From contig CAIPPO010000185.1 in NCBI GenBank assembly GCA_903866915.1, positions 1 through 49,740 of the forward strand: 49,740 nucleotides of DNA, given 5' to 3'. The translations under genes and the position numbers were made by a program. The notes under the pieces are model-generated. The model had not been told where the DNA came from, ran no database searches, and was given only the letters and a program-made list of their open reading frames with translations. Shown here in pieces: positions 1-49,740 of this stretch. Position 1 is the first letter of the stretch. Each line of letters begins with the position of its first letter. Source of the DNA: an uncultured Mucilaginibacter sp. (lineage in GTDB: Bacteria > Bacteroidota > Bacteroidia > Sphingobacteriales > Sphingobacteriaceae).

Positions 1-336
1 GCACAAAAACTGCACCAGATGGTTGCGCCCAAAGCTTTTCATCGATCGTTCAACCAGCGACCATGTTAAAAGGTGGGAATTGTTGTGTGCAACTGGCGTT
101 GTCCTTGCCCGGTTACCCGCAGGTTTTCCGCCCGGATTACCGGCAAAGAACGCAGCCGGTGGGTAATGATAGCCGCAGCTTTCAATCCTGTCGCATTTGC
201 CAACGTGGTCGGCAAGGTAGGCGCCTGTTTCAGAATCAATATATCGTTTGAAAGTATCGCGACGGTTTTTGCATTGGGGGCACATGTAACGGGTAGCGCT
301 ACCTTTATAAGGTTCGAGCATATAACGATGGTGCAT
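1..336 (-). CDS. DUF6371-type protein, N-terminal part (runs off left edge)
   Basis: Reading leftward from an ATG at 336, the frame stays open for 112 codons to the window edge, so only the N-terminus is present. It begins MHHRYMLEPYKGS and carries a zinc-ribbon-like set of cysteines at residues 19, 22, 48 and 54 (CPQC, then KC and SC). This opening resembles the DUF6371 proteins of Bacteroidota mobile elements, which I recall as having a primase-like zinc-binding N-terminus; that link is from memory. It follows the ATPase gene at 465-1514 on the same strand, with a dyad repeat between them. Overlapping open frames in this interval have unlikely protein sequence and are shadows. Confidence 0.72.
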   Translation of the reverse strand, partial: MHHRYMLEPYKGSATRYMCPQCKNRRDTFKRYIDSETGAYLADHVGKCDRIESCGYHYPPAAFFAGNPGGKPAGNRARTTPVAHNNSHLLTWSLVERSMKSFGRNHLVQFLC

Positions 337-404
337 GGTGAAATGAAAGGGTAATGTTGTTGAGATAGCAATTGAAAGGGTACAGGCAGGTTGTGGGTTT
401 GGGG

Positions 405-455
405 GTTCCTGTTCCTTCCGCTTTTGTGTTACACTAAACCGGAAGGAACAGGAAC
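405..455. repeat. Dyad repeat, copy 1 (perfect 16-bp inverted repeat)
   Basis: Arms at 405-420 and 440-455 are perfectly complementary over 16 bp with a 19-nt loop. Inside it, 416-448 reads TTCCGCTTTTGT, 8 nt, AAACCGGAAGGAA. The same arms recur inverted at 1665-1697. It begins 9 nt past the ATPase stop codon, so it could act as a hairpin terminator, an operator or an iteron-like protein-binding site. Confidence 0.75.
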
Positions 456-464
456 GCAGGCGGT

Positions 465-1514
465 TTATCTGGCAGCCTTCTTTATTAAACGGTCAACCTG
501 TTGAAACGACAGGCCAAACTTTGCGCCAATTTCTTTTAGGGTTAAACCCTCGGCACGCAGTTTTACAACTTCGTCCATATGGTCGTTTCCCTGGCCGTAT
601 TTGGCTTTACGCAGGTGATCGCCTTCAACACCAAATCCCTGAAATTCGTATTGTAAAAAGTTTAAAGGTTTATTAATACGGCAAATACAAACGTTGGTAC
701 TGCCATAAACCTGGTCAGTATTTCGTTGCTTTATTTGCTTCAGATAGCGCATGCCCTTGTCAATTACGCTCTCGCCGATAGCAAAAGCACTATCGCAAAA
801 ATTCATCAACATCTTACTGCCCTGCAGATCGTTGCGGTTAATTTCCAGCGTCATATCCCGTTTGGGCGTATGCGCCAGCGCCAGAATACTTAGGTTATAG
901 GTCTTTTTTAAAGCTTTAAGGTGCTTCATCAATGGCAGTGCATCTTTAGCACGCTCAGTCTCGTTGCGCAGGTAAGTAAGGTTATCAATAATAACAACCC
1001 TTGCGCCGGTTTGAACAATTGACTTTTCGAGTGAAGCGTTCAGGTAGTCGTCAAAATCTTTAAAGCCCGAAGGCAGGTCAATGCCCGGGTTCAATTCGGC
1101 GCGGTAAAAATTGTCTGTAAATTCGTAGTGATCCTGATATTCGACCGAATATCTGGCTTCAAATTGTTTCGAGGTCAATTCAAAGTCGCAATACAATACC
1201 GGTTGCGGTTCAGCCTCGCAAACAAAAGGCGATGCAGAATGGCCATTACTTATGGCGTTGGCAATTTGCACGGCAAGAATTGATTTACCGAGGTTACTAT
1301 CGGCAAACAGGATACAAAGTTCGGTCTCGAACCAAAATTTATCGAACAGCATTTTTGGCACTGCATGCCGGCTGGCTTCCCTGAGCCAACCATTGGCGGT
1401 GTTAACAGTAAACAGTTCTTCATCTTCTGCGGCAACCAGGCGTTCGCAGTAAGGTGGTAGTTGGGCTGAGTTGGAGTGAAACTGGTTCGTAGCCGATTGA
1501 TTAGGTTGTAGCAT
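465..1514 (-). CDS. RepA-like AAA ATPase (AAA_25 type) with C-terminal HTH
   Basis: A 349-residue P-loop ATPase of the RepA/AAA_25 helicase-like group found in plasmids and integrative elements. The Walker A segment is near residues 71-78 (ADSNLGKS), with GKS intact but the first glycine of the canonical motif replaced. Walker B lies near 172-178 (RVVIIDN), followed by a LALAHT segment near 210-215. The last 35 residues look like a helix-turn-helix (GLTLKEIGAKFGLSFQQV), suggesting DNA binding. The neighbouring DUF6371 gene and flanking dyad repeats point to a replication or mobilisation module. The exact biochemical role is inferred; it could also be a DnaB-like accessory helicase. Confidence 0.75.
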   Translation of the reverse strand: MLQPNQSATNQFHSNSAQLPPYCERLVAAEDEELFTVNTANGWLREASRHAVPKMLFDKFWFETELCILFADSNLGKSILAVQIANAISNGHSASPFVCEAEPQPVLYCDFELTSKQFEARYSVEYQDHYEFTDNFYRAELNPGIDLPSGFKDFDDYLNASLEKSIVQTGARVVIIDNLTYLRNETERAKDALPLMKHLKALKKTYNLSILALAHTPKRDMTLEINRNDLQGSKMLMNFCDSAFAIGESVIDKGMRYLKQIKQRNTDQVYGSTNVCICRINKPLNFLQYEFQGFGVEGDHLRKAKYGQGNDHMDEVVKLRAEGLTLKEIGAKFGLSFQQVDRLIKKAAR

Positions 1515-1664
1515 ATTTTTGTTGATTAGGTTATTACAGGTTTAAAGGATCAGACCGATCCAATGCCTTTACTGATGTAAAGAAAATACCTCCCTATAGC
1601 CAATTATAGTATTGACTTTGATTGCGCTTGCAAAAGCGAACCTTTATAGACTATGTTTTGATTA

Positions 1665-1697
1665 TTCCTTCCGGTTTGGAATATAACAAAAGCGGAA
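1665..1697. repeat. Dyad repeat, copy 2 (inverted relative to copy 1)
   Basis: The plus strand reads TTCCTTCCGGTTT, 8 nt, ACAAAAGCGGAA. Its reverse complement matches copy 1 (416-448) at all 25 arm positions with the same 8-nt spacer length, while the spacer sequence differs (GTTACACT against TATATTCC). It lies in the divergent gap between the ATPase start (1514) and the small ORF at 1850, where a regulatory or replication protein could bind. Confidence 0.7.
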
Positions 1698-1849
1698 AAT
1701 GTGGAACTGGCGATAAAAATATCCGAGAGGGATAGTCAAATATAAAGATATCTATTTTATTTTAAAGAATATTCTTTGTTACTTTTTTTGAAAAGCCTGT
1801 TTATGAGGCAGATAATTTTTTCAAAATTTTATTTAAACCAACTAAACCG

Positions 1850-2054
1850 ATGCAATTACTTAGCTTACAAAAAACAATGATTTATGACTTAATAGTTAAA
1901 AAAGGATTTTCTCCAGCAAATTCGATTGGGCATCTTATTTTTTTTTTTTGGCGTTATCACGAATATCATTATTGCGTTATTTATCACTCCAGACAATGCT
2001 GAACACATTTGGGAAGCGGTAAAGCAAATGTTTACCGGCTTTTTATTGAAGTAA
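1850..2054 (+). pseudogene. Possible 67-residue single-pass membrane protein, frame broken in a 12-T run
   Basis: An ATG at 1850 opens a frame reading MQLLSLQKTMIYDLIVKKGF and onward, which enters a run of twelve T (1938-1949) and soon terminates. With eleven T the frame would continue as GVITNIIIALFITPDNAEHI to a TAA at 2052-2054. That gives a 67-residue protein with one membrane segment (about 28-46) and a short amphipathic tail. The clean join suggests a real gene with a one-base homopolymer difference: sequencing error, mutation, or slippage/phase variation. I do not recognise the family. A dyad repeat copy begins 3 nt past the stop. Confidence is modest because it is short. Confidence 0.4.
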
Positions 2055-2056
2055 TA

Positions 2057-2088
2057 TTCCGGAGTTTTCGCACAAAAAGCGGAAGGAA
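2057..2088. repeat. Dyad repeat, copy 3 (diverged)
   Basis: It reads TTCCGG, 16 nt ending in CAAAAA, GCGGAAGGAA, in the same orientation as copy 2 but with the inner gap one base shorter. It follows the possible small ORF by 2 nt, mirroring copy 1, which sits just past the ATPase stop. The core TTCCGG/GCGGAA half sites are kept; the centre is not. Confidence 0.5.
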
Positions 2089-2120
2089 GAAACAGGGGTA
2101 TTAGCTGGTGCGAAGCGCTA

Positions 2121-2190
2121 TTGCCTCCTTGCGATTGCCACGTCGGCTCCAATCCACACATCCAGCGCATGCTCCTCGCAAGGACAGGGT
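2121..2190. repeat. REP-like intergenic palindrome
   Basis: TCCTTGCGA (2126-2134) and its exact complement TCGCAAGGA (2176-2184) enclose 41 nt containing GATTGCCACGTCGG. This resembles the dispersed intergenic repeats built around TTGCGAGGA and GGCAATC that are common in Sphingobacteriaceae genomes (resemblance from memory). The short open frames crossing it are not convincing genes. Confidence 0.4.
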
Positions 2191-2280
2191 ATTACAAATT
2201 GCCATCCGGGCCATCCTTTAATCCGACGAATCGTGGTTCAGACCAAATTCTCCAATGCCAAATGACGCGCATCAAATGCC

Positions 2281-2850
2281 CTAATGACTCATTGACTCAA
2301 CTGTTTCCTCCAACTCCTTATACCATTCAACCCCATATTTGCGGATGAGCGGATCTTTGAGAAATTGGTGGACATGCACTTTCAGCTCGTCGCCGAAGGC
2401 GCAGGCGGGGCTGCAGATGTGCCAGCGGTCGTAGTTAAGCACATCAAACTCGGGGTATTTGGTGATGCGGATGGGGTATAGGTGGCATGAAATTGGTTTC
2501 TTCCAGTTAATAACACCTTGTTCCCAGGCTTTTTCGATGGCGCATTTGGTGATGCCATTCTCCCAGATTACATAAGCACATTCTTTATTGGTATCTACGC
2601 AGGGTGTGGTATAGTCGCCCTCAAAATCGGTTACATGGGTGCCTTGCTCCTCGATGGTGGCAATACCTTTCGGGGTCATAAAAGGTTTTACTTTAGGATA
2701 GATCTCATCCAGAATTGCCAGCTCATCATGATTTAGCGGCGCGCCCGAGTCGCCCTCAAGGCAGCAGGCCCCTTTGCACTTGTTGAGGTTACAAACAAAG
2801 TTTTCACGAACTACATCTTCGTGCACTAATACACTGCCTACTTCAATCAT
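2281..2850 (-). CDS. DUF3109 family cysteine-rich protein
   Basis: A 189-residue cytosolic protein rich in cysteines: C20, C25, C29 and C30 in a CNLNKCKGACC motif, then C84, C91, C103, C122, C146 and C150. The arrangement (KGACC near the N-terminus, SCHLYPIRI near 121-129, HICSPAC near 144-150) matches the DUF3109 family, which is related to the YkgJ-type zinc/iron-binding proteins. Length is typical. The cysteines probably bind a metal or Fe-S cluster; the substrate is unknown. The downstream region (lower coordinates) is the REP-like spacer, and upstream lies a perfect 18-bp palindrome shared with the DUF3108 gene. Confidence 0.85.
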   Translation of the reverse strand: MIEVGSVLVHEDVVRENFVCNLNKCKGACCLEGDSGAPLNHDELAILDEIYPKVKPFMTPKGIATIEEQGTHVTDFEGDYTTPCVDTNKECAYVIWENGITKCAIEKAWEQGVINWKKPISCHLYPIRITKYPEFDVLNYDRWHICSPACAFGDELKVHVHQFLKDPLIRKYGVEWYKELEETVESMSH

Positions 2851-2868
2851 TGACCGCTGATTTGTTTT

Positions 2869-2886
2869 TCCCGATAGCTATCGGGA
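2869..2886. repeat. Perfect 18-bp palindrome TCCCGATAGCTATCGGGA
   Basis: A perfect palindrome in the short gap between the DUF3109 and DUF3108 genes. A diverged relative, CCCGAT-GGGT-ATCGGG, occurs at 40975-40990. Because transcription is leftward from the DUF3108 gene (stop at 2942), it could act as an intrinsic hairpin, but the minus strand has no T-run beyond it. Confidence 0.7.
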
Positions 2887-2941
2887 TCATTGATTCCGTT
2901 GATATTTTAATTTTTCCTGAACACGTCTTTCAGACTTCCAA

Positions 2942-3724
2942 TCAATCCGTATTGGTACTTACCGGGTTGAGCGGGTATTTTAAGCCCGAAGTGGATATCA
3001 GATCCATCGTTAAACTGCCAACAATTAATTCCACATGAGCCTTAACGGGGATGCGGTTATTGTCGTCGGTGATCCAAAGATACAGTTTACTGTCTTTTCT
3101 GAAAATTCGGCCGGGTATAATAGTGGGGTTAAACTTTAAACAGTTGAAGGTTCCAACCGGGCATTTTACCTGTTCTTTGCCGAGGTAGGTAACCGTAAGC
3201 GATTGTATACCATCTTCTAAAAAATATTTGAGTTCAATCTTCTCGCCAATTTTTAATTTTGAAACGTCGATACAACGGGCAAAATAGTAGGCCGAAACAA
3301 AATCAAAAACCTTGCCGCTAAAGGGATAATTACCCTTCATGGCCCTGATCACATTTTTATCGTGGTCAAAGGTTACCCTATCGGTATGCTTATAGTTTGA
3401 TTCGTGTCTGTTCTCGGTATAAAAATTTGGCACCAGTGTTTTCTGATCGACAAAACTTTCATACCGATTGCGCACTTTATAAAAAATATCAAATGTGCCG
3501 GCGGTAAAACCGTCGGCTATGATATGGTACCCGGGCAGGTTATCAAATTTAACGGGGCTATCCTCAACGCGCAGGTGTGCCTCGGCAGCAGTAAATATGC
3601 CGTATTTGAGTTTATATCCCAGCTTTTCGCCGCTCTTAAAAACGGGGTCTATTATTTGTTCCTGGGCAGATGCCTGATTAAGGCAGATGGTAACAAGAAA
3701 GAATGCAAAAAAATATCTCGTCAT
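2942..3724 (-). CDS. DUF3108 domain periplasmic protein
   Basis: A 260-residue exported protein. A signal peptide spans about residues 1-20 (MTRYFFAFFLVTICLNQASA, cleaved before QEQ). The mature part matches DUF3108: an early GEKLGYKLKYGIF segment, an aromatic-rich middle (FDFVSAYYFARCID), and a C-terminal LYLWITDDNNRIPVKAHV strand pattern typical of the family. It probably folds as a beta-rich periplasmic or outer-membrane-associated protein; no enzymatic role is known. The next gene upstream (DUF2480) ends 23 nt before this start on the same strand, so co-transcription is likely. Confidence 0.85.
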   Translation of the reverse strand: MTRYFFAFFLVTICLNQASAQEQIIDPVFKSGEKLGYKLKYGIFTAAEAHLRVEDSPVKFDNLPGYHIIADGFTAGTFDIFYKVRNRYESFVDQKTLVPNFYTENRHESNYKHTDRVTFDHDKNVIRAMKGNYPFSGKVFDFVSAYYFARCIDVSKLKIGEKIELKYFLEDGIQSLTVTYLGKEQVKCPVGTFNCLKFNPTIIPGRIFRKDSKLYLWITDDNNRIPVKAHVELIVGSLTMDLISTSGLKYPLNPVSTNTD

Positions 3725-3747
3725 TAGCTACCTGGAATTTGAGGCGA

Positions 3748-4266
3748 TCATGGTTCCTTACGTTTATATATCGGTACTGTTGAGCATGGTTCGCCAAACA
3801 TAATACTTTTGGCAACCGGCGTTAGTTTTCTGGTTAATTCAACGTACGCGGAAACTGGCACTTCGGTATCGCCACACCCTTTAATAACGATACGCTGATC
3901 GCGATATTGCTCAACATCGAGGCTGGCCAGCGCCTTTTCAAATAACACGGTTTCTAAGACAGCTGCATCACCAAATACAACTTCTTTAACAAAAGGCGAC
4001 AGTTTATTGGCAATGAGCATATACGCCCAGGCCGGTACAATTGCGTCTTCAGTACAGGTAATTGCCACGTTTTTACCGGTGTATTGTGCCCAGTCATGCT
4101 CTTTCACAAACTCCCTGAAATCTTTCTCGCGCAAGATCAACCCCATGTACAGGTTATCTTTGATATCGTAAACCATACGTTCGCCCGCAGGGTAAAAGGA
4201 AGCTGGGTCGAGTGTAACCAAACCACTTTGGGCAACCTTATTCACAAAATTTTCCTGGATCTCCAT
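3748..4266 (-). CDS. DUF2480 family protein
   Basis: A 172-residue soluble protein matching the Bacteroidota DUF2480 family. It begins with the typical region FVNKVAQSGLVTLDPASFYP, followed by FREFVKEHDWAQYTGKNVAI, and ends with the conserved-looking AKSIMFGEPCSTVPIYKR. There is no signal peptide or membrane segment. Function is unknown. It lies 23 nt upstream of the DUF3108 gene and is separated from ppiD by a hairpin terminator, so it probably heads its own short transcript. Confidence 0.85.
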   Translation of the reverse strand: MEIQENFVNKVAQSGLVTLDPASFYPAGERMVYDIKDNLYMGLILREKDFREFVKEHDWAQYTGKNVAITCTEDAIVPAWAYMLIANKLSPFVKEVVFGDAAVLETVLFEKALASLDVEQYRDQRIVIKGCGDTEVPVSAYVELTRKLTPVAKSIMFGEPCSTVPIYKRKEP

Positions 4267-4301
4267 TGCTTATCAACTAAAAGCAGCAGACTGAACACTG
4301 C

Positions 4302-4345
4302 CATAAAACAAAATATCCGGCAGTGGTGCTAAACCATTGCCGGAT
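4302..4345 (-). terminator. Intrinsic terminator after ppiD
   Basis: ATCCGGCAGTGG (4315-4326) pairs with CCATTGCCGGAT (4334-4345) around a 7-nt loop, with only one G-T wobble. On the minus strand the stem is followed by a T-rich stretch (ATTTTGTTTTA). It starts about 20 nt past the ppiD stop codon. Confidence 0.75.
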
Positions 4346-4366
4346 ACAAAGTTAATTCAAAATCTC

Positions 4367-6469
4367 TTATAAGAACTTGGCCCGGTAATCTTTTACATTC
4401 GCCTTATCTTTCAGCGACTCAAATATTGCTCCTTGCGAGCGTTGGAACAGGGTTTGGGCAATTTGGGTTCGTTCTCTAACACCATTGTTAAGCGATGGTG
4501 CATTGATGAAATTATCCAAGGCAAAAACGTATACCCCATGTTCGCCTTCAACCGGAGCCGATATTTTATTAGGTTTTGAACCGAAAATAGTACCAACTAC
4601 TTTGTATTCAAGCGCAACACCAGGTATTACAGGGTTGCTGAAAACAATATTTTGTACCGGTACAACTTTGCTGCCCGCTTTTTGAGCAACCTGATCAATA
4701 TTTGATGAACCGCTTGCAGCTGCCTGTAACTTCCCGATCAGGTTTTTGGCTTTCACATGGTTACGCACCGCTGCTTCTATCTGCTTCTTCACCGCATCCA
4801 GTGGCAAAGTGCCTTTAGGTTTGATGGTAGTTAACACTGGAACAATGTATTGGTTACCTGCTTCAAAAACCTGGTCGCCCAAATCACCTTTATCAGCTTT
4901 AAAGGCCCACCTTACTAATTCACGTGCATTATCCAACCCGGGTAACGAAGCGGCCAATGGCTGGACGTCAGTCGCAGTCTTTTTAGCTAAACCTTCTGCC
5001 TTAACTTCGGCATCGAAATTATCTTTGTTTAATTTACCCAAAAATGCAGTGGCCTTACTGTAGGCAACAGTTTGCGTCTTGCTGCTTGGTACAATAGGTT
5101 TATCAACAATTGCAAATTCAGCAACTTTCGACGAACCTTTTTGATCTTCGATCTCGATGATATGTACGCCAAACTGAGAAACAACAGTTGTCAACTGTCC
5201 TTTTCTACCGGTAAACGCTGCATCTTCAAACGGTGGCACCATCTTACCGCGACCAAAAAAGCCCAGTTCGCCGCCGTTTTCACCCGAACCCTTGTCGGCT
5301 GAGTACAAGCGGGCCAGATCAGCAAATGGTGTTTTACCGCTTTCGATGACTTTCTTGATCGAATCGGCTTTAGCCTGAGCAGCAGCAACGCCACCGGCGC
5401 CGGTCTGTATCAAAATATGACGAGCTTTAACTGAATCGGGACCGGTTTTAGAATCAACCAACTTGGCTATCTTATAGCTTCCACCTGCAAGATAAGGACC
5501 ATAAACAGTTCCTTTAGCTTGATCGAACAACACACTATCCAATTTCGCGTCACCCGTCTGACCCTTCTTTTTGAAGGCAAGAGCAGATTTAGTTTCAGCA
5601 TTAACCTGCACAAATAACGAGTCGTTGGTACTGGATTTCAATTGCGGCAATAACTTTTCTACGTCGGCCTTTACCGCTGCTGAATCATCTTTTGAAGGCG
5701 CAGCATTAAAGGCTACATAATCAAAAGTTCGGGTTTCATCGGTATTTTTAAACTGGCTTTTATGCTCATCATAATAGCTTTGATAATCATCATCAGTCAA
5801 TGTTATCTTGTTATCAGGTATAGAAGCATAGTCAAGGCTCACATATTTAAAATTCGCCAGTTTATTGCGGTTGGTGTAATCATCCTGGGCATCCAGTGAA
5901 TTTATATACAAGCCATTTGTAGTAACGGATATAAATTTCTGAGCCAGTTTATTTTTACTCAACTGGAGTAAGAAACTCTCCCATTGCAAACGGGTAGGGT
6001 CGTCGGCTTTAGCAGCTTTCATGTTTTGTTCAAAGTTGCTCAATTTGGCCTTATCGACTTTGCCGGTCTTAGGGTCGCCAAAATACTGGACTATCTGTTG
6101 ATCAGGTTCATTACCATTCACCAAAGCGGCAGCTTCATCCGGACTAACTACCAGGCCTAATTTATCGATCTCTTTATTCAGGATGATCTGGCTTACCTGC
6201 TGATTCCAAACCATATCCTGCAGGTAAGAAGTAAACTGCCCGCTTAATTCCTGCTGACCTGATTGCTGTTTAGCCTGATCAAATTGCTTTTGAAAATCCT
6301 GGTAGGTTATTTTTTCGCCATCTACTTCACCAATTTTATTCTGGTCGCCCTTTAAAAATGACGAGCCGATCTGTGAAGCAAAAGAAATGATAAAAAGTAG
6401 CAGCGCGCCGCCAATCACGATCACTAGTATCTTGCCCATGCGCTCGCGCAAAAAATTCATTACTCCCAT
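4367..6469 (-). CDS. ppiD: Membrane-anchored peptidyl-prolyl isomerase (PpiD/SurA type)
   Basis: A 700-residue periplasmic foldase anchored by one N-terminal membrane helix (about residues 13-31, GKILVIVIGGALLLFIISF). A SurA_N-like chaperone domain follows (about 35-240). A parvulin-type rotamase domain spans about 348-445, with VKARHILIQ, then GELGFFGRGKMVPPFEDAAF and FGVHIIEI. The long C-terminal region resembles a second, degenerate parvulin-like segment. This is the usual length and order for Bacteroidota PpiD homologues, which help fold outer-membrane proteins. It follows lptC on the same strand after 157 nt and ends at a strong terminator. Confidence 0.88.
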   Translation of the reverse strand: MGVMNFLRERMGKILVIVIGGALLLFIISFASQIGSSFLKGDQNKIGEVDGEKITYQDFQKQFDQAKQQSGQQELSGQFTSYLQDMVWNQQVSQIILNKEIDKLGLVVSPDEAAALVNGNEPDQQIVQYFGDPKTGKVDKAKLSNFEQNMKAAKADDPTRLQWESFLLQLSKNKLAQKFISVTTNGLYINSLDAQDDYTNRNKLANFKYVSLDYASIPDNKITLTDDDYQSYYDEHKSQFKNTDETRTFDYVAFNAAPSKDDSAAVKADVEKLLPQLKSSTNDSLFVQVNAETKSALAFKKKGQTGDAKLDSVLFDQAKGTVYGPYLAGGSYKIAKLVDSKTGPDSVKARHILIQTGAGGVAAAQAKADSIKKVIESGKTPFADLARLYSADKGSGENGGELGFFGRGKMVPPFEDAAFTGRKGQLTTVVSQFGVHIIEIEDQKGSSKVAEFAIVDKPIVPSSKTQTVAYSKATAFLGKLNKDNFDAEVKAEGLAKKTATDVQPLAASLPGLDNARELVRWAFKADKGDLGDQVFEAGNQYIVPVLTTIKPKGTLPLDAVKKQIEAAVRNHVKAKNLIGKLQAAASGSSNIDQVAQKAGSKVVPVQNIVFSNPVIPGVALEYKVVGTIFGSKPNKISAPVEGEHGVYVFALDNFINAPSLNNGVRERTQIAQTLFQRSQGAIFESLKDKANVKDYRAKFL

Positions 6470-6517
6470 ATTGTATTGTATAATATTTTAATGTTTCATT
6501 TTGAACCTGAAGCCCTG

Positions 6518-6545
6518 AGATAAACTTATCATGCTGTGTTTATCT
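6518..6545. promoter_or_regulatory. 8-bp dyad in the ppiD upstream region
   Basis: AGATAAAC (6518-6525) and GTTTATCT (6538-6545) are exact complements separated by 12 nt. They sit about 50 nt upstream of the ppiD start, between lptC and ppiD. It could be an operator or a weak hairpin; no regulator can be named. Confidence 0.3.
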
Positions 6546-6626
6546 GGAATCTCTGTTCAAAAGAGGGCGCAAGATACAACTTTTAGCAAAAAAATAAACA
6601 GAAAAATTCTTCTAAAAAAGCAGGTA

Positions 6627-7232
6627 TTATTTGGTTGGAACATCCTGGCTATTAACATGCAAGATAGCCGTAGATGGGCCAAATCGCCAATGGTTAAGGG
6701 CTTCGTCGCTGGTAAAATTCATACCATCGAGCAGGCTGCCATCGGTCATTTGTACATGAACCGGTTTATCAGACCTGATCTGTTTCGTGTTTTCGTCCCA
6801 GATCAGTTCTTCCGAATTAAAGGTTTCGCCTTTCACGTTAGTGCCTACTACATTTTTACGCATTTCAATTACTTTTTCATTTACCCGTCGAATCGCATAG
6901 TCAGATGTAATGGTGCAGGTTTGTTGAAGGCTGTCGTTATAAAAGATCACTTTTACACCCCTGGGCATTTCGGTGTAAGGCTTGGTGTTTTGCTTGCCGT
7001 CTTTGGTAGTCGAATAATCAAGCATCAAAGGCGCTGTCATGTGCGCCTTAACCTTAGCTGAATCGCTGTAGATCACATCAATATCGGTAAAGCGCTGTAC
7101 TGGTTTATTAACTTCAGCTGCCGATATCTTTTGGAGGTCTTTCAAATCATTCTCACAACCCGTTAAGGAAAGCGAAGTGGCGATAATTACCGCCAGGATC
7201 AAGCCCGTTAATAATTTCGCCCTGCCCATCAT
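6627..7232 (-). CDS. lptC: LPS export ABC transporter periplasmic protein LptC
   Basis: A 201-residue LptC-type protein that would pass lipopolysaccharide from the inner-membrane LptBFG transporter to LptA. The N-terminus has a lipoprotein signal with lipobox LTGC (C26), so it is probably lipid-anchored, as in other Bacteroidota. The LptC fold is indicated by RFTDIDVIYSDSAKVKAHM (about 47-65) and the repeated beta strands TITSDYAIRRVNEKVIEMRK and FNSEELIWDENTKQIRSDKP. It starts 5 nt after the stop of the outer-membrane protein gene, indicating translational coupling in a purQ-coaX-OMP-lptC operon. Confidence 0.88.
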   Translation of the reverse strand: MMGRAKLLTGLILAVIIATSLSLTGCENDLKDLQKISAAEVNKPVQRFTDIDVIYSDSAKVKAHMTAPLMLDYSTTKDGKQNTKPYTEMPRGVKVIFYNDSLQQTCTITSDYAIRRVNEKVIEMRKNVVGTNVKGETFNSEELIWDENTKQIRSDKPVHVQMTDGSLLDGMNFTSDEALNHWRFGPSTAILHVNSQDVPTK

Positions 7233-7237
7233 GCGAA

Positions 7238-8584
7238 TTAATCGAACTTGTAGCGCTGGAACCAGCGGTCGTTAAGCGTAAATGACAGGTGGAAATTGAC
7301 GTAGTTTTCTTTAACCAAACCATTGGCAATGGTACCCCGCTGACCGATCTCGGTCGAAATATTCACTTTATAAAAAGCTGATGAAGCGCGGTCATGCGGC
7401 AGTGGAATGCCAAGGCCCAGCGTTACAGCCTGCTTTTTAATATCAGTATTGTTAATATTCAGGTAAGTATCTTCGTAGATGAACCCCAACTGATAGCTCA
7501 TAACGAGGAGGTGGTTGGATAATGCATTGGGATTGGGTGTTATTTGTCCGCCGATATTAATTGTACGGCTGTTTTGCAAACCTGCATTTACTCCACCTAT
7601 AGAAAGGTTAGACCAGTTGGCGGTTGTATAATCGACCCCGATTAAATAGGATGCTCCGCTTTCAAACGCCGCTTCTTTTTGATACGATATGCCATAGTGA
7701 TTTATCCAGGGCAGCTGAATTTTCGATTTGGTATTTTGTCTATTGATCAAACTGTCGGTAGGTACGTTCTCGTTCCCGTTGGTATCAAAATAATACTGAC
7801 TTACGATAAATGAGTTCTGGACGTTGATCTTATTACCTACAGAAGCAGAATACCCAAAAACGAGGTGCTTGGTGGCCGAAAAATCAAAGGTGTATTGTGT
7901 ACCATAGTCAAAATTAAATCCTCCGATATGGTTATCCTGCTCGATGCGTGAGTTGAGGAAATTGCTTAGCGTAGGAATCTCTGTCGATTGATCTTCTTTT
8001 AAGTTTCCAAAAATATAGGAGGCATTGGCGCCAATAGTCAGGTGCTTGCCTATCCCAAAACCATACCCAATGTAAGCCTTTGAAAGACTACCTTCACCTG
8101 TATAGGAATATTTGACAGTATTTGTATCAGTTGGCGATGAAGTACCAAAACCGTTCGGAGAACTTTGCACATAATTATAACCCAACTCGGTATAGGGAAC
8201 CAAACCCAGACCCAATGCCGAGTGACGGGTAATCGGGAACGCAAATGCAATATGACTTAGTCTTGTATTCGATGTCTTCTCGCTGCCAAAGCCGCTTTGG
8301 CTCAAAGTAAGCGAGTTAGAATAAAACCCGGCGTCAATAACTGTAAAATTGATATTTCCGTAGGCTGCAGGATTAACGATATTAATGGCGTTGAAACCGC
8401 CTATTGTATTGGTGGCAGTAGCGATCCCTCCCATGCCTATATTTTGCGGAAACAGCTGCGAGTCGAAATCACCGATACCATAACGTGAATATGGAGAACT
8501 GGTAGTAGCGGTAGACTGCGATCTTGCTTCCAGTATACAAATAGCAAGTAAAAATGTTATAAAGAGCCTTGTATATTTAATCAT
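7238..8584 (-). CDS. Outer-membrane beta-barrel protein (FadL/PorV-like)
   Basis: A 448-residue exported protein with a signal peptide (about 1-22, cleaved after ILEARS). The mature N-terminus SPYSRYGIGD is common to a conserved Bacteroidota outer-membrane protein family. It is followed by glycine- and aromatic-rich alternating strands (for example FAFPITRHSALGLGLVPYTE), typical of a FadL/OmpP1-like barrel, and ends in an aromatic-rich strand (WFQRYKFD). The start overlaps the end of coaX by 8 nt and lptC follows 5 nt after its stop, a gene order that suggests an envelope-biogenesis role. The exact substrate is unknown. Confidence 0.78.
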   Translation of the reverse strand: MIKYTRLFITFLLAICILEARSQSTATTSSPYSRYGIGDFDSQLFPQNIGMGGIATATNTIGGFNAINIVNPAAYGNINFTVIDAGFYSNSLTLSQSGFGSEKTSNTRLSHIAFAFPITRHSALGLGLVPYTELGYNYVQSSPNGFGTSSPTDTNTVKYSYTGEGSLSKAYIGYGFGIGKHLTIGANASYIFGNLKEDQSTEIPTLSNFLNSRIEQDNHIGGFNFDYGTQYTFDFSATKHLVFGYSASVGNKINVQNSFIVSQYYFDTNGNENVPTDSLINRQNTKSKIQLPWINHYGISYQKEAAFESGASYLIGVDYTTANWSNLSIGGVNAGLQNSRTINIGGQITPNPNALSNHLLVMSYQLGFIYEDTYLNINNTDIKKQAVTLGLGIPLPHDRASSAFYKVNISTEIGQRGTIANGLVKENYVNFHLSFTLNDRWFQRYKFD

Positions 8585-9320
8585 TATTAGTTTGTATAGC
8601 TGCGTTTAATCCCTTCAGAACCAAATAAGGCTCAATTTTAACATAGGGGGCAAAGATGCTATTTTTCAACAGAGTATCAAAAAAAATACTGTCACCCCCG
8701 GTTAGTATAATATTAGCGCCAGGCTGCTTTGCCTGGTATTGTTCAATGAAGCCTAAAAGCTCAAATTTGATCCCGTTCTGCACGCCTGAGCGTAAAGCCG
8801 ATTCGGTATCATTGCCCTGTTCGGCAGCAAAATCTTTATCTGCACTTAATAGCGGCAGCGCATCTGTATAGTTATTTAATGCTTTATAACGCATATTTAA
8901 TCCCGGTGATATACTGCCGCCAAAATAATTTCCGTAGGCATCCACATATTCATATGTAATTGCGGTGCCTGCATCTATTACCAGGTTATTTTGACCGGGA
9001 TATAGCTGATAGGCGCCTATCACAGCTGCTAATCTGTCGAGCCCCAATGTCTTTGGGCTCTGGTAATGGTTATGTACGCCGGCGGTTATATCGGAATTGA
9101 AATATTCAAGTTTGATTTTACTTTCAATTTCGCCCCTCCATGCTTCACTCTCCTTCCGCACTGACGAGATGATACCACGTTTCACGCCAAACTTTTCTAT
9201 CAATTCATACAATTCTGAACTATTTACATCCCGGTTGCTCCCGAAATACAACAATTCGTTCTGCTTAAAAACTGCAACTTTGATTAAGGTATTGCCAATG
9301 TCAATAACCAGGTTTGCCAT
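8577..9320 (-). CDS. coaX: Type III pantothenate kinase
   Basis: A 247-residue enzyme that phosphorylates pantothenate in the first step of coenzyme A synthesis. It shows the ASKHA-fold phosphate-binding motif DIGNTLIKVAVF near the N-terminus, the GLDRLAAVIGAY segment and the second nucleotide-binding motif NLVIDAGTAITYEYV followed by GGSISPGLNMR. Length fits CoaX. It overlaps purQ by one base and the downstream outer-membrane protein gene by 8 nt, so the three are translated from one message. Confidence 0.93.
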   Translation of the reverse strand: MANLVIDIGNTLIKVAVFKQNELLYFGSNRDVNSSELYELIEKFGVKRGIISSVRKESEAWRGEIESKIKLEYFNSDITAGVHNHYQSPKTLGLDRLAAVIGAYQLYPGQNNLVIDAGTAITYEYVDAYGNYFGGSISPGLNMRYKALNNYTDALPLLSADKDFAAEQGNDTESALRSGVQNGIKFELLGFIEQYQAKQPGANIILTGGDSIFFDTLLKNSIFAPYVKIEPYLVLKGLNAAIQTNND

Positions 9321-10012
9321 CAGGCCCTTACTAAAGATAAGATGGATTCAAAAATAGCCAGCCCATCCTGATTAGCGAGCAAAGCATCAGCAGCGCGTTC
9401 GGGGTGTGGCATCATGCCAAAAACATTACGTTCTTTATTACAAACGCCGGCGATATTCTGTACAGATCCATTTGGATTTGACTCGTTGGTTATGTTTCCA
9501 AACTCGTCGCAATACCTGAACAGTATCTGGTCGTTATCATTTAACTCCTTTAAGGTATCACTATCAACAAAATAATTTCCTTCCCCGTGGGCGATAGGTA
9601 TTTTCAATGCACGCTGCAGATCGATCTGAGAAGTAATCAACGAATCATTTGTTTGTGTTTTCAGATAAATGTTACTGCAATTGAATTTACGGTTGGCGTT
9701 GTGCAATAAAGCACCCGGAACCAGGCCAGCTTCGGCTGCGATCTGAAAACCATTGCAAATGCCAAAAACATACCCACCTTTGGCAGCAAATTGTATTACT
9801 TCCTGCATGATAGGCGAAAAACGGGCTATGGCGCCCGAGCGCAGGTAATCACCGAAAGAAAAACCACCCGGCAGCACAATAAAATCGGCTCCCTGCAAAT
9901 CGTGATCCTTATGCCAGAGCCGAACAACCTGCTGGCCCATAATAGTTTCTAATACATGGATGATATCTTCATCACAATTAGATCCTGGAAAAATTACTAC
10001 TCCGAATTTCAT
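9320..10012 (-). CDS. purQ: Phosphoribosylformylglycinamidine synthase subunit PurQ
   Basis: A 230-residue glutamine amidotransferase subunit of the purine biosynthetic FGAM synthase. It shows the triad-type class I features: nucleophile C86 in YVFGICNGFQ, and H203/E205 in MPHPERAADA. The N-terminal VVIFPGSNCDEDI and the LPGGFSFGDYLRSGAIARF stretch are diagnostic. Length matches the small-type PurQ, which needs separate PurS and PurL subunits; neither is in this window. It appears to head the purQ-coaX-OMP-lptC operon, with a -7 box about 80 nt upstream. Confidence 0.95.
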   Translation of the reverse strand: MKFGVVIFPGSNCDEDIIHVLETIMGQQVVRLWHKDHDLQGADFIVLPGGFSFGDYLRSGAIARFSPIMQEVIQFAAKGGYVFGICNGFQIAAEAGLVPGALLHNANRKFNCSNIYLKTQTNDSLITSQIDLQRALKIPIAHGEGNYFVDSDTLKELNDNDQILFRYCDEFGNITNESNPNGSVQNIAGVCNKERNVFGMMPHPERAADALLANQDGLAIFESILSLVRA

Positions 10013-10091
10013 TTGATTGGTATGTTTTAAGCAGTGAAAATAACCGCAACAGCTAGTTGACTTTCTCGATCCCCTTGTGGGTTTCCCGCTA

Positions 10092-10099
10092 CAAAACTA
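10092..10099 (-). promoter_or_regulatory. Candidate -7 box for the purQ operon
   Basis: The minus strand reads TAGTTTTG, a perfect match to the Bacteroidota TAnnTTTG -7 element, 80 nt upstream of purQ. No clear TTG is found at the usual -33 distance, so confidence is limited. Confidence 0.4.
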
Positions 10100-10132
10100 A
10101 CATAACCAGAGAAATTAGCACGAATCTATTCG

Positions 10133-11119
10133 TTAAAAAGTGTTAAACTGAAAATAGATAATACTGGCCAACAGCAAAATATAGAGACTCTCATAAAACC
10201 AACGGTAGTTGGCATAAAGAAAATAGTAGGCAAAAAAGAAAGCAACCGGCACCGCGCAAAGTAAAAAATGGTCTAGATGAAAATCAGGGCGGATATAAAA
10301 CGAAAAACCGGCGATGAGCATCATTACGAAGAGTAATTGCAGCGACTTACGGGTTTGTACAAAGCTCTTAAAGAAATTTTGTTGCAATTTGAAAAACCCA
10401 AGCAACAGGATACAAGAAACAGGAATGAGCACCAAATAATTGAGATAGTTGAAATTGATAACTACCTGAAATTTAGCGGCCAGGGGCAGCCAGATCGCAA
10501 GAAACTGGGGCATTGCATCGCCAAGGTAATAGGATACTGCAAGAAAAAAGAATATGGTGGCAAAACCAATGATACAGGCTACCCATTCGCGCCAGTTAAA
10601 TGGCCTGAAAATACTCAGAGCGATCCAAATGGTTAAAAACAGGTAAATAAAAGGCAGGTAAAAAAGTGTACCAATAGCAACAATCATACCCAGGTCATAC
10701 GAAATAGACTTGGCGTCATCGCCCTTATAAAAGCTAAACATTTTAAAAAGCATCCAAATAACCAGGAAGTTGCAGACCAAGGGTGCACCCAGCATCAGAA
10801 ACGGCGTAAACAAACTGGTGGCAGTAACATACATTAGCCCCGGTAAAAAAGTCGATTTTCCCAACAGGTTATGATAATTAACCAGGTAGTTAACCAGCAA
10901 CGCTTGTATATAAACCAATACAGCAGCAATAGATATATCGACAAGCGGGGGCAGCTTATATTGATAAGCTTTTGATAAATGCAGACGCGAAAAAAGTTCC
11001 GCAAATGGGAAATCACCTTCGGAAGGAATAGCCGGCAACACACTCAGCCGAAGAACTGCCAGGATCAGCGCCAGCCAAAGCATATTCAGCGGGTTATAGG
11101 ATCTGAAAAGTTTGATCAT
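10133..11119 (-). CDS. Polytopic inner-membrane protein (DUF6427-like)
   Basis: A 328-residue protein with about nine to ten hydrophobic segments, including residues 12-31, 60-80, 95-115, 150-175 and 185-205. The opening MIKLFRSYNPLN, the loop RPFNWREW between membrane segments and the closing helices resemble the DUF6427 membrane proteins of Bacteroidota (assignment from memory). In related genomes such genes lie near purine and uracil salvage genes, and purQ and upp are nearby here. No catalytic motif is evident. Function is unknown; a transport or envelope role is possible. Confidence 0.6.
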   Translation of the reverse strand: MIKLFRSYNPLNMLWLALILAVLRLSVLPAIPSEGDFPFAELFSRLHLSKAYQYKLPPLVDISIAAVLVYIQALLVNYLVNYHNLLGKSTFLPGLMYVTATSLFTPFLMLGAPLVCNFLVIWMLFKMFSFYKGDDAKSISYDLGMIVAIGTLFYLPFIYLFLTIWIALSIFRPFNWREWVACIIGFATIFFFLAVSYYLGDAMPQFLAIWLPLAAKFQVVINFNYLNYLVLIPVSCILLLGFFKLQQNFFKSFVQTRKSLQLLFVMMLIAGFSFYIRPDFHLDHFLLCAVPVAFFFAYYFLYANYRWFYESLYILLLASIIYFQFNTF

Positions 11120-11157
11120 AGCGGCGTATTACGGGGCAATATTAACAGAAAAACTGC

Positions 11158-12162
11158 TTATGCAGAAATAAGGCCGGAATTGGCATACTGTTTTACCAGA
11201 TTATCGATGATTAAACCGGTCTCGTCCGGGAAAAATACTTCAACTCTTTTTGGATCGTCGATCCATGCATTTGCCTGATCAATGAAAGCACCATTGATCG
11301 TATCAATTACGGGTACGCCTAATCTTGATGCTGCAAGCGCATTGCATTGTTGCTCGTATTGGCCGGTCATCGGTATCATCAATACTTTCTTTTTCAGAAA
11401 AAGAGCCTCTGCCGGACCCTCAAAACCTCCACCGGTAAGCAGGCCCTCACAACTGGCCATGCTTGTGTTGAAGGCATCGTTATTCACCGGGAATATCTGC
11501 ACATTGCCTTCGCGGTAGGCTTCTTTCTGGCGCTTTGAAAATACCTGCCATTCTACGTTACGTGTTTGTTTCAAATATTTCAACAGAAATTTGTCATCGT
11601 AGGCAGGCAGATACACCGTATAATGTCCCTTATTGGTTGGCGTCAATTGCCTGATACCACTCCGTATAACTGGGGTATGGATAAAATTGTCATATTGCTC
11701 AAAATGGAAACCAATATGGTGCGTCGTCGGCGAATAATATTTGAACAGCCATTCGGCATAGTTCCATTTGGCAGGTCTTGGTGTCTTTTTTGAGATGAAA
11801 GAGCATTGGTGACTTAGCGATACCGAAGGCAATTTTTGTACACAGCAAGCCCATGCACTAACTGGCTCAAAGTCATTAATGATCAAATCGTATTGCTTCA
11901 GGGGCAGGCTATGTATATCGCGCCAAAGCTGGCGCAGGTTCATCAATTTATAGGTTGCCCAGTTATCGACCCCCCCTTTTGTGCCAAAAACAAAACTGAA
12001 ACCATGCAGCCGGTATTTTAGCGGCTGCGATAACGAAACTTCTGCCTCTGTACCGCTAATAAGCAAATCTACTTCGCCATACTCCTGCAATAAAGGAACG
12101 ATCTCGCGTGCCCGGCTTATGTGGCCGTTACCGGTACCCTGTATGGCATAGAGTATTTTCAC
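11158..12162 (-). CDS. Glycosyltransferase, GT-B fold (MJ1255/VC2487 type)
   Basis: A 334-residue GT-B glycosyltransferase of the group annotated as MJ1255/VC2487-like. The N-terminal domain starts MKILYAIQGTGNGHISRARE, with the GxGNGHxxRA loop typical of GT28/MurG-like acceptor domains. The C-terminal domain contains GLLTGGGFEGPAEALFLKKK and MIPMTGQYEQQCNA, the usual nucleotide-sugar binding region. There is no signal peptide, so it probably works on the cytosolic membrane face. It sits next to an LpxH-like phosphoesterase, suggesting a glycolipid or lipid A-related role, which is an inference. A well-spaced promoter lies about 80 nt upstream. Confidence 0.8.
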   Translation of the reverse strand: MKILYAIQGTGNGHISRAREIVPLLQEYGEVDLLISGTEAEVSLSQPLKYRLHGFSFVFGTKGGVDNWATYKLMNLRQLWRDIHSLPLKQYDLIINDFEPVSAWACCVQKLPSVSLSHQCSFISKKTPRPAKWNYAEWLFKYYSPTTHHIGFHFEQYDNFIHTPVIRSGIRQLTPTNKGHYTVYLPAYDDKFLLKYLKQTRNVEWQVFSKRQKEAYREGNVQIFPVNNDAFNTSMASCEGLLTGGGFEGPAEALFLKKKVLMIPMTGQYEQQCNALAASRLGVPVIDTINGAFIDQANAWIDDPKRVEVFFPDETGLIIDNLVKQYANSGLISA

Positions 12163-12243
12163 TTCGTGGTTGAAATTTGGAATGGTGCAATTTGCAATGT
12201 TGATGCAGTTATTAATTGAATCGTTCTATTTGTAAAGTAACAA

Positions 12244-12274
12244 CAAAATTAACAGCCTGTTCATTTGCTGCCAA
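12244..12274 (-). promoter_or_regulatory. Bacteroidota promoter for the glycosyltransferase gene
   Basis: The minus strand carries TTG (12272-12274), a 20-bp spacer and TAATTTTG (12244-12251), a full -33/-7 pair. The predicted start of transcription leaves a leader of about 75 nt before the ATG at 12162. It separates this gene from the upstream phosphoesterase transcript. Confidence 0.6.
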
Positions 12275-12307
12275 GCAAATTTTCTAACATTACAAATTAC
12301 AACAATA

Positions 12308-13162
12308 TTAATGCACCTCCAATTTAAAACGCTCCAGCAGGTTCTTTACGTCAAGCATGGCATCCAGGTCTTCTGCATCGGTAACATCTTCATCGTCATT
12401 GTCCGACTTAAAACTATCGGCTTCGTAGTTGAATATCGTCCATTCATTGTGGTGATATTCCAAAGCTGTCAGGCTTTCAACCCAGTCGCCTGAATTAAGG
12501 TAGGTTACAGATCCGGATTTATCAGTCGACTGAATTTCCCTGATTTCAGCCTGGTGGATATGTCCGCATATTACATAGCTGTAATTCTTTTCAACAGCCA
12601 GGTCGGCTGCGGTCTGTTCAAACTGGTTGATAAATTTTACGGCATCCTTAAAACGGCCCTTAACTTTTTGTGAAAAACTCATTTTCTCGCGACCAAGCTT
12701 TGTCAAAAACCAATTGGTAAGACTATTGATGAGTATGAGGGTATCATAACCTACAGCACCTAATTTAGCCAGCCACTTAGAATGCTGCATTGTAACGTCG
12801 AACACGTCGCCATGAAATACCCAGGCCTTTTTACCATCAATATTGAGGATAATTTTATTGCGCAGATGGAATGACCCAAGATCGAAATCGGCAAACTTGC
12901 GCAGCATCTCATCGTGGTTGCCGGTCAGGTAATGTACAGGTACCCCATCGGTTACAAACTTCAGGATTCGGCGTACCACCTTCATATGACTTTCGGGCCA
13001 GTATGATTTACTGAACTGCCAGATATCAATAATATCGCCGTTCAATATCAGCATTTTAGGCTTGATACTTTTTAAGTATTTGAGGAGCTCCTTAGAATGG
13101 CACCCATAGGTACCCAAATGCAGGTCGGAGATCACGACGATGTCTACTTCACGTTTTGCCAT
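12308..13162 (-). CDS. Metallophosphoesterase, LpxH-like UDP-2,3-diacylglucosamine diphosphatase
   Basis: A 284-residue calcineurin-like phosphoesterase. All metal-binding motifs are visible: D13-x-H15 (ISDLHLGTYG), D43 (LNGDIIDIWQ), N82-H83-D84 (LTGNHDEML), H117-x-D119 (VFHGDVFD) and the final GHIHQAE. The spacing and the DIIDIWQF segment fit the LpxH-like group that hydrolyses UDP-diacylglucosamine in lipid A synthesis; other phosphoesterase substrates are possible. The acidic tail (DNDDEDVTDAEDLDAM) is an extension beyond the catalytic core. Confidence 0.8.
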   Translation of the reverse strand: MAKREVDIVVISDLHLGTYGCHSKELLKYLKSIKPKMLILNGDIIDIWQFSKSYWPESHMKVVRRILKFVTDGVPVHYLTGNHDEMLRKFADFDLGSFHLRNKIILNIDGKKAWVFHGDVFDVTMQHSKWLAKLGAVGYDTLILINSLTNWFLTKLGREKMSFSQKVKGRFKDAVKFINQFEQTAADLAVEKNYSYVICGHIHQAEIREIQSTDKSGSVTYLNSGDWVESLTALEYHHNEWTIFNYEADSFKSDNDDEDVTDAEDLDAMLDVKNLLERFKLEVH

Positions 13163-13237
13163 AAAAATTTAGGGGGATAATATGCCTGTCGGCGGGATTT
13201 GCCGGTTATTTGATCTGAGGATCTGGGTGTATGACGA

Positions 13238-13348
13238 CTATTCGTCGTCATCTTCCTCATTAACTTTTAATTCATAGGGGCTGAGGTAAAATATGCCTAA
13301 TAACAAAAGCAATCCAACAGCAACCAAATACGCTAACTCAAAATTCAT
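13238..13348 (-). CDS. Small single-pass membrane protein, 36 residues
   Basis: An ATG at 13348 opens a 36-codon frame beginning MNFELAYLVAVGLLLLLGIF and ending in the acidic tail VNEEDDDE. It has one clear transmembrane helix (about residues 6-21), then a short cytosolic or periplasmic acidic end. This hydrophobic-then-acidic layout is typical of real small membrane proteins. It lies in the gap between the DinB and phosphoesterase genes, on the same strand. A small inverted repeat (GACGAC-TATTC-GTCGTC) overlaps its stop. I do not recognise the family. Confidence 0.5.
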   Translation of the reverse strand: MNFELAYLVAVGLLLLLGIFYLSPYELKVNEEDDDE

Positions 13349-13419
13349 ATAGGGATATTTCACAAATGTCAACAACTCAGATTATCTGAATATTAAGACT
13401 ATATGAAATTAAAAAGGTT

Positions 13420-13947
13420 TCATCCCTGGCGAAATTTATTTTCTATTCGGTTTAATTGCCGAATATGATGTTTTAAATGGATAAGGATAAATTTAAACCA
13501 CTGTGCAGCGTTCAACAAACCCAGGCGTGGGTGCTTGACCCGCTTATTTGGCTTTGAATCAAATATTAGTTTCGCTACCGCATCTATGCGTTTACGACAT
13601 TTAACGATCAGGTTTCGAGCCTCTTCTTTACTGATCTTTTTAACAGGGCTTTTTTCCAAAATAGCCGGTGGCACCTTTACCCTGCCGGGGAAAATGCCAA
13701 AGGTAAAAACAAACACTCCGATAGGCGTACGCCCCCTGGTTGTTGGCACACAACTGCTGGTGGTACACTTTTCAAGCGCTATGCTTGAACCGAGAGTGGC
13801 CTGCATAATATGTGAATAAACTTCGGCATAGGACCAGCCGCCGCCATTAGGGCTACGATCGAACAGCTCATCGGAAATAGCATCAAGGCGATTACGGTAT
13901 TCGTCGAGTGCAGCCTCTATAGCGCGGCGTTCAGCTTCTACAGTCAT
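13420..13947 (-). CDS. DinB-like family protein
   Basis: A 175-residue four-helix-bundle protein of the DinB/YfiT-like group. The typical features are an N-terminal helix pair, WSYAEVYSHIMQA with a candidate metal-binding histidine (H47), and the C-terminal HLKHHIRQLNRI motif near 157-168 supplying further histidines. These enzymes bind a divalent metal and include thiol-dependent transferases, but many members have no known substrate. It lies 10 nt upstream of the YjjG gene on the same strand, so the two may be co-transcribed with YjjG first. Confidence 0.72.
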   Translation of the reverse strand: MTVEAERRAIEAALDEYRNRLDAISDELFDRSPNGGGWSYAEVYSHIMQATLGSSIALEKCTTSSCVPTTRGRTPIGVFVFTFGIFPGRVKVPPAILEKSPVKKISKEEARNLIVKCRKRIDAVAKLIFDSKPNKRVKHPRLGLLNAAQWFKFILIHLKHHIRQLNRIENKFRQG

Positions 13948-13957
13948 GATACAGGTA

Positions 13958-14680
13958 TTAGAGCAATAAAGTTAATTCTTTTAAATTTCTGATTTGCATC
14001 GGCACATCTTCTGGCTTTTTCAAACCATTGGGGTTGAAAAAAATAGCGTCCATCCCAAAATTCAGGGCGCCATAAACATCGGCCTCCAGGCTATCGCCTA
14101 TCATCAAACTTTCAGTTACTGTGGCACTGGCAAGTTTAAGCGCATGTTCAAAAATAGCTTTGTCGGGTTTGTTTGCGCCTACAACCTCGGATATGATGAC
14201 GTGTTGAAAATAACCGGCAATGTTAGAACCACTTATTTTTGTCTCGGTAGATTCACGAAAACCGTTCGAGATCAGGTGCAGGATATATCTGGATCGCAGG
14301 TATTCCAAAGTTTCATACGCCCCCGGGAACAAATTGGTCTTGGTTGGGCACAGATTAACATAGTGGTCTTCGAAGCCTGCAGGCATCAATGTCGCTGTTA
14401 TACCCAATTCAATAAAAGTCTGCTTAAATCGCGCTTCCCGCAATTGTTCTTTTGTGATTTTACCGGTGTGATAGTCGGCCCATAGCCGATGATTGTTGCG
14501 GGTATAAGTTTCTATGAACAGATCGGGCGAATGCAATCCGAGGTCCTTTAATCGGTAAACCAGGTATAATTCATGCAAAGTCTCTTCTGCATTCTTATCA
14601 AAATCCCAAATGGTATGATCGAGGTCGAAAAAAAGATGCTTTTTTAATACGAAATGCGAAGTGTTGTTAGCGGAATTCAT
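13958..14680 (-). CDS. yjjG: HAD-family pyrimidine 5'-nucleotidase, YjjG type
   Basis: A HAD-superfamily phosphatase of the YjjG group, which dephosphorylates non-canonical pyrimidine nucleotides. Motif I is FFDLDHTIWDFD, motif II is HLISNGF, and motifs III/IV are NKPDKAIFEHAL with MIGDSLEADVYGAL. An ATG six codons further upstream (14698) is in frame, but it overlaps a perfect TAnnTTTG box at 14696-14703. I therefore prefer the ATG at 14680, giving 240 residues. It overlaps nothing and is followed by the DinB-like gene after 10 nt. Confidence 0.85.
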   Translation of the reverse strand: MNSANNTSHFVLKKHLFFDLDHTIWDFDKNAEETLHELYLVYRLKDLGLHSPDLFIETYTRNNHRLWADYHTGKITKEQLREARFKQTFIELGITATLMPAGFEDHYVNLCPTKTNLFPGAYETLEYLRSRYILHLISNGFRESTETKISGSNIAGYFQHVIISEVVGANKPDKAIFEHALKLASATVTESLMIGDSLEADVYGALNFGMDAIFFNPNGLKKPEDVPMQIRNLKELTLLL

Positions 14681-14695
14681 CTGGAGTAGTACCTG

Positions 14696-14703
14696 CAAAA
14701 CTA
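14696..14703 (-). promoter_or_regulatory. Candidate -7 box for yjjG
   Basis: The minus strand reads TAGTTTTG, a perfect -7 match. It ends about 15 nt before the preferred yjjG start, implying a very short leader and arguing against the further-upstream ATG. No good -33 TTG is seen. Confidence 0.4.
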
Positions 14704-14848
14704 CACATTTTTTAATGCGGAATCCGCAGCGCTGGATGCGAAATGAGTAGGGTTAATATCAAAATATGAATTGTCAAATGCGGAAAGCGGATGCAGGATT
14801 ACAAAAACCAGTTATTAGCCCAAACACCCAATAATATAGGGCAACATT

Positions 14849-14882
14849 AAAAATTCCCGTTCGGAATCCGGCATCCGGATTC
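14849..14882 (-). terminator. Possible terminator after upp
   Basis: GAATCCGG (14864-14871), a 3-nt loop and CCGGATTC (14875-14882) form a perfect 8-bp stem about 30 nt past the upp stop. A run of five T on the minus strand comes 10 nt after the stem, rather late for a classical terminator. The rest of the 14699-14912 gap holds no gene that I can see. Confidence 0.35.
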
Positions 14883-14912
14883 ATTTCACAATCGGCACTT
14901 CGCCATTCGCGT

Positions 14913-15560
14913 TCATATCACTTTCTCCCCAAATGCCAAATCTCCGGCGTCACCTAATCCCGGAACGATATATGCTTTCGAGGTCATTTCTTCATCGATG
15001 GCACCTATCCAAAGATGGGCCTTGGGCAGATTAGCCTTCACATGTTCAATTCCTTCAGTACTGGCTATAATGGCGGCTATGTGTATCTCTTTTATCGCAT
15101 AGGTTGCTATCAATTGTTTACAAACTTCAACCATACTTCTACCCGTAGCTAACATCGTATCACATAGAATCACTACCCGCCCATCAAGGTTAGGTGTTGC
15201 AATGTGGTCGATGTTGATGATAAAATCGCCGTTTTTTCTGACTTTACGGTAAGCGGTAATAAATGCAGAAGGCGAGCCATCAAAAAAGTTTAAAAAACCC
15301 TGGTGGAAGGGTAGTCCGGCCCGCAGTATAGTACCCAAAACCGGCTGCTCCCGGGGTACATTTACGCTGGCTATGCCAAGCGGCGTTTGCACCTCGCTGC
15401 CGATATACCTTAGTTTTTTGCTGATCTCATAGGCCAAAATTTCACCAATGCGCTCCTGGTTTCTACGAAACCGCAGTTGATCCTGCTGGACGGTGACGTC
15501 ACGCAACTCGGCCAGGAACTTGTTAGCAATCGTGTTGGTTTTGTTGAGCACGAAAAACAT
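14913..15560 (-). CDS. upp: Uracil phosphoribosyltransferase
   Basis: An enzyme of pyrimidine salvage converting uracil and PRPP to UMP. It shows the PRPP-binding loop VVILCDTMLATGRSMVEV and the uracil-binding C-terminus YIVPGLGDAGDLAFG, plus the family's RFRRNQERIGEILAYEIS region. The frame is open upstream to an ATG at 15605, but the 15 extra residues do not resemble the family. The ATG at 15560 gives MFFVLNKTNTIANKFLAELR, aligned with usual Bacteroidota starts, so I chose it (215 residues). It diverges from uvrB. Confidence 0.88.
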   Translation of the reverse strand: MFFVLNKTNTIANKFLAELRDVTVQQDQLRFRRNQERIGEILAYEISKKLRYIGSEVQTPLGIASVNVPREQPVLGTILRAGLPFHQGFLNFFDGSPSAFITAYRKVRKNGDFIINIDHIATPNLDGRVVILCDTMLATGRSMVEVCKQLIATYAIKEIHIAAIIASTEGIEHVKANLPKAHLWIGAIDEEMTSKAYIVPGLGDAGDLAFGEKVI

Positions 15561-15751
15561 GCATAAATCTAAGGGTTTTACACGCAATTTTTCTAAAACG
15601 ATCATAGTATTAATTGGTTAATATTGAATCGATTCGGGTACTGATTTCACTAACAAACGAAATGTATTTGAATTGAGTTTTCTAATTGTTAACCTATTTT
15701 TTTACCGTATCAAAAACCACCTTTCGGCTTAGTTTTGGCATCATTAATTCG

Positions 15752-15759
15752 TACTTTTG
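15752..15759 (+). promoter_or_regulatory. Candidate -7 box for uvrB
   Basis: TACTTTTG is a perfect TAnnTTTG match ending 10 nt before the uvrB ATG, implying a nearly leaderless message. There is no convincing TTG at -33. No LexA-type box is recognised here. Confidence 0.45.
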
Positions 15760-15769
15760 CAATTAACCT

Positions 15770-17794
15770 ATGGATTTCAAATTAACCTCTATTTACCAGC
15801 CCACGGGCGACCAACCCGAAGCCATTAAACAACTGGTACAGGGTATTAACAATAACGATACGTATCAAACCCTGCTCGGCGTTACAGGCAGTGGAAAAAC
15901 ATTTTCAATAGCAAATGTTATTGCCCAAACACAACGTCCTACCCTTATTCTGAGTCACAATAAAACACTGGCGGCTCAGCTATATGGGGAGTTTAAACAG
16001 TTCTTTCCCGAAAATGCCGTTAACTATTTTGTATCGTATTACGATTACTATCAGCCCGAGGCATTTATACCAACTACAAATACTTATATTGAAAAGGATT
16101 TAGCGATCAATGAAGAGATTGAAAAACTACGTTTGCGTACAACCTCTGCGCTAATGTCGGGGCGGAGAGATGTGATCGTGGTATCGTCTATTTCCTGTAT
16201 TTACGGTATGGGAAACCCGGATGATTTTAAAGATTCGGTATTCCGTTTTGCAGTAGGCACCAGAATCAGTCGGAATGCTTTCCTTCACCGTTTAGTTGAA
16301 ATATTGTATGCCCGTACGACAGCAGATTTTAAACGCGGTACCTTTAGAGTTAAAGGTGATATAGTAGATATTTACCCAGCCTACCTGGATTATGCCTACC
16401 GGGTATCCTTTTTCGGCGATGACATCGAGGAGTTAAGTACGTTCGACCCTTCGACCGGCAAGACGATCGAAAAAACCACTCACATGGTGGTTTTCCCCGC
16501 AAACCTGTATGTAGCACCACGGGAGCGTTTTACCCAATCGATCTGGGCCATACAGGAAGAACTGGAAGTACGTAAAAAGCAATTTATCAACGACCAGCGT
16601 TTCCTGGAAGCAAAACGCCTGGAAGAAAGGGTGAATTACGACCTGGAGATGATCCGTGAACTGGGCTATTGTTCGGGCATCGAGAATTATTCGCGGTTTT
16701 TTGATGGTCGCAAGCCGGGGGCACGCCCCTTTTGCCTGCTAGATTATTTTCCGGACGACTATTTAATGGTGATTGATGAAAGCCACGTTACGGTACCGCA
16801 GATCAGGGCGATGTATGGTGGCGACCGTTCGCGCAAAATTTCATTGGTTGAATATGGCTTTCGCCTACCCGCTGCACTGGATAACCGCCCCCTTAACTTT
16901 CAGGAGTTTGAAAGCCTGGCTCCGCAAACAATTTATGTGAGTGCAACTCCCGGCGATTTTGAGCTGGAGAAATGCGGTGGTGTTGTGGTTGAGCAAGTTA
17001 TCAGACCAACCGGGCTATTGGATCCGGTGATTGATATCAGGCCGGTCATTAACCAGGTTGACGACCTGCTGGAAGAGGTGGACCAAACTATAAAACAGGG
17101 CGACCGTGTACTGGTAACCACATTAACGAAACGGATGTCGGAAGAACTGGCCAAATACATGGATAAGCTGGGTATCAAATGCCGGTATATTCACAGCGAA
17201 GTTAAAACCCTTGACCGCGTAGAAATTTTGCGTGGCCTACGCCTCGGTGAGTTTGACGTTCTAATCGGTATCAACCTGTTGCGCGAGGGACTGGACTTGC
17301 CTGAAGTTTCGCTGGTAGCTATCCTGGATGCCGACAAAGAAGGCTTCCTGCGTTCAGAACGTTCACTGATCCAGACCATAGGGCGCGCGGCACGTAACGA
17401 CCGCGGCCGGGTGATTATGTATGCCGACAAGATTACTGACTCCATGCGGGTTACTATGGACGAAACCAATCGACGCCGCGAGAAACAGATTGCATATAAC
17501 CTGGAACATGGCATTACCCCCAGGACCGTTGGCAAATCACGCGAAGCTATTATCGAACAAACATCGGTCATGGATTTTGTTGGTGGCGTACAGAAAGCTT
17601 ACGTAGAAGCCGACTCGGTATCTCTTGCGGCTGACCCTATTGTACAGTACATGAACAAAGCCGATCTGAAAAAGGCCATCGAAAATACCCGGCGCGAAAT
17701 GGTAACCGCCGCAAAAGACATGGACTTCCTCGGAGCCGCCAAACTCCGCGACGAAATGTTTGCCCTGGAAAAGCTGATGGAAGAAAGGTTTTAA
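15770..17794 (+). CDS. uvrB: UvrABC excinuclease subunit B
   Basis: A 674-residue DNA damage-recognition helicase of nucleotide excision repair. Walker A is [10 protein letters not shown] near residues 37-46. The beta-hairpin region [20 protein letters not shown] is intact, as are helicase motifs II (VIDESHV) and VI ([14 protein letters not shown]). The C-terminal UVR motif for UvrA/UvrC contact is at about 635-670 ([10 protein letters not shown] through [16 protein letters not shown]). Length is standard. The gene stands alone on the plus strand, divergent from upp. Confidence 0.97.
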
Positions 17795-17956
17795 CTTTCC
17801 TGCGGCCCACTGCAATACCTTACCTTTTTCACAAGGGAAGGATAAGGATGGGGTTTTGAAATTTAAATGACTATCGCATGATGTAACATTGAACATTTCA
17901 AAGCGTCAAAAATTCCGTCGAAAAAACAGATGAAAACTTTTTTTGCGTTTTAAACT

Positions 17957-17964
17957 TATATTTG
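17957..17964 (+). promoter_or_regulatory. Candidate -7 box for the DUF4834 gene
   Basis: TATATTTG, a perfect -7 match, ends 19 nt before the ATG at 17984. A TTTTG lies upstream but too close (about 11 bp) to be a normal -33 element. Confidence 0.4.
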
Positions 17965-17983
17965 TACTCCAAAATTCATTCAG

Positions 17984-18226
17984 ATGGAATTTATTCGTTT
18001 TCTATTCATAGCGATACTTGTCTTATATATTATTCGCGCCGCGGTGCGCCTTTTGCTACCCATGTTGTTTCAAAGCGTAATGAATAAGGCTCAGGATGCC
18101 CAGCAACAGCAATACCGCCACAATGCTCCGGAAGGAAAAGTAAGTGTCGATTTCGTTCCGGAAAAAAAGAAAAAATCAATACCTGATTCCGAAGGCGACT
18201 TCGTGGATTACGAAGATTTAAAATAG
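17984..18226 (+). CDS. DUF4834 family small membrane protein
   Basis: An 80-residue protein with one N-terminal membrane helix (about residues 5-30, FLFIAILVLYIIRAAVRLLL) and a charged cytosolic tail. The tail holds a glutamine-rich stretch (AQQQQ), KVSVDFVPEKKKK and the acidic end DFVDYEDL, which match the Bacteroidota DUF4834 family. No function is known. The next gene starts one base after this stop, so they are surely co-transcribed. Confidence 0.78.
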   Translation: MEFIRFLFIAILVLYIIRAAVRLLLPMLFQSVMNKAQDAQQQQYRHNAPEGKVSVDFVPEKKKKSIPDSEGDFVDYEDLK

Positions 18227-18227
18227 T

Positions 18228-18512
18228 ATGCGAGACCCGCTGGAAAGACCTCCAATTTTTACGCGTCGCCACTACGGCACGCCCGAAACTTTCAACCTGA
18301 TCGTAATTAACTATGCTGTGGTGGCCTTCGGCCTGATGGCATTCAGCACATCAAATCATAAGATCTACTGGTTTTTTTGGGTAGTTTTGGGGGTGTTAGC
18401 CCTCTATAATGCGTTCAATATCTACCGATACCGTGAAGAGTATAACAAAATAGCCATCATCGCTTATGTCATCAGCGTAGCGGGAATGAGTCTGTTATTT
18501 TTAATAGTCTGA
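18228..18512 (+). CDS. Unknown small membrane protein, three helices
   Basis: A 94-residue protein that I do not recognise. A soluble N-terminus (MRDPLERPPIFTRRHYGTPE) precedes three hydrophobic helices at about 23-40, 47-64 and 74-93. The YRYREEY segment forms the charged loop between helices two and three. It begins one base after the DUF4834 stop and precedes the YfhO-like gene by about 100 nt, where a separate -7 box lies. It may be a partner of DUF4834 in the membrane; this is inferred only from spacing. Confidence 0.65.
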   Translation: MRDPLERPPIFTRRHYGTPETFNLIVINYAVVAFGLMAFSTSNHKIYWFFWVVLGVLALYNAFNIYRYREEYNKIAIIAYVISVAGMSLLFLIV

Positions 18513-18573
18513 CCCATAAGCGCATCATTTCAACTGCCGAACAAAAATAAATTTCTATTCTAACTCAAATTTC

Positions 18574-18581
18574 TATTTTTG
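18574..18581 (+). promoter_or_regulatory. Candidate -7 box for the YfhO-like gene
   Basis: TATTTTTG fits TAnnTTTG perfectly and lies 34 nt before the ATG at 18616. The -33 region is not obvious. Confidence 0.4.
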
Positions 18582-18615
18582 GGGGATTATATTTTTTTCA
18601 CCTCATACAATTTAG

Positions 18616-21150
18616 ATGGATAATTGGTTCAAGCGAAATGGTACCCACCTGGTTATCATCGGAATTTTAATAGCAATTTGTTTCTTTTACTTTACACCGG
18701 CCTTTCAGGGAAAGACATTAGGGCAATCTGATGTGATCGGGGCTGAATCTACCCAGACTGAGATCAACCATTATAAAGATAAAGATACTACCATATTATG
18801 GACCAACCAGATCTTCGGTGGCATGCCTACCTTCCAGATATGGGCCCCTTATCCGGATAACGTTACTACCTGGGTAGTTAAAGGTGTTACCACAGTATTG
18901 CCAAACCCGTTATACAACATTTTCCTATTGCTTTTTGGAGCGTATTTTCTATTTATTGTTTTGCGCGCAAGTCCCTGGCTTGCAGCTGCAGGCGCTGTAG
19001 CATTTACTTTTACCTCGTACAATATCATTTTGCTACTGGCCGGACATACCAATCAGGTTTTTGCTATCGCATTTTTCGCGCCAATTCTGGCAAGTATTAT
19101 AATCACGCTTCGGGGAAAATACCTCTTGGGTGGATCATTAACTGCTTTGTTCCTGGCCCTGGAGATTCGCGCCAACCACGTGCAGATGACTTACTACCTG
19201 CTGATATCGCTGTTCATTTATATGGCGATCGAAGCCTATCATGCTTTAAAAAATAAAGCATCCCGCGACTTCCTGAAATCACTTACTTACCTGGCCGGCG
19301 CTGTAGCGATAGCCGTAGCTGTTAATGCTTCCTCGCTTTGGAGCACCTATGAATATGGTAAGGATACAATCCGTGGTCAGTCGAATCTTAAACAAAACAC
19401 CAAGGAACCGAGCAACGGCCTGACAAAAGATTACGCCTATCAGTATAGTGAGACGGTTCCGGAATCAATATCATTCCTCGTGCCCTATGCAGCTGGTGGT
19501 AGTTCGCAAAACGAAGGCCTTGATCAAAATTCAGAGGTGGTAAAAGTACTCAAGGATAAAGGAATACCAGAGGATCAGGCCTACACAGCAGCTCAGCAAA
19601 TCACGGGAAGTTTTCCAGGCATGTCAATCTATTGGGGCGAGAAACCATCAACCGCTGGTCCGGTTTATTTCGGCGCAGTAGTATTTTTCTTATTTATTTT
19701 TGGCTTATTCATCGTAAAAAATCGCATAAAATGGTGGCTCTTAGCAACAGTAGTATTAACTATTATGCTGTCTTACGGAGGTAACTTCCCATTTGTATCC
19801 GATTTTTTCTTTGATCATTTTCCACTCTATAACAAGTTTCGCGCTGTCGAATCGGTATTAGCCGTTACTGGTTTGTGCTTCCCCATTTTGGCAGTTTTAG
19901 CTGTCAATGAATTAGTTGAAACAACAGACAAAACCGAGCTATTCAAAAAACTGAAAATCTCTTTCTATATCACTGGTGGTATAACTTTGATTTTAATCAT
20001 TGCACCCGGGTTTGTTTTAAACTTCCGGCCTTCTGGCCAAACCAATGGCATTGCAGCGTTGGCACAGGCAATGAAGGGCGATAACGGCGCAGCTAATGCC
20101 GTTGCAAGTGCGCTGATAAAAGATCGCCAAAATCTTGAATTTTGGGATGCAGTGCGTTCATTGGTATTGATCAGTATTGTCTTCGGTGTATTATGGTTGT
20201 ATTTTAAGCAGAAGATAAAAACACCGGTGCTGTATATCGTGCTTTTTGTTTTGATATTGGGTGACCTTTGGCAGGTAGACAAGCGTTATCTGAAAGATTC
20301 AAACTTCGCCGACAAACAGGATGCTGCTCAGGTTGTAAAAGCACGCGAAGTTGACCAATTTATTCAACGAGACACTGACCCTGATTTTCGGGTGGTCGAT
20401 CTTACGCAGAATCCAAAATATGATGTAACCACACCTTTCTTTCACAAAACGCTTTGGGGCTATTCGGCTGCCAGACTAAAACGTGTGGAGGAATTATTCG
20501 ATAACCAATTTTCTAAATCGATCAACCAGGATGTTTTGGACATGTTTAATGTTAAATTCCTGATCAACCAGGATCCCAAAACCGGCAACCTTTCAATGGC
20601 TCGTAATCCGGGAGCATGCGGTCATGCCTGGTTCGTGAAAGACGTTGAATATGTGAAGGATGCCGACGAAGAAATGAAAGCCATCAGCGCCTTTTCGCCA
20701 AAGGATAAAGTGATCGTAGATCTTAGCTTCAAAAAAATGATCGATGGTCAAAGTATTGGTGTCGCGCCGGCCGGAACAATAGAGTTGGCCAACTACTCGC
20801 CTGATCATTTGACCTACAAAAGCGGCAGCACGGTAAATTCAATCGCTGTATTCTCAGAAGTATATTACGACAAAGGCTGGAAAATGTATATCGATGGTGC
20901 TGAACGCCCTTATTTCAGAGCCGACTACCTTCTAAGAGCCGCAGTCATCCCGGCAGGTAACCATAAGATCGAATTTATCTTCCATCCGGCCTCTTATTAT
21001 ACCGGCGAAAAGATATCACTGGCAGGTTCCATATTATTAGTACTGGCTTTAGGTGGTGCTGCTTATGCAGGCTTCAAGAAAAAGGATGAACAATCGGTGG
21101 TTGCTGAAACTCCTGCAGATAAAGAAAAGCCGTTGACAAAAAAGAAATAA
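18616..21150 (+). CDS. YfhO-like polytopic membrane protein
   Basis: An 844-residue membrane protein of the YfhO group, related to GT-C membrane glycosyltransferases that use lipid-linked sugars. Roughly twelve hydrophobic segments run from residue 11 to about 555, with a large first exporting loop containing acidic residues (QSDVIGAES). The soluble C-terminal part (about 560-800, VVDLTQNPKYDVTTPFFH and YYDKGWKMYIDGAERPYFRA) is typical of the family, and a last helix near 810-828 precedes a charged tail. A sugar-transfer role to surface polymers is inferred from the family and the nearby glycosyltransferases. Confidence 0.82.
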   Translation: MDNWFKRNGTHLVIIGILIAICFFYFTPAFQGKTLGQSDVIGAESTQTEINHYKDKDTTILWTNQIFGGMPTFQIWAPYPDNVTTWVVKGVTTVLPNPLYNIFLLLFGAYFLFIVLRASPWLAAAGAVAFTFTSYNIILLLAGHTNQVFAIAFFAPILASIIITLRGKYLLGGSLTALFLALEIRANHVQMTYYLLISLFIYMAIEAYHALKNKASRDFLKSLTYLAGAVAIAVAVNASSLWSTYEYGKDTIRGQSNLKQNTKEPSNGLTKDYAYQYSETVPESISFLVPYAAGGSSQNEGLDQNSEVVKVLKDKGIPEDQAYTAAQQITGSFPGMSIYWGEKPSTAGPVYFGAVVFFLFIFGLFIVKNRIKWWLLATVVLTIMLSYGGNFPFVSDFFFDHFPLYNKFRAVESVLAVTGLCFPILAVLAVNELVETTDKTELFKKLKISFYITGGITLILIIAPGFVLNFRPSGQTNGIAALAQAMKGDNGAANAVASALIKDRQNLEFWDAVRSLVLISIVFGVLWLYFKQKIKTPVLYIVLFVLILGDLWQVDKRYLKDSNFADKQDAAQVVKAREVDQFIQRDTDPDFRVVDLTQNPKYDVTTPFFHKTLWGYSAARLKRVEELFDNQFSKSINQDVLDMFNVKFLINQDPKTGNLSMARNPGACGHAWFVKDVEYVKDADEEMKAISAFSPKDKVIVDLSFKKMIDGQSIGVAPAGTIELANYSPDHLTYKSGSTVNSIAVFSEVYYDKGWKMYIDGAERPYFRADYLLRAAVIPAGNHKIEFIFHPASYYTGEKISLAGSILLVLALGGAAYAGFKKKDEQSVVAETPADKEKPLTKKK

Positions 21151-21170
21151 GCTATTGGTCTATATTTTAG

Positions 21171-21203
21171 TAGCGATGGGCGGAAGCTCATCGCTATTTT
21201 TTT
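21171..21203 (+). terminator. Intrinsic terminator after the YfhO-like gene
   Basis: TAGCGATG (21171-21178) pairs with CATCGCTA (21189-21196) around a 10-nt loop, followed by seven T (21197-21203). It is placed 20 nt past the stop, and separates convergent transcripts. Confidence 0.85.
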
Positions 21204-21244
21204 GGGTTCTGATTTGTGCCTAATATTCTTACTTTGGGTTAAGA

Positions 21245-21997
21245 TCAATCATTAGTTCGCTTATGCCTCAGCCAATACCACCCCAGGTTAAAAGCAATAA
21301 TGAAATGATTTAACACTGTGGGCAGTAAACCATAATGCCTCTTCATGATATCAAAACGTTCTATGAGGCTTTCCTGATGCCGTTTTTTGGACATGCCCCC
21401 TACCAAATATTTAGCAACGTATTGGTGCACGTTAACGATCTTATCCGCTTTTTTCGCTGCCCTTAAAATCCAGTCGATATCTGCGCTTAGTTGGTATCGC
21501 AGATCGAAAGGTTCAGCAATTGTACGCTTGATGTAGATGGCCTGATGGCTCACACTCATGCCATACCTGAAACTCCTCCAACTAAAGTGATCGGGGGCTT
21601 TGTGGCGCCGCTGACCAAGGCTTCGGCCGGTGCTATCTATCATTTCGGTCTCACCATAATAAATATCGGCATTGGCAGCGGAAGCAAAAACATTAGCTGC
21701 GGTTTCTTTCGCAAATATCTCATCACCTGAGTTCATAAAAAGCACGTAGTCTCCGGTAGCCGCAGCAAGGCCTTTATTCATCGCATCATAAATACCCGCA
21801 TCCTTTTCGCTGATCAAAACCGCAAGCCGATCGCTATATTTTTTGATGATATCAAGTGTTCCGTCAGTCGATAGACCATCAACGATGATATATTCAATAT
21901 TCGGATAAGTTTGTTCCAGCACCGAAAGCATCGTCCGCTCAATAGCTGCGGCGTTGTTATACACAATTGTAATGACGCTTAATTTCGGCTGAAACAT
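21245..21997 (-). CDS. Glycosyltransferase family 2
   Basis: A 250-residue GT-A glycosyltransferase. The N-terminal LSVITIVYNNAAAIERTMLS and YIIVDGLSTDGTLDII mark the nucleotide-sugar binding part, and the acidic metal motif is represented by LFMNSGDEIF rather than a strict DxD. GIYDAMNKGLAAATGDYV is characteristic of the WcaA-like subgroup. No membrane anchor except a weakly hydrophobic C-terminus. It lies downstream of the GT4 gene on the same strand after 76 nt, so both probably build the same surface glycan. Confidence 0.85.
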   Translation of the reverse strand: MFQPKLSVITIVYNNAAAIERTMLSVLEQTYPNIEYIIVDGLSTDGTLDIIKKYSDRLAVLISEKDAGIYDAMNKGLAAATGDYVLFMNSGDEIFAKETAANVFASAANADIYYGETEMIDSTGRSLGQRRHKAPDHFSWRSFRYGMSVSHQAIYIKRTIAEPFDLRYQLSADIDWILRAAKKADKIVNVHQYVAKYLVGGMSKKRHQESLIERFDIMKRHYGLLPTVLNHFIIAFNLGWYWLRHKRTND

Positions 21998-22073
21998 ATT
22001 TGCTGCTTTCTCTGGTACTCTCTGCGAAAACCTTCGTGTCCTCTGTGGTTAAATTAATATTTATGCAAAGTAT

Positions 22074-23342
22074 TTAGATAGTCGCCTCTTTCAGTTTTTG
22101 ATACAATTCAATATGCCTGGCTGCGATCACCTTTTCTGAAAAATGATCCATTACCGTTTGCCTGGCGGCATCATTCAACAAGGCACGATCCGGAAAATTG
22201 ATCACCCACTCCATACCATCAGCAAAACTTTCCGAAGACCTGTACTCAGCTACGTACCCGTTTTGCAGGTGCTTCACCATATCCGGTATGCCACCTGTTT
22301 TGAAAGTGATCACCGGAGTACCGCTTGAAAGGCTTTCCATTACTGTGTAAGGCAAATTATCTTCAAGCGAAGGGATCAAAAATGCATCAGCCCCTGCATA
22401 GCACAGCGCCAATTGTGCGTCATCATTGATCGTCCCCAGGAAGGTGGTCGGGAATGGAAAATCGGGCACATCTTCCGAATTGCGATTACCAAACACAACC
22501 AATTCAATATCTTCTGCTTTTGCACCCATCCGGGTTTTAAGCAATTCCAATGCCTCCATTAGATAACTTGTTCCCTTATGCAGATCTTTACGTGAAGGCA
22601 TAAAACCGCTTAGAAAAATAAATTTATCTGCCGCAAAACCAGCCTTCGCTTTTGCTTCAGCCTTGTTTTGTGGTTTAAATATATCCGTCTCCAATGTATT
22701 GGCTATTTGCTCAACCGGTTTGCCTTTCATCAGACTACTTTCGCCGACGGATCTCTGCATCCAGGTACTGGGGGCTATAATGGTAAAATCAAGTAGCTGA
22801 TAGGCTTCATTTTTGTCCACCCAAATCTTATGCGAATAATCCTTAGCGCTGGCATTTTCCAGTAAAGGGCAATTGCCGCAATCTTTTTTAAAATTTTCGC
22901 AGGTATACCGCACATGACAGCCCCCGGTAAATGCATTGCTGTCGTGGAAAGTCCATACTACAGGTTTACCCAGTTTTGCAATTTCAGCCAGGTGCTTTGG
23001 GTTCAAAAACCCATGATTTACCCAGTGCAAATGGATGATATCAGCGGCGATAACATCAGGATGACGAATGACAGACCGCCCGAACCAGGCAAAAGAAAAC
23101 GGCGTTTTTACGGCCTTCAGGTATCTTTTGGCCCATATCCGTTCAAGAACTATCATGGCTGCGGTCCAGGCCTTTTGCAACAAATTTGTGTTAAATTCGC
23201 CTATGTCAGGGTTTTTGCCAAATTTGTAATGGACTATTACCTTTGATTCGATACCTTGATCACGTAAAGCGCTGTTAAGCCTGAGGCTGGCTCTGCCCGC
23301 TCCGCCGTTTCCATCGTAGGTATTTAAATGCACTACTTTCAA
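22074..23342 (-). CDS. Glycosyltransferase family 4
   Basis: A GT-B glycosyltransferase. The N-terminal VVHLNTYDGNGGAGRASLRL is the typical start of a GT4 subgroup, and the C-terminal domain carries FLSGFMPSRKDLHKGTSYLM and PSLEDNLPYTVMESLSSGTP (E-x7-E-type donor site). No ATG is available near the start. TTG codons occur at 23351 and 23342; I chose 23342 because it gives MKVVHLNTYDG and because a -7 box overlaps the earlier one. An insert with cysteines (CHVRYTCENFKKDCGNCPLL) may bind zinc. Confidence 0.82.
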   Translation of the reverse strand: MKVVHLNTYDGNGGAGRASLRLNSALRDQGIESKVIVHYKFGKNPDIGEFNTNLLQKAWTAAMIVLERIWAKRYLKAVKTPFSFAWFGRSVIRHPDVIAADIIHLHWVNHGFLNPKHLAEIAKLGKPVVWTFHDSNAFTGGCHVRYTCENFKKDCGNCPLLENASAKDYSHKIWVDKNEAYQLLDFTIIAPSTWMQRSVGESSLMKGKPVEQIANTLETDIFKPQNKAEAKAKAGFAADKFIFLSGFMPSRKDLHKGTSYLMEALELLKTRMGAKAEDIELVVFGNRNSEDVPDFPFPTTFLGTINDDAQLALCYAGADAFLIPSLEDNLPYTVMESLSSGTPVITFKTGGIPDMVKHLQNGYVAEYRSSESFADGMEWVINFPDRALLNDAARQTVMDHFSEKVIAARHIELYQKLKEATI

Positions 23343-23348
23343 GACGTT

Positions 23349-23377
23349 CAAAAATACACTTATTCAACTTAAATCAA
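23349..23377 (-). promoter_or_regulatory. Candidate promoter for the GT4 gene
   Basis: The minus strand has TTG (23375-23377), an 18-bp spacer and TATTTTTG (23349-23356). Transcription would begin close to the TTG codon at 23342, suggesting a leaderless or nearly leaderless message. The divergent protease gene starts at 23389, so both promoters share about 40 bp. Confidence 0.4.
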
Positions 23378-23388
23378 TTTTACCTGGT

Positions 23389-26300
23389 ATGAAAAAACTA
23401 TTCCCAGTATTGCTGCTCCTGTTACTATTCAAAAGTTTCGCAAATGCCCAGGCACCGGAGGCTTATTTTGTATCGTATCCAACATTAACTCCCGATGGCA
23501 AAACGGTAATCTTCAGCTACGAGGGTGATCTTTGGAAATTGGATATCGGCAGCGCAGTTGCTGTAAGACTAACGGCGATGCAGGGTGAGGAAATACTTCC
23601 CAAAGTTTCGCCTGACGGCAAATGGCTGGCTTTTACCTCTAACCAGTTTGGCAATAATGATGTGTATGTAATGCCACTGGCGGGCGGTGATATCAAACAG
23701 CTCACTTTCCATGAGGCTAATGACCAGGTGGATTCATGGAGCTGGGATTCCAGATCGATCTACTTTACCTCCAATCGTTATAACAGTTTCAGCGAATATA
23801 AAGTCAGCATCAGCGGCGGCACGCCTAGCCGCTTGTTTGGCAACTATTTCAATACGATACATGGCGTGGTTGAGTCGCCAATTACAGGCGAGCTGTTTTT
23901 CAGCGATACCTGGGAAAGTTATTTGTTCCCAAACCGCAAGCATTACAAAGGCTCTTATAACCCTGATATCCAATCCTACGATCCCAAAACAAAAGCCTAT
24001 AAACGCTATACCGATTGGATAGGCAAGGATTTTTGGACCACCATTGACGGCAAGGGAAATATCTATTTTGTATCAGATGAGGGCAACGCAGAATATAACC
24101 TGTATACTTTTGCTGAGGGTAAAAAAACAGCGCTCACCCAATTTCCAAGCTCAATAAAAAGGCCATTTGTGAGCGCCAATGGCGAGAAAGTGGTGTTTGA
24201 AAAAGATTATCAATTGTTTGTTTATGATGTTGGATCAAAACAAACGCAAAAGCTCAGCTTTAATATTTACAGGAACGATGTTTTAGCTAAATCACAGGAA
24301 TATGATGTGAGGGGTAAAATAGAGAATTTTGATGTTTCGCCTGACGGAAAAAAGCTGGCTTTTGTATCACGCGGCGAGCTTTTTGTAAGCGATGTAGAGG
24401 GTAAATTCGTACACCAGATCAATAAAGGTAGTAGCGAACGCGCAGGCGAAGTAAAATGGCTGCCTGATAACCGCACATTGCTTTTTAGCCAAACTTTGGG
24501 TGGCTATTTCAATTGGTATACCATAACAGCTGAGGGAACAGGAACAGCGAAGCAACTGACGGATGATAAACAAAATAACCGCGGCCTGAATGTAAACAAA
24601 GCACATACAACAGGTGTATACCTGAGCGGTCGGCAGGAAGTGAGGCTGATCGACCTAAAGACCTTGACTAGTAAAACAATTACAAAAGACGAAATATGGG
24701 GCTTTGAAAACAGTGCACCACAGATCTCTCCTAAAGGTGGCTACGTATTATACACGGCTCACCGTAATTTTGAGGAAGATATTTTTGTATATAACATCAA
24801 TACCGGTCAAACACAAAACCTGACCAACAGTGGTGTTTCGGAATCAAATCCTTACTGGTCGCCTGACAGTAAATATATTTATTTCTCGAGCTCGCGTACG
24901 CATCCTGATTTCCCCTATGGCTCGCCGGATGCCCATATATACCGCATGCCGCTATATAAATTCAGCGATGAATTCAGACTGGATAAATTTAATGACCTTT
25001 TTAAAGAAGTAAAGAAAGATTCAACTACCGATAAAGCCAAAGACACTAAAAATAAGGATTCGAAACCAACGGAAACCGCTGTAATCCCACAAAAGGAAAG
25101 AATTATTGATACCGAATTTCTGATGAAGCGTTTGGAGCGCATCAGCTCTTATTTTGGTATACAACGCGGACCGGTGGTGGTTCAAAAGGGCGATAAAACG
25201 CATGTACTATTCCTATCTAATCAGGATGAAGGGAAATGGAGCATTTTTCACACAACTATCCAGCCTTTTGAAGAAAATAAAACAGAGAAGATCGGCAGCG
25301 ATATTTATGGCTTCGACCTGGTAAATGTAAACGACAAGAATTATGTATTGGAGGGTGGAAACCTGTACACGCTGAATCTGGACAATAATAAGCTTGATAA
25401 GATCGATGTCAGCCTGAAGTTTGACCGAAACCTGGAAGGAGAATTTAAACAAATGTTCGATGAGGCCTGGGCCGGTTTGGAAGAAAACTACTATGACGGC
25501 GATTTCCACGGCACCGACTGGAAGAAAGCACACGACCGTTATGCCGAATACCTGACCTATGTCAATAATCGCTCCGACCTGCGTTTGTTATTGAATGATT
25601 TACTCGGCGAACTCAACTCTTCGCACCAGGGTTTTTACTCGAATGGGGCAGAAGAGTCCAAAACACTGCATTACCGTACCATGGAGACCGGTATCGTATT
25701 TGACAACGAGGATCCCTACAAAGTCAATATGCTGTTAAAAACATCCGCTACCTATCGCAATGGGGTGGATATTGAAGAAGGCGACCGCCTGAAAGCGGTA
25801 AATGGAGTAGCTGTTGACGAACAACTGGACCGTAATTCGTATTTCACCAGACCTTCGCTGGAAAAAGAACTGGAGCTCCGCTTTGATAGAAATGGGAAAA
25901 CGATCACAGTTAAGCTGCATCCCGAAGCCAGCGGCGATTTCAACGGTAATCTTTATGATGACTGGATCGAGAACAATCGCAAAGTAGTTACGGATAAAAG
26001 CAAGGGCCGTATTGCTTATATCTATATGAAAAATATGGGTACAGATGCATTGGAGTCGTTTTTAGAAGATATGGTGGATGACGCCTATAAAAAAGATGCA
26101 TTGATACTCGACCTGCGTTATAATACCGGAGGTAACGTACACGACCCGGTTTTGCAATTCCTCTCGCAAAAACCTTACCTGCAATGGCAATACCGCGGCG
26201 GCCAAAAAGCGCAGCAACCTAATTTTGCTCCTGCAGCCAAGCCTATCATTTTGCTGGTGAATGAACAAACCCTGAGTGATGGCGAAATGACAACCGCCGG

Positions 26301-26559
26301 ATTTAAAACCTTAAAACTCGGCAAGGTTGTTGGAACTGAAACCTATCGCTGGATCATATTCACCAGCGGCAAAGGTTTAGTTGACGGCTCGTTTTTTAGG
26401 ATACCGGCATGGGGTTGTTTTACTCTGGATGGTAAAGACATTGAAAAAACAGGGGTCGCACCAGATATTTATGTTAAAACCGGCTTTACGGATCGGCTGG
26501 AAGGCAAAGATCCACAATTGGATAAGGCGATAGATGAGATATTAAAGGATTTGAAATAG
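23389..26559 (+). CDS. Tricorn-type S41 serine protease
   Basis: A 1056-residue exported protease of the tricorn/S41 family. A signal peptide (1-21, ending NAQ) shows it is secreted to the periplasm. A TolB-like beta-propeller occupies about 25-540 (repeats such as VSPDGKWLAFTSN and WSPDSKYIYFSS), then a charged linker (about 543-565). The core and PDZ regions follow, and the S41 catalytic domain includes LSDGEMTTAG with nucleophile S963. A histidine in NSSHQGF and an acidic residue in VVGTETYRW are candidate partners. It probably degrades peptides; physiological substrates are unknown. Divergent from the GT4 gene. Confidence 0.9.
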   Translation: MKKLFPVLLLLLLFKSFANAQAPEAYFVSYPTLTPDGKTVIFSYEGDLWKLDIGSAVAVRLTAMQGEEILPKVSPDGKWLAFTSNQFGNNDVYVMPLAGGDIKQLTFHEANDQVDSWSWDSRSIYFTSNRYNSFSEYKVSISGGTPSRLFGNYFNTIHGVVESPITGELFFSDTWESYLFPNRKHYKGSYNPDIQSYDPKTKAYKRYTDWIGKDFWTTIDGKGNIYFVSDEGNAEYNLYTFAEGKKTALTQFPSSIKRPFVSANGEKVVFEKDYQLFVYDVGSKQTQKLSFNIYRNDVLAKSQEYDVRGKIENFDVSPDGKKLAFVSRGELFVSDVEGKFVHQINKGSSERAGEVKWLPDNRTLLFSQTLGGYFNWYTITAEGTGTAKQLTDDKQNNRGLNVNKAHTTGVYLSGRQEVRLIDLKTLTSKTITKDEIWGFENSAPQISPKGGYVLYTAHRNFEEDIFVYNINTGQTQNLTNSGVSESNPYWSPDSKYIYFSSSRTHPDFPYGSPDAHIYRMPLYKFSDEFRLDKFNDLFKEVKKDSTTDKAKDTKNKDSKPTETAVIPQKERIIDTEFLMKRLERISSYFGIQRGPVVVQKGDKTHVLFLSNQDEGKWSIFHTTIQPFEENKTEKIGSDIYGFDLVNVNDKNYVLEGGNLYTLNLDNNKLDKIDVSLKFDRNLEGEFKQMFDEAWAGLEENYYDGDFHGTDWKKAHDRYAEYLTYVNNRSDLRLLLNDLLGELNSSHQGFYSNGAEESKTLHYRTMETGIVFDNEDPYKVNMLLKTSATYRNGVDIEEGDRLKAVNGVAVDEQLDRNSYFTRPSLEKELELRFDRNGKTITVKLHPEASGDFNGNLYDDWIENNRKVVTDKSKGRIAYIYMKNMGTDALESFLEDMVDDAYKKDALILDLRYNTGGNVHDPVLQFLSQKPYLQWQYRGGQKAQQPNFAPAAKPIILLVNEQTLSDGEMTTAGFKTLKLGKVVGTETYRWIIFTSGKGLVDGSFFRIPAWGCFTLDGKDIEKTGVAPDIYVKTGFTDRLEGKDPQLDKAIDEILKDLK

Positions 26560-26613
26560 TTGGGTATTGAAACAGGATACAAGTAACTTAATTTAATTAG
26601 TATTAAGTTTTTT

Positions 26614-26922
26614 ATGAATTTCCGTCAATTGGCGCTTCGTTTAATAGCAGGCCTAATTACATTTTTGATTGTATACCTTTCGGACACTTTTGTGTACCTA
26701 AAAGATTTCGCAACTTCGCTTGAACCCGGTTGGCATACTACCATTGATCCGCCCGGTTGGCATGCCATGAGCTATCCGTTTGGTAATTCCTTTTCTTTAA
26801 CTTTTGCTATCTTTATTTCTACTGCTTTTGTATACCTGCTATTTAAATACCTGTTTAGGTTTTTAACTTTTATTTGGTTAAAAATCTTTTCTTTGCACCC
26901 GGATGGCAAACGAACTAACTGA
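26614..26922 (+). CDS. Unknown small membrane protein
   Basis: A 102-residue protein that I cannot place in a family. Two hydrophobic regions are visible (about residues 9-28 and 62-92), separated by a proline/tryptophan-rich outer loop containing a tandem-like GWHTTIDPPGWHAMSYP. Its 3' end overlaps the methyltransferase start by 20 nt, and it follows the protease by 54 nt on the same strand. The overlap and good hydrophobic pattern support it as a real gene. Confidence 0.55.
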   Translation: MNFRQLALRLIAGLITFLIVYLSDTFVYLKDFATSLEPGWHTTIDPPGWHAMSYPFGNSFSLTFAIFISTAFVYLLFKYLFRFLTFIWLKIFSLHPDGKRTN

Positions 26923-27649
26923 TAAGGCATTCTGGGCCAATTACTGGGAATCGAAAAAAGGACTGGCTTTTGCGGTTCCGGCCAATTATACCTTTCATAA
27001 GCTGCTGAAAAATATTGTCGAAAAAAAAAACCCGGCAACTGCGGTTGAGTTGGGTGGCTTTCCGGGATATTATGCCATCTTCCTGAAAAAATACTTTGGG
27101 CTTAAAACAACCTTATTCGACTTTTATGTTCATCAAAAGGTATTGACAGAGGTACTTGCAGCTAACGTACTCACTGAAAATGACATCGACGTCATCGAGG
27201 GCGACCTGTTCAATTATCAACCCGAAGCGAAATTTGACCTCGTGCTTTCCTGCGGTTTGATAGAGCATTTTAACGATACTAAAGATATCATTGCACGCCA
27301 CCTCAGCTTCCTTAACCCGGGCGGAACGTTGTTGATTACACTGCCCAATTTTACGGGGGTAAATGGCTGGGTACAGCGCAAATACGATATCAGCAATTAC
27401 GAGAAACATAACATCAGCAGTATGAACCCTCAGGCGCTGGCGCAATATTGCCGGGAACTAGGTTTGAAGGATGTTTCAGCGGGCTATTACGGCAAATTCT
27501 CGGTATGGCTGGAAAACCGCGATCAGCAAAGCGGTTTTACCAAATCGTTTTTGAAAACGATATGGCTGACCGGGAAGATCATCACCCGTATCATTCCGGT
27601 TGAAAGTAAATCACTTTCTCCTTATATTGTTCTCCAAGCAACCAAGTAA
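26903..27649 (+). CDS. Class I SAM-dependent methyltransferase
   Basis: A 248-residue methyltransferase. Motif I is weakly canonical (AVELGGFPGYYAIFLKK), the acidic residue after strand 2 lies in TTLFDFYVH, and the later LVLSCGLIEHFNDTKDII and LNPGGTLLITLPNF stretches are typical of the Methyltransf_11/23-like fold. No membrane segment. It overlaps the preceding small membrane gene and ends 3 nt before the rhomboid gene, suggesting a three-gene unit. The acceptor is unknown; nearby polysaccharide genes make a sugar plausible. Confidence 0.8.
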   Translation: MANELTDKAFWANYWESKKGLAFAVPANYTFHKLLKNIVEKKNPATAVELGGFPGYYAIFLKKYFGLKTTLFDFYVHQKVLTEVLAANVLTENDIDVIEGDLFNYQPEAKFDLVLSCGLIEHFNDTKDIIARHLSFLNPGGTLLITLPNFTGVNGWVQRKYDISNYEKHNISSMNPQALAQYCRELGLKDVSAGYYGKFSVWLENRDQQSGFTKSFLKTIWLTGKIITRIIPVESKSLSPYIVLQATK

Positions 27650-27652
27650 ATT

Positions 27653-29155
27653 ATGGCCTGGGCATGGGGTATTTCGCCTTATCGTAAAACAACAATACCA
27701 CTTGGAGAATATAATTCCGATCACTATCTGACTTTATTGTACCAGGCAATGCTCAACCGCGATTGGGATATTGGCTATTTCGATCATGATGGAATCATCG
27801 CCTATACACCGATATCATGGGCATCCTATTCGGAAGAGATCTCGGCCCACGTAATAAACAATACTATCGTCATCAAAAGCGAATGTGTGGGCTACCAGGG
27901 CTTGTTTACCGATTACAGCAAAAACCAGGAAAATATCGACCGCTTGCTGGATGAGATCGAATATGCCGATTTTCACCTGCATGCTGTGTTGGAGGAAACC
28001 ACACAGGCTTTGATGGACAGTATACCTGAAAAACAATTCCTGAGCCTGGATCATCCACCGATGGCTGGTAAGGAATTGACACATGGATTCATTTGGCCCT
28101 TTGTCCCCAGAAAAAAATATTTCTTTACGCCGTTACTCGTTATTGTTAATATCCTGGCATATATAGTAACTGCCGTAGTGCTGGAAAAGTTAACCTTGAC
28201 GAATCATAGTGGCATCGCGTTCGAAAAAGCGTATCTATCTCTTGGTTTTAGCAGCCGACCGGTTGTGCTCCGTGGTGAGTATTGGCGGTTACTGAGCAGC
28301 ATGTTCCTCCATTTTTCGATACTGCATGTATTTTTTAACATGGTTTTCCTGGTTTATATTGGTTCGCTGATCGAATGTAAAATGGGCAAATGGAACTTTT
28401 TGATGGCATACCTAACTACCGGTATCATTGCAAGTACAGTCTCTGTCATTTGGCACGACAATGAAATTACAGCGGGTGCATCTGGTGCAATTTTTGGCTT
28501 ATTCGGCATTTTACTGGCTTTACTGAGTACTGATTTTTACGAAAAAAGTGCCCGTAAGGCCTTGCTGATCAGTACTGCGATCGTAGTGGCTTACAATATT
28601 ATCCCGATTGGACGGGGCGTTGACCATGCGGCTCATTTCGGCGGATTGATTTCTGGCTATATTTTCGGCTGGATCACTTACTTTGGACTTAAACAAAAAA
28701 ACCAGGTGTTAAGGCAATGGGCTTTGCCGCTTGTCGCGATTCTTACGGTAACCTTACTTGTTTCTTTTACACTCAGATTCAGTAAACATTACCAGACTAA
28801 AGAATATCAAATACTTTCAGCCACAATTGATAGCCTGAGCAATGACATCAGCGAACGCTTTTACCGGAACACATACGTAAGTCGCGATGCCAAACTGGAC
28901 AGCCTTCAACAAAAAGTTCTGCCGGAAGCACGCGAACTTTATAAAATTGCAGGCAAACTTAACCAACTTTCGCTCTCGCCCGAACGTCGTAAAGAAGCCA
29001 CAGTTCGTTCAAAACTCATTGTATTAGAATGTCAGCTTTATCACTGGTTGTTCCTGGAGTTTAAAGAAAATAAAGAGTGGAAATATCGAAACACGATACA
29101 GGAAGTAACCGATTCGGTCAATATTATTCGCGTTGAGTGGTTCAAACACCATTAG
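27653..29155 (+). CDS. Rhomboid-family intramembrane serine protease
   Basis: A 500-residue rhomboid protease. The catalytic dyad is visible: S277 in the GASGAIFGLFG motif and H328 in HAAHFGGLISG. The six-helix core runs from about residue 160 to 370. It is preceded by a soluble domain of about 150 residues (WDIGYFDHDGIIAYTPISWA) and followed by a 130-residue soluble tail, both unusual in length for bacterial rhomboids but seen in Bacteroidota homologues. Two candidate catalytic histidines, H325 and H328, are close together. Substrates are unknown. It begins 3 nt after the methyltransferase. Confidence 0.88.
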   Translation: MAWAWGISPYRKTTIPLGEYNSDHYLTLLYQAMLNRDWDIGYFDHDGIIAYTPISWASYSEEISAHVINNTIVIKSECVGYQGLFTDYSKNQENIDRLLDEIEYADFHLHAVLEETTQALMDSIPEKQFLSLDHPPMAGKELTHGFIWPFVPRKKYFFTPLLVIVNILAYIVTAVVLEKLTLTNHSGIAFEKAYLSLGFSSRPVVLRGEYWRLLSSMFLHFSILHVFFNMVFLVYIGSLIECKMGKWNFLMAYLTTGIIASTVSVIWHDNEITAGASGAIFGLFGILLALLSTDFYEKSARKALLISTAIVVAYNIIPIGRGVDHAAHFGGLISGYIFGWITYFGLKQKNQVLRQWALPLVAILTVTLLVSFTLRFSKHYQTKEYQILSATIDSLSNDISERFYRNTYVSRDAKLDSLQQKVLPEARELYKIAGKLNQLSLSPERRKEATVRSKLIVLECQLYHWLFLEFKENKEWKYRNTIQEVTDSVNIIRVEWFKHH

Positions 29156-29159
29156 GGTG

Positions 29160-30086
29160 CTAATCCCTGCTACGCTTCTTTTGTAATTTCGATTGTAGTT
29201 GTTTGATATATCGTAAGCCTCTTTGCAACAAAGTACCTTTTCTCCCTGAAAGGAACTGCCTGATCGCCTGGTAGGCTTGCTGGTTTTCTTTGAGTTCTGT
29301 CGGAAACTCCGTCACCGGTGTTTGAGAAACCTGCACATGGTAGGTCCGTTCGTTATTAGAATGTACCCCAGATCCATCATGACCTATATTATGTATCAAC
29401 GAATGCGAGGGATTAAGCGTTAAACCCTTTTTAAGGAAGATGGAAGCATACCAGCGTATGGCCCAGGAGTTATTGCGGCCAGCTTTGAACTGCTCTATCT
29501 GCTTCCAGAAATTCATTTTGCCCTCAATAGAAAATTGGTGGATCATGCCTTTGTCGAATTGACCGATCAGGTGGTCGATATCAGGTTCAAAATCTTTCCA
29601 AGCCCTTGCCCAGGTGGCCCAGCCCCAGCTGGTAGCTGCCCGGTAGAAGAAAGTTTGAGGCAGCGTTTTATCCGGCAGGCTGTACATATAAGCGCCGATG
29701 TGCATCACTTTTTCCTCTTTCAAATAACGATCAAGTGCCTCGTTAAAATATTGAAGCGTATAGGGTGATGACAGCAAATCATCCTCAAAAACGATCACCT
29801 TATCATATTCATTCACCAGTTTGGTTACCCCACTGATGATGGAATTAGCCAAACCCAGATTACGGTCGCGTTCAATTAATTTGACAGATTTAAAGCCGGT
29901 GGTTTCCTTCGCCAATTGGCGCACCTGTTCCACTTTTGAAATATCGGCATCGGTTTTGGGCCCGTCTAAAAAAATAAACAGACGCGATTCATCTGCCAGC
30001 AGGTTCTTTTGCAGGTAGCTGATGGTCCGCCGCGTATGCTCGGGCCGGTTATAAACGAATAAAGCAATGGGCGCCAGGTTCTGCAT
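29160..30086 (-). CDS. Glycosyltransferase (GT-A, GNT-I-like)
   Basis: A 308-residue GT-A-fold glycosyltransferase. It opens PIALFVYNRPEHTRRTISYL, and has an acidic metal-binding motif in VIVFEDDLLSSP, with a central WGWATWARAW motif typical of this sugar-transferase group. The C-terminus is basic (KQLQSKLQKKRSRD). It is the last gene of a minus-strand set with a flippase and two methyltransferases, which fits assembly of a lipid-linked polysaccharide. Donor and acceptor are unknown. Its 3' end converges with the rhomboid gene, with only 4 nt between the stops. Confidence 0.8.
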   Translation of the reverse strand: MQNLAPIALFVYNRPEHTRRTISYLQKNLLADESRLFIFLDGPKTDADISKVEQVRQLAKETTGFKSVKLIERDRNLGLANSIISGVTKLVNEYDKVIVFEDDLLSSPYTLQYFNEALDRYLKEEKVMHIGAYMYSLPDKTLPQTFFYRAATSWGWATWARAWKDFEPDIDHLIGQFDKGMIHQFSIEGKMNFWKQIEQFKAGRNNSWAIRWYASIFLKKGLTLNPSHSLIHNIGHDGSGVHSNNERTYHVQVSQTPVTEFPTELKENQQAYQAIRQFLSGRKGTLLQRGLRYIKQLQSKLQKKRSRD

Positions 30087-30100
30087 GGTTATACCTTTTA

Positions 30101-30874
30101 TCAGAAAATGTTTACCTGTTCATCCGCCTTTTTACAAAGCACGGTATAAGCGTTGGCCATCGCCTCACTTTTTTTCTTACCACCAAAACAGATGATTGCC
30201 TTTTTGAGTGTATATTCAGCACTGATCTTCAAATCACTTATCAGGCTTTTTGGTTTCTTTTGGTTGATGTAGGTATTAAATTTAGTTACCTCAGGCTCTA
30301 TCATTGATGTCAGGTCGGCAACTACTTCAAAGCCTTCAGAACGCAACAGGTAACGGAGTGAGGTTGGAGTATAAATGTTGATGTGCCCGTAAGCAAGGAA
30401 ATGTTTAATTTTTTTGTCTACGTCAGCTTTGTAGTCGCGCGGCACTTCGATCACCGACCAGGCCGCCACTCGTTTGAGTTCGCGCAACAGTAAGCGTTCA
30501 TGCTCCACATGCTCCAAAACATGCGAAAGGATGATCAGATCAAAGTTATTATCATCGAAGGGTAAATGGTAGCCATCAAAAATACTTACCGATTTAAGGT
30601 TAGTAATATTTCTTGCTTTAATATGTCCAACTCCGCTTTCCGATATCTCAACCGCATGGTATTCAGGAGCAAAGTTTTGTTCGGCCAATAGCTTTAAGAT
30701 ACTGCCGTCACCTGCACCCACTTCAAGCACTTTTTTAAAGTTATGCCCCTGGCAAACGTCGATGATATGTTGGGCCTTGAATTTGGCACCAAGCATACGC
30801 CAGGCCTCATCGTGTTTGTTATAAAATTCGTCGTAAGCGTGCTTAACGTTATCGCTAACTATCTGTTCGGCCAT
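30101..30874 (-). CDS. Class I SAM-dependent methyltransferase
   Basis: A 257-residue methyltransferase with a canonical motif I, VLEVGAGDGSILKLL, near residues 45-59, and LIILSHVLEHVEHERLLLRE as the post-II/IV region of the Methyltransf_11/23 type. No signal peptide. It lies 3 nt after the stop of the upstream methyltransferase-like gene and 14 nt before the glycosyltransferase, so it belongs to the polysaccharide operon. The substrate is likely a sugar or polyprenyl-linked glycan, by context only. Confidence 0.85.
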   Translation of the reverse strand: MAEQIVSDNVKHAYDEFYNKHDEAWRMLGAKFKAQHIIDVCQGHNFKKVLEVGAGDGSILKLLAEQNFAPEYHAVEISESGVGHIKARNITNLKSVSIFDGYHLPFDDNNFDLIILSHVLEHVEHERLLLRELKRVAAWSVIEVPRDYKADVDKKIKHFLAYGHINIYTPTSLRYLLRSEGFEVVADLTSMIEPEVTKFNTYINQKKPKSLISDLKISAEYTLKKAIICFGGKKKSEAMANAYTVLCKKADEQVNIF

Positions 30875-30877
30875 AGC

Positions 30878-31525
30878 TTAAATCCCTAAACAATTATCTA
30901 CCCGGTAAAAAACGGAGGTTGCTTTGTTATAAAATAGTCCTGGTGAAATACCACTGAACGACAATTGTTTAAAACCTTTCTTCAACAAAAAGTCTATGCC
31001 TTCGCGGTAATATTCCCTTTCTGAATCGTCGAGCACCACTACCCCTTCATTGGTTAAAGCATCAACCGCCTGCTTGCAACAATTAACCCGGTCGCGCCCG
31101 TCTACAATGATCACATCAAATTTTTCTTCCAGTTTAACCGGCATGTGGCAATAATCGCCACCCCGAATCAATTCGCAATAGATCATTTCCGAGTTTTCAG
31201 GTTTATCTTTAACGATTTTGTCGAACCACTCCTTATCATGCTCTACCGAAACCACAATGCCGGCAGATTTTGCATAGAAAAATGTTGAATTACCAGACCC
31301 GAATTCAAATATCGTATGTTGCTTTTTAATGCGATTTTTGATAAAATCGATAAAAGAATAGGTGACCCATGGAATCGGATTTCCTTCACCATCAACCGGA
31401 CTTTTGGTATCAAACGCTTTGAACCAGCCGATATCGCAGAGGTACCCTTTATGATTAAATGACAGCAGGCTTTTCAGTCTGGAAGGCTGTGTCAACACCT
31501 TCAGTAGTGATGTGTATTTACTCAA
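30878..31525 (-). CDS. SAM-dependent methyltransferase-like protein
   Basis: A 215-residue Rossmann-type methyltransferase related to the FkbM/Methyltransf_24 set. Motif I is TIFEFGSGNSTFFYA, the second acidic strand is VVSVEHDKEWF, and FDVIIVDGRDRVNCC is the motif IV region. The beginning overlaps the flippase gene by 4 nt (ATGA), a translational coupling typical of an operon. The target is unknown. Confidence 0.78.
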   Translation of the reverse strand: MSKYTSLLKVLTQPSRLKSLLSFNHKGYLCDIGWFKAFDTKSPVDGEGNPIPWVTYSFIDFIKNRIKKQHTIFEFGSGNSTFFYAKSAGIVVSVEHDKEWFDKIVKDKPENSEMIYCELIRGGDYCHMPVKLEEKFDVIIVDGRDRVNCCKQAVDALTNEGVVVLDDSEREYYREGIDFLLKKGFKQLSFSGISPGLFYNKATSVFYRVDNCLGI

Positions 31526-32838
31526 CGTTTGATGATTTTTTGAAACAACGAAAATAGTAATAATGACTTTAACATCATCACTCCTTGTTTGTTCACTTTT
31601 GGTATGGCTAAAACAAAGAATGCAGCCGATGCATAGGCTGCCAAAGTTGCAATTGCAGCGCCCATCATACCCATTTTGGGGATCAGAATCAGGTTTAAAA
31701 CAATATTGACCAGTGCACCAAAACCCGTACGGATAAAGGTCAACCTGTTATAATTCTCGGCAATGAGGTATTGGCTGTTTGCCGCACCCAGGAAAACGAA
31801 AACGCCTGACCAGATATGTACAGATAACACCGGCGCAGCATACGCATATTGGTGTTTATAGAATTTATAGATCAGGGGCGAGGTAAAAGTAATAATAATA
31901 GCCACCGGCACACTTAAATATACCATCAGATCATACAGGTTTTGGATACGCTTGTTATAACGGGCCACATCATCGCGGCGGGCATTTAATATAGCCGGAA
32001 ATAGCGAGGTGACGATAACCGAAGGCACAAAGTTCCAGGCTTCGCTCAAGCTGGATACCGTTTGGTAGGCCCCTGCTTCTTTTACGCCTTTCATTCTTTG
32101 CAGCATTATGGCGTCAATCTTCATATATAATGCCACCATGATGCCAGAGATGATCAGGGGCCAGGAGAATGCTATTAATTTTTTTGCTAAAGCAGGATCA
32201 TAGGTCCAGTGGTAAAGGTTCCGGCCCTTGCGATGGTAGGTAAAAAAATAACCTACCGAAATCATCAAAAAATCGAATGCATAGGCGTATACAAAATACT
32301 CCAGCGGCATCTTATTGAAGATCAACAGCAGCTTGATTGCAGCAGATACTACGTTAGCTGCGATCTGCACCTGCATAATGTATTTAGACTGTACTTCCGA
32401 CTGGAAATACGAGTCGATCACCGTGAATGGTTGTATTACTCCTATAAAGGATAAAATAAACACATAGCTATAGGGCGTACCAGTTGCCGGGTAGATATGA
32501 AAAGATGCCCAGATAAGTGGGATACAGGCAAAACCTGCCATCAATTTCATCAGGAAGGAAGTTCCTAATATTTTATCCCGGCTGTCGGGAAAAGCGTGCA
32601 GTTCTTTTACAATGTATTGATCGAGGCCAAGCGAAGCAATCGCCGAAAAGAAATAGATATATACCGTAGCACCCGAGAGGATACCATTTTTATCAGGCAG
32701 CAGGTAATTGGCAACCTGGATACCGACGATCATCTTGATCAGCAAACTCCCTACCCGCCCAATAAAGAGCATTCCCGTATTTTTGAAATACTTATTTAAT
32801 GCCTCAGCATCAAAACCGGGGATATTGGGTATACGCAT
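31522..32838 (-). CDS. Oligosaccharide flippase (Wzx/MATE-like)
   Basis: A 438-residue polytopic protein of the polysaccharide-biosynthesis flippase family (MOP superfamily). It has about twelve to fourteen hydrophobic helices spread over the length and the typical opening of the family, with GRVGSLLIKMIVGIQVANYL near the first helix and AWNFVPSVIVTSLFPAILNA in the middle. It would move lipid-linked oligosaccharide across the inner membrane. It is the first gene of the minus-strand surface-polysaccharide group 32838-29160, with coupled downstream methyltransferases and a glycosyltransferase. No Wzy-type polymerase is visible here. Confidence 0.85.
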   Translation of the reverse strand: MRIPNIPGFDAEALNKYFKNTGMLFIGRVGSLLIKMIVGIQVANYLLPDKNGILSGATVYIYFFSAIASLGLDQYIVKELHAFPDSRDKILGTSFLMKLMAGFACIPLIWASFHIYPATGTPYSYVFILSFIGVIQPFTVIDSYFQSEVQSKYIMQVQIAANVVSAAIKLLLIFNKMPLEYFVYAYAFDFLMISVGYFFTYHRKGRNLYHWTYDPALAKKLIAFSWPLIISGIMVALYMKIDAIMLQRMKGVKEAGAYQTVSSLSEAWNFVPSVIVTSLFPAILNARRDDVARYNKRIQNLYDLMVYLSVPVAIIITFTSPLIYKFYKHQYAYAAPVLSVHIWSGVFVFLGAANSQYLIAENYNRLTFIRTGFGALVNIVLNLILIPKMGMMGAAIATLAAYASAAFFVLAIPKVNKQGVMMLKSLLLFSLFQKIIKR

Positions 32839-32885
32839 ACTTAATTAAGAATCAGGAGCCAAGATACAAGATTCAGTAACTTAAA

Positions 32886-32919
32886 TTAAAAAGAGCCGGA
32901 AAAACATGTTCCCCGGCTC
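32886..32919 (-). terminator. Intrinsic terminator after typA
   Basis: GAGCCGG (32893-32899) pairs with CCGGCTC (32913-32919). On the minus strand the stem is followed by TTTTTAATTTAA. It lies about 25 nt past the typA stop and separates it from the flippase operon. Confidence 0.75.
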
Positions 32920-32944
32920 CTGATAACTAATAAGAATTAATCAA

Positions 32945-34756
32945 TCACTGATTAACAAACTTCTTCGAGTTTACCTTACGTTCATTCTCGGTAAGGTATA
33001 TCTTGCGCATGCGGATGCTTAGTGGTGTAACTTCGATGTACTCATCAGCCTGGATATATTCCATCGATTCTTCGAGCGAAAATTTGATAGCAGGAGCTAT
33101 ACGCACGTTGGTATCGCTGCCAGATGCACGCATGTTGGTTAACTGCTTGCCCTTGGTCAGGTTGATCACCAGATCGTTATCGCGGATATGCTCGCCTAAT
33201 ACCTGACCCTCGTAAATATCTACACCCGGATCGATAAAGAAGCGACCCCTGTCTTGCAGTTTATCGATGGCAAAAGCGGTAGTTTTACCGGTATCCATGG
33301 ATACCAAAACACCGTTCAACCTGCCCGGGATTGAACCTTTCCAGGGTTCGTATGATTTAAAGCGGTGAGCCATAATAGCCTCGCCACCCGTTGCTGTTAA
33401 AACGTTGTTACGTAAACCAATGATACCACGTGCAGGTATCTCAAACTCCAAATGCTGCAGGTCGCCTTTTGGTTCCATTACCAGCAGGTCGCCTTTACGC
33501 TGAGTTACCAGCTCAATTACCTTACCTGCAACTTCGCCCGGTACATCAACAATCAGTGTTTCCACCGGCTCGCATTTTACACCGTCAATTTCTTTAATGA
33601 TAACCTGTGGCTGGCCTACCTGTAATTCGTAACCCTCACGGCGCATGGTTTCGATCAATACCGATAAGTGCAGGATACCCCGACCATATACCAAATAGGA
33701 ATCCGGAGAATCTGTTTCAATAACTTTCAGCGCAAGGTTTTTCTCCATTTCTTTAAACAGGCGGTCACGCAGGTGACGTGAGGTCACAAACTTGCCTTCC
33801 TTGCCAAAGAATGGTGAAGTATTGATGGTGAAGAGCATGTTCATCGTAGGCTCGTCAATTTTAATAACGGCCAATTGCTCTGGGTTTTCGAAATCGGCAA
33901 TAGTATCACCTATTTCAAAGCCTTCAATACCAACAACTGCACATATATCGCCCGATTTTACTTCAGTTACCTTGACTTTACCAAGGCCTTCAAAAGTATA
34001 AAGCTCTTTGATACGTGATTTTTGGATCTTGCCATCGCGTTTTACCAACGATACCGGCTGATTTTCTTTGATTACTCCCCTTGCAACGCGACCAATAGCA
34101 ATTCGGCCCACAAAAGAAGAATAATCCAATGAGGTGATTTGCATCTGCAATGTACCTTCAGCTATCGGAGCTGAGGGAATATGAGAAAGGATGGTATCCA
34201 TCAAAGGGAAAATGTCTTCTGTAGGCTTTTTCCAGTCGGTGCTCATCCAACCCTGTTTTGACGAACCATAGATCACCGGGAAATCAAGCTGATCTTCGGT
34301 TGCTTCGAGGTTGAAGAACAATTCGAATATCTGTTCGTAAACTTCTTCTGGACGACAGTTTTCCTTATCAACTTTGTTTACAACCACGATCGGTTTTAAG
34401 CCCAGCGATAAAGCTTTTTGCGTTACAAAACGAGTTTGGGGCATTGCGCCTTCAAACGCATCGCACAATAACAACACGCCATCGGCCATTTTTAATACCC
34501 GTTCCACTTCACCGCCAAAGTCGGCGTGACCAGGAGTGTCAATGATGTTAATTTTAACGTCTTTATAGCGTACCGAAACGTTTTTGGAAACGATGGTAAT
34601 ACCTCGCTCGCGTTCCAGGTCGTTATTATCTAATATCAGTTCGCCTGTCTCCTGGTTATCCCTAAAGATAGCGCAACTGTGTAATATCTTATCAACCAGG
34701 GTAGTTTTTCCGTGGTCAACGTGTGCGATGATCGCAATATTTCTGATTTTTTGCAT
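32945..34756 (-). CDS. typA: Translational GTPase TypA/BipA
   Basis: A 603-residue ribosome-binding GTPase of the EF-G/LepA group, involved in ribosome assembly and stress growth. GTPase motifs are intact: G1 AHVDHGKTTLVDKIL, G3 DTPGHADFGGEV and G4 NKVDKENCRPEE. Domains II, III and V and the TypA-specific C-terminal part follow, with length typical for the family. A small perfect hairpin (CCGTAG-AAAGG-CTACGG on the minus strand, 34776-34792) lies in the leader, about 20 nt before the start. It ends at its own terminator, so it is probably monocistronic. Confidence 0.96.
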   Translation of the reverse strand: MQKIRNIAIIAHVDHGKTTLVDKILHSCAIFRDNQETGELILDNNDLERERGITIVSKNVSVRYKDVKINIIDTPGHADFGGEVERVLKMADGVLLLCDAFEGAMPQTRFVTQKALSLGLKPIVVVNKVDKENCRPEEVYEQIFELFFNLEATEDQLDFPVIYGSSKQGWMSTDWKKPTEDIFPLMDTILSHIPSAPIAEGTLQMQITSLDYSSFVGRIAIGRVARGVIKENQPVSLVKRDGKIQKSRIKELYTFEGLGKVKVTEVKSGDICAVVGIEGFEIGDTIADFENPEQLAVIKIDEPTMNMLFTINTSPFFGKEGKFVTSRHLRDRLFKEMEKNLALKVIETDSPDSYLVYGRGILHLSVLIETMRREGYELQVGQPQVIIKEIDGVKCEPVETLIVDVPGEVAGKVIELVTQRKGDLLVMEPKGDLQHLEFEIPARGIIGLRNNVLTATGGEAIMAHRFKSYEPWKGSIPGRLNGVLVSMDTGKTTAFAIDKLQDRGRFFIDPGVDIYEGQVLGEHIRDNDLVINLTKGKQLTNMRASGSDTNVRIAPAIKFSLEESMEYIQADEYIEVTPLSIRMRKIYLTENERKVNSKKFVNQ

Positions 34757-35026
34757 GAAAATGCTGCCTCTCTTCCGTAGCCTTTCTACGGTCTAAATTT
34801 TGCGCGAAGGTACGGTTAATTAACCGGATTTGGAAAGGATAGCCAACTATTAGCCGAGAAATGATTTTGGCTTAACATTGGGGTGGGTGGGTAGTGGTGC
34901 CTGGCGCGAGGAGGGTGGCGCTGGTGCCAGGCTGGTGGCGATGTTTAAAAATAAATCGGCACAAAATCAATAAATCAGAAATACCCTGCTTTTCCTTATC
35001 TTCATCCTACAAGCAAAAAGCCAGTC

Positions 35027-35512
35027 ATGTCGTCCCTTCCATTATCCAAAAGACCGATAGATATTGCATTGATCGTATTTTTTTGCATCAACCTTTTTTT
35101 TATCACCTATATCGTTGATGTGGAGCAGTTGATCATAGCCGATCCACATCATTTTACTTACCCTTTATGGCCGCCTGCAAAAATGGTCGACCTGGTACAC
35201 TGGTACGGCAACAACTTCGACCCGGTATTGATGGCCCGCCCGGCCTGGTGGCGGGCCACGATATGGATAGACGCATTGTTTTTCGGTCCGTTTTATGCCT
35301 TTGCTATCTATGCTTATGCCAAAGGGAAAAACTGGATACGGTTTGGCAGTATCGTTTGGGCATCAGTTATGCTAACAAATGTTTCTATTATCCTTTTTGA
35401 GGAAGTATTGGGCGAACACGCAACACCGCGACTTGATCGCGTATTGTTATCAAACGCTGCCTGGGTAATTTTTCCGTTATTAGTGATGTACAGGATGTGG
35501 CGGTCGGTATAG
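35027..35512 (+). CDS. EXPERA/emopamil-binding-like membrane protein
   Basis: A 161-residue protein with four membrane helices and the EXPERA-type pattern: an early acidic region (FITYIVDVEQLI), the PLWPPAKMVDLVHWYGNNFD loop, WWRATIWIDALFFGPFYAFA, and an acidic helix IILFEEVLG. It is related to eukaryotic EBP/TM6SF2-like proteins and to DUF2781. In bacteria the function is unknown; lipid binding is suggested by the family. Upstream is a GC-rich spacer (34865-34945) with a 7-bp inverted repeat (GCCTGGC/GCCAGGC), which holds no gene that I recognise. Confidence 0.72.
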   Translation: MSSLPLSKRPIDIALIVFFCINLFFITYIVDVEQLIIADPHHFTYPLWPPAKMVDLVHWYGNNFDPVLMARPAWWRATIWIDALFFGPFYAFAIYAYAKGKNWIRFGSIVWASVMLTNVSIILFEEVLGEHATPRLDRVLLSNAAWVIFPLLVMYRMWRSV

Positions 35513-35557
35513 CCATTCTCGGAAAAAAATTAGAAGGATCCAATCATGGACACTTTT

Positions 35558-35755
35558 TTACCAAAGAACATCGACGGGATAGGCGCTAAAATGCCGGTCG
35601 GCTGAAACAATCGATAGGTTTTCAGAAATGGATTGGGCGATAATGATTCGGTCAAAAGAATCTTTATGATAAAAAGGTAAATTAGTTAACACTTCCAGAT
35701 GGTCTGTGTTAATGCCAGGTGCATTTATATTGTTCAGAGACAAAAAATAATTTAC
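35558..35755 (-). pseudogene. PIN-domain (VapC-type) toxin remnant, C-terminal half
   Basis: The minus-strand frame runs from just after a TAG at 35756-35758 to a TAA at 35558-35560. It encodes a C-terminal PIN-domain piece: LPFYHKDSFDRIIIAQSISE followed by NLSIVSADRHFSAY. The HxDxFDR motif and the SAD segment hold the later acidic residues of VapC nucleases. The first half, with the N-terminal catalytic Asp, is missing, and no ATG precedes it. Length is about 65 residues, where 125-130 would be usual. It is almost certainly inactive. The antitoxin fragment lies 13 nt upstream. Confidence 0.62.
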
Positions 35756-35768
35756 CTAAGCTATTGCC

Positions 35769-35879
35769 TTAGAAGACAATTTTACCGGAAACGATTAATG
35801 AGCCAATAAAATCCACCACCTTCTTTTGCTTTTCCGCAGGCAGTTTATTTATCAATTCAACCAATTCTGCAGTGCTCAT
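35769..35879 (-). pseudogene. Truncated antitoxin (DUF2281-like) of the same module
   Basis: An ATG at 35879 opens a 36-codon frame: MSTAELVELINKLPAEKQKK then VVDFIGSLIVSGKIVF, stop. It resembles the N-terminal half of DUF2281-type antitoxins (helix-LPxEKxxxVxDFIxxL), which are normally about 65-75 residues and sit just upstream of a VapC gene. Both partners are shortened at the facing ends, consistent with one internal deletion; that is an inference. Confidence 0.5.
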
Positions 35880-35948
35880 AATAAAGCTAATTTACAAAAA
35901 ACGATCTTGAAATGCAAAAATCAGGATTCTGATCAGGTTGACAACCAA

Positions 35949-36764
35949 CTACCTGCCAAACGCCCATACCAAAAACTTAGGCAAAGCATAGGCCCAGGTA
36001 GCAGTGCTATGGGTGCCGCCTACCAATTCGAGGTATTGGATATCGGCCGGTCGGGTATATCCCCTGGCTTCAAGTTCTTTGATGATATCAACTGTATCGT
36101 CAATAGAATCGATGATACCGTTTTTATTGCGATCAGCTGTCTCGTCTTTAGTACCGGTTTGGAGCCAGAATTTAAGTTCGGGTTTATGCTTTGATTCACG
36201 AATCACGTGGTGCATGATGCGGTCGGCTTCGGTATAACCTTTACCCAATTCTTTGCTGCGCCACCAAAAGGAACCTGAAAATACGCCGGTCTTATTAAAT
36301 AGTTTAGGATGATGCCAGGCAATATCCATAGCCGATAATCCGCCTAATGAAAATCCAGCAAAAGCAGACGTGCCAAAATCGTCGATACCTATTTCTTTTT
36401 TAATCGCAGGTAAAAGTTCGAGGGTGATAAATTTGGAATAATTTGCCGCCTTTGACCCGCGGAATTTAAAATCAGGGTGACCGGCAACGCCGTATTCATG
36501 TAACCGATCATTGCCCGAATGCACTGCAGCTACAATCACCGGCTTAATCATACCGGTCTCAAATAATATACCAAGCGACTCAGCGAGTCTGACATTTTCT
36601 ATTTCCTGGCCGTCATTTAAAACAAGCAGGTTGAAAGGTTCAGCTGAAATCAGCTCCTCAGGCATTAATAAGGTGATCTTTACATCCCTTTTCAGGTATT
36701 CAGAATCAATAGCTATGGTATTTACATTTATCGTCATTTCACTCGCGGTCCGGCCCAAATACAT
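35949..36764 (-). CDS. Esterase D-like alpha/beta hydrolase
   Basis: A 271-residue alpha/beta hydrolase of the putative esterase family (Fes/esterase D-like). The nucleophile elbow is AGFSLGG (S139), the acid is probably in the TGTKDETADRNKNGIID region and the base is in GGTHSTATW. No signal peptide. An in-frame ATG at codon 10 is a possible alternative start. It is transcribed away from the second esterase at 36892, with 127 nt between them. It may serve the neighbouring amidoligase cluster, but nothing else links them. Confidence 0.78.
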   Translation of the reverse strand: MYLGRTASEMTINVNTIAIDSEYLKRDVKITLLMPEELISAEPFNLLVLNDGQEIENVRLAESLGILFETGMIKPVIVAAVHSGNDRLHEYGVAGHPDFKFRGSKAANYSKFITLELLPAIKKEIGIDDFGTSAFAGFSLGGLSAMDIAWHHPKLFNKTGVFSGSFWWRSKELGKGYTEADRIMHHVIRESKHKPELKFWLQTGTKDETADRNKNGIIDSIDDTVDIIKELEARGYTRPADIQYLELVGGTHSTATWAYALPKFLVWAFGR

Positions 36765-36891
36765 CGTTCAAAAATTTTAATAAGGTGCAAAAATAGATTA
36801 TCTCTGTCAAATAATAATACGGATTTATTTATACTAATGTTGCCAAATTGAATGAAAGCTATTAACTTACCGTCATTATCCCGCAAGTATT

Positions 36892-37599
36892 TTGATAGAA
36901 CAGTATCACAAATGGTATTCGCATAAATTGGGTCTCGACGTGGAAATGCTGGTATTCGGCGACCGCGGTTTCCCGGTTATTTTGTTTCCCACTTCGCAAG
37001 GACGTTTTTACCAAAATAAAGACGAAGGACTGATCGAATCTGTGGCTTGGTTTGTTAATGAGGGGCTGGTAAAGATCTATTGCCCCGATAGTTTCGACTG
37101 GCTAACCTGGTATAACAAGGGCGTGCATCCGGCTGAACGCGCCAGGAATTACAATATATACGATCAGATGCTTTACGAAGAACTAGCACCCTGGGCTATG
37201 CACGAAACCGGTAATAGTAAGGTGGCAACGGCGGGTTGTAGTTTTGGTGGATACCATGCAGCAAATTTTGCTTTGAAACACCCCGACCGCGCGGCGCACC
37301 TGTTTAGCATGAGTGGTGCTTTTGATGTGAAGCAATTTATGGATGGTTTTTATAACGACGACGTGTTTTATAATAATCCACCCGATTTTTTACCAGGCAG
37401 CAACCGGCACGAACTGTGGGAAATGAATATTATCCTGGGCACTGCCGAACACGATATTTGCCGGGGCGATAATGACAGCCTATCAACTATTTTGTGGGGG
37501 AAAAATATCAATCACTGGCTGGATGTTCGTGGCATTGGCGAGCACGACTGGCCAATGTGGCGGGCGATGTTTCCGCATTATTTATCTACGATAAAGTAG
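36892..37599 (+). CDS. Esterase-family alpha/beta hydrolase (TTG start)
   Basis: A 235-residue alpha/beta hydrolase with nucleophile elbow TAGCSFGGYHA (S117) and a likely histidine in GIGEHDWPMWR. It belongs to the esterase set whose members begin with a YHKWYSHKL-type strand and VFPTSQGRF-like loop. There is no in-frame ATG between the upstream stop (36853) and the conserved region, so translation probably starts at TTG 36892. The gene is the first of a same-strand series with ATP-grasp, GCS2-like and amidotransferase genes, and could hydrolyse or transfer the product made by those enzymes. Confidence 0.78.
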   Translation: MIEQYHKWYSHKLGLDVEMLVFGDRGFPVILFPTSQGRFYQNKDEGLIESVAWFVNEGLVKIYCPDSFDWLTWYNKGVHPAERARNYNIYDQMLYEELAPWAMHETGNSKVATAGCSFGGYHAANFALKHPDRAAHLFSMSGAFDVKQFMDGFYNDDVFYNNPPDFLPGSNRHELWEMNIILGTAEHDICRGDNDSLSTILWGKNINHWLDVRGIGEHDWPMWRAMFPHYLSTIK

Positions 37600-37602
37600 G
37601 TT

Positions 37603-37620
37603 GAGATTTGCGACGTGATA
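37603..37620. repeat. Intergenic motif GAGATTTGCGACGTGATA, copy A
   Basis: Begins 3 nt past the esterase stop. Closely related copies lie at 40007-40025 and, inverted, 40094-40112. Confidence 0.45.
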
Positions 37621-37672
37621 CAGAAGTTTTATAGTTTAAAATTTGAAATTATTTAATCAGATGTGCAGTTTT

Positions 37673-37718
37673 AGGTATCGAGATTGAGCCGGAGCAAATG
37701 GTCTCAATTCTCATACCT
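37673..37718. repeat. Imperfect 16-bp inverted repeat upstream of the ATP-grasp gene
   Basis: AGGTATCGAGATTGAG (37673-37688) and CTCAATTCTCATACCT (37703-37718) are imperfect complements around a 14-nt loop. The 37600-37751 gap otherwise holds no gene. It may be a REP-like element or an RNA hairpin in the ATP-grasp leader. Confidence 0.45.
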
Positions 37719-37751
37719 CAAATCTAACAGCTAACAGCTAAACAAAATACC

Positions 37752-38849
37752 ATGAAAAAAATAGGCATACTCTTCGGGCAGGAAAATTCATTCCCACATG
37801 CATTTGTAGATCGCATCAACCAAAAAGGCGAAAAAGATATTTCGGCCGAGTTTGTGCACATCGATAAGGTGATGCAAGCCGAGCCATCCGGTTATTCTGT
37901 CATTATTGACCGCATATCGCAGGATGTGCCCTTTTATCGTGCGATGCTTAAAAATGCCGCAATTAGCGGCACGGCGGTGATCAATAACCCCTTTTGGTGG
38001 AGTGCCGATGAGAAGTTTTTTAACAATGCCCTCGCTGTTAAAATTGGCGTACCTGTGCCTAAAACCGTCATCCTGCCGTCGAAAGATTTACCTGATGATA
38101 CTACTTCGCAATCATTCCGCAATCTGGCTTTTCCGCTGGATTGGGATGCCATATTCAATTACGTCGGTTTCCCGGCCTATATGAAGCCTTTTGATGGTGG
38201 CGGCTGGAAGGAAGTTTACAAACTGCACCATCAGGAAGAGTTCTTTGAAAAATACGATCTCACCAAACAATATGTAATGATGTTGCAGGAAGAAATTACT
38301 TTCGACGATTACTTCCGCTGCTATTGCATTGGAGGCAAACATGTGCGCATTATGCAATACGAGCCGCGCAACCCGCACCACCTGCGCTATGAACACGGCA
38401 AAGCGCCGGCCGAAAAGAAATTGCTCGAGACGGTAAAAAACTTCGTGATTAAACTAAATAAATATTTGGGCTACGATTTCAATACTGTTGAATTCGCCAT
38501 ACGCGACGGAGTGCCCTATGCCATCGACTTCTGCAACCCGGCTCCGGATGCAGAAGTAACCAGTGTTGGGCAGGACAATTTCGATTGGGTAGTTGAAACC
38601 GCGGCAGATTATGCGATTGAACGCGCCAAAAAACAAAAGGACGGTCGAGATAACCTAACCTGGGGAGAATACGTGAAGACTGGGGCCGCTGGCGTGCATT
38701 TGTTAGATAATGAGAAAAAGGTAGAAAAGAAAGCGGGAAAAAAGGTTGCAGACACCGTAACTGTAGCTCATAGTATTTTGGAAGAAGGCACAATAAAAGA
38801 AGAACCTGTTAAAAAAGCTGCAGCAAAAAAATTAGCTTCCAAAAAATAA
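37752..38849 (+). CDS. ATP-grasp ligase with Lys/Ala-rich tail
   Basis: A 365-residue ATP-grasp enzyme of the RimK/D-Ala-D-Ala ligase-like fold. The glycine-rich loop is PFDGGGWKEVYKL, the nucleotide-hinge region is in VMMLQEEITFDDYFRCY, and the metal-binding strand is NTVEFAIRDGVPYAIDFCNP. Such enzymes join a carboxylate to an amine through an acyl phosphate. The last 45 residues are unusual: low-complexity and basic (KKVEKKAGKKVADT, then VKKAAAKKLASKK), like an H1-type histone tail. It precedes the GCS2-like ligase by 56 nt. The substrate is unknown. Confidence 0.82.
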   Translation: MKKIGILFGQENSFPHAFVDRINQKGEKDISAEFVHIDKVMQAEPSGYSVIIDRISQDVPFYRAMLKNAAISGTAVINNPFWWSADEKFFNNALAVKIGVPVPKTVILPSKDLPDDTTSQSFRNLAFPLDWDAIFNYVGFPAYMKPFDGGGWKEVYKLHHQEEFFEKYDLTKQYVMMLQEEITFDDYFRCYCIGGKHVRIMQYEPRNPHHLRYEHGKAPAEKKLLETVKNFVIKLNKYLGYDFNTVEFAIRDGVPYAIDFCNPAPDAEVTSVGQDNFDWVVETAADYAIERAKKQKDGRDNLTWGEYVKTGAAGVHLLDNEKKVEKKAGKKVADTVTVAHSILEEGTIKEEPVKKAAAKKLASKK

Positions 38850-38905
38850 TTTGAAAAAGAGGGCTTTAAAACCTCGAACCAAATAAATAAAAACAGTTTA
38901 GCATT

Positions 38906-40003
38906 ATGAATGAATTTACCTTAGGCGTCGAAGAAGAATTTATGGTGGTCGACCCTGTGACGCGGGAGCTGCGGTCGCATGATCAAAAGATTGTTGAAGG
39001 CGCGCAAAAAATACTGGAGGATCAGGTCAAAGCCGAAATGCACCAGGCTGTAGTTGAAGTGGGCACCAGTATTTGCCGCAACACCACAGAAGCGCGTAAG
39101 GAAGTAAGTAAACTTCGTGGCACGGTAGCCCAGTTAGCTGGCGAATTAGGTCTCCGCATCGGTGCCGCAGGTACACACCCTTTCTCGCTTTGGGAGCACC
39201 AACTAATCACTGATCATCCGCGCTATTTCGAGATCGTGGATGAAATGCAGGATGCAGCACGCTCCAATCTTATTTTCGGGCTGCATGTGCATGTGGGTAT
39301 CCAGTCACGCGATCTGGCGGTTCATATCGCTAATCAGGTGCGTTATTTCCTGCCACACGTTTATGCATTATCCACCAATTCGCCTTTCTGGGAAGGACGT
39401 AATACTGGCTTTAAATCTTTCCGCACCAAGGTATTTGATAAATTTCCGCGTACCGGTATCCCCGATTATTTCAGTAGCATCGAAGAATATGACCGCTATA
39501 TCAAGTTGCTGGTTAAGACCAATTGCATCGATAATGCCAAGAAAATATGGTGGGATATTCGTGTTCATCCTTTCTTCGAGACCATCGAGTTCAGGATATG
39601 CGATTGCCCTATGTTAATTGATGAAACTATGGCATTTGTGGCACTTTTTCAGGCTCTTTGCGCCAAACTATACAAGCTACGCTTGCAAAACATGGCCTTT
39701 ATTACCTATAACCGGGCGCTGATCAACGAAAATAAATGGAGGGCAGCACGTTACGGGATAGATGGTAAAATGATCGATTTTGGGAAGGAAATGGAAGTCA
39801 ATACCCGTTCGCTGGTACTTGAATTGCTCGATTTCGTAGACGATGTAGTTGACGAGCTGGGCTGTCGCGATGACCTGCAATATGTACACAAGATACTTGA
39901 ACATGGCACTGGTGCCGACCGCCAGCTGGCCGTTTACGAACAAAACCATAACTTTGCCGACGTTGTTGATTATATTACAACGCAAACGCTTAAAGGAATA
40001 TAA
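38906..40003 (+). CDS. Carboxylate-amine ligase (GCS2/YbdK type)
   Basis: A 365-residue glutamine-synthetase-fold ligase of the YbdK/GCS2 family, in the group of glutamate-cysteine ligase-like enzymes. The N-terminal TLGVEEEFMVVDPVT is diagnostic, the middle has GLHVHVGIQSRD as the metal/ATP-binding strand pair, and WWDIRVHPFFETIEFRICDC is the characteristic second metal motif. Length fits. It most likely makes an amide bond to an amino acid side chain or gamma-carboxyl. In the same-strand run it follows the ATP-grasp gene and precedes the amidotransferase. Confidence 0.9.
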   Translation: MNEFTLGVEEEFMVVDPVTRELRSHDQKIVEGAQKILEDQVKAEMHQAVVEVGTSICRNTTEARKEVSKLRGTVAQLAGELGLRIGAAGTHPFSLWEHQLITDHPRYFEIVDEMQDAARSNLIFGLHVHVGIQSRDLAVHIANQVRYFLPHVYALSTNSPFWEGRNTGFKSFRTKVFDKFPRTGIPDYFSSIEEYDRYIKLLVKTNCIDNAKKIWWDIRVHPFFETIEFRICDCPMLIDETMAFVALFQALCAKLYKLRLQNMAFITYNRALINENKWRAARYGIDGKMIDFGKEMEVNTRSLVLELLDFVDDVVDELGCRDDLQYVHKILEHGTGADRQLAVYEQNHNFADVVDYITTQTLKGI

Positions 40004-40006
40004 AAT

Positions 40007-40025
40007 AGATTTGAGACGTGAAATA
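40007..40025. repeat. Intergenic motif, copy B
   Basis: AGATTTGAGACGTGAAATA begins 3 nt past the GCS2-like gene's stop. It shares GAxxTG...GACGTGA with copy A at the same position after the esterase stop. Confidence 0.45.
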
Positions 40026-40093
40026 GAAGACTTAAGAAATCCGATCTGATAGCTTAATGATTTAGTTTCAGAGACTTTGCAACCTATCGGTTC

Positions 40094-40112
40094 ATCTCAA
40101 ATATCACGTCTC
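40094..40112. repeat. Intergenic motif, copy C (inverted)
   Basis: ATCTCAAATATCACGTCTC is the approximate reverse complement of copy B and lies 24 nt before the amidotransferase gene. Copies B and C bracket the 40004-40135 spacer, which contains nothing else that I recognise. Confidence 0.45.
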
Positions 40113-40135
40113 CTATCTTATACCACAAAAAAATA

Positions 40136-40968
40136 ATGTCAGATAAACCAGAACTAAAAGTAGCGATACTCGATCTGTACGACGGCGTAGCTAACGAGGG
40201 CATGCGCGGTTTCCAGGAAATATTGAAAAGATACCGGGATAAGAACCAACTCAACCTTGACTACAGCATATTTGATGTACGCAGGAAATGCGAAGTTCCC
40301 AATCACAACGACTTTGATATATATATTGTTAGTGGAGGTCCGGGTAGCCCGCTGGATACCGAAGGCAGCGAATGGGAAAAGAAATATTTTAACCTGATCG
40401 ATAAGCTTGAAGATCATAACTTGTCAAATAATCTACAAAAAAAGCATGCTTTTTTTGTTTGCCATTCATTCCAGCTGATGTGCCGAAAATACAATTTGGG
40501 CGATATCAATATCCGACGATCACCATCTTTCGGGGTTCTACCGGTTCACCTCACCGAAGCCGGCAAAGCTGACCAGGTACTTGATAACCTGAAGGATCCT
40601 TTTTATACCGTCGACTCAAGAAGCTGGCAGGTGATTAATCCCAACCAAAAACGTTTTGAAGAACTGGGGATGCAATTACTGGCAATCGAAAAAGAACGTC
40701 CACATATTGAATTCCCCCGGGCTATGATGGCCATTAGGTTTAATGAATATTTTATATCGACGCAATTTCATCCCGAGGCTGATGCCAAGGGGATGAAAAA
40801 CTGGTTCTTAAGGAAGAAAAGAAAAAGGAAGTGGCTAACGAACACGGCATCGATAAATACAATGACATGCTCGAGCACCTGGATGATCCGGATAAAATAA
40901 CGTTTACCCAGGCTACTATTATTCCTAATTTTTTAGATCAGGCGGTTTTGAGTTGGCAGGAGGCCTAG
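40136..40968 (+). CDS. Class I glutamine amidotransferase with a frameshift near its end
   Basis: A GATase-1 domain protein with nucleophile C109 (FFVCHSFQLM) and the catalytic pair H212/E214 (QFHPEAD). The opened frame continues to 40900, but its last 28 residues after KNWF are implausible (RKKRKRKW and onward). From 40807, the frame shifted by -1 reads LKEEKKKEVANEHGIDKYND, then MLEHLDDPDKITFTQ and TIIPNFLDQAVLSWQEA, ending at TAG 40966-40968. That is clearly the true C-terminus. One missing base near 40805-40825, within a purine/A-rich run, explains it. It could be an assembly error, a mutation or slippage. Confidence 0.8.
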
Positions 40969-40974
40969 GCCTCT

Positions 40975-40990
40975 CCCGATGGGTATCGGG
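40975..40990. repeat. Diverged CCCGAT palindrome
   Basis: CCCGAT-GGGT-ATCGGG, a relative of the perfect palindrome at 2869-2886. It lies just past the corrected stop of the amidotransferase and could form a hairpin between it and the next gene. Confidence 0.5.
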
Positions 40991-41032
40991 GAAGTTGAAT
41001 TATTGAGGAGTTAGCTTATAGTTTTTTGCACG

Positions 41033-42226
41033 ATGGACGCTGCTGCACGAAAAATATTTAATGAGAAATTTTCGACGGAAAAATATGAAGCTTTCCTGCT
41101 TCGGCTGAATGATGGTCTGACAAAACCTGTTCAGTTTCGGGTGGCAGAGAGCCCAGTTTTCCTGACAGACGATTTCCGCGATAAGCTGCTGGCCGCTGGC
41201 AATGACATCATCGATGTGATCTTGCAGCCAGACTTCAAAGAACTGACTGAAAGAGCCATTCCCGAAAAATGGAAGGTAGCCAAAGAGAACGATCACCCAC
41301 ATTTTATCGCACTTGATTTTGGGGTTTGCAAAGATACCGGGGGCAATATCGTTCCAAAGCTGATAGAATTGCAGGGATTCCCATCGCTCTTTGGTTTCCA
41401 GGTGCATTTGGCTGATACTTATCGCCAGTCTTTTACTATCGACGACAATTGGGGGATATTCTTTAACGATATTAACAGGGAACAATACCTTGACCTATTA
41501 CAAGAAACCATCGTTGGGCCGCATCAACCCAAGGAAGTGGTTTTAATGGACGTTAATGCCCCTGAGCAAAAAACAGCTGTCGATTTTTATGTTACCCAAA
41601 AATACCTGGGCTTACCGGTATTGGCACTTAGCGACCTTATAGAAGAGAACGGGCAGTTATTTTACGAAGGCAACGGAAAATTACAACAAATCAAACGGGT
41701 ATATAACCGGCTGATTTTCGATGAAATTGAAAATGATCCGGACATTTTTGAAAAAGTTGTTGATATCAGAAAACCGCTGGATGTAGAATGGATAACACAC
41801 CCCAACTGGTTTTACCGCATCAGCAAGTTCACGATGCCCTTTCTTAAGGGCGATTATGTACCTAAAACACAGTTTTTGAATACGTTGAAGGTGGTACCTG
41901 CCGACCTTGAAAATTACGTCCTCAAGCCACTTTTTTCATTTGCGGGACAGGGGGTAATCATCGACATAAAAACAGAGGATATCGAAAACATTAAGGATCC
42001 GCAAAATTGGATTTTACAGGAAAAGGTGAATTATGAACCTGTATTGCAGGCACCGGATGGTGGCGTAAAAATTGAGATTCGCTTACTTTACCTTTGGCCC
42101 GATGGCGAAAATAGACCAACTCTTGCAATTAACCTGGCACGTTTAAGTAGGGGAAAAATGATCGGCGTGCGTTATAACAAGGATTTTGACTGGGTTGGTG
42201 GCACCGTTGCCTTCATGCGAAAGTAA
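41033..42226 (+). CDS. ATP-grasp-like ligase (second)
   Basis: A 397-residue protein with an ATP-grasp-type nucleotide site late in the chain: YVLKPLFSFAGQGVIIDI, then WILQEKVNYEPVLQAPDG and VKIEIRLLYLWP. The N-terminal part has a conserved-looking acidic segment (KLIELQGFPSLFGFQVH). The order resembles glutathionylspermidine synthase-like or permuted ATP-grasp proteins, but I cannot assign a subfamily. It starts 64 nt after the corrected end of the amidotransferase gene, on the same strand, and probably acts in the same pathway. Confidence 0.7.
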   Translation: MDAAARKIFNEKFSTEKYEAFLLRLNDGLTKPVQFRVAESPVFLTDDFRDKLLAAGNDIIDVILQPDFKELTERAIPEKWKVAKENDHPHFIALDFGVCKDTGGNIVPKLIELQGFPSLFGFQVHLADTYRQSFTIDDNWGIFFNDINREQYLDLLQETIVGPHQPKEVVLMDVNAPEQKTAVDFYVTQKYLGLPVLALSDLIEENGQLFYEGNGKLQQIKRVYNRLIFDEIENDPDIFEKVVDIRKPLDVEWITHPNWFYRISKFTMPFLKGDYVPKTQFLNTLKVVPADLENYVLKPLFSFAGQGVIIDIKTEDIENIKDPQNWILQEKVNYEPVLQAPDGGVKIEIRLLYLWPDGENRPTLAINLARLSRGKMIGVRYNKDFDWVGGTVAFMRK

Positions 42227-42289
42227 AACCTTATACTATCCGGGCATTATATGCGTATATAAGAGCTGAAAATGTATTAAATTTGTGAC

Positions 42290-42448
42290 ATGATTTACCA
42301 GTTACCGATCGTTGCATTACTTTTCGCTGGTGCAGTCTTTTATGTAGTAAGGATGCTTTATAAAAGCTTCACTGCAAAAAAGGGCTGTGGCGAAAACTGT
42401 AAATGCGGTGTTGATTTTTCGCATATTGAACCACCTAAAGTAAAATAA
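42290..42448 (+). CDS. FeoB-associated-type Cys-rich small membrane protein
   Basis: A 52-residue protein: a single membrane helix (MIYQLPIVALLFAGAVFYVV) followed by a cysteine-rich cytosolic segment KKGCGENCKCGVDFSHIEPP with C33, C37 and C39. This layout matches the FeoB-associated cysteine-rich membrane protein family. No feoA or feoB lies in the window. A TAnnTTTG box (TAAATTTG, 42278-42285) is only 4 nt before the start, too close to serve as a normal promoter for it. The rest of 42227-42588 contains the promoter at 42426. Confidence 0.7.
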   Translation: MIYQLPIVALLFAGAVFYVVRMLYKSFTAKKGCGENCKCGVDFSHIEPPKVK

Positions 42449-42456
42449 TATATTTG
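42426..42456 (+). promoter_or_regulatory. Bacteroidota promoter for the GH18/deacetylase/GT2 gene
   Basis: TTG (42426-42428), a 20-bp spacer and TATATTTG (42449-42456) make a full -33/-7 pair. It overlaps the end of the small Cys-rich gene and leaves a leader of about 125 nt before the ATG at 42589. Confidence 0.6.
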
Positions 42457-42588
42457 CAGCGATTAGATTTTAGATAGAAGGCCGAAGGTCATGATATTTT
42501 GATGATTATTTAAACCTGTATAAACCGGGCAGCAGCAACGCGCCTTTCAACAATTCTTATCTCGAATCTTTAGTTATAAACCAAATAA

Positions 42589-45500
42589 ATGGCCGATAAA
42601 CAGGTTTTTCAAACTGATACGCCGGGTAGGTGGACCCGTTTTAAGTGGCTTAGCCGCGGCCTGATCGTAGTTTTGGTGGCTGCTGTAATAGGTGCAGCCA
42701 TTACGGTTACTTCCAAACAATATCCTACTTTACCTAACCTAAATCCGGCTCCCAAAAAGTTATCACACGAAGAACTGGAACAGTTAAAACGTTCAACAAA
42801 ATACCGTGCTTTCAAAGTAGATACCGAAAAAATTGGCGCTTTACGCCGAAATCTGCGGCAGCACCAGCTCAAACACCCGAACAATAAGGACCGTATTAAC
42901 GCAGGATTTTACCGTGCATGGGAGCCCCAGGCCTATACGTCGCTGGTAGATCATATAGCCCGCCTGGACATGATTGTTAGCGAAGGCTTTACCGTGACCA
43001 GGAATGCGGATACAATTACAGCCAAAATTGATACCGGTTTAACTAACCTGAATAAAAAATACAACAAGCCGATTCTGATCTCGCTCTCTAATTATATTAA
43101 TTACGATAACCAGCACGGTGGTTTCGATAGTAAAGACATTTACCGGATCATCAAAAAAAAGAAGCTTCGGGCCAACTTTATAAACAGTATCGTTAAACAA
43201 CTGGCTAAATACCATTTCAGAGGTATAAATCTGGAGTTTGAAGCAATAAAAGACAGGAACGAGAAAAACTTTGTTGCCCTCGAAAAAGAAATTTATGCCG
43301 GGTTACATCCGCTTGGCTACCTGGTTACAACCGATGTAGTGCCCGAAGACGAACAATATGATATAGTTAAACTGCAACATTATAACGATTACCTGTTCAT
43401 TATGGCTATTGATGAGCACACGGAAGATAGCAACCCCGGCGATCTTTCAAACCAGCATTGGGTAGAAGAAATTCTGGACAATGTTTGTACAAAGATTCCA
43501 AGCGAAAAGGTCATTTTAACGGTACAGGGTGGCGGTTATGACTGGCCGGAAAGCAGCACTGGCAAGCCAGCCAGCTACCAGCAGGCAATCAGCTATGCGC
43601 AGGAAAACAAAAGTCCGATCAATTACGATCCGGCTTCAGCAAACCTGCATTATAATTACTTCGATCTTGACAGTCTTGAACATACTGTTTATTTTACTGA
43701 TGCTGCTACAAATTTTAATATCATCCGGATGGCCGACGATTGGGCAACGGGTGGTGTAGCTTTATGGCGCCTTGGTTCCGAAGATCCGCGGCTTTGGAGT
43801 TTCTTCCAGAAAAACCTTTCAATTGACTCCCTCAGAAAAACAGGCATCGACTTGAAACGATTGCAAACTGTCGGCTTAAATAACCGAATAGACTATGCTG
43901 GTGATGGCGAGGTGCTGGACCTGGTGACTACCCCTACCACCGGACAGATCAATGTGGCACTCGATACTATTAATTATTCGATAACCAACCAGCATTATAT
44001 TAAACTTCCTACCAAATATGTGATCAGGCGTTATGGCTATGCTCCGGGTAAAATCGTACTAACTTTTGATGACGGCCCCGACCCTGAATTCACACCGCGC
44101 ATTCTGGATATCCTAAAAAGGGAACATGTGCCAGCCGCCTTTTTTGTTGTGGGCTCAATGGCCGAAAAAAATATATCCATATTGAGACGCGAGTATGAAG
44201 AAGGGTATGAGATTGGTAATCACACTTTTTTTCACCCGGATATTTCAACAATCGGCATACAACGTGTTAACCTGGAATTGAACGCAACCCGAAAACTGAT
44301 CGAATCGGTTACCGGGCGTAGCACTATTTTGTTCAGACCGCCATTCAATGCTGACGCCGAGCCCCAAACGCTTGCCGAAGTTATTCCTGTCGCCGAAAGT
44401 CGTCGCCAGAGTTATATAACCATTGGCGAATCAATTGATCCCTGGGACTGGCAGCCAGGCGTTACAGCCGACAGCATCATTGCCCGAACCATCAAGCAAA
44501 AAGATGCTGGATCAATGCTTCTCTTACATGATGCGGGCGGCGACACCCGTGAAGAAACTGTTAGGGCTTTACCCGGCATTATACATTATTTTAAAAGTCA
44601 CGGCTACAAATTTACCACCATTGCAGATGTGCTGCACAAAACAAAAGCCGACCTGATGCCACCCATACGCGACGATGCTAACAGCGGTATTATGGGTACC
44701 CTTTATGATATTTTTGTACAGGGAACGTTTTATGGTAACTGGTTTATGCTCTACCTGTTCCTCTCGGCTATATTTCTGGCTCTGGGACGTATCGTTCTGA
44801 TCGCAGTTTTAGCAATCCGCCAATACTATGAAGACAAAAAGGAAAAAGCTGAACGCACCGAAGACGCAGTCCTTTATCCGGTAAGTATCATTGTTCCGGC
44901 GTATAACGAAGAAATTACCGCTATCAAAACGATCGAGAGCCTATTACTGATAGACTATGCTGAGTTTGAGATCATTTTTGTGGACGATGGATCGAAGGAC
45001 AAGACCTACGAAATGGTTAATAATGCCTTTGGAAACAACCCGCGGGTAAACGTATTAACTAAACCAAACGGTGGAAAAGCTTCGGCATTGAATTTCGGTA
45101 TCTCTCATGCCAAATATGATTTTGCAGTATGTATAGACGCTGATACGCAATTGAAAGATGATGCCATACGCCAGTTAATGATTTATTTTACTGATGATGA
45201 GATTGGAGCAGTAGCAGGTACGGTTAAAGTAGGAAACGAGACCAATATCATTACCATGTGGCAGTCGATCGAATACATTACGGCTCAAAATATGGATCGA
45301 CGTGCTTTCGACCTGATCAATAGCATAACCGTCGTACCGGGAGCGATTGGAGCCTTCCGCAAGGCTGCTATATTTAAGGCAGGCGCATTTACTTCAGATA
45401 CGTTAGCGGAAGATTGTGACCTTACGATGCGTATTCTGAAACAGGGCTATGTGATCAAAAACTGTGCTGACGCAATTGCCTATACTGAAGCGCCCGAAAC

Positions 45501-45957
45501 ACTGGGTGCATTACTGAAACAACGCTTTCGCTGGAGTTTTGGTGTCATCCAAAGCTTTTGGAAAAACAGGGATGCGCTATTTAATAAGAAATATAAATTC
45601 TTTGGTATGGTAGGTATGCCGAATATCCTGGTGTTCCAGATCATACTGCCCTTGTTCTCGCCATTAGCCGACCTGATGATGGTAATTGGTCTTTTTGGCG
45701 ATAAGCCATGGCACATTCTAACATACTATATTATTTTTGTGCTGGTTGATTTCCTGGTATCAATTATTGCTTTCCGGATGGAAAAAGAGAGCTACAAAAA
45801 GCTTATCTATATCATTCCTCAGCGCTTTATCTGGAGACAATTAATGTACTATGTCTTATTCAAATCGATTCGCAAGGCTTTGAAAGGCGAAATGAGCGGA
45901 TGGGGCGTATTGAAACGTACCGGAAACGTATCGGTAAAAGAGACCTTGAAATCCTAA
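42589..45957 (+). CDS. Trifunctional GH18-like / polysaccharide deacetylase / GT2 synthase
   Basis: An 1122-residue membrane enzyme. After an N-terminal helix (about 24-41), a GH18-like domain (about 90-430) keeps a glutamate in RGINLEFEAI where DxxDxDxE is usual. A NodB-type deacetylase follows: TFDDGPD with D494/D495, then HTFFHPD and FRPPFN. A membrane helix precedes a GT2 synthase domain with D799/D800 (VDDGSKD), DADTQ, EDCDLT and QRFRW (Q978, R981, W982), then C-terminal membrane helices. It probably polymerises and de-N-acetylates an amino-sugar polysaccharide, as PgaB plus PgaC would. The product is inferred. Confidence 0.88.
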   Translation: MADKQVFQTDTPGRWTRFKWLSRGLIVVLVAAVIGAAITVTSKQYPTLPNLNPAPKKLSHEELEQLKRSTKYRAFKVDTEKIGALRRNLRQHQLKHPNNKDRINAGFYRAWEPQAYTSLVDHIARLDMIVSEGFTVTRNADTITAKIDTGLTNLNKKYNKPILISLSNYINYDNQHGGFDSKDIYRIIKKKKLRANFINSIVKQLAKYHFRGINLEFEAIKDRNEKNFVALEKEIYAGLHPLGYLVTTDVVPEDEQYDIVKLQHYNDYLFIMAIDEHTEDSNPGDLSNQHWVEEILDNVCTKIPSEKVILTVQGGGYDWPESSTGKPASYQQAISYAQENKSPINYDPASANLHYNYFDLDSLEHTVYFTDAATNFNIIRMADDWATGGVALWRLGSEDPRLWSFFQKNLSIDSLRKTGIDLKRLQTVGLNNRIDYAGDGEVLDLVTTPTTGQINVALDTINYSITNQHYIKLPTKYVIRRYGYAPGKIVLTFDDGPDPEFTPRILDILKREHVPAAFFVVGSMAEKNISILRREYEEGYEIGNHTFFHPDISTIGIQRVNLELNATRKLIESVTGRSTILFRPPFNADAEPQTLAEVIPVAESRRQSYITIGESIDPWDWQPGVTADSIIARTIKQKDAGSMLLLHDAGGDTREETVRALPGIIHYFKSHGYKFTTIADVLHKTKADLMPPIRDDANSGIMGTLYDIFVQGTFYGNWFMLYLFLSAIFLALGRIVLIAVLAIRQYYEDKKEKAERTEDAVLYPVSIIVPAYNEEITAIKTIESLLLIDYAEFEIIFVDDGSKDKTYEMVNNAFGNNPRVNVLTKPNGGKASALNFGISHAKYDFAVCIDADTQLKDDAIRQLMIYFTDDEIGAVAGTVKVGNETNIITMWQSIEYITAQNMDRRAFDLINSITVVPGAIGAFRKAAIFKAGAFTSDTLAEDCDLTMRILKQGYVIKNCADAIAYTEAPETLGALLKQRFRWSFGVIQSFWKNRDALFNKKYKFFGMVGMPNILVFQIILPLFSPLADLMMVIGLFGDKPWHILTYYIIFVLVDFLVSIIAFRMEKESYKKLIYIIPQRFIWRQLMYYVLFKSIRKALKGEMSGWGVLKRTGNVSVKETLKS

Positions 45958-45985
45958 TATCAGACTGAAAATCTGGCTTGGCGTA

Positions 45986-46468
45986 CTAAGATTTTTCTAT
46001 CAGGCAAACGGCATAGGCCACTAAGCCTTCCTGTCGTCCAATGAATCCCATTTGTTCGTTGGTAGTTGCTTTGATAGAAATATCGTCTTCACCTATGCCA
46101 GCTGCTTTGGCAATATTAACTTTCATTGCCGGGATATGTGGATTAATTTTAGGTTCTTCGAGCACTACCATAGCGTCTATATTGCCTATTTCCCAGCCTT
46201 TTTCAGCAAGCAACTGAACTACATGCTGCAATAGTACCAGGCTGCTGATACCCTTCCAGCGATCGTCCTTGTTCGAAAAATGAAAACCGATATCGCGCAG
46301 GTTGGCAGCACCTAATAGCGCATCGCAAATGGCATGGAGTATAACGTCGGCATCGGAATGACCAAACGAGCCGAAATGGTGTTCGAGATTTACGCCGCCC
46401 AAAACAAAAGGGTGACCCGCTTTTAACTGATGAACATCAAAACCAAAACCAACTTTAATTTTACTCAT
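45986..46468 (-). CDS. ispF: 2-C-methyl-D-erythritol 2,4-cyclodiphosphate synthase
   Basis: A 160-residue enzyme of the non-mevalonate isoprenoid pathway. The zinc-binding motif GFGFDVHQL holds D11 and H13, and the GHSDADVILHAICDALLGAA motif supplies the third ligand and substrate contacts. The C-terminal IKATTNEQMGFIGRQEGL is diagnostic. Length is standard. Its start overlaps the porV stop by one base, so both are co-transcribed; the pairing is also a mild indication of Bacteroidota gene order. Confidence 0.96.
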   Translation of the reverse strand: MSKIKVGFGFDVHQLKAGHPFVLGGVNLEHHFGSFGHSDADVILHAICDALLGAANLRDIGFHFSNKDDRWKGISSLVLLQHVVQLLAEKGWEIGNIDAMVVLEEPKINPHIPAMKVNIAKAAGIGEDDISIKATTNEQMGFIGRQEGLVAYAVCLIEKS

Positions 46469-47652
46469 TATTTTTTAGCCGCACCAAAGTTAACCATCAG
46501 CGTAAACCGCAAGGTATTAGCTAAAGGGCTACTTTGCTGACTCGCCGCAATATAGGCAAAATCGAAAGCATAAATATCATAACGGAAACCCGCGCCAAGG
46601 GTGAAGTAATGCAGACCACCGTTATTAGGGTTTTGGTAGAAATAACCGGCGCGCAAAGCAAATTGTTTGTTATACCAATATTCAATACCCGGTGAAATGT
46701 TTATTTCCTGCAATTCCTGGCTTGCGCCGTTTGGAGCATCTGTAAAGGATTCGAAAATACCGGCAGGCACAGAAACATTATCACTTTTACCTTTAATAAT
46801 ATTGCCGTTAGCATCTAATATTGGTGGAGTAGGCACCAGTAGCTTATTCAAATCAAGCGCAAACGTAAATTGGTTAAACTCATCCAGATTGATTGTATTA
46901 GCAATACCAATCTTCAGATTTGTAGGTAAAAAGTATTTTGTCCCGTTGTCGGTATAGCTAATCTTAGAACCAATATTTGAAATATTTGTACCAAAAGCAA
47001 ACGTAGCACTATTGCCAAATTCTTCGATTGGTTTATTGTAGTATAAGGAAACATCGGCAGCAACAGCATTTCCGGCTTTAACTTGCTGGCCTGATAAAAA
47101 AGATCCATTTGCAAGACTGGAATGAATATAACGAAGGCTTAGACCCAGCGAGAAATTATTTCCAAATTTACGCGCAAAGGAACCGTCGACTGAAAATTCA
47201 TTGGGTGTATAAGTGCCAAGCGACTGTTGTGATGCATCAGTTAGTTCAATTGAACCCAGGTTAAAGTAACGAAGTGATGCGCCAAAAGTATTTCGATCAT
47301 CTAACTGATGAGCGTATGCGATATATGCAAGACTAACGTCGGGTACAAGATTACGCAACCATGGGCTATATGATGCGGATATATCATTATCAGCATCCAG
47401 GAAAGCTAACTTGGATGGATTCCAAAAATTGGCATTTACATCAGGCGAGGTAGCAACCCCGGCTTCACCCATACCGCCAGATCTTGAATCAGGTGTTATA
47501 AGCAGAAACGGTACAGCAGTGGGTATTTGAGTTGAGTTACTACCGTTAGTGTTCGTGCCGCCCTGGCCCAATACCTGGCAAAAAGAATAAAAAGGAGCAA
47601 CAGAAATGGTAAAAACCAGAATAGCGCGGATGCAAGTGGAAAAAAACTTCAT
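46468..47652 (-). CDS. porV: T9SS outer-membrane protein PorV
   Basis: A 394-residue exported beta-barrel of the PorV/LptO family, which collects proteins from the type IX secretion translocon. The signal peptide covers about 1-25. The mature start (GGTNTNGSNSTQIPTAVPFL) and the LLITPDSRSGGMGEAGVATS segment are diagnostic, followed by the conserved ANFWNPSKLAF. The rest is alternating barrel strands, ending with an aromatic/Asn-rich last strand. It is divergent from gldK, and the two share a 245-bp regulatory gap, linking T9SS functions. Confidence 0.9.
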   Translation of the reverse strand: MKFFSTCIRAILVFTISVAPFYSFCQVLGQGGTNTNGSNSTQIPTAVPFLLITPDSRSGGMGEAGVATSPDVNANFWNPSKLAFLDADNDISASYSPWLRNLVPDVSLAYIAYAHQLDDRNTFGASLRYFNLGSIELTDASQQSLGTYTPNEFSVDGSFARKFGNNFSLGLSLRYIHSSLANGSFLSGQQVKAGNAVAADVSLYYNKPIEEFGNSATFAFGTNISNIGSKISYTDNGTKYFLPTNLKIGIANTINLDEFNQFTFALDLNKLLVPTPPILDANGNIIKGKSDNVSVPAGIFESFTDAPNGASQELQEINISPGIEYWYNKQFALRAGYFYQNPNNGGLHYFTLGAGFRYDIYAFDFAYIAASQQSSPLANTLRFTLMVNFGAAKK

Positions 47653-47867
47653 TGGTGCAATTTAACTTTTATATTGAAAATACCTGATCACAATAAAAAC
47701 ACAAAATTTTGATCTTTAATATAAAGTGATTCAAATATTTAGCGTTTTGAGTTAAAATTGATAGATTCGTGTAACTCAATGGCGTTTTTTACGTTTAAAG
47801 CCAAATAAAGGTTCAAGCTTTTTTGAAATTATTGTACCGCAGAAGTTAATTATTAATTCATTTTTTT

Positions 47868-47875
47868 TAGATTTA
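47868..47875 (+). promoter_or_regulatory. Candidate -7 box for gldK
   Basis: TAGATTTA differs from TAnnTTTG at one base and lies 23 nt before the gldK ATG, after an eight-base T run. No good -33 TTG is present. The rest of the gap 47653-47867 is AT-rich and holds no gene. Confidence 0.3.
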
Positions 47876-47897
47876 CACGTCAAATAATTAGTAACAT

Positions 47898-49553
47898 ATG
47901 AAATTACTTTTTACGAGAACGGCTATAGCGCTCATGGGTTTTAGTGCGTTATTGAGCAGTTGTAGTAAGCCAGAAAGATCGTCGAAAACCGGAATGGTTT
48001 ATAACGATAAAAATAATGGCGGTTATGAACGTTTCAGACAGGCTCACCCGGCTCCGGGCCCGGGTCTGGTTGCGATAGAAGGCGGTACATTTGTTATGGG
48101 CGGCAGTGCTGACCAGGATGTTACCTTCGACTACAATAATGTGCGTCGCAGGGTAACAGTTCCATCTTTTTATATGGACGAAACCGAAGTGTCAAACCAG
48201 GACTGGTTAGATTATATGCACTGGATCGGCATCACATTTCCGCAGGACCACAAGTTATATTATGACGCAGTTCCAGACACTCTTGTTTGGCGTCGCCCAT
48301 TATCATACAACGACCCCTACGTAGAAAACTATCTCCGCCACCCTGCTTTTCAAGATTACCCTGTAGTTGGTGTTAGCTGGGATCAGGCACAAGAATACTG
48401 TACCTGGCGTACTGACCGGATGAATGAAACTATCCTGCGTGAAACTGGTAGAATGGTTAATTGGAAAGATGCTGCCGGTGGCGGTAAAGGAAAGGCCACT
48501 GCTGGCGCTGGTAAACCAGCAAACAAAGATCCATTCAATACAGATATTTACCTCAATGGCCAATATAAAGGACAAGGTATCGACGGTAAAAAAATGATGC
48601 CTGATATTAGTCCGACTGCAGGATCCGGTGGCGGTGCAAATAGCAAAGCCAATGCAAAACCAGTAAGGCCGGTAAGAATTGAAGATGGTATTCTAAAACA
48701 AAAATATCGTTTACCCTCAGAAGCAGAATGGGAATATGCAGCCCTTTCGTTAATTGGCAATACCGAATTTGAAAATATCGATAATAACAAAATATACCCC
48801 TGGAATGGTTTGGGTGTACGCTCAGCTAAACAGAAAACCCGTGGTTTGATCCTCGCTAACTTTAAGCGTGGTTTAGGAGATAATATGGGTGTTGGCGGTT
48901 ACCTGAATGATAAGGCGGAAATAACTGCCCCTGTCAGGTCATATCCACCAAACGATTTTGGCTTATACCAAATGGCAGGCAACGTAAACGAATGGGTACA
49001 GGATACCTACCGTCAGACTTCGTTCGAGGAGTTTGAAGATTTCAACCCATTCCGTGGTAACGAGTATAAAGACAAACGTATGGCCGATGTTAACAAAGGA
49101 ACCTACGCGAAAGATAAATACGGTAAGCCGATCTTAGATCCAGCAAAGTCAAATAAAAAATTGACTTACGAACAAATGGTCGCAAATCAGCAAGCTACAG
49201 CTAATGGTGGCAATGGCGGAAATGGTGCTACTACGGCTAACCCAACTACTCCGGACGCATCAGGTGCTAAGCCATATAATCCCGACTTTCGTGGTGCTGC
49301 CGACTCTGTTAACAATTCGCTTTACGGAACTACAACACTTGTTAACGATAAGTCGAAAGTTTATAAAGGTGGCTCATGGAATGACATGGCTTTCTGGCTG
49401 AACCCGGCAACCCGTCGTTTTATGGACGAGGATGAATCAAGTGCCATGGTTGGATTTCGTTGCGCCATGACCATGGTAGGTGCTCCGGAGATCAATCCGG
49501 CAGGCAAGCCACACTATTCAGTAAAGAAACCAAAGAATTATAAACCTCAATAA
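47898..49553 (+). CDS. gldK: T9SS/gliding lipoprotein GldK
   Basis: A 551-residue lipoprotein of the GldK family, which with GldN forms the periplasmic ring of the type IX secretion system. The signal and lipobox LSSC end at C22. A formylglycine-generating-enzyme-like (SUMF1) domain follows: VAIEGGTFVMGGSADQDVTF, DETEVSNQDWLDYM, YRLPSEAEWEYAALS, YQMAGNVNEWVQD and VYKGGSWNDMAFWLNPATRR. A glycine/asparagine-rich low-complexity stretch (NGGNGGNGATTAN) lies near 435-450. Length is a bit above the family average because of insertions. The expected gldL does not follow directly. Confidence 0.93.
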   Translation: MKLLFTRTAIALMGFSALLSSCSKPERSSKTGMVYNDKNNGGYERFRQAHPAPGPGLVAIEGGTFVMGGSADQDVTFDYNNVRRRVTVPSFYMDETEVSNQDWLDYMHWIGITFPQDHKLYYDAVPDTLVWRRPLSYNDPYVENYLRHPAFQDYPVVGVSWDQAQEYCTWRTDRMNETILRETGRMVNWKDAAGGGKGKATAGAGKPANKDPFNTDIYLNGQYKGQGIDGKKMMPDISPTAGSGGGANSKANAKPVRPVRIEDGILKQKYRLPSEAEWEYAALSLIGNTEFENIDNNKIYPWNGLGVRSAKQKTRGLILANFKRGLGDNMGVGGYLNDKAEITAPVRSYPPNDFGLYQMAGNVNEWVQDTYRQTSFEEFEDFNPFRGNEYKDKRMADVNKGTYAKDKYGKPILDPAKSNKKLTYEQMVANQQATANGGNGGNGATTANPTTPDASGAKPYNPDFRGAADSVNNSLYGTTTLVNDKSKVYKGGSWNDMAFWLNPATRRFMDEDESSAMVGFRCAMTMVGAPEINPAGKPHYSVKKPKNYKPQ

Positions 49554-49568
49554 AGTTTTATACCAGAT

Positions 49569-49604
49569 AAAAAAAGCCAACTTGATAATCAAGTTGGCTT
49601 TTTT
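49569..49604. terminator. Strong intrinsic terminator after gldK
   Basis: GCCAACTTGA (49576-49585), a TAA loop and TCAAGTTGGC (49589-49598) form a perfect 10-bp stem. It is preceded by about eight A and followed by TTTTTT, so it could act in both directions. It lies 15 nt past the gldK stop. Confidence 0.9.
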
Positions 49605-49619
49605 CGTTTATATCTCTCG

Positions 49620-49740
49620 TCCTGAAATAAGTTGACCCCAAATCAACTTAAATATGAAAAAGCAGGAACAATCACTCAAAAAGCGTACACAGCGAGATTA
49701 CAGCATGGCCTTTAAATTACAGGTTATCGGGGAAGTGGAA
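49620..49740 (+). mobile_element. Left end of an IS3-family insertion sequence (runs off right edge)
   Basis: The sequence TCCTGAAATAAGTTGACCCC near 49619-49638 resembles the terminal repeats of IS3/IS150-group elements in Bacteroidota and is followed closely by an OrfA start. A 7-bp inverted repeat, AAGTTGA/TCAACTT (49629-49649), sits within the end. The exact boundary cannot be fixed from one side. Confidence 0.65.
49654..49740 (+). CDS. IS3-family transposase OrfA, N-terminal part (truncated by window edge)
   Basis: An ATG at 49654 begins MKKQEQSLKKRTQRDYSMAF, continuing KLQVIGEVE to the window end (29 codons). The basic start and RDYSxAFKLQVxxEVE pattern match the helix-turn-helix OrfA proteins of IS3 elements, normally about 100 residues and joined to OrfB by frameshifting. 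Confidence 0.8.
   Translation, partial: MKKQEQSLKKRTQRDYSMAFKLQVIGEVE

Follow-up and report, generated by a model that had tools for sequence, protein, structure and literature searches.

What reads the dyad-symmetric sites that surround the gene for a RepA-like ATPase at the left end of a Mucilaginibacter contig, and what would such a reader do there? The window analysed here is the entire contig C185, 49,740 bases in length, from a 3.75-Mb assembly of 237 contigs. An initial annotation had noted three copies of an inverted site around the ATPase gene and had offered two readings of their fixed arms and variable centres, namely a protein dimer site, with the helix-turn-helix (HTH) domain of the ATPase as the suspected reader, or a recombination core. 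We favor, with a probability of about 60%, the interpretation that the dyads are inverted iterons read by the helicase itself, which would form the origin-like site of a helicase-primase module. This module is also found in Tn4555-type elements. A search of titles and abstract openings in the openly accessible literature returned no paper on this dyad site; DUF6371 itself is mentioned in one paper of that literature.

The module and its dyads

The identification of the gene at 465-1514 (minus strand, 349 aa) as a RepA-like ATPase is borne out by Pfam matches to AAA_25 (E 9e-19) and, at the C-terminus, to HTH_28. Pfam, the structure model and fold matches all point to a RecA-type helicase core followed by an HTH, which in the model occupies residues 313-348 with the recognition helix at 337-348. 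The top fold match of the model (mean pLDDT 82) is the T7 gp4 helicase (6n9v_C, E 7e-11), with KaiC and DnaB close behind. On the same strand, at positions 1-336 (start <1), lie the N-terminal 112 aa of a DUF6371 protein with a zinc ribbon (PF21957), cut by the left edge of the contig. The order, ATPase then DUF6371, is that seen in Tn4555-type elements. A model of the DUF6371 orthologue from genome G300 (pLDDT 88) has the T7 gp4 primase fragment 1nui as its top fold match (E 4e-4), followed by DnaG cores; the leading matches are primases or primase-helicases, at modest TM values of 0.3-0.4. PDB sequence searches yielded nothing of use. On the strength of these models, the ATPase and the DUF6371 protein resemble a gp4-like helicase-primase that has been divided between two genes, with predicted helicase and primase activities and a predicted hexameric state.

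The remainder of the DUF6371 gene, followed by a 148-aa ORF and gmd, is found at the end of contig C87 (locus L157), the last part of which (about 19697-19996 of L157) overlaps window positions 1-300 over ~300 bases with several mismatches. As this overlap is near-identical and not identical, it suggests either that strains differ here or that the DUF6371 gene is present twice. An ORF of ~148 aa follows DUF6371 in five loci (for example, L157 18570-19016, L082 5799-6248 and L154 503-931), and it is the only further gene shared beside the ATPase/DUF6371 pair (5 of the 51 loci clustered); the L082 copy, run against Pfam, NCBIfam and PHROG, had no match in any of the three. To the right, the module is flanked by a chromosomal DUF3109 gene (2281-2850, minus strand), which adjoins gmd in relatives that have no module at this place. 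In G249 the two genes are 235 bp apart with no module in the gap, and relative to this empty site the module of the window is an insertion. No target duplication is readable at its ends in the comparison with G249 because other repeats fill both flanks. One of the repeats seen there is a second palindrome, CCCGATAGCTATCGGG, within a TCTGAACC...GGTTCAGA element (window 2868-2885; L157 about 18150-18570); repeats of this type, along with a GTCATTGCGAGG-like repeat, lie on both sides of the module and also fill the empty site of G249.

Copy 1 of the dyad, presumed to be the main inverted-iteron site, occupies the gap between the ATPase and DUF6371 genes, 9 nt beyond the ATPase stop codon as originally described. 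The site is real, but the extent first assigned to it (416-448) was too short: two 25-nt arms, 405-429 and 431-455, are 92% complementary and make one long dyad (405-455, core 412-448) with a palindrome score of 18, against a maximum of 6 among 30 base shuffles. Copy 2 (1665-1697) sits between divergent frames, ~150 bp upstream of where the ATPase gene starts, with its core in the orientation opposite to that of copy 1. The description of these two as an inverted pair holds, as 33 nt align at 85% with 12+13 identical arm bases and two different 8-nt centres. Copy 3 (2057-2088), at the outer edge of the module beside chromosomal DNA and 2 nt beyond a TAA at 2052-2054, is likewise confirmed as a diverged dyad; it has the orientation of copy 2, and the 14 nt of its right arm (2075-2088) repeat 412-425 exactly in inverse orientation. 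None of the three is assigned a strand. Between copies 2 and 3 there is a small frame (1850-2054, plus strand) that a run of 12 T (1938-1949) interrupts; its halves would give one membrane-like peptide if the run were shifted, and to judge from its sequence it may be phase-variable or reflect an assembly slip.

Exact TTCCTTCCGSTTT arms occur four times in the window, every one of them inside copies 1-3. The genome search for the arm that the initial annotation had advised, carried out like all our genome-wide copy counts as a pattern search, recovered only two exact single arms elsewhere in the assembly and no further dyad in this genome (G000), so that the window word does not have the many dispersed copies of REP/RAYT systems. 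This word, TTCCTTCCG, forms a class of one, together with the copy of the module in G300.

A constant place with changing words

Among the matches listed, the closest relatives of the window ATPase are from Mucilaginibacter. ATPase homologues are present in 42 of 100 related genomes, and of 149 genomes from the genus, 35 encode DUF6371 (PF19898). Across relatives the dyad in the gap keeps its place and not its sequence. When a dyad is counted if it scores at least 9 and lies within -12 to +110 of a stop codon, 25 of 34 Mucilaginibacter modules have one beside the ATPase stop, versus 56 of 367 other ORF stops (p 2e-12). A phylum-wide scan, restricted to the best 80 of 338 ATPase relatives and reduced to 51 loci by dropping 29 that were from Mucilaginibacter or already seen, gave 46 of 51 loci versus 66 of 405 other ORF ends (p 2e-26); the background rate at other ORF ends is thus 15-16% in both sets. 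Wherever the gap dyad is found it lies between the ATPase and DUF6371 genes, both of which keep one orientation. Its words include GTCCGTCCG, GTTCGTTCG, TTAGAAACA and others in Mucilaginibacter relatives, and TGTAACA, TGTTCAC, CGTAC, TGTCCCA and TTTCA in the arrays of the wider Bacteroidota, where the repeat spacing, by eye, is mostly 8-10 bp. TGTAACA arrays often have their first repeat overlapping the ATPase stop codon (negative offsets), and in 10 of 11 genomes they are confined to a single place, the eleventh having two that are 3.7 kb apart.

No dyad satisfied the above rule in 9 of the 34 Mucilaginibacter modules and 5 of the 51 other loci (again from the best 80 of 338 relatives). A looser look at the nine dyad-less modules, covering all except L177 and L191, revealed GTCCG dyads around L175, L187 and L189 and, in L083, only one dyad, 694 nt past the stop; L184, L185 and L186 had none.

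In the wider family (the same 51 loci from the best 80 of 338 relatives) a gene of an HTH_17 cluster precedes the pair in 32/51, a tyrosine integrase is found in 30/51 by cluster and in 23/51 by direct search, and mnmE is within range in 14/51; the names of all three clusters are each taken from one representative. As the pair follows an HTH_17 gene and a tyrosine integrase, with mnmE in 14 of the loci, its setting in the wider family is, by gene content, that of an integrative element. A circular Bacteroides fragilis record of 10,057 bp encodes an excisionase, the ATPase, DUF6371, a mobilization protein and an integrase, in agreement with the gene list given for Tn4555 in the accessible part of PMC13183296. 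It carries a TGTCCCA array at the 3' end of the ATPase gene, paired with a GKSTVNR helix, and its circular 10-kb form is suggestive, though only suggestive, of an origin acting in cis.

Co-variation of the site with the ATPase HTH

A clue to the reader of these sites is that their sequence changes along with the HTH of the adjoining ATPase. Within Mucilaginibacter we compared 24 elements with a dyad score of at least 9, after setting aside the near-duplicates L089 and L183 and excluding L177 by name. Distances between dyads are correlated with those between HTHs (r 0.695), and in partial Mantel tests the dyad-HTH association given the core is 0.488 (p 0.0001) against 0.138 (p 0.11) for the core given the HTH. 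An independent set of 36 non-Mucilaginibacter loci, drawn from the best 80 of 338 relatives with a 90% identity filter, yielded 0.545 (p 0.0001) for the HTH and -0.036 (p 0.71) for the core; in both sets the permutations control for distance in the ATPase core and in part for phylogeny. When 341 columns of an alignment were scanned across 45 elements belonging to four large classes (17 elements of other classes lying outside the scan), window residues 339, 336, 324, 341, 340 and 335 ranked highest. All six are in the HTH and five of them are in or beside the modelled recognition helix; column means are 0.293 for the HTH versus 0.071 for the core (p 9e-9).

This relationship can be read out as a table of helices and words. 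In the 24-element set the helix QK[VA][DS]R goes with GTCCG arms in 14/14 cases, as against 0/10 for other helices. Counted with no redundancy filter, HMKV helices are paired with GTAAC (16/16), LGAVNK-type helices with GTTCA (8/8) and SEGxxRK helices with CGTAC (7/8). The AATVN group is mixed (TTTCA 2, GTTCA 1, other 1), and the word GTAAC is also common to some unlike helices. As expected of self-recognizing initiators, the repeats near the putative initiator gene match, by co-variation, the DNA-binding domain of its own product. Since the words of the site track this HTH, with no such co-variation for the remainder of the ATPase, the proposal of a protein dimer site read by the ATPase HTH is supported, and we infer from the sequences that the ATPase would physically bind its own dyads through this domain. 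In a single relative (L224, 4905-5969) the ATPase HTH weakly matches the CRISPR-repeat-binding protein Cbp1 (NCBIfam, E 8e-5, below the cut-off).

Binding, however, could serve regulation, and at the sequence level the co-variation fits an operator as well as it fits an origin. The ATPase might bind the dyads solely to control its own operon, with no part in starting replication, in which case the same co-variation would be expected; copies 2 and 3 are near the promoter and copy 1 precedes DUF6371. Sites with the element's own word are found up to 600 bp upstream of the ATPase gene in 21 of 24 Mucilaginibacter rows, copies 2 and 3 of the window being of this type, versus 5 of 46 elsewhere in the Bacteroidota. 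Yet the usual site of the wider family is at, or overlaps, the ATPase stop codon and not the promoter, and the restriction of TGTAACA to one array in 10 of 11 genomes also speaks against a purely regulatory site, which we regard as unlikely, though worth keeping in mind.

It is also conceivable that the dyads are REP-like palindromes that have gathered between genes by chance and have nothing to do with the ATPase. GTCC-type dyads, carried by 36 of the 149 Mucilaginibacter genomes, do turn up between chromosomal genes well away from any module (in G231, G252, G072 and G261), and are present in 19 of 114 genomes that have no PF19898. They are nevertheless more common alongside DUF6371 (17/35 genomes versus 19/114; odds ratio 4.7, p 3e-4, a count that includes the modules' own dyads), and the co-variation with the HTH also tells against chance gathering. 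The initial annotation had taken scatter of the motif away from such modules as evidence against its reading; this scatter is seen neither in the present genome nor for TGTAACA (11/11 genomes), but it does occur for the GTCC type in several Mucilaginibacter. We gave up a single-species REP as the main reading because the phylum-wide set has one array per genome and co-variation with the HTH, and overall we consider such an origin of the dyads very unlikely. A Y1 transposase as their mover was likewise rejected, because G231, with the most matches of a looser pattern (18), has no such enzyme, although Y1 is present in 133 of 149 genomes. ORF clustering of 51 loci uncovered no mobilizer shared beside dispersed dyads other than the ATPase and DUF6371 themselves. 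In several Mucilaginibacter species GTCC-type dyads recur in shared chromosomal neighbourhoods, near genes that we read, from their proteins, as pheT, radC and dnaE (L147, L151, L153, L158, L166, L167, L168, L169 and L172).

The recombination core of the initial annotation, in which a recombinase acting at the dyads would flip the segment with the ATPase gene or mobilize the whole module, is not supported, and we attach very little probability to it. In its favor the arms are conserved and the centres variable, the DUF3109-gmd gap of G249 has no module, and part of a dyad is indeed inverted between close relatives. The G300 module is 97.3% identical to that of the window and collinear with it, so that the inversion of 448-1665 suggested at first is not seen between them, but within copy 1 the innermost 25 nt differ from G300 at 6 positions when read forward and at only 2 when reversed. 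Another close pair, L079/L183, has the same centre in the same orientation, and therefore inversion of the centre is found in one of two close pairs. Hairpin formation or template switching on the palindrome would suffice to explain it. Against a recombinase, a single tyrosine integrase query found no relative in any of 36 sequences, the order and orientation of the genes are constant, the gap dyad stays internal to the module, and the site co-varies with the ATPase HTH. An integron-like cassette, with a dyad after each gene as in L082, was dropped because that query found no integrase and the sites track the ATPase HTH. Least probable of all, in our estimate, is an RNA element, that is, a terminator or attenuator hairpin between the ATPase and DUF6371 genes: the stop codon is followed by a 25-nt hairpin, but only 3 of 84 dyads have at least 5 T in the next 8 nt, no Rfam family comes near its gathering score, window 1-2300 holds about as many terminator-like sites as expected by chance (4 versus a mean of 2.6), and the co-varying partner is a DNA-binding helix.

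A candidate self-initiating helicase and its relatives

The self-read iterons that we favor suggest a mechanism. Each dyad would be an inverted array of short words bound by the C-terminal HTH of the adjoining ATPase, which together with the DUF6371 protein would constitute a split helicase-primase pair, and the array between the two genes would be the origin-like site. The hexameric helicase might recognize its own array through its HTHs, assemble there and open the DNA, whereupon the DUF6371 primase would lay the first primer and host enzymes would do the rest. Copies 2 and 3 would represent extra sites of the Mucilaginibacter branch, probably for self-regulation or as a second assembly point. 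The origin function of the array is an inference.

Several known systems share parts of this arrangement. The helicase of the P4 alpha protein belongs to SF3, and the primase of RSF1010 is of another type than the one predicted here. In P4 alpha, a single protein binds the origin repeats, unwinds the DNA and primes with a Toprim-type primase (PMC4234260, accessible part). Unlike P4 alpha, which has primase, helicase and origin binding in one chain, the module has two genes, one for a RecA-type (SF4-like) ATPase and another for the predicted primase. RSF1010 resembles it in that helicase (RepA) and primase (RepB') are separate, with small stem-loops at the origin (PMC4234260, same portion), but there a third protein, RepC, reads the iterons, whereas here the helicase itself carries the reading HTH. 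The plasmid pRN1 of Sulfolobus, as covered in that portion of PMC4234260, has an origin stem-loop directly 3' of its replication gene and a C-terminal winged helix; it differs in combining an archaeo-eukaryotic primase and an SF3 helicase in one protein and in having no iterons. A similar layout is that of SGI1, an element both integrative and mobilizable, whose putative iteron origin lies downstream of rep (PMC7433901, accessible part); its initiator has a RepA_C domain. REP/RAYT systems, with their GTAG/CGTC tags (PMC3733652, accessible part), resemble the dyads in having palindromes between genes, which in some Mucilaginibacter genomes are dispersed, but the Mucilaginibacter dyads do not need a Y1 transposase. 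By these analogies the module is likely to act like a P4 alpha or pRN1 initiator, laid out like the SGI1 origin, while being a member of none of these families.

The nearest relatives by gene content are Tn4555-type elements, for which the accessible part of PMC13183296 (2026) describes the block excisionase - AAA ATPase - DUF6371 and ascribes no role in replication to the ATPase/DUF6371 pair. They share these neighbors (also in CP103138.1) and an inverted array at the ATPase 3' end. They differ in having an integrase, an excisionase and a mobilization gene; neither integrase nor HTH_17 relatives were found in any of 36 sequences (35 Mucilaginibacter loci and the window), searched with one query each in loci that are cut at contig ends.

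We put forward, tentatively and at somewhat less than even odds, that these integrative elements represent a widespread Bacteroidota type of replicon whose replicative helicase, of RecA type (SF4-like), doubles as the initiator, its C-terminal HTH reading an inverted iteron array at the stop codon of the helicase gene with no separate initiator or loader. In its evolution the helix-iteron pair would have been switched repeatedly, and the Mucilaginibacter module would have shed the integrase while its sites spread in a REP-like manner. Given such switches in specificity, elements could share a cell with no incompatibility. DUF6371 and its partner ATPase, which many mobile elements of Bacteroidota carry, a resistance transposon among them, thereby gain a concrete candidate job and a testable cis-acting site. 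If the helicase-primase is indeed self-initiating, elements so far regarded as purely integrative would count as replicons, and the table of helices and iterons would amount to a natural specificity code that could predict which elements are compatible. From sequence matches, the cargo in two relatives looks like defence: one encodes GmrSD_N with a weak HEPN match and the other MrcB_N with HNH.

What the first reader, a model, noticed from the sequence alone, without database searches (positions are those of the whole stretch)
36892..42226. Amidoligase gene cluster of unknown product
Seen: a same-strand series of an alpha/beta hydrolase, an ATP-grasp ligase, a GCS2/YbdK carboxylate-amine ligase, a class I glutamine amidotransferase and a second ATP-grasp-like enzyme. 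Known: the two ligase folds each make amide bonds through acyl phosphates, and combinations of ATP-grasp and GCS2-type ligases have been proposed to make peptide-like metabolites or to modify proteins. Inferred: this cluster makes a short gamma-linked or branched amide compound, with GATase-supplied ammonia or gamma-glutamyl hydrolysis and an esterase for release. No transporter or standard NRPS parts are present.
Basis: partly seen in the sequence, partly recalled or inferred. Interest (0 to 1): 0.78.

Follow-up and report, generated by a model that had tools for sequence, protein, structure and literature searches.

The report
Conserved Bacteroidota amide-ligase gene kit
Six neighbouring genes, found in the same arrangement across many Bacteroidota bacteria and nearly always inherited together, appear to build (and take apart) an unknown small peptide-like molecule, using three different amide-bond-forming enzymes of which two belong to families that have no name yet.

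Summary
The five genes exist, on one strand, at the stated coordinates, and the cluster is not a chance arrangement. It is larger than reported: a divergent esterase (35949-36764, minus strand) belongs to it. The order EST0<-/EST-GRASP1-GCS2-GAT-CP recurs in Sphingobacteriaceae and other Bacteroidota. In a 296-genome phylum sample GRASP1 and CP occur together in 89 of 92 CP genomes, including lineages where the genes are unlinked. GRASP1 has the RimK/LysX fold. CP has the glutathionylspermidine-synthetase/eukaryotic glutathione-synthetase fold but no sequence match to any solved protein. Neither reaches a Pfam or NCBIfam cut-off. GCS2 is a true YbdK-family ligase. All 15 CP-lacking genomes that keep GRASP1 and GAT carry another circularly permuted ATP-grasp (CP66). 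An M29 peptidase replaces GAT in some lineages and never co-occurs with it (6/37 against 0/42), which favours a hydrolase over an ammonia donor. No small precursor gene, NRPS part or defence match was found. Best reading: a three-ligase route to a gamma-glutamyl peptide/amine conjugate with a matching amidase, working like the glutathionylspermidine synthetase/amidase pair. The product is unknown. The window's GAT has a C-terminal frameshift not seen in relatives.

The parts
35949..36764 (-).
   Evidence: PF00756 96.2 bits; adjacent to GRASP1 or EST in nearly all relatives; triad Ser139/Asp207/His252 invariant across EST0 and EST
36892..37599 (+). EST: alpha/beta hydrolase, TTG start
   Evidence: PF00756 34.6 bits; 51-92% identical in relatives, same place upstream of GRASP1; absent from most Chitinophagaceae loci
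37752..38849 (+). GRASP1: RimK/LysX-fold ATP-grasp ligase with optional Lys/Ala-rich tail
   Evidence: Model pLDDT 76, best match RimK 5zct Z 20.5, rmsd 2.9, 257 aligned; K145, E247, D259, N262 invariant; no Pfam family
38906..40003 (+). GCS2: YbdK-family gamma-glutamyl-type carboxylate-amine ligase
   Evidence: NF010039 541 bits; YbdK structure 1r8g E 4e-60; GhExE signature present as GVEEE, residues 7-11
40136..40900 (+). GAT: class I glutamine-amidotransferase-like thiol amidase; the ORF ends early through a frameshift, the conserved C-terminus continues in another frame at 40810-40968
   Evidence: PF00117 36.4 bits; C109, H212, E214 invariant; intact at about 277 aa in 59 relatives
41033..42226 (+). 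CP: circularly permuted ATP-grasp ligase with glutathionylspermidine/eukaryotic glutathione synthetase fold
   Evidence: Model pLDDT 89; YgiC 7uk8 Z 25.7, GspSA 2io8 Z 24.5, human GSS 2hgs Z 24.2; no sequence-level PDB hit; D95, E112, K265, K298 conserved

Best explanation
The cluster is one non-ribosomal amide-ligation pathway, inherited as a unit in Bacteroidota. Shown here: three amide ligases of three kinds (YbdK-type GCS2; RimK-fold GRASP1; GspS-fold CP or its substitute CP66) are co-inherited, usually with a thiol amidase of GATase fold (GAT, replaced in some lineages by an M29 peptidase) and one or two serine esterases. Inferred: GCS2 joins a gamma-glutamyl carboxylate to an amine or amino acid; GRASP1 adds an amino acid to that product or supplies the second building block; CP amidates the remaining carboxylate with an amine, possibly a polyamine, or an amino acid; GAT or M29 hydrolyses an amide of the product or an intermediate, so that a ligase and a hydrolase work as a pair as in E. 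coli glutathionylspermidine synthetase/amidase; EST0 and EST cleave an ester or thioester on the substrate or product. The substrates and the physiological role are not known.
For: Conserved order in many genomes and families, with operon-like spacing (GCS2-GAT median 7 bp). Phylum sample of 296 genomes: GRASP1 and CP both in 89, CP only 3, GRASP1 only 19; GRASP1 and GCS2 both in 90, 18 and 3 alone; GAT without GRASP1 once. At family level CP in 25, GRASP1 in 35 of 50, CP never in a family without GRASP1, Fisher 2.9e-6. Co-inheritance persists where GRASP1, GCS2 and CP are unlinked. All 15 CP-lacking genomes with GRASP1 and GAT have CP66; the six CP genomes tested and six other genomes without the kit or with a lone GRASP1 have none. 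An M29 peptidase sits between GCS2 and CP in 5 genomes that lack GAT and occurs in 6/37 GAT-lacking against 0/42 GAT-bearing CP genomes. Folds: GRASP1 = RimK, CP = YgiC/GspSA/GSS. YgiC and YjfC are annotated peptide-spermidine ligases (Pederick 2023 as cited in PMC12568646). Catalytic residues of GAT and the esterases are invariant. GS-fold carboxylate-amine ligases next to GATase-like thiol peptidases were read as peptide-metabolite synthesis in PMC2588565.
Against: No substrate evidence. CP lacks the R-x-D arginine and has Q for N of the E-x-N motif of GspS and YjfC (low-identity, motif-anchored alignment), so a glutathionylspermidine-like reaction is not assured. GAT could still be an ammonia donor: 31 of 37 GAT-lacking CP genomes have no M29 of this type. 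Some lineages keep GRASP1-GAT-CP without GCS2 (G077, G103, G197, G217), so a gamma-glutamyl step is not universal. Counts are not phylogenetically independent.
Confidence: 0.45

Rival explanations
1. GAT supplies ammonia to CP or GRASP1, so the product carries a primary amide (an osmolyte-like amidated peptide, in the manner of N-acetylglutaminylglutamine amide).
For: GAT keeps the class I GATase Cys-His-Glu triad and lies directly beside CP or CP66 in most lineages.
Against: 37 of 92 CP genomes lack GAT, and in six of them an M29 peptidase, a family not known to release ammonia from glutamine, is present, in five of the six in GAT's place.
Confidence: 0.2
2. The kit modifies a protein: GRASP1 acts as a RimK-type protein-glutamate ligase, and the other enzymes extend, cap and remove the side chain.
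For: GRASP1's closest folds are RimK and LysX/ArgX, which act on protein tails; many GRASP1 proteins carry their own Lys/Ala-rich tail.
Against: No partner target gene is conserved in the cluster and no small ORF is shared in the gaps; the GRASP1 tail is missing in most Chitinophagaceae.
Confidence: 0.15
3. The product is a low-molecular-weight thiol that replaces glutathione.
For: GCS2 (relative of gamma-Glu-Cys ligases) and a glutathione-synthetase-fold enzyme sit together.
Against: The bacillithiol enzyme BshC occurs in 291 of 296 sampled genomes with or without the kit, so there is no sign of a thiol gap to fill; this does not exclude an extra thiol.
Confidence: 0.1
4. A graspetide-type RiPP system: the ATP-grasp enzymes cyclise a small precursor peptide.
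For: GRASP1 matches the graspetide ligase PsnB fold (7dro Z 17.2).
Against: No conserved small ORF in the intergenic regions, no transporter; RimK, LysX and other ATP-grasp families score as high or higher.
Confidence: 0.03

Closest known systems
E. coli glutathionylspermidine synthetase/amidase (GspSA) and peptide-spermidine ligases YgiC/YjfC
   Same: CP has their fold (Z 24-26) and keeps the KP lysine and part of the metal site; pairing of a ligase with a thiol amidase
   Different: No family-level sequence match; R-x-D arginine and E-x-N asparagine not kept in CP; the amidase is GATase-fold; two further ligases and two esterases present
Cp1B, ATP-grasp ligase of fungal E-64 biosynthesis (PMC12568646)
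   Same: Same circularly permuted glutathione-synthetase fold (9cjn Z 22.9); stand-alone amide formation without NRPS
   Different: Fungal, couples epoxysuccinate to an amino acid; in the passages read no GCS2, RimK-type or GATase partner is named
YbdK / GCS2 carboxylate-amine ligases
   Same: GCS2 of the cluster is a member (NF010039, TIGR02050 cut-offs met)
   Different: E. coli ybdK has none of these genes as neighbours; here it is co-inherited with GRASP1 and CP
RimK / LysX-ArgX ligases
   Same: GRASP1 fold (Z 19-20.5)
   Different: Below the TIGR00768 cut-off; no LysW-like carrier gene found; invariant DFCN where these enzymes have E-x-N (motif comparison from memory of RimK)
Amidoligase gene-neighbourhood systems predicted by Iyer et al. 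2009 (from memory; paper not held) and the GS-fold ligase plus GATase-like peptidase pairs of PMC2588565
   Same: Ligase plus amidotransferase-like peptidase logic without NRPS
   Different: Whether this exact set is listed there could not be checked

Membership tests
YbdK-type GCS2 ligase (GCS2 gene) | Curated family cut-offs NF010039 / TIGR02050 | tested here: met
   541 against 371 and 305 against 176 bits
YbdK-type GCS2 ligase (GCS2 gene) | GhExE metal/ATP signature | tested here: met
   GVEEE/GIEEE, residues 7-11; G7, E9, E10, E11 invariant; signature as in PMC2588565
YbdK-type GCS2 ligase (GCS2 gene) | Gamma-glutamyl ligase activity | not testable with these tools
   needs an enzyme assay
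RimK family (GRASP1) | TIGR00768 cut-off | tested here: not met
   35.3 against 143.4 bits
RimK family (GRASP1) | RimK/LysX ATP-grasp fold | tested here: met
   5zct Z 20.5, rmsd 2.9, 257 aligned
Glutathionylspermidine synthetase family (CP) | Fold | tested here: met
   7uk8 Z 25.7, rmsd 3.5, 344 aligned; 2io8 Z 24.5
Glutathionylspermidine synthetase family (CP) | Family profile cut-off / sequence relationship | tested here: not met
   CP_ATPgrasp_2 13.6 against 32 bits; no PDB chain at E<=1
Glutathionylspermidine synthetase family (CP) | R-x-D and E-x-N active-site motifs | tested here: not met
   A/V/T/Q-x-D and E-x-Q in CP against R-x-D and E-x-N in YjfC and Gss; KP motif kept
Class I glutamine amidotransferase fold (GAT) | PF00117 cut-off and Cys-His-Glu triad | tested here: met
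   36.4 against 22.8 bits; C109, H212, E214 invariant in 18 sequences
Class I glutamine amidotransferase fold (GAT) | Glutaminase activity channelled to a synthetase | not testable with these tools
   replacement by M29 argues against it
Putative esterase PF00756 (EST0, EST) | Cut-off and Ser-Asp-His triad | tested here: met
   96.2 and 34.6 against 22 bits; S139, D207, H252 invariant
Graspetide (RiPP) cluster | Conserved precursor peptide gene beside the ligase | tested here: not met
   no small ORF family shared by more than 4 loci in the intergenic regions
Known anti-phage defence system | PADLOC model match | tested here: not met
   0 hits for all five proteins

The most novel reading that the evidence does not exclude
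Bacteroidota make an undescribed class of gamma-glutamyl peptide-amine conjugate (a glutathionylspermidine-like cofactor or redox/stress metabolite) through a dedicated YbdK + RimK-fold + GspS-fold pathway with its own amidase, spread through about 25 of the 50 families sampled.
Probability: 0.25. Interest if true: 0.8.

Novelty: new variant of a known kind. Interest (0 to 1): 0.6.

Why it matters
A pathway kept as a unit over a whole bacterial phylum but without a known product is a large gap in the metabolism of common soil and freshwater bacteria. It contains two widespread ligase families that reach no Pfam or NCBIfam cut-off, ties the orphan YbdK family to a fixed set of partners, and makes a direct test possible (three purified ligases plus metabolomics of one deletion).

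Tried and rejected
PADLOC found no defence match. Plasmid searches with GRASP1 (window and divergent L147 form) and CP found nothing; CP66 found only distant relatives, several annotated glutathionylspermidine synthase family. Other phyla, including cyanobacteria, could not be reached: genome centres must be handles already held, all Bacteroidota, and the one genome-contig scan filled its 80 rows with Bacteroidota or probably misnamed MAGs. Small precursor or carrier ORFs: none conserved. Thiol replacement: BshC is nearly universal, so the test does not discriminate. The GH18-NodB-GT2 gene downstream (42589-45957) was rejected as a part: it is directly adjacent only in Mucilaginibacter-type loci, further off in some Pedobacter, and not found next to the kit elsewhere. 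Literature searches gave no description of this gene set in the held library; Iyer et al. 2009 is not held. The three CP genomes without GRASP1 were only partly examined: in G193 the contig continues, yet no GRASP1 was found beside GCS2.

Full report
OBSERVATION. Two things were missed. A second PF00756 esterase, EST0 (35949-36764, minus strand), is transcribed away from EST and is a core member. And GAT is frameshifted: the 59 relatives extracted are 272-290 aa long, while the window ORF leaves the family after about residue 225 and the conserved C-terminus (...FLDQAVLSWQEA) continues in another frame at 40810-40968. The window genome is a 237-contig assembly, so this may be an assembly error or a recent mutation; the Cys-His-Glu residues are upstream of it.

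CONSERVATION OF THE SET. Relatives of the same genus that have it keep EST0<-/EST-GRASP1-GCS2-GAT-CP, although 8 of the 24 sampled congeners had no GRASP1 match (some are incomplete genomes). Three main layouts occur: the full set (Sphingobacteriaceae, Cytophagales); EST0<-/GRASP1-GCS2 with GAT and CP elsewhere in the genome (several Chitinophagaceae); and EST-GRASP1-GAT-CP without GCS2 at the locus (L020, L091). Spacing is operon-like: GCS2-GAT median 7 bp, GRASP1-GCS2 52 bp, EST-GRASP1 75 bp. No small ORF family is shared in the gaps beyond four loci, so there is no sign of a precursor peptide or carrier protein.

CO-INHERITANCE WITHOUT LINKAGE. In 296 Bacteroidota genomes CP occurs in 92, GRASP1 in 108, GCS2 of this type in 93, GAT in 70 (weak hits removed by hand). 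GRASP1 and CP are both present in 89 genomes, CP alone in 3, GRASP1 alone in 19, neither in 185; GAT lacks GRASP1 once. Many of these pairs are on different contigs or hundreds of kilobases apart (for example G083: CP at 1229 kb, GRASP1 at 484 kb, GCS2 at 744 kb). Genomes are related, so the genome-level Fisher values (about 1e-52) are inflated; counted by family, CP is in 25 of 50 families, all of which have GRASP1, while 10 families have GRASP1 only (Fisher 2.9e-6; family tally made by hand).

REPLACEMENTS. The 19 GRASP1 genomes without CP are informative. Fifteen of them have GAT, and all fifteen carry another circularly permuted ATP-grasp (CP66; PF14403 E 8e-07, below cut-off), in nearly all cases by coordinates beside GRASP1 and GAT; the other four, with weak lone GRASP1 relatives, have neither. 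The six CP-bearing genomes tested have no CP66. In five genomes of four families an M29 peptidase (PF02073, 64.7 bits) stands between GCS2 and CP where GAT would be, and those genomes have no GAT anywhere. Across 79 CP genomes this M29 occurs in 6 of 37 without GAT and 0 of 42 with GAT. A peptidase in place of GAT suggests that the shared role is amide hydrolysis, not ammonia supply; this is an inference, and 31 genomes have neither.

FOLDS. The GRASP1 model (pLDDT 76, core better) matches RimK best (5zct Z 20.5, 257 aligned), then LysX/ArgX (Z about 19). The CP model (pLDDT 89) matches YgiC (Z 25.7), YjfC, GspSA (24.5), human glutathione synthetase (24.2) and the E-64 ligase Cp1B (22.9), with no PDB match by sequence even from a 26-member profile. 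YgiC and YjfC are annotated as peptide-spermidine ligases. A motif-anchored alignment shows the KP lysine, the upstream lysine, D95 and E112 kept, but the arginine of R-x-D replaced and the asparagine of E-x-N replaced by glutamine. CP is therefore described by fold and not filed as a glutathionylspermidine synthetase. GCS2 meets its family cut-offs and keeps the GhExE signature. Triads of GAT and of both esterases are invariant.

MECHANISM. The best-supported account is a non-ribosomal pathway with three amide ligations and a matching hydrolase. GCS2 would make a gamma-glutamyl bond (family inference), GRASP1 would add or join an amino acid (fold inference), CP would amidate a remaining carboxylate with an amine or amino acid (fold inference), and GAT or M29 would cleave an amide, a pairing that recalls the synthetase/amidase of E. 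coli (analogy). The esterases are placed by neighbourhood only. PMC2588565 reached a similar reading for other GS-fold ligases that neighbour GATase-like thiol peptidases. Rivals: ammonia donation by GAT, protein modification by GRASP1, a glutathione substitute (BshC is in 291 of 296 genomes, which neither helps nor excludes it), and a graspetide (no precursor).

NOVELTY. No description of this gene set was found in the held library, but the paper most likely to list it (Iyer et al. 2009, remembered) is not held. The kind, amidoligase clusters of unknown product, is known; the fixed combination, its phylum-wide co-inheritance, the two ligase families without models and the two replacements appear new. 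Other phyla were not sampled.

Noticed in passing
window 40805-40968 (+): C-terminal frameshift in GAT; relatives are intact. Assembly error or recent mutation not decided.
   Followed up: partly
window 42589-45957 (+): 1122-aa protein joining a GH18 domain, a NodB-type polysaccharide deacetylase and a PgaC-like GT2; next to the kit mainly in Mucilaginibacter.
   Followed up: partly
L110:8001-9467 (+): GRASP1 whose Lys-rich tail ends in an extra C-terminal stretch (IKGVGPKLEGILNKLGI...) that resembles a helix-hairpin-helix-type domain; many other GRASP1 proteins have Lys/Ala-rich tails, Chitinophagaceae ones mostly none.
   Followed up: no
L115, L116, L121, L132 beside CP: In one group of distant lineages CP is unlinked from the kit but sits beside an amidohydrolase (Amidohydro_3), in a conserved neighbourhood.
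   Followed up: partly
G047, G126, G199, G325: Genomes with a lone, divergent GRASP1-like protein and none of GCS2, GAT, CP or CP66; possibly a different function.
   Followed up: no
L181 (G193:C60): GCS2-GAT-CP present with no GRASP1 beside GCS2 or found elsewhere in a genome rated complete; exception to the co-inheritance.
   Followed up: partly
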